The position numbers and the translations under genes were made by a program. From Bordetella parapertussis (GTDB lineage Bacteria > Pseudomonadota > Gammaproteobacteria > Burkholderiales > SG8-41): a stretch of DNA of 16,978 nucleotides. A model generated the notes under the pieces. It did not search any database. It was not told the DNA's origin and saw nothing but the letters and a program-made list of their open reading frames with translations. The stretch is from the NCBI GenBank assembly GCA_945870465.1, contig CAMBSS010000094.1, positions 1 through 16,978 of the forward strand, in the 5' to 3' direction. Positions 1-16,978 of this stretch are shown here, in pieces (position 1 is the first letter of the stretch; each line of letters opens with the position of its first letter).

Positions 1-829
1 CGCCTTTGTCAGCCATATGGGCGGTGAGCTTCAGATTGCGCGGCACTCCAGCCTGCATGCCGAACCCTTTGGCGATGCCGGGCCACAGGTCTACCCAGCG
101 CGGATAATCGCCGTTGATGACATTGAATGACTGATTGGCGCAGCGCGGCTCCTCGGCCATCCACGCGAGGCTGCGCGCGAGCAGCGCGGTATCGGTGAAT
201 TGCGAAGGCACTTTGAAGCTCGCTTCAGTGCCGGGAAAATCGAGCGGCAGACCGAGTTCGCGCTGGACTGCCGCGTAAACCGCGATGACCATCCCGGCCG
301 AGCGCGCATAGTCGATTGCCGGATCGCAGAACGAATGCGGCCGCGACGTTGAGTAACCCCAGCTCTTGCCGCGGCTTTGCGCGCGCAGGAAATTTTCCTG
401 TTCGAAATAAAAATTCCGGTTGTTGGCGCGCGGCGACTCTTCGGTCAGCGGCACCGGCACCGGGCCGAGCTGGGTTCCATAGTATTTGCTGCCATGCACC
501 GCGTGCACGTGCGCAAGTTTTGCGACCGGCTCGACCGCATTGACGAGATTAACGAGCATCGCGGTGTTGATCTCGACGGACTCCGGTATGCCTTCCGGAT
601 GGTCGTAGCGCGCCGCGTAGAAAATATGCGTCACATCATTGAGCGCGCCGAGCTTGCGCTTGCAGTCTTCGCTGTCTTTAAGCTCGACGGCAATCCAGCG
701 CATGCCGGGTGAGGTTCGCGCCGAGCGCGCCAACCCGACCACGTTCCAGCCGCCGGTGGCGACCAGGTGTTCGGCGATGCGGCGGCCGATCAGGCCTGAT
801 GCGCCGGCGATGAGGGCGGTTTTGGCCAT
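1..829 (-). CDS. PRISE-type NAD(P)-dependent reductase (progesterone 5-beta-reductase/iridoid synthase-like extended SDR), C-terminus cut by window edge
   Basis: Translating the complement from the ATG at 829 gives 276 residues with no stop before the window edge. The N-terminus has a Rossmann dinucleotide motif, GASGLIG (residues 9-15). HGSKYYG (112-118) and NFYFEQEN (139-146) match the two hallmark PRISE segments (consensus TGxKHYxGP and NFYYxxED). They supply Lys115 and Tyr141 in place of the usual SDR YxxxK. Further right come a VYAA segment, DFPG and FNVINGDYPRW, also typical of this family. Family members reduce activated C=C bonds of enones using NAD(P)H; the substrate here is unknown. 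Usual length is about 350-390 residues, so roughly 80-100 are missing. The start codon directly abuts the TAG stop of the MmgE/PrpD gene, so the two are probably cotranscribed and translationally coupled. It could also be annotated simply as an NAD-dependent epimerase/dehydratase. Confidence 0.88.
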   Translation of the reverse strand, partial: MAKTALIAGASGLIGRRIAEHLVATGGWNVVGLARSARTSPGMRWIAVELKDSEDCKRKLGALNDVTHIFYAARYDHPEGIPESVEINTAMLVNLVNAVEPVAKLAHVHAVHGSKYYGTQLGPVPVPLTEESPRANNRNFYFEQENFLRAQSRGKSWGYSTSRPHSFCDPAIDYARSAGMVIAVYAAVQRELGLPLDFPGTEASFKVPSQFTDTALLARSLAWMAEEPRCANQSFNVINGDYPRWVDLWPGIAKGFGMQAGVPRNLKLTAHMADKG

Positions 830-2179
830 CTATGCCGATACGCCGAGCGTTTTGCAGAACGGCGCGACCAACGGGTACTGCTCTATCTTCCACGCTTCGG
901 CGACGATGCTTTCGGCTGCCTGTTTCGAAAATGGGACCTGCAACTGGTCCAGCGTCTTGATCGAGATGTCCTCGTCGGTCAGCGGCCGCCGCGCGCTGCC
1001 GCGGCAATCCTTGACGCTCGCTTCGAGCGTTTTGCCGTCCTTGAACACCACGCGCACGCTCGCCGCTTCGCGCCCGACGGCTTCATCGGTCTTTATTTTG
1101 ATGCTGGCGCGTAGCTTCTTGACCAGCGGATCGCTCAGGACAGGCGCGGCAAGCTGGGCGACGCCGGCGGCTTTGTATATCAGCGATGTGGCAGTCCAGT
1201 GCTCGAGGCTCACCACCGCCTGATTAATATTGATCGGGGTCGGACGGCTGGTCAATTGCTTGGCGAGCGGATTGATCGTCAACTCGATGCTCTCGATCTG
1301 CGCCGGGTCGTATTTATTGTTGCGCGCGATTTCGAGGCAGGCATCGGTCAGCGGATGAATCACGAAACCGGAAGGGTAGGGCTTGTAGGCGAGGGTCGAG
1401 ATTTCCCAAAACTCTCCGAGCTTGTCGAGCGCCGCGTCGAACTGCGGACGCGTGCCGAACGAAACGCCGAAGCCCTTGGGGCCTTCGATCAGGGTGTCGT
1501 TGCACGTGAAGCCGTGCGCAGTAAGGAAAACGGCCATCAGCCCGCAGCGCGCGGTGTGGCCCTGGATGAACTGGCTGGCGTTGGAGGCGTGGGCTTCGCG
1601 CAGCCCTGCAGACTGGTTGGCGGCATGGCCGATGGCGGTCGCTACCTGGTCCTCGTCGAACCCCATCGCGATGCCCGCTGACACTGCGACGCCGATGCAA
1701 CCGACGAGGCCCGCCATCGACAGGCCGACCGCGTTTTCCGCGGGCGGCGTGCACAGGATATTGCCGATGCGACACTGGATTTCATTGCCGAGCACGACGG
1801 CGCGCACGAGCTCTTTGCCGGAGAGCGGCTGGCGTTCGGCGACCGCCAGGAGCGCTGCGCCGAGCGGGCTGGTCGGATGCGCGATCGTGGTGAAGTGCGT
1901 ATCGTTATAGGCGAGCGCCGCCGAACTCAGCGAGTTGATAAAAGTGGCGTTCAGCGCGTCGAGCTTTTCGCGGCGGCCGACCACGGTCGACGAGTTGGCG
2001 CCGTTGAATTCGGTCAGGACGGGAAGCGCGCGCTCGATCGCGTCTTCCCTGCAGCCGCCCGCGGCGCAGCCCACCCAGTTGACGAAAGCGCGCACGCCTT
2101 CGTGTTGAATCGCGGGGGGCAAAGCTTCGTACTTCGTGGCAACTGCAAAGCGCGCGAGCGCGCGGGTAACACCGGTCAT
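830..2179 (-). CDS. MmgE/PrpD family protein with divergent active site
   Basis: This 449-residue protein has the length and all-helical N-terminal layout of the MmgE/PrpD family (2-methylcitrate dehydratase, cis-aconitate decarboxylase IRG1, iminodisuccinate epimerase). The family segment that normally reads SHALDYDDTH is here SAALAYNDTH (about residues 86-95), followed by HPTSPLGAALLAVAE. By alignment to IRG1, the Asp93 equivalent is Ala90, His159 becomes Ser154 and Lys207 becomes Ser202. The second-domain lysine is kept (AYKPYPSG, Lys266), as is His101. Family membership is clear, but canonical dehydratase or decarboxylase chemistry is doubtful. The start ATG at 2179 is preceded by an AAGGAAA Shine-Dalgarno. 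It is the first gene of a two-gene minus-strand unit with the PRISE reductase, and is divergent from the selenoprotein operon. Confidence 0.88.
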   Translation of the reverse strand: MTGVTRALARFAVATKYEALPPAIQHEGVRAFVNWVGCAAGGCREDAIERALPVLTEFNGANSSTVVGRREKLDALNATFINSLSSAALAYNDTHFTTIAHPTSPLGAALLAVAERQPLSGKELVRAVVLGNEIQCRIGNILCTPPAENAVGLSMAGLVGCIGVAVSAGIAMGFDEDQVATAIGHAANQSAGLREAHASNASQFIQGHTARCGLMAVFLTAHGFTCNDTLIEGPKGFGVSFGTRPQFDAALDKLGEFWEISTLAYKPYPSGFVIHPLTDACLEIARNNKYDPAQIESIELTINPLAKQLTSRPTPININQAVVSLEHWTATSLIYKAAGVAQLAAPVLSDPLVKKLRASIKIKTDEAVGREAASVRVVFKDGKTLEASVKDCRGSARRPLTDEDISIKTLDQLQVPFSKQAAESIVAEAWKIEQYPLVAPFCKTLGVSA

Positions 2180-2340
2180 GGCGGATTTCCTTCGGACGAA
2201 ACAGAATTGTTGTTCGATGATGCGGGGGAAGGCCGATACTGAATTACGCTGCGGCGAATGTCAAACCGCAGACGCGTGCGCGCGCAAGGCGTAAAATCGT
2301 CGCTGTACTCGCGTCGGTTTTAAAAATTCCCTCGCCCCAG

Positions 2341-2368
2341 CCCTCGCCCCACTAACGCGGGGCGAGGG
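2341..2368. repeat. GC-rich perfect hairpin in the gap before the selenoprotein gene
   Basis: CCCTCGCCCC (2341-2350) pairs perfectly with GGGGCGAGGG (2359-2368) across an 8-nt loop. A direct copy of the left arm lies just upstream at 2329-2338, so two left arms could compete for the right arm. There is no T-tract, so it is not a convincing intrinsic terminator. Sequences of this style are often dispersed intergenic repeats. It would fall in the 5' leader of the 2416-4070 operon if transcription starts near the TAAAAT at 2292. The rest of the 2180-2415 gap shows nothing else I can support. Confidence 0.6.
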
Positions 2369-2415
2369 AGCATTTTGAGATTGCCTCTAGTCAATTCATG
2401 CCGATGGAGAAACGC

Positions 2416-2955
2416 ATGGCCAGAAAAATTCTTTACGTGTCCCCCGAGGCGCCTGTTGCGGACGCAGCACCCGATACAGAACGCCGCGCCATGAGCGCGG
2501 GGGGGCTACGCATCGGCATACTCGATAACAGCAAGGGCAACGCCGACCACCTGCTCTCGTTTTTGATTGAAGGCCTGCGCGCGCAGGTGCCGATTGCCTC
2601 GGTGGTGTCCAGGCGCAAACCGGCGTCCTCGCGTCCGGCTGAGAACAGCGTGCTCGACGACCTGGTGAAGGAGGCGGACTGCGTAGTCAGCGCCATGGCC
2701 GATTGAGGGTCCTGCACGTCGTGGAGTGTCCACGACATGGCGGAACTCAGAAAGCGCGGCCTGCTGACGATGGTGATCTGCTCGGAGCCTTTCCTCAAAC
2801 TCGGCAAGACGCAGGCGCGCGTGTTCGGCGTGCCGGCGCTGCCGCTGATCGTGATCCCGCATCCGCTGGGCGGCCTGTCCATTGACGACGTGAAGGCACG
2901 CGCTGCCGCGGCGCTGCCTGAATTCATCAAGCTGGTGAAGGAGGGCGCGCGATGA
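2416..2955 (+). CDS. UGSC family selenoprotein (in-frame TGA at 2704-2706 read as selenocysteine)
   Basis: The frame from the ATG at 2416 reaches TGA at 2704, then stays open in the same frame to TGA at 2953. Read through, it is a 179-residue protein with Asp-Sec97-Gly-Ser-Cys100-Thr-Ser-Trp, the exact UGSC motif that names a known (seleno)protein family. The N-terminal half has GILDNSKGNAD; the half after Sec has SVHDMAELRKRGL and a short strand-like TMVICSEPF. The layout resembles the UGTCTRC selenocysteine segment of glycine reductase GrdB (from family knowledge), suggesting a redox-active selenol/thiol pair. A strong hairpin sits 11 nt after the TGA. The start was chosen because GGAGA lies 5 nt upstream of 2416; ATGs at 2398 and 2404 are less likely. 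The stop overlaps the next gene's ATG (ATGA). Substrate and reaction are unknown. Conventional annotation would split it into two hypothetical fragments. Confidence 0.87.
2704..2739 (+). promoter_or_regulatory. Candidate bacterial SECIS hairpin after the Sec codon
   Basis: The seven bases GTCGTGG (2718-2724) pair perfectly with CCACGAC (2730-2736), leaving a five-base apical loop AGTGT (2725-2729). The loop starts 18 nt after the TGA and has a G at its second position. Both agree with the published bacterial SECIS consensus (short stem-loop immediately downstream, apical loop about 16-37 nt from UGA, G in the first two loop positions). Two more pairs can form beyond one C-A mismatch (2716-2738, 2715-2739). 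I do not see the bulged U of the E. coli fdhF element. It would recruit SelB with Sec-tRNA during translation. Confidence 0.7.
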
Positions 2956-4070
2956 TGGATATGGTGCAATTACTGAAGGCTCCGCAGGCGGGCTTTGAAG
3001 CGGAAGATGATTTCGAAGCAGTCAACGTCTATTGCCGCGAGCGCGGCTGGACCGACGGGCTGCCCATAGTCCCGCCGACGCAGGAACGCGTGGAGCGCAT
3101 GCTCGCGTACTGCAATCGCGCGTGGGATGAACCGATTGCGGCGCTGCCGCCGCGCTTCGGCGCCGCAACGCCGCTGCGGCTGGCGGCGAACGCGGTGATG
3201 GCGGGCTGCCTGCCCGAACATTTCCCCATCGTAATGCTGGCGCTCGAAGCGATGAGCGATGAGCGCTTCAATCTCTACGGCATACAGGCGACGACGCACC
3301 CGTGCGCGCCGCTCATCATCGTCAACGGCCCGATTGCGCGCGAACTCGGCATTAATTCAGGCCACAGCGCGTTTGGTCCCGGGGCGCACGCCAACGCGAC
3401 CATCGGTCGCGCGGTGAGATTGGCGCTGGTCAATATAGGCGGCGCCATTCCGGGGCTGGGCGACATGAGCACCTACGGTTCGCCGACCAAGTACAGCTAT
3501 TGCGCGGCGGAAAACGAAGCGGCGAGCCCGTGGGAGCCGCTGCACGTCGAATTGGGGTTTGCCAAAGAGGCGAGCACCGTCACGGTGGTCGCCGCCGAGC
3601 CGCCGCACAACATCAACGACCACGAAAGCACGACTGCCGAGGGTTTGCTGAAGACGATGGCGGGCACCATGGCGACACCCGGCGTCAACGATATCCACCA
3701 TCCGCTGGCGGCGCCGGTGGTGCTGTTCTGTCCCGAGCACGCGGCCACTGTTGCGGCGGGTGGTTATTCCAAAGCCGACGTCAAGAAATACATGTTCGAG
3801 AATGCGCGCGTGCCGTTGTCGAAATTTTCCGACGAGAACGTAAACCGCCGCCTGCGCAAGCGCATGCCCGAGGAATTTGCGAAGGCGGGGATGGATGCAA
3901 TGGTGCCGGTGGCGAAAAGTCCCGAGAACTACACGATCGTCGTGATCGGCGGCGCGGGTAAGCACTCGGCATTCATACCGACTTTCGGCAACACGCGCCT
4001 GGTCACGCGCGGCTTGAAGCACGAAGACGGGCGCGACGTGCTGTCGATACAGGAATTGCGCCGGGGCTGA
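2952..4070 (+). CDS. Conserved protein of unknown function, partner of the UGSC selenoprotein
   Basis: This 372-residue protein begins at an ATG overlapping the upstream TGA by four bases, with an ideal AAGGAGG (2938-2944) seven nt before it. The two genes are therefore translationally coupled. There is no signal peptide or membrane segment, so it is probably cytoplasmic. Visible conserved-looking blocks are RGWTDGLPIVPPT (31-43), TTHPCAPLIIVNGP (114-127), NSGHSAFGPGAHANATIGR (135-153), GGAIPGLGD (163-171), YCAAENEA with SPWEPLHVE (183-200), and a His-rich NDIHHPLAAPVV near the middle. Several cysteines (28, 54, 86, 118, 184 and one in FCPEH) could act with the selenol/thiol pair of the partner. 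I do not recognise a fold or a reaction. The tight coupling suggests a two-subunit selenoenzyme; that is inference. An adjacent second ATG at 2955 is equally usable. Confidence 0.85.
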   Translation: MMDMVQLLKAPQAGFEAEDDFEAVNVYCRERGWTDGLPIVPPTQERVERMLAYCNRAWDEPIAALPPRFGAATPLRLAANAVMAGCLPEHFPIVMLALEAMSDERFNLYGIQATTHPCAPLIIVNGPIARELGINSGHSAFGPGAHANATIGRAVRLALVNIGGAIPGLGDMSTYGSPTKYSYCAAENEAASPWEPLHVELGFAKEASTVTVVAAEPPHNINDHESTTAEGLLKTMAGTMATPGVNDIHHPLAAPVVLFCPEHAATVAAGGYSKADVKKYMFENARVPLSKFSDENVNRRLRKRMPEEFAKAGMDAMVPVAKSPENYTIVVIGGAGKHSAFIPTFGNTRLVTRGLKHEDGRDVLSIQELRRG

Positions 4071-4097
4071 CGCGAAAGTCGCTTTACTTCTAAGATC

Positions 4098-4253
4098 GAA
4101 CCGCAAAGGACGCGAAGGACGCAAAGGAACCCAAATTCAAAGAAATAAATTGGTGCGCCTGGCTACATCGTCCGAATCCCTAAAATTTGGATCGTCTGAT
4201 TTGTCAAAGCGTCTTGAGGTTTTCCTTCGCGTCCTTTGCGTCCTTGGCGGTTC
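4098..4253. repeat. Palindromic intergenic element with 32-bp inverted arms (type A)
   Basis: Arms 4098-4129 and 4222-4253 are inverted repeats matching at 29 of 32 positions. Each is built from short AAGGACGCG/AAGGACGCA-like units. They flank a 92-bp AT-richer core. The element fills the gap between two convergent genes, and its right end overlaps the TGA stop (4252-4254) of the amidohydrolase gene. No coding content is evident. It resembles dispersed intergenic palindromes found in many proteobacterial genomes; a role as a bidirectional transcription end is possible but there is no T-tract. Confidence 0.75.
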
Positions 4254-5154
4254 AGGATTTAATAGCAGGAAAGCCGTAAAGCTGAGCGGGATTGTCGGTG
4301 AAGATGCGCTGGCGCACCGCGGCGTCGGGAAACCACTCGCAGAAAAGATCGATGAGGTCGCCGTCGTCGGGATTGATCTCCGGCGGGAAATGGTTCGGAT
4401 GCGGCCAGTTGGTGCCGAACACGACACGGTCGGGACGCGCCGCGACGAGCGCATGCGCGAACGGCTTCATGTCCGCGTATTCGGGCGGGCCCGATTTCGA
4501 GCGGTGATACCAGCTTGAAATCTTGACCCAGCAATCGTCGCGTCCCTGCAGGATGCGCAGCAGCGCCTGGAAACCCGGCGAATCGACAGTGTCCCTGCCG
4601 CCGCGCACGCAACCGAGGTGATCGAACACCAGCGCCGCGGGCACTTCCATCAGCTCCCCTTCGAGATCGGCGATTTCGGTGTTGTTGCCGACGTGCAGCT
4701 GAATATGCCAGCCGAGTGGCGCCACTTTCGGCGCGAGGATGTCGATCAACTCGGTGCCGCCGTAACCTTTGACATGGGTGGAGAGCCGCACGCCGCGCAT
4801 GCCTCCTGCGTTGAGGCGCGTGAGTTCTTTCTTCGTGATATCGGGGCTGACGCCGGCGACGCCGCGCGCGCGGTGCTGGCCGAGTTCCGCGATGATGTCG
4901 AGCGTGAGCGAATTGTCGATGCCGTATACGCTCGCGTTGACCTGCACCGTGCGCTCCAGGCCTATCGTCTTGCACATGTCGAGATAGCGGGCGAGTGGCA
5001 AGAGCGGCGGCGTGTAACTGCGTTTTTCGACCAGCGGATATTTTTCCTGGTCTTCGAAGACGTGGCAGTGGCAGTCGGTGCTGCCGGCCGGCAGCGCGTG
5101 GCGCGGCTTGCGCGGATTGGGATGTGGGCCGACGCAGTCGGGCGCGGTAGTCAT
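4252..5154 (-). CDS. Amidohydrolase family protein, LigI-like (2-pyrone-4,6-dicarboxylate hydrolase relative)
   Basis: The 300-residue protein has the amidohydrolase-2 (PF04909/COG3618) pattern. STDCHCHVF (about 25-33) gives the first-strand Asp-x-His-x-His. KRSYTPPLLPL follows, as in LigI, then VQVNASVYGIDN, an LQLHVGN strand, a VFDHLG strand and VFGTNWPHPN near the C-terminus with the final-strand Asn/His region. LigI hydrolyses a lactone (2-pyrone-4,6-dicarboxylate) without a metal; this relative probably hydrolyses a lactone or related carboxylate, substrate unknown. The ATG at 5154 was chosen because AGGAAC precedes it. The longer frame to 5325 would overlap the divergent gene and adds unconserved sequence. 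It is divergent from the dienelactone hydrolase gene across a 160-bp gap. Confidence 0.87.
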   Translation of the reverse strand: MTTAPDCVGPHPNPRKPRHALPAGSTDCHCHVFEDQEKYPLVEKRSYTPPLLPLARYLDMCKTIGLERTVQVNASVYGIDNSLTLDIIAELGQHRARGVAGVSPDITKKELTRLNAGGMRGVRLSTHVKGYGGTELIDILAPKVAPLGWHIQLHVGNNTEIADLEGELMEVPAALVFDHLGCVRGGRDTVDSPGFQALLRILQGRDDCWVKISSWYHRSKSGPPEYADMKPFAHALVAARPDRVVFGTNWPHPNHFPPEINPDDGDLIDLFCEWFPDAAVRQRIFTDNPAQLYGFPAIKS

Positions 5155-5272
5155 GTGGGTGTTCCTGTTGGGCGTTGGTGGTGCGGCGTGAATAAAATAA
5201 ATGCCGGATTGGAGCGTATCATACGGGTAATCGTTGTCCACCCGGACGGCGCTAAAAAATCCGCGCGCGATG

Positions 5273-5278
5273 TATAAT
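5273..5278 (+). promoter_or_regulatory. Possible sigma70 -10 box for the dienelactone hydrolase gene
   Basis: A perfect TATAAT lies 36 nt upstream of the ATG at 5315. No good -35 hexamer is found at 16-18 nt; a TTGTCC at 5234-5239 is too far away. It is the only perfect -10 box noticed in the divergent gap 5155-5314. Confidence 0.35.
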
Positions 5279-5314
5279 TTTCGCCGCCACCCAAATTCCA
5301 CGGAGAGAGCGCAC

Positions 5315-5983
5315 ATGGGCAACATGATTCAACTGACGGCCGCCGACGGCCACAAATTTTCCGCTTACCGCGTCGAGCCCAAGGGCAAGCCAAAAGGCGC
5401 GATCATCGTCGTCATGGAAATCTTCGGCGTCAACAGCCATATCAAGAAAGTCACCGATGAATACGCGGCAGACGGCTATCTCGCCATCGCGCCGGCGATG
5501 TTCGACCGCGTGCACCCGGGCCTCGACGTGGGTTACGGGCCGGAAGACCTCGAGATCGGCCGCGCGGCCATGAAAAAAGTGAGCCTCGACGACGCAATGA
5601 AGGACATTGCCGCGACCATGAAGAACGTCGAGTCCGCGGGCAAGATCGGCATCGTCGGCTATTGCTGGGGCGGCGCCGCAACGTTTAAAGCGGCGTGCAG
5701 CCTGGGCGGGCTCGCGTGCGCGTCGGCTTATTACGGCGGCGGCATTCCAGGACTGATAGCCGAGAAGCCGAAATGCCCGGTGATGTTCCACTGGGGCGAG
5801 ACCGACCATTCGATTCCGCTCGAGAAGGCAAAAGAAGTCGCCGCCGCGCACACGGACCAGACGCATCATTTCTATGCGGCGGGCCACGGCTTCAACTGCG
5901 AACAGCGCGGTTCGTATAGCGCCGAAGCTTCAAAGGTCGCGCGCGAGCGCACGCTCGAGTTCCTGGCGAAGCACGTCGGTTGA
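5315..5983 (+). CDS. Dienelactone hydrolase family protein
   Basis: This 222-residue alpha/beta-hydrolase has the full dienelactone hydrolase signature: Glu35 in VVMEIFGVN, nucleophile Cys117 in GYCWGG, Asp164 in HWGETDHSIP and His191 in AAGHGFNC. The cysteine rather than serine nucleophile and the buried Glu are diagnostic. Known members open dienelactones to maleylacetate in chlorocatechol pathways, though many have other ester or lactone substrates. Length matches the family (about 230). The start at 5315 is supported by GGAGAG seven nt upstream; the in-frame upstream ATG at 5234 is in the divergent promoter region and is rejected. Standing back to back with a LigI-like lactonase, it may share regulation and a lactone or aromatic-acid catabolic role (inference). 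It appears to be a single-gene transcript. Confidence 0.92.
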   Translation: MGNMIQLTAADGHKFSAYRVEPKGKPKGAIIVVMEIFGVNSHIKKVTDEYAADGYLAIAPAMFDRVHPGLDVGYGPEDLEIGRAAMKKVSLDDAMKDIAATMKNVESAGKIGIVGYCWGGAATFKAACSLGGLACASAYYGGGIPGLIAEKPKCPVMFHWGETDHSIPLEKAKEVAAAHTDQTHHFYAAGHGFNCEQRGSYSAEASKVARERTLEFLAKHVG

Positions 5984-6020
5984 TTTAGAACCCGCCTTGC
6001 AACACGGCACCGAAAAGCAA

Positions 6021-6150
6021 CCGCCGATAAACGCCGATTCACGCCGATACAACGAGTGATTGGGCATAAGTGATTGAGTGTCCAAATTGCTGAATCACTT
6101 AATCACTTATTCACTGGTTGTCATCTGCGTTCATCGGCGTCCATCGGCGG
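6021..6150. repeat. Palindromic intergenic element with GCCGAT-unit arms (type B)
   Basis: Arms 6021-6048 and 6123-6150 are inverted and match at 23 of 28 positions. The left arm (6020-6049) is three 10-bp units of the form aACGCCGATa. Inside lies a second imperfect palindrome of AGTGATT/AATCACT repeats (about 6054-6080 and 6090-6115), so nearly the whole element can fold back. It lies in the 229-bp gap between the dienelactone hydrolase and CoA-transferase genes. No reading frame of interest is present. Its unit design matches the element at 11660-11791. Confidence 0.75.
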
Positions 6151-6212
6151 CTCCAGAATGTTTTTGAGACCGCTTCTTATTTATTGATTCATAACCCAGG
6201 AAGACAGACGCA

Positions 6213-7406
6213 ATGCGACCATTCGAAGGCATCAAGATACTGGACTGCACGCACGTGCTCGCCGGGCCGTTCGCCGCGTATCAGTTGGCGGTGCTCGGCG
6301 CTGACGTGATCAAGGTGGAAGACCCCAACGAACCCGACCAGGCGCGCGAATCGGGCGCCGACATGGCGTTGAACAAGGTGCGCATGGGCACCGGGTTCAT
6401 GACGCAGGGCTCGAACAAACGGTCGATTGCGCTCAACCTGAAAACCGAAGCCGGGCGCGAAGCGATGAAGCGTCTGGTCAAGGACTGGGCCGACGTGCTG
6501 ATCGAAAATTACCGCCCCGGCGCGTTCAAGGCGCTGGGCCTCGGCTACGATGACCTCTCGAAGCTCAATCCCAAGCTGGTCTACGCATCGATGACCGCCT
6601 ACGGCCAGGACGGCCCGCGCGGCAACTGGACGGCGTACGACATGGCGATCCAGGCGACTTCAGGCTTCACCGCCTCGACCGGCACGCCCGACAGCGGCCC
6701 GATCAAGACCGGCGCGCCGGTGATCGACTACGCGACCGGCACCACCGGCGCGTTTGCCATCGCCTCCGCTCTGTACCAGACCCTGCGCACCGGCAAGGGC
6801 CAGCACATCGACATGGCGATGATGGACGTCGCGCTCATGATGCAGGCCACGCATATCACCGATCACCTGCACTCCGGACACAAGCCCAAGCGCAGCGGCA
6901 ACAAAATGCGTTTTGCCGAATCCTCGATGTTCGAGACCAAGGACGGCCTCGTGCAGCTCGCTGCTTCCAACGGCCGCCAGCACAAACGCTTCTACGCGGC
7001 GATCGGCGAGCATGCCGAAGTCGACCGCGTGAGTCTCGACGAGCGCTACGGGCGCTTTGACGAGAAGTACGAAATGGTCGCTAAAAGAATGAAAGAAAAA
7101 ACCGCCGACGAGTGGGAGCACTATCTCGAAGGCAAGCACGTCCCGGCCGCGCGCGTGCGCGAGCTGCACGAGACGTTGCAGGACCCGCAACTGAAGCATC
7201 GCGGCCTGTTGCACCGCCATGACAACGTGGCCGGCGTCGGCAAGCCGGTCACAGTGCCGGTCGCCGCGTTCAAGTTCAAGCATGATGGCCCGTCGCTCGA
7301 GCGTCCGCCCGCGCGCATGGGCGAGCACACCAACGAAGTGCTGAAGTCGGCTGGCTATGGCGCCGAGGAGATAGCAGCAATGAGGAAGGCGGGCGCGATC
7401 GCATAA
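6213..7406 (+). CDS. CaiB/BaiF family CoA-transferase (class III)
   Basis: The 397-residue protein has the class III CoA-transferase pattern: FEGIKILDCTHVLAGPF at the start, LGADVIKVEDP (28-38), NKRSIALNLKTEAGR (68-82), IENYRPGAF (97-105) and AYGQDGP (129-135). The expected catalytic Asp is Asp172 in APVIDYATG; LRTGKGQHIDMAMMD follows. These enzymes move CoA between carboxylic acids through a glutamyl/aspartyl-CoA thioester intermediate, often activating a substrate for catabolism. Length is typical (about 400). The ATG at 6213 has AGGAAG about 9-11 nt upstream. It heads a three-gene plus-strand operon, with the next gene starting one base after its TAA. Acid substrate and CoA donor cannot be told from sequence. 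Confidence 0.93.
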   Translation: MRPFEGIKILDCTHVLAGPFAAYQLAVLGADVIKVEDPNEPDQARESGADMALNKVRMGTGFMTQGSNKRSIALNLKTEAGREAMKRLVKDWADVLIENYRPGAFKALGLGYDDLSKLNPKLVYASMTAYGQDGPRGNWTAYDMAIQATSGFTASTGTPDSGPIKTGAPVIDYATGTTGAFAIASALYQTLRTGKGQHIDMAMMDVALMMQATHITDHLHSGHKPKRSGNKMRFAESSMFETKDGLVQLAASNGRQHKRFYAAIGEHAEVDRVSLDERYGRFDEKYEMVAKRMKEKTADEWEHYLEGKHVPAARVRELHETLQDPQLKHRGLLHRHDNVAGVGKPVTVPVAAFKFKHDGPSLERPPARMGEHTNEVLKSAGYGAEEIAAMRKAGAIA

Positions 7407-7407
7407 T

Positions 7408-8034
7408 ATGGCAAAACCAAAACTGATTTATTTCGACGCGCCGGTAAGCCGCGGTGAAGAATGCCGGCTCGCGCTGCACCTTGCGGGAATCGATTTCGAA
7501 GACGCGCGCGTCAAATTCGACGCCTGGCCCGCGCTAAAACCGCAAACGCCGTACGGCGCGATGCCCGTCTATGAATTGCCGGGGCGGCCGCCGCTCGCGC
7601 ACACCAACGCGATACTTTTGCTGATAGGGCGCGCTCACGGGCTGCACCCCACCGACGAGTTCGAAGCGGCGCGCCATGAGGGGATGATGCAGCACGTCGA
7701 AGACCTGCGCGCGAACGTAGGCCCGACCCTGCGCATGCCCGACGCCGATAAAAAAGCCGCGCGCGAGGCGCTGGTGGCCGGTTATCTGCCGGCGTGGGCG
7801 CAGGCGGCGGAGAAGAACATCACCGGCGCGCCGTTCTTCGGCGGCGCGAAAATCAACGTGGTGGACCTGAAGCTGCACATGGCGGTGCGCTGGTTCATCG
7901 GCGGCAAGGTCGATCACATTCCGGCAACGATCTTCGCCGCGTATCCAAAGCTCCTGGGCGTGCACGACGCGGTGCGCGATCATGCCGGCGTAAAGTCCTG
8001 GTACGCGAAGCCGCAACCTGCCGGAATACCCTGA
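7408..8034 (+). CDS. Glutathione S-transferase family protein
   Basis: The 208-residue protein begins with a thioredoxin-fold GST N-domain: KLIYFDAPVSRGEECRLAL (about 5-23), then TPYGAMPVYE (48-57) with the cis-Pro that binds the glutathione backbone, then the IL-LLIGR helix. The helical C-domain contains GAPFFGGAKINVVDLKLH, like the usual GDxLTxADL region, and ends with a YPKLLGVHDAV segment. The overall pattern resembles sigma-like GSTs. Such enzymes conjugate or isomerise electrophiles such as maleylpyruvate-type intermediates. The ATG is one base after the CaiB/BaiF stop, so the genes are very probably coupled. The role in this operon is unknown. Confidence 0.87.
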   Translation: MAKPKLIYFDAPVSRGEECRLALHLAGIDFEDARVKFDAWPALKPQTPYGAMPVYELPGRPPLAHTNAILLLIGRAHGLHPTDEFEAARHEGMMQHVEDLRANVGPTLRMPDADKKAAREALVAGYLPAWAQAAEKNITGAPFFGGAKINVVDLKLHMAVRWFIGGKVDHIPATIFAAYPKLLGVHDAVRDHAGVKSWYAKPQPAGIP

Positions 8035-8060
8035 AACCGCATTGAAGGAACTTCCCGGCA

Positions 8061-8909
8061 ATGATCATCGATTCGCAAGTCCACGCTTATGCCGCCAACA
8101 CGCCGCAACGTCCATGGCGCAAGCCGCCCCACGACTGGCCTGACCATGTAACGGCCGACGAGATGGTCGCGGCCATGGACAAGGTAGGCGTGGACGGCGC
8201 GATTAACGTCTCGGCCAATTCCCTGTACGGATTCGACGCCAGCTACGCGATCGAAGTGCAACGCGCTTATCCGGGACGCTTCGCCATCGTCAAGCCGGTG
8301 AATCCGGAAGACCCTGCCGCGGACGAGATCATCTCGGAATGGAAAAAGACGCCGGGGGCGGTTGGCATACGCGTCATGTTTGCGCTGAAGACCGCGGCGG
8401 ATCTCGACATGGCGGGCATCGATCGCGTTCTGCGCGCTGCCGCGCGCCACGATCTCCCGGTCAACCTGCAGTGCGGCAATAACCTGGACTTGGGTACAGC
8501 GTTAATCGACGCTCATCCGCAGACGCGCTTTGTCATCGACCATCTGGGTTTCTATCAGCCCCGCACGAAGCCGGCGCCGGCCAGCGTGTGGGCCGATCTG
8601 CCCAAAGTGCTGGCACTCGCGCGCCGCCAGAATGCGGCGCTCAAGGTGAGCGGTGTCTGCACCATGTCGCGTGAGCCTTTTCCGTACTCCGATATCTGGG
8701 ACCCGCTCGCCCGCGTTTTCGACGCCTGGGGCTTCGAGCGCTGCCTGTGGGGCACCGACTGGACCCGCACCTTCGCGCTGGTCAACTACGAGCAGGGCGT
8801 CGAGTCCTTTCGCCTGACCAACCGCCTGAACGACGGCGAGCGGGCCATGCTGATGGGCGGCGCCTGCGCAAAGGTATATGGCTGGTCGCCGAAAAAAGCA
8901 GGTGACTAA
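8061..8909 (+). CDS. Amidohydrolase family protein (amidohydrolase 2, PF04909-like)
   Basis: The 282-residue protein starts MIIDSQVHAY, the first-strand Asp-x-x-x-His version of the amidohydrolase-2 motif (the first His of HxH is replaced by Gln6). VGVDGAINVS, a VNLQCGNN strand, FVIDHLGFYQP and LWGTDWTRT follow, giving His and Asp positions at the ends of later barrel strands. Members hydrolyse lactones or decarboxylate aromatic or unsaturated acids. AAGGAAC precedes the ATG. It is the last gene of the CoA-transferase/GST operon. Its stop is 9 nt from the stop of the convergent VOC gene, with no terminator seen between them. It is only distantly like the other two amidohydrolases in this window. 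Confidence 0.87.
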   Translation: MIIDSQVHAYAANTPQRPWRKPPHDWPDHVTADEMVAAMDKVGVDGAINVSANSLYGFDASYAIEVQRAYPGRFAIVKPVNPEDPAADEIISEWKKTPGAVGIRVMFALKTAADLDMAGIDRVLRAAARHDLPVNLQCGNNLDLGTALIDAHPQTRFVIDHLGFYQPRTKPAPASVWADLPKVLALARRQNAALKVSGVCTMSREPFPYSDIWDPLARVFDAWGFERCLWGTDWTRTFALVNYEQGVESFRLTNRLNDGERAMLMGGACAKVYGWSPKKAGD

Positions 8910-8918
8910 GGATTTTCC

Positions 8919-9305
8919 TCAAGCCGGAATACACCAAACCTTCTTCGCATGCTCCGGCGTCGCGACGTCGAAAGGTATGCCATCGGGATCGGTGTATTTG
9001 CGCTCGGTGCGCGGGCCTTCGCCGATGTTCTTGATCTGGCCGGCGTAGGTGCCGCCGCTTTTCTCGACTTTGGCGACCGCCTCATTGAGGTCCTCGACGA
9101 GAAAGCCCATGTGATGCAAGCCCTTCTTGGCGTTTGAATTCGCGTTGCGGTTGGCGTCTATGATGGCGAGGCTGACCACGCCGTCGGACATCATGATGGC
9201 GACGCCGGACTGGCGTACGCGTTTCATTTCAAAAGCCTGCTCGTAGAAAGTCGCGGTTTTTTCCATATCGTCTACCGACAGGGTGATGTGGCGAAGCTTG
9301 GCCAT
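8919..9305 (-). CDS. VOC superfamily (glyoxalase/dioxygenase fold) protein
   Basis: The 128-residue single-domain-pair protein has two beta-alpha-beta-beta-beta modules: LRHITLSVDDMEKTATFYEQ (about 4-23) and HHMGFLVEDLNEAVAKVEK (64-82), ending with the TDPDGIPFDVATP signature (105-117). Likely metal ligands are His6, His64 or His65, and Asp113, which stands where most glyoxalase I-like proteins have Glu. It could be an epimerase, isomerase or lyase; no substrate is indicated. AAAGGAG stands about seven nt before the ATG. It is the last gene of the long minus-strand cluster, 28 nt after the MmgE/PrpD stop. Confidence 0.9.
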   Translation of the reverse strand: MAKLRHITLSVDDMEKTATFYEQAFEMKRVRQSGVAIMMSDGVVSLAIIDANRNANSNAKKGLHHMGFLVEDLNEAVAKVEKSGGTYAGQIKNIGEGPRTERKYTDPDGIPFDVATPEHAKKVWCIPA

Positions 9306-9333
9306 GCGGGACTCCTTTGCGTTAAGCGGAAAG

Positions 9334-10725
9334 TTATCTGATGCGCGCGCGTTTTGCGGGTGTTGCCGTCTTGAACAGCTCGTTTGCGGATTCCAGCTTT
9401 TCCAGCGCCTGCAGTTGCGCGAACAAGGTTTTGGCGTCGATCTTCAATTGCGACCAGCCGACGCAATCCTCGAATTTCACCCACAGGTGCTGCGCTGTCA
9501 GCGGCGCATGCGGATCACCCATCGCGTATTTTACGTTCTCGCTTTTAAGCACTTTGCCGTCATTCAGCGTGATCTGCACATTATCGTAAGGCGCATAACC
9601 CGAGGTGCCGGCTTCTTCGACGGGGTTGATGTCGATGGCGACGCGCTCTATCAGGCCGCGCACCGCCGGGCTGAGGACGAATTCATCCGTCAGATCCTGC
9701 AGGCCGACGCGTCCCGCCAGGACAGAGCAGGCGAGGGCGAACTCTATGCTGAACTTGGCGGCGATGGCGTTTTGCGGGCGGTGGTTCTTGAGGATCACCA
9801 GGTGCGAATTGCTGAAGCACACGCGGATCTCTTTGATGTCTTTCGCCGCGACCGGCTGTTTCTTCAGCAAGCCGAGCATGGCGTCGATAGCGCGGTGCGC
9901 GCGGTAGCACACCGGGTATTGCTTGATGCTGAGGCCTTGCTCCGTCATATGCCAGTGCCGCGGCGGCAGCTTGGGCGGCGTGTCTAAATCGACGTCGCCC
10001 TTCGGCGAGAGTGCCGCGAGATACCCCTGTGTATGTTCGAGCGCGTCGGTGGTGGCCGAGATGCCGGCTTCAGCAAACCGCGCGGCGTAGATGCCGGATG
10101 CGGCGGCCTTGCCGGGATGCGTGGGTTTGACCATGGAACCGAGGTTCGACATCACGCCGCTCGCTTCCGAAACCGCTACGCCAAGTGCATGTGCGGCAGC
10201 GGTCGCGTCGAGCTTGTGCAGCGATGCGCAAGCCGCCGCGGCGCCGATGGCGCCGAAGATTCCAGTCGGGTGCCAGCCTTTGCGCTGGTAGTTGCCGCGC
10301 TCGCGCGCGATCAGGTCGGCCCACACTTCGTAGCCCGCCACGTAGGCGACGATCATGTCGCGGCCGGAGGACTGCAATGCCTGCGCTTCCGCCAATATGG
10401 CGGGCACCAGCACGGCACTCGGATGGCTGCCTTTCAACGCAACGTCGTCGTAATCCAGCGCGTGGGAGGCAGTGCCGTTGATCCACGCGGCGGAAGGTGC
10501 CGAACTGCGCTTGCTGCTGAAATAGAGATTGGCAGGGCCGTCAGGCTGGTCCGCCAGCAGCACGCGCTCGACTGCCTGGGTTACCGGTTCCCGCGACCCA
10601 GCCAACATCACGCCGACGCAGTCGGTGAATCCCTGTTTCGCGACGTTGACGACAGCATCCGGCAGCGCGGCGAAATCAAGCCGCGCAATGAAAGCGCCGT
10701 ACGCTGCGGTCAGCGGCTGCGTCAC
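9334..10725 (-). CDS. MmgE/PrpD family protein with canonical active site
   Basis: This 463-residue protein carries the full family signature: SHALDYDD (87-94), SHPSAVLVPA (100-109), KGWHPTGIFGAIGAAAA (149-165), MVKPTHPGKAAASG (198-211) and LSIKQYPVCYRAH (about 265-277). These provide equivalents of IRG1 Asp93, His103, His159, Lys207 and Lys272 (Asp91, His101, His152, Lys200, Lys268). It probably performs a dehydration, decarboxylation or epimerisation of a branched or tricarboxylate-like acid. The start is a GTG at 10725 with AGGGA about 7-8 nt upstream. That ribosome-binding sequence lies inside the terminal inverted repeat of the 10728-10995 element. It is downstream of the LeuC/LeuD-like pair on the same strand and is followed closely by the VOC gene. 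Confidence 0.92.
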   Translation of the reverse strand: MTQPLTAAYGAFIARLDFAALPDAVVNVAKQGFTDCVGVMLAGSREPVTQAVERVLLADQPDGPANLYFSSKRSSAPSAAWINGTASHALDYDDVALKGSHPSAVLVPAILAEAQALQSSGRDMIVAYVAGYEVWADLIARERGNYQRKGWHPTGIFGAIGAAAACASLHKLDATAAAHALGVAVSEASGVMSNLGSMVKPTHPGKAAASGIYAARFAEAGISATTDALEHTQGYLAALSPKGDVDLDTPPKLPPRHWHMTEQGLSIKQYPVCYRAHRAIDAMLGLLKKQPVAAKDIKEIRVCFSNSHLVILKNHRPQNAIAAKFSIEFALACSVLAGRVGLQDLTDEFVLSPAVRGLIERVAIDINPVEEAGTSGYAPYDNVQITLNDGKVLKSENVKYAMGDPHAPLTAQHLWVKFEDCVGWSQLKIDAKTLFAQLQALEKLESANELFKTATPAKRARIR

Positions 10726-10727
10726 AA

Positions 10728-10995
10728 AGAGTCCCTAACAGGATGAAACACGTGTGCGTTGCTGCCAGAATTGGTGAGGGCAAGGCGCCCGGTGAAGGTA
10801 ATAGTTATCCTATTACCAAGACGAGCAACGCGGCCATCGCCGATTCTGGCTGCAACCCTTCGGGCTGGCACGAGTTTTGGCCCATGGCGTTGTCGAAAAG
10901 CCCCTTGCTTAGAATGACTAAGCATCGGGACTTTCTTCTAGCCCTGAGCCAAAATCGTGACAGCGCATCGCGCGTTTCATCCTGTTAGGGACTCT
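10728..10995. repeat. 268-bp element: perfect 22-bp terminal inverted repeats enclosing two long hairpins
   Basis: The 22 bases 10728-10749 are an exact inverted copy of 10974-10995. Between them lie two imperfect hairpins. The first (10759-10856) has outer arms 10759-10778/10837-10856 matching at 17 of 20, and a perfect 8-bp tip GGTAATAG/CTATTACC (10797-10804/10810-10817). The second (10864-10964) has outer arms 10864-10881/10948-10964 with one gap and one mismatch, and a 6-bp tip GCTTAG/CTAAGC (10907-10912/10918-10923). Spacers are 9, 7 and 9 nt. No ORF of note. The right repeat contains the stop codon of the LeuD-like gene; the left contains the ribosome-binding region of the MmgE/PrpD gene. 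It looks like a MITE-like non-autonomous element or a structured RNA. Confidence 0.8.
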
Positions 10996-11626
10996 GGACG
11001 AGCACCTGCATTTCTTTGCCGGAGAGCCACGGCGTTTCGGCTTCGATGCGCTTTTCGTAGGCGGTCATCGCGTCTTTATAGCGCGCGGTGATCGCGATGT
11101 CGTCCAGTCCTTCGAGCATGCGCTCCTTGCGCGAAGGCTCGATGTTGAACTTGTAGACTGCGCCGTCGGGACCGGTGACGGTTTGCGCTGGCAAATCGAT
11201 GGTGATTTCGGCGCCGGGCTTGGCGTGCAATTGCTCGCGCAGTTTGCGCACGTCAGCTTCGGGCAGCACGACCGGCAAGAGGCCGTTCTGATAGCTGTTG
11301 CTCATGTAGAACGCGCCGAAGCTGGGTGCAATCACCGCGCGCACGCCGAAGTCCACTACCGCGTAGACGGCGCCTTCGCGCGTCGAGCCGCAGCCGAAGT
11401 TGGGGCCCGTGACGAAGATGCCTGCCTTCTTGTACGGCTCGGTGTGCAGGATGAAGTCGGGTTTCTCCTTGCCGGCCGCGTCGAAGCGGTCGTTGAAGAA
11501 CAGGAAGTTGCGGTAGCCGACGGTCAGCGGCTTCCTCAGGAAGCGTTGCGGAATGATCATGTCGGTGTCGATGTCCGGCGTGTCGAACGGTGCGGCGACG
11601 GCGGTGAGGCGTTTGAAGGGTTCCAT
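10985..11626 (-). CDS. leuD: LeuD-like small subunit of 3-isopropylmalate dehydratase/aconitase-family hydro-lyase
   Basis: The 213-residue protein matches the bacterial LeuD swivel domain: DTPDIDTDMIIPQRFL (about 15-30), GPNFGCGSTREGAVYA (74-89) and VIAPSFGAFYMSNSYQNGLLPV (about 98-119). With the LeuC-like subunit it would isomerise or dehydrate a 2- or 3-hydroxy acid by way of the unsaturated acid. The usual SSREHA of leucine-pathway LeuD is STREGA here, so the natural substrate may not be isopropylmalate. AGGA stands six nt before the ATG. The last codons and TAA fall inside the 22-bp terminal repeat of the downstream element, so the native C-terminus may have been replaced or shortened. 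The LeuC-like gene is 179 nt upstream on the same strand. Confidence 0.88.
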   Translation of the reverse strand: MEPFKRLTAVAAPFDTPDIDTDMIIPQRFLRKPLTVGYRNFLFFNDRFDAAGKEKPDFILHTEPYKKAGIFVTGPNFGCGSTREGAVYAVVDFGVRAVIAPSFGAFYMSNSYQNGLLPVVLPEADVRKLREQLHAKPGAEITIDLPAQTVTGPDGAVYKFNIEPSRKERMLEGLDDIAITARYKDAMTAYEKRIEAETPWLSGKEMQVLVQSP

Positions 11627-11659
11627 AAATTCCTTTACTCAAGATCTAAAAAGGCAATC

Positions 11660-11791
11660 AGCCGCAGATAAACGCAGATGAACGCAGATAAGGCAAAAAG
11701 AAATTGACGTCGGAAGAGCGGTGCCGAGTCTTATCAGCATCTATTGCGTGTTCGTAACTTGAGGGTGCTTTGAATTGTTTCATCTGCGGCT
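11660..11791. repeat. Palindromic intergenic element with tandem 10-bp GCAGAT units (type C)
   Basis: Positions 11661-11690 are three near-identical 10-bp units (gCCGCAGATA, AACGCAGATG, AACGCAGATA). The left end, 11660-11670, is an inverted match (10 of 11) of 11781-11791. The enclosed sequence of about 90 bp has no ORF. It occupies most of the 179-bp gap between the LeuC-like and LeuD-like genes, which in the leucine pathway are normally close together. Unit sequence and spacing are close to the element at 6021-6150. Confidence 0.65.
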
Positions 11792-11805
11792 TAACTTTTT
11801 AAGGT

Positions 11806-13221
11806 TTAGGTCAATGTGCGGACGTCGGTGAGCTTGCCGGTGACGGCGGCGGCAACGGCCATCGCGGGGCTCACGAGGTGGGTGCGTACGCCGCGGCCCT
11901 GGCGGTTTTCGAAATTGCGCGGCGAAGTCGAGGCGCAGCTTTCGCCCGGCGCGGGAAAGTCGCCGTTCGAGCCGACGCACATCGAGCACGCCGAATCGCG
12001 CCACTCGAAACCGGCGGCGATAAAAATCTTGTCGAGCCCCGCCGCTTCGGCGCGGCGCTTGACGTCGGTCGAGCCGGGCGAAATCATCGCCGGCACTATG
12101 GCTTTGCGTCCTTTGGCGACGGCCGCCGCCGCCACCAGGTCTTCAAAGCGCGCGTTGGTGCATGAGCCGATAAACACGCGGTCGATCTTGATGTCGGTGA
12201 TTGCCATGCCCGCAGTCAGGCCCATGTAGTGGAGTGCGCGTTCGAGGTGCACGCGCTCGACTTTGTCTTTTGCCTGTGCGGGATCGGGAATTTTTCCCGT
12301 AATAGGCAGCGCGTCGTCCGGCACCGTGCCCCAGGTCACCATGGGCGCGATGTCGCCGGCGGCGAGTTCGACTTCCTGGTCGAACGTTGCGCCGCTGTCG
12401 GAGGGCAGTGACTTCCAGTGATTGAGCGCCGCGTCCCACTGTGCGCCCTTGGGCGCGAACTCGCGGCCTTCGAGAAATTTGAATGTGGTTTCGTCCGGAG
12501 CGACCAATCCGGCGCGCGCGCCGGCTTCGATCGACATGTTGCAGACGGTCATGCGCTGCTCCATTGTCATCGCGCGCATCGCGGAGCCAGCGTATTCGAT
12601 GACGTGGCCGACACCGCCGCTGATGCCGACCTTGGCGATGATGGCGATAATCACGTCTTTAGCGGTCACGCCCGCGCCGAGCTTGCCTTCGACCGTCACC
12701 CGCAGCGTTTTAGGTTTGCGGTACCACAGCGATTGCGTCGCCAGCACGTGCTTGATTTCGGAAGCGCCGATGCCGAACGAGAACGCGCCGAACGCGCCGT
12801 TGGTGGTGGTGTGCGAGTCGGCCGCGGTGATCACCATGCCTGGCTGCACGAGCCCGAGGTCTGGTCCGATCACGTGCATGATGCCCTGGCGCACCTTGTC
12901 GTCCATGCCGATGAAAGGCAGGCCGAAGTCTTTCGCGTTGCGCGAGAGCTGCTCGACCATGTTGCGGATTTCAGGGTCCTTGATGCCTGCGAGCCCGCCG
13001 GCGCGGTTAAGCGTGGGCAGGTAGTGGTCCGCTATCGCGATCTGTTTCAGCGGGCGGAACACCGGGCGCTTGTCGAGTCGCAATTTGTCGAACGCGTAGA
13101 ACGGCCCTTCGTGCACGAAATTACGGTCGACGTAAATCAGCGCCTCGCCGTCTTCACGCTGGGCAATCACGTGGTTGTCCCAGATCTTGTCGAACATGTT
13201 GCGTGGTTTGCTCACGGTCAT
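11806..13221 (-). CDS. leuC: LeuC-like large subunit of 3-isopropylmalate dehydratase/aconitase-family hydro-lyase
   Basis: The 471-residue protein has the aconitase-family [4Fe-4S] cysteines: Cys354 in FIGSCTNARFED, and Cys412 and Cys415 in DSACSMCVGSNGD. It also has the DSHTTTNGAFGAFSFGIG block (135-152), CASTSPRNFENRQGRG and a THLVSPAMA tail. Compared with E. coli LeuC, the conserved DSHTATHG is DSHTTTNG and CSMCLAMNND is CSMCVGSNGD. PGERC becomes PGESC, losing an arginine. These changes near the cluster and substrate suggest a catabolic paralog acting on another hydroxy acid (such as a methylated malate), though a true LeuC is not excluded. Length fits LeuC (about 470). The ATG at 13221 has AAGGGA upstream; the internal Met9 lacks a good ribosome-binding site. 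Confidence 0.88.
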   Translation of the reverse strand: MTVSKPRNMFDKIWDNHVIAQREDGEALIYVDRNFVHEGPFYAFDKLRLDKRPVFRPLKQIAIADHYLPTLNRAGGLAGIKDPEIRNMVEQLSRNAKDFGLPFIGMDDKVRQGIMHVIGPDLGLVQPGMVITAADSHTTTNGAFGAFSFGIGASEIKHVLATQSLWYRKPKTLRVTVEGKLGAGVTAKDVIIAIIAKVGISGGVGHVIEYAGSAMRAMTMEQRMTVCNMSIEAGARAGLVAPDETTFKFLEGREFAPKGAQWDAALNHWKSLPSDSGATFDQEVELAAGDIAPMVTWGTVPDDALPITGKIPDPAQAKDKVERVHLERALHYMGLTAGMAITDIKIDRVFIGSCTNARFEDLVAAAAVAKGRKAIVPAMISPGSTDVKRRAEAAGLDKIFIAAGFEWRDSACSMCVGSNGDFPAPGESCASTSPRNFENRQGRGVRTHLVSPAMAVAAAVTGKLTDVRTLT

Positions 13222-13246
13222 TTTCCCTTCAGGTAAATCTGCAAAA

Positions 13247-13321
13247 TTCGTCGTTCCCGCGCAGGCGGGAACCCAGGGGGTTCAAAGTCGTCTGGATGCC
13301 CGCCTGCGCGGGCATGACGAA
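13247..13321. repeat. Paired-hairpin dispersed-repeat-like element (dRS3-like)
   Basis: Arms 13247-13276 and 13292-13321 are inverted repeats matching at 26 of 30. Each arm is itself a perfect 8-bp hairpin with a 4-nt loop: GTTCCCGC/GCGGGAAC (13253-13260/13265-13272) and ATGCCCGC/GCGGGCAT (13296-13303/13308-13315). The sequence differences between arms keep pairing within each hairpin. It looks like the widespread CCCGCGCAGGCGGG intergenic repeat, resembling neisserial dRS3. It sits between the amidohydrolase gene and the LeuC-like gene and could attenuate transcription between them. Confidence 0.8.
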
Positions 13322-13337
13322 TAAAAAGAGGGTCATG

Positions 13338-14516
13338 TCAGGTTAAGGCGGGCAGCATGGCCGCGGCGCTGGTGCTGCGGATGATGTCTTTCGCTTCCTC
13401 GGTAATGCGCGGATTGTCCCGCAACAGCTGGACGTCCTTGTATTTCATGCGGCCGCCCGGATCGTCGTGCGGATAGTCGGTGGCGAACAGGAATTGTGTT
13501 GCGCCGAGCATCTCGATCGACTCCGGCAGTTCCGGCTCCTCGGTCTCGATGGTGAAAAAGAGGTTCTTCTTGAAATACTCGCTGACCGGCTTCTTGTTTT
13601 TCACTTCGTATTCTTCCAGCGAGGTGAGGCGCTTGCCGGCCGACAGGCGCTCGCTGACGGGCATCACGCGGCGGTGGAAGCGCGCGGTCGCGTCTTCGTC
13701 TTCATAGTTGAGCGGCGGCTTGACGAACGCGGCGTCCAGACGGTCGAGCAGTGGCTTGATGAAGGCTGAGCCCGCTTCGGTAAACACCATTTTCAGGTTC
13801 GGGAAGTCGTCGAACAGACCGCTGGTGCACAGCGAAGCGAGGCTCATCTGGCCTTCGGCGGGGCACAGGGTGTCGAGGCCGTCGCGCTGGAAGATCATCA
13901 TGTTGCTGATGCGGTGGCCGTGCTGCACATTGTGCAGGACGATGGGCATGCCCAGCTCTTCGGCGCGCTTGAAGAAAGGCCACAGCTCGCGGTGGCTGCC
14001 GAGCGTCTCCGAAAACTGGTGCTCGCGCACCGGGAACACTTTGTCCATGGCAATCGCCTGGAAGCCGTTTTTTTTCGCCCACTCCATTTCGCTGATCGCG
14101 CTAGGGACGTCCTGCATTGCGACGAGTGCCGCGCCGATCAGCTCGTTAGGATATTTCTTGATCAGGTTGAGGATCGCGATGTTGTGCGAATGCGCCATCT
14201 GGATGGCGAGCGCGGGGTCGAGCGTGTAGTTGAAGTAGATCGCCGAGAACTGGCTGAGCAATAATTGCTTGTCGATGCCGAGCTTCTGGTACTCCTCGAG
14301 GCGCACGTCCATGTTGGAGAGGCCGAGGTGCTTGCCGCCGGCGCCGGGCGGCGGTAGCGGCGTCGAGCCTTTGACGCGGTACTCGCCCGGGAAGCTCCAT
14401 TTCACGAGCAGGCCGTCCTTGTCGTATTCGAACCGGGGCCGCAGGTCAGCGGTAGGGCCTTCCATGTGGTCGTAGACGTCGCGCGGCAGTATGTGGGTGT
14501 CCATGTCGATAATCAT
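13338..14516 (-). CDS. Amidohydrolase family protein (ACMSD-like, PF04909)
   Basis: The 392-residue protein begins MIIDMDTHILPRDVYDHM, a first-strand metal-site motif in which the usual HxH is only a single His8 with nearby Asp4 and Asp6. Other barrel blocks are LGIDKQLLLSQF, NPDQ-like IAILNLIKKYPN, GFQAIAMDKVFPVREHQF, MPIVLHNVQHGH, LKMVFTEAGSAFIKPLLDRLD and FLFATDYPHDDPGG. The last holds the C-terminal Asp expected for this family. Members include amino-carboxymuconate-semialdehyde decarboxylase and related hydratases, so a decarboxylation or hydrolysis of an acid is likely; the substrate is unknown. CAGGAG precedes the ATG. It is 33 nt downstream of the TctC-family receptor gene and so is probably cotranscribed with it. 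Confidence 0.88.
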   Translation of the reverse strand: MIIDMDTHILPRDVYDHMEGPTADLRPRFEYDKDGLLVKWSFPGEYRVKGSTPLPPPGAGGKHLGLSNMDVRLEEYQKLGIDKQLLLSQFSAIYFNYTLDPALAIQMAHSHNIAILNLIKKYPNELIGAALVAMQDVPSAISEMEWAKKNGFQAIAMDKVFPVREHQFSETLGSHRELWPFFKRAEELGMPIVLHNVQHGHRISNMMIFQRDGLDTLCPAEGQMSLASLCTSGLFDDFPNLKMVFTEAGSAFIKPLLDRLDAAFVKPPLNYEDEDATARFHRRVMPVSERLSAGKRLTSLEEYEVKNKKPVSEYFKKNLFFTIETEEPELPESIEMLGATQFLFATDYPHDDPGGRMKYKDVQLLRDNPRITEEAKDIIRSTSAAAMLPALT

Positions 14517-14549
14517 GTTCGGCTCCTGGAATGCTCTATGTAATAAAAG

Positions 14550-15545
14550 TTATTTCACCGTGATGCCGGTCAGTTTGATGACCTTCGCCCATTTTTCGGT
14601 TTCGGCGGCGAGGAACTGGCCGAATTTTTCCGCCGGCATCGTATCTGGTTCGGCGCCGACGTTGTTCTTCAGCTGATCGGCGAATGCCGGCGTGTTGGAG
14701 ATCTTGACGATTTCATCGCTCAGCCTGCGCAAGATTGCCGCGGGTGTCCTGGCCGGCGCGACATAGCCGTACCACGAGCCCGCGGCGTAGCCGGGCACGC
14801 CGGATTCGGCGATGGTCGGCACGTCGGGCATGACGGGCGAGCGCTGTTCCCCGGTCGTCGCCAGTGCGCGCAGGCGCTTGGCGGCGACCGGCGGCAGCAA
14901 CACCGGGATGGGCGCAATCGTCATGTCGACTTCGCCCGAGATCAAATCCGTGATCGATTGCGAATTGCCTTTGTACGGGATCTGCGTGATTTCGGTGTTC
15001 GTCATGCTCATGAACAACGCAGTCGCCAGATGCGTCGAGCCGCCGATGCCGGCCGATGCGTAATTGAGGCCGCCGCGCTTGCGCTTGGCGAGCGCTATGA
15101 GCTCCTTCACGTTCCTGGCGGGCACCGCGGGGTGCACCACCAGCAGGTTCTGGGTGGTCGCCACCAGCACCACCGGCGCGAAATCCTTGCGCGTGTCGAA
15201 AGTCAGCTTCGTGTAGAGCGCGGGAATGTAGGCAAAAGACGAGTTGGCGAGCAGCAGCGTGTAGCCGTCGGGCGGCGCATTGGCGACGAGTTCGTTCGCC
15301 AGCAGTCCGCCGGCGCTCGGCCGGTTGTCGACGTAGACCTGCTGGCCTATGGTTTCACTCATCGTTTTGGCGACCAGCCGCGACACCAGGTCGGCGGTGC
15401 CGCCGGCCGTATAACCGACGACGATGCGTATGGATTTCGCCGGGAAAGTTTGCGCGCAGACGGATGCGGCGCAGCAGGCGCTCAGTGCGAGAAAGGTCGC
15501 GTCGCGTGAAATGTGTCCTATGGTTATTTTTTTATGGGTATGCAT
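14550..15545 (-). CDS. Tripartite tricarboxylate transporter substrate-binding protein (TctC/Bug family)
   Basis: The 331-residue protein has a signal peptide: basic MHTHKK start, hydrophobic FLALSACCAASVCA, predicted cut before QTFPAKSIRIVV. Bug-family hallmarks follow: VGYTAGGTAD, VDNRPSAGG, PPDGYTLLLA, VVHPAVPARNVKELI, YASAGIGGSTHLA, IPYKGNSQSITDLISGEVDM and PTIAESGVPGY. It is a periplasmic receptor for a carboxylate. No TctA/TctB membrane genes are in the window, so it may be an orphan receptor that shares a transporter. The start at 15545 was chosen because it gives a proper signal peptide; a longer frame up to 15818 overlaps the SDR gene and is rejected. It begins 16 nt after the SDR stop, in the same operon. 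Confidence 0.93.
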   Translation of the reverse strand: MHTHKKITIGHISRDATFLALSACCAASVCAQTFPAKSIRIVVGYTAGGTADLVSRLVAKTMSETIGQQVYVDNRPSAGGLLANELVANAPPDGYTLLLANSSFAYIPALYTKLTFDTRKDFAPVVLVATTQNLLVVHPAVPARNVKELIALAKRKRGGLNYASAGIGGSTHLATALFMSMTNTEITQIPYKGNSQSITDLISGEVDMTIAPIPVLLPPVAAKRLRALATTGEQRSPVMPDVPTIAESGVPGYAAGSWYGYVAPARTPAAILRRLSDEIVKISNTPAFADQLKNNVGAEPDTMPAEKFGQFLAAETEKWAKVIKLTGITVK

Positions 15546-15561
15546 GGGGAGATTTTCCGTT

Positions 15562-16356
15562 TTAGATAGTGGCGGTGCCGCCGCCGTCGACCTGCAACGT
15601 GACACCGGTGGTAAAACTCGCGCGCTTGGACGCGAGAAACAATACGGCGTGCGCGACTTCTTCCGGGCGACCCAGGCGTCCGAGCGGCGGGTTCTTTCTG
15701 GCACCCGGCTGTTTGAGTGCGGCATTGCTGCTCGCAATCTGGTGGTGGCGCGCGGTGTCGATGGGGCCGGGCGCGACCGCGTTGATGCGGATGTTCTGCG
15801 GCGCGTAAATATCGGCAAGCCCCTTGGTCAGCGTGTTGAGCGCGATGTTGGCGGCGCAGCCGGGCAGATGGGCGGGTGTCGGCTGGCGGCCGCCGCGGCC
15901 GGTGACGTTCACGATATTGCCGTGGCCCTGTTTCAGCATGACGGGAATCACCGCGCGCATCGAGCGCACATAACCGTAGAGCTTGGCCTGCAGCACGCTT
16001 TCCCAGTCGTTATCGGTCAATTTGAGGAAGTCGCCGAAGATAGGCGCCGCGGTGCAGTTCACCAGCACGTCGATGCCGCCATGCTTGCGCGCAATCGTCT
16101 TGGCCACGCGGTCGACCGAGGCGCGCGAGGCAAGATCGACGCTCGCCACCGTCACGCGCGTTTTGGCCGCGCGTTCGATGTCCTGCGCGGTGCGTTTCAG
16201 CGCGCGCGCGTCGCGCGACGACATCACGACATTCGCGCCCGCCATCGCGAGCTCACGCGCAATTACGCTGCCCAGCGAGCCGCGCGCGCCGATCACCCAG
16301 GCGGTCTGGTTCTCGAATTCGCGAAGTGGTTTTTTGATACTGCGTTTTTTTGCCAT
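15562..16356 (-). CDS. SDR-fold protein lacking the canonical catalytic tetrad
   Basis: The 264-residue protein has a classical SDR frame: AWVIGARGSLGS (19-30) for nucleotide binding, VDLASRAS (73-80), VNCTAA (99-104) where NNAG is usual, INAVAPGPIDT and a C-terminal TLQVDGGGTATI. The catalytic positions are all changed. The tetrad Asn is Lys125 (QAKLYGY), the Ser is Gly153 (VTGRGG), the Tyr is Gly166 and the Lys is Asn170 (GCAANIALNTLTK). Spacing (13 and 4 residues) matches FabG-type SDRs, so the alignment is firm. It may bind a cofactor without ordinary ketoreductase chemistry, or use another mechanism. The ATG follows the upstream receptor's TAA after one base, so it is in the same operon, between two TctC-family receptors. 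Confidence 0.87.
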   Translation of the reverse strand: MAKKRSIKKPLREFENQTAWVIGARGSLGSVIARELAMAGANVVMSSRDARALKRTAQDIERAAKTRVTVASVDLASRASVDRVAKTIARKHGGIDVLVNCTAAPIFGDFLKLTDNDWESVLQAKLYGYVRSMRAVIPVMLKQGHGNIVNVTGRGGRQPTPAHLPGCAANIALNTLTKGLADIYAPQNIRINAVAPGPIDTARHHQIASSNAALKQPGARKNPPLGRLGRPEEVAHAVLFLASKRASFTTGVTLQVDGGGTATI

Positions 16357-16357
16357 C

Positions 16358-16978
16358 TTAGTTCACCCTGATCGAAGCGTTCTTGGCGACTTTCGCCCAT
16401 TTCACGAGATCGTTGCGGATCAGCGTGGAAAACTGCTCGGGCGTATTGAAAACGGGATCGACGCCCAGTTCGAGCAAACGCTTGTTGGTGGCGGGGCTCT
16501 TGATGATCTGCACCAGCGCGTCGTTGAGCTTGGCGACGATTTCTTTCGGCGTGGCGGCCGGCGCGAGGATGCCGTACCAGGTGCTGATGTCGAAGCCGGG
16601 TAAACCCGATTCGTTGGCGGTCGGGATCCTGGGGAAGAGGGGGTGGCGTTCGAGCGTGCACACCGCCAGCGCTTTCAACCGTCCCGATTCGACGAAAGGA
16701 ATCGCGGCCGGCATGGTCTGGAACAGCAGGTCAGCTTCGCCGCTCACCACCGACAGCAGCGCCTGGCTGCCGCTTTTATAAGGGATGTGCACCATTTTGG
16801 TTTGCGCCATCAGATTGAAGAGTTCGGCCGACATGTGGTTGAAGCTGCCGCCGCCCGAAGTTGAGTAGCTGAAGCGGTCGGGCTTGGCGCGGGCGAGCTG
16901 GATCAACTGCCTGACCGTATTCACCGGGATAGACGGATGCACGATCAGCAGGTTCGCGCTATTGGAAACGAGGCTGAT
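16358..16978 (-). CDS. TctC/Bug family tripartite tricarboxylate transporter receptor, N-terminus cut by window edge
   Basis: The frame is open from the window edge to TAA at 16358-16360, giving about 206 C-terminal residues. Family blocks seen are SNSANLLIVHPSIPVNTVRQLI, YSTSGGGSFNHMSAELF, HIPYKSGSQALLSVVSGEADLLF, RLKALAV, RIPTANESGLPGFDISTWYGILAPA and a C-terminal KWAKV segment. Roughly 110-120 N-terminal residues including the signal peptide lie outside the window. The GTG at 16942 is internal, not a start, since conserved sequence continues upstream. It is a periplasmic carboxylate receptor, clearly diverged from the one at 14550-15545, so the two probably bind different ligands. Confidence 0.92.
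   Translation of the reverse strand: MSLVSNSANLLIVHPSIPVNTVRQLIQLARAKPDRFSYSTSGGGSFNHMSAELFNLMAQTKMVHIPYKSGSQALLSVVSGEADLLFQTMPAAIPFVESGRLKALAVCTLERHPLFPRIPTANESGLPGFDISTWYGILAPAATPKEIVAKLNDALVQIIKSPATNKRLLELGVDPVFNTPEQFSTLIRNDLVKWAKVAKNASIRVN

Follow-up and report, generated by a model that had tools for sequence, protein, structure and literature searches.

The UGSC gene and its in-frame TGA

The window, by which we mean the whole analysed stretch of 16,978 nucleotides, contains a gene of the UGSC family that is interrupted by a TGA codon and followed directly by a partner gene. The following features were assigned in this part of the window.

2416..2955, + strand: predicted UGSC-family selenoprotein gene, 179 residues with Sec97 (profile matches and relatives)
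2704..2706, + strand: in-frame TGA, codon 97, putative selenocysteine codon (TGA in relatives, Cys replacement in others)
2718..2736, + strand: SECIS-like hairpin with an 8-bp stem and the apical loop GUG at 2726-2728 (fold and comparative evidence)
2938..2945, + strand: ribosome-binding-site-like AAGGAGGG before the partner start (read from the sequence)
2952..4070, + strand: partner gene, 372 residues, whose ATG overlaps the UGSC stop (ATGA)

The 179-residue frame has a single internal TGA, at codon 97, and its terminal stop is likewise a TGA. The internal TGA lies in the motif AD-U-GSC-TSWSVHD, which is encoded at its core by TGA GGG TCC TGC (2704-2715). In the Pfam search, the read-through protein matched PF24696 (UGSC) over residues 9-174 with 149.3 bits against a cut-off of 25. 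The NCBIfam match to NF041046 covered residues 30-173 and, with 127.3 bits, was barely above the cut-off of 125. Since both matches span the Sec site, the two flanks of the TGA belong to one family. The gene has in common with the UGSC-containing protein (PF24696; NF041046) the sequence family, the UGSC motif, and Sec or Cys at the site. The UGSC family is already known, and the window gene adds to the known list.

An earlier note, made from the letters of this DNA, had proposed a UGSC selenoprotein of 179 residues at 2416..2955. The translation and the two profiles bear out its coordinates, motif, and length. The note had also remarked that no formate dehydrogenase lies nearby, and none was found among the subset of window frames given to Pfam and NCBIfam.

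Conservation of the TGA among relatives

A scan of contigs yielded 308 confirmed relatives, and the best 80 of these 308 were kept as loci. The motif codon was TGA in all 80 of them: in 78 by pattern and in two, L074 and L078, by eye. The latter two have GGC after the TGA instead of GSC, and a wider pattern was found in 80/80. Cysteine was present at the Sec position in L201 and L202 and, by pattern, in 35 of the 108 database proteins. These observations are in line with the earlier placing of Sec at residue 97, and relatives run on past the TGA with family sequence, as had been claimed for both of its sides.

The nearest relative, L001, comes from a betaproteobacterial MAG (genome G001) whose scaffold name mentions Lac Pavin. 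The two proteins are 99% identical over the matched stretch, and the L001 DNA aligned with the window in five blocks of 91 to 97% identity. The comparison revealed 20 synonymous codon changes and one replacement before the TGA, and three synonymous changes and no replacement after it. This pattern indicates purifying selection beyond the TGA.

A pattern count showed that at least 66 of the 108 database relatives terminate right before the Sec codon. Automatic annotation tends to conceal UGSC genes by stopping at the UGA, as the earlier note had anticipated for this one. The closest database protein, P0002, has Trp at the Sec position, which is probably the outcome of automatic translation with table 4. 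Several environmental betaproteobacterial loci (L009, L020-L022, L043, L054, L057, L059, L064, L070, and L080) were found in MAG records that bear the title Bordetella parapertussis or Chitinophaga pinensis. The titles of these records look mislabelled.

The SECIS-like hairpin

The hairpin is spaced 19 bases from the TGA, and the 19-base stem-loop alone has a folding energy of -11.1 kcal/mol. The bacterial SECIS model given in section 5 of PMC13188914, in the part of that review available to us, has a loop of 3-9 nt, a stem of 4-16 bp, a G in the first two loop positions, a spacing of 16-37 nt, and an energy of at most -7.5. With its GUG loop, 8 bp, 19 nt, and -11.1 kcal/mol, the hairpin of the window lies within every one of these limits, and the claim that a hairpin follows the TGA at the right distance was correct. 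A dinucleotide-shuffle test of the wider window fold gave a moderate result (z -1.92, with 10 of 200 shuffles equally good), and therefore the case for the hairpin depends on comparative evidence. An Rfam search of positions 2400-3000 returned no SECIS match.

Synonymous codon choice was compared in 81 genes (the 80 loci and the window) and found to be near-frozen over the hairpin, at codons +4 to +10 counted from the UGA. Ser is encoded there by AGT in 81/81 genes, against 9% in the rest of the genes; for Ser TCG the figures are 81/81 and 32%, and for Val GTC 81/81 and 29%. Covariation was analysed in 33 chosen copies, 30 of them distinct, with 500 shuffles. Standard pairs occupied 97.5% of the pair cells, 13 cells were changed on both sides, and three of the eight pairs had two-sided changes. 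Not one of the 500 shuffles matched the observed paired fraction, the two-sided cells, or the covariation score; two of the five covariation measures were weaker, being attained by 36 and 32 of the 500 shuffles. Sliding the hairpin out of register reduced pairing to 48% or less. In more distant paralogs, which read TPAVLRA where the window gene has TSWSVHD, a hairpin with a very different sequence occurs at almost the same position. A strict hairpin test was applied to the 54 copies of G026, the 5.7 Mb MAG to which locus L034 belongs (record title: Betaproteobacteria bacterium isolate RH-23may17-68), of which 47 passed and 7 failed. The comparison of copies shows the predicted hairpin to be under selection.

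Selenocysteine machinery in carrier genomes

In bacteria, SelB and tRNA-Sec read UGA as selenocysteine under the direction of a hairpin. The machinery was examined in the genomes of the relatives, the carriers being 50 genomes picked as distinct sources from the 80 loci (best 80 of 308). A selB match above the cut-off was present in 47 of the 50 genomes. A tRNA-Sec of at least 71 bits was detected in 45; the tally over the gathering score was 47, and the extra matches, which score near 48, are probably other tRNAs. All 18 carriers tested for selD were positive. In 14 of these 18 genomes, the best selD match itself contains one TGA (for example, G001 C8:576-1505), and because of this in-frame TGA, the SelD of these lineages is probably itself a selenoprotein. 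The nearest genome, G001, contains selB and selD, and a frame upstream of selB is, by eye, what we take to be the end of selA. No tRNA-Sec above the cut-off was found in G001 (best score 43.6 against 47 bits); this MAG is fragmented, and the gene may lie in one of its gaps.

Among 300 sampled genomes of the order, G001 included, UGSC was above the cut-off in 29 and selB in 83. The two occur together: selB was detected in 28 of the 29 UGSC carriers versus 55 of the 271 other genomes (p ~1e-16), and G107 was the sole carrier of this sample without a selB match. In a phylum sample, the UGSC family was found in 6 of 397 genomes, G001 among the six; the family is rare outside such lineages. The earlier note had called a selenoprotein in this setting unusual. 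This was an overstatement, since selB is that frequent in the order sample and UGSC is commoner in non-marine water according to the accessible part of PMC2398784; the presence of a selenoprotein here is no great exception. UGSC genes were also seen at ~1 to 3 kb from selB (G239 C88, G265 C56, G288 C22, G147 C77, and G023 C16), and this closeness suggests joint transfer.

Two readings in which the UGA would not specify Sec were considered. The TGA could be a true stop, and the gene would then be decaying, or split into two short genes or a pseudogene. Such a reading could call on the database relatives annotated as ending at the TGA and on the decayed-looking copies that exist in G026 (L161, one in L140, and L164). 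It is contradicted by the exclusively synonymous changes after the TGA in comparison with L001, by the identical TGA throughout the best 80 of the 308 relatives, and by the covariation of the hairpin together with the co-occurrence of selB; we regard it as very improbable. Of the conditions that the earlier note had named as speaking against its proposal, none was borne out as far as they could be examined: family sequence continues beyond the TGA in the relatives, and the frame is under purifying selection. An altered code, with UGA meaning tryptophan rather than Sec, would account for P0002, if its Trp were not a probable table 4 translation. However, TGA is the ordinary terminal stop in 30 of the 54 G026 copies and in the UGSC frame of the window, the replacement elsewhere is Cys, and Sec machinery is present in the relatives. 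The likelihood of this reading is close to nil. The comparison with relatives indicates that 2416-2955 is a single working UGSC-family selenoprotein gene, and on the same comparative grounds it is near certain that the UGA at codon 97 is read as Sec.

The partner gene

The 372-residue partner protein had no Pfam or NCBIfam match. A relative of it was present in every one of the 80 loci (best 80 of 308). In 79 of them it lay at most 200 bases from the UGSC stop, and in 68 it overlapped this stop by 5 bases or fewer; in L049 the distance was 3.6 kb. In G026, 47 of the 54 UGSC domains were fused to the partner or had it next to them in the same orientation, and none was found for the other 7. The partner family is very large, as 7988 of the 7997 scored candidates of a database search passed E 0.001. 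Residues D35, C86, R153, N161, E187, and W194 of the partner were conserved at 99-100% (79 rows), and these conserved positions look like those of an active site.

The predicted model of the partner was fairly confident (pLDDT 86.7); its structural matches were weak, with no clear relative. A comparison of the partner with two PF09338 Gly_reductase (GrdE-type) proteins of L187 and L188 gave 0.1% and revealed no link to them. Because the two genes are tightly placed and are fused in many paralogs, UGSC and its partner most likely form one enzyme. A fusion of UGSC to a domain named 'Unknown_1' was noted in 2008, in the part of PMC2398784 at our disposal.

Multiplication of the UGSC family

The number of UGSC matches per carrier genome ranged from one to at least 55, fragments included, and 23 of the 50 genomes had ten or more. 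Separate genome searches gave 58 matches in G026, 40 in G047, and 36 in G009. Copy numbers in the dozens are found in some relatives from fresh water. With the use of a purpose-built profile, 54 UGSC domains with the TGA exactly at the motif were identified in G026. Their median identity was 29% and the highest 75% (pairs with at least 60 aligned columns), and consequently the copies are not strain duplicates. By a length rule, 51 of the 54 copies were intact-looking. The rule was failed by L161, one L140 copy (332, minus strand), and L164, which look decayed or cut short. Among the 51 intact-looking copies, 33 continue in frame into the partner; 32 of these were seen in full, and one is truncated at the edge of the retrieved stretch. 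The other 18 are free-standing, one of which is truncated at a contig end. Copy L151 has just 64 residues after the Sec and a further TAG was flagged in it, so that 50 is a safer count than 51.

In G026, selB and selD (above the cut-off) and recA were each present in a single copy. A second, partial recA was found in G009, and this MAG may be mixed. Three further genes of G026 carry the TGA: two are PrdB-like and one is a GrdB gene. Its predicted selenoproteins number 54 to 55 when the four families UGSC, SelD, PrdB-like, and GrdB are counted, with the usual reserve for counts from a MAG.

The selenoproteins of the Olavius algarvensis Delta 1 symbiont are spread over many families, whereas in G026, a betaproteobacterium, a single family accounts for ~51. 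In having very many selenoprotein genes per genome, G026 resembles this symbiont and a Methylomirabilota MAG, whose sets of 57 and 63, respectively, are the largest known in bacteria according to the available part of PMC13188914. The betaproteobacterial class is absent from the selenoprotein-rich groups named in that part of the review (PMC13188914). If the count is true, one family would put these bacteria among the richest selenoprotein genomes known. In the 2016 survey, the available part of which gives 26 and 33 for the UGSC family (PMC5029168), we take the figures as organisms and genes, i.e., about one gene per genome; here, 51 intact-looking copies occur in one MAG.

The multiplication of the family beside its partner is a surprise that lies outside the coordinates of the earlier note. 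It presents a family of uncharacterised function, paired with one partner and present in a 5.7 Mb genome as ~51 intact-looking copies. In the literature searched, which was incomplete and included sources accessible in part, we found no report of the size of the expansion, of the constant partner, or of a kinship with glycine and proline reductases, save for the 2008 fusion with an unnamed domain (PMC2398784).

Predicted fold and likely kinship with glycine and D-proline reductases

The UGSC product is predicted to be a single alpha/beta domain with Sec97-G-S-Cys100 at the start of a helix. In the model (pLDDT 89.6), five strand-helix units alternate (E H E H E H E H E H), and Sec97 is placed where the helix following the third strand begins. 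A Trx-like fold was called likely for UGSC in the 2008 GOS paper, as far as its accessible part goes (PMC2398784). It is at odds with the predicted model, which consists of five strictly alternating units and lacks the Trx core of adjacent strands.

A profile comparison of UGSC with the GrdB/PrdB-like domains was performed with HHalign. With a rich alignment, the probability was 91.2% (E 1e-6, score 49), and Sec was aligned on Sec and Cys on Cys. The best of 100 column-shuffled controls scored 20.8 and the reversed control 15.8. Smaller or PrdB-like-only alignments gave only 1.5% and 33.6%. Since the result varies with the depth of the alignment and the inclusion of true GrdB, the kinship is likely and not proven; UGSC is likely a distant relative of the Sec domain of glycine and D-proline reductases. 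In Pfam, the window UGSC protein had no direct match to PF07355 at E up to 0.001, PF24696 being its only match.

The form U-x-x-C-x-x-C is a mark of the GrdB family. After Cys100, the window protein reads TSWSVHD, without a further Cys; the UxxCxxC form was seen in L188. GrdB/PrdB (PF07355, TIGR04483), selenoprotein B of glycine, sarcosine, betaine, and D-proline reductases, is thus similar to UGSC in the distant profile match with its aligned Sec and Cys. In contrast, UGSC lacks the direct PF07355 match and the further Cys of the motif, and it has a different partner, without a GrdE-type signal.

Metabolic setting and proposed mechanism

The neighbours of the UGSC gene in the window include TctC, CoA-transferase III, MmgE/PrpD, amidohydrolases, and a GST. 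Part of the TctC frame is shared with an SDR gene, as follows.

14550-15818, - strand: TctC frame, with the TctC domain only from residue 145
15562-16356, - strand: SDR gene

Because the domain begins at residue 145, the true start of TctC is probably further in. In G026, Bug/TctC genes were counted in 44 UGSC loci and in 20 control regions, all taken from bases 5000-13500 of large contigs. The loci contained 110 genes (27.8 per 100 kb) and the controls 24 (14.1 per 100 kb); at least one was present in 40/44 loci versus 11/20 controls (p 0.002). The density of ~14 per 100 kb in the controls would imply several hundred such genes in the G026 genome. For a Rhodoplanes, 434 Bug/TctC receptor genes are reported in the available part of PMC5994714.

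The reading that we favour, and consider reasonably probable, is that UGSC and its partner are a two-part selenoenzyme family, probably reductive, which has diversified for different small organic substrates. The chemistry of the Sec domain in glycine and D-proline reductases is reductive cleavage via a selenol, and the likely kinship with GrdB/PrdB makes this the likeliest chemistry for UGSC. SelB and tRNA-Sec would decode the UGA at 2704-2706 as Sec, directed by the hairpin at 2718-2736. The UGSC domain and the partner would act as one enzyme in two parts, in which the partner holds the substrate. The selenol of Sec97 would attack, as a nucleophile, a centre of the small substrate. Sec97 and Cys100, the resolving thiol, would then form a selenenyl-sulfide, and a cellular dithiol would reopen the bond. 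This series of steps is drawn by analogy with glycine and D-proline reductases, and we put it forward tentatively. We are similarly guarded about the paralogs, which might serve different organic acids imported via Bug/TctC receptors, an idea with modest support. A wider and somewhat more speculative view is that UGSC and its partner could constitute a superfamily, so far unrecognised, of selenoenzymes made of two parts or of a single chain and akin to glycine and D-proline reductases. It would combine a GrdB-like Sec domain with a new catalytic partner and would have radiated, in some environmental betaproteobacteria, into tens of substrate-specific enzymes per genome.

UGSC could instead be a general thiol-disulfide oxidoreductase or peroxidase, with the partner as its client or reductant. 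UxxC is a classical redox motif, which agrees with this role, as does the Trx-like fold proposed in the accessible part of the 2008 paper (PMC2398784). The strictly alternating units of the predicted model are unlike the Trx core, and the ~51 copies of G026, most of which are fused with or coupled to a single partner family, fit substrate diversification better than a general redox defence. We therefore judge this role unlikely, while giving it more weight than the view of Sec read-through as mainly a selenium gate. According to the latter, ribosomes would halt without Sec ~245 bases before the start of the partner, and the output of the partner would drop. The ATGA in which the stop and start of the two genes overlap in the window, the overlaps of up to 5 bases in most of the 80 loci, and the need of fused copies for read-through to make the partner domain are all compatible with such a gate. 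Against it, the partner owns a strong ribosome-binding-like site at 2938-2945, and Cys versions of UGSC exist (L201 and L202), which leaves the gate improbable.

Should the two-part selenoenzyme be confirmed, these bacteria would spend selenium on a diversified metabolism and not on a few redox enzymes. If the link to Bug/TctC uptake is true, selenium supply would be tied to the scavenging of dissolved organic acids. The likely link to glycine and proline reductases gives UGSC a testable chemistry.

Other predicted selenoprotein genes of the group

The genomes of this group also carry GrdB and PrdB-like genes, in which the TGA lies in U-G-T-[SC]-T or U-P-x-C-T motifs. In betaproteobacterial MAGs (L187:2539 and L188:2551), GrdB genes have a TGA followed by GT[SC]TRCG, with a PF09338 Gly_reductase gene adjoining. 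In L189-L196, L214, and L215, PrdB-like proteins were observed whose in-frame TGA lies in a U-P-[NQL]-C-T motif. As the L189 protein scored 103.8 bits against PrdB (TIGR04483), for which the cut-off is 300, these proteins are probably another sub-threshold selenoprotein subfamily.
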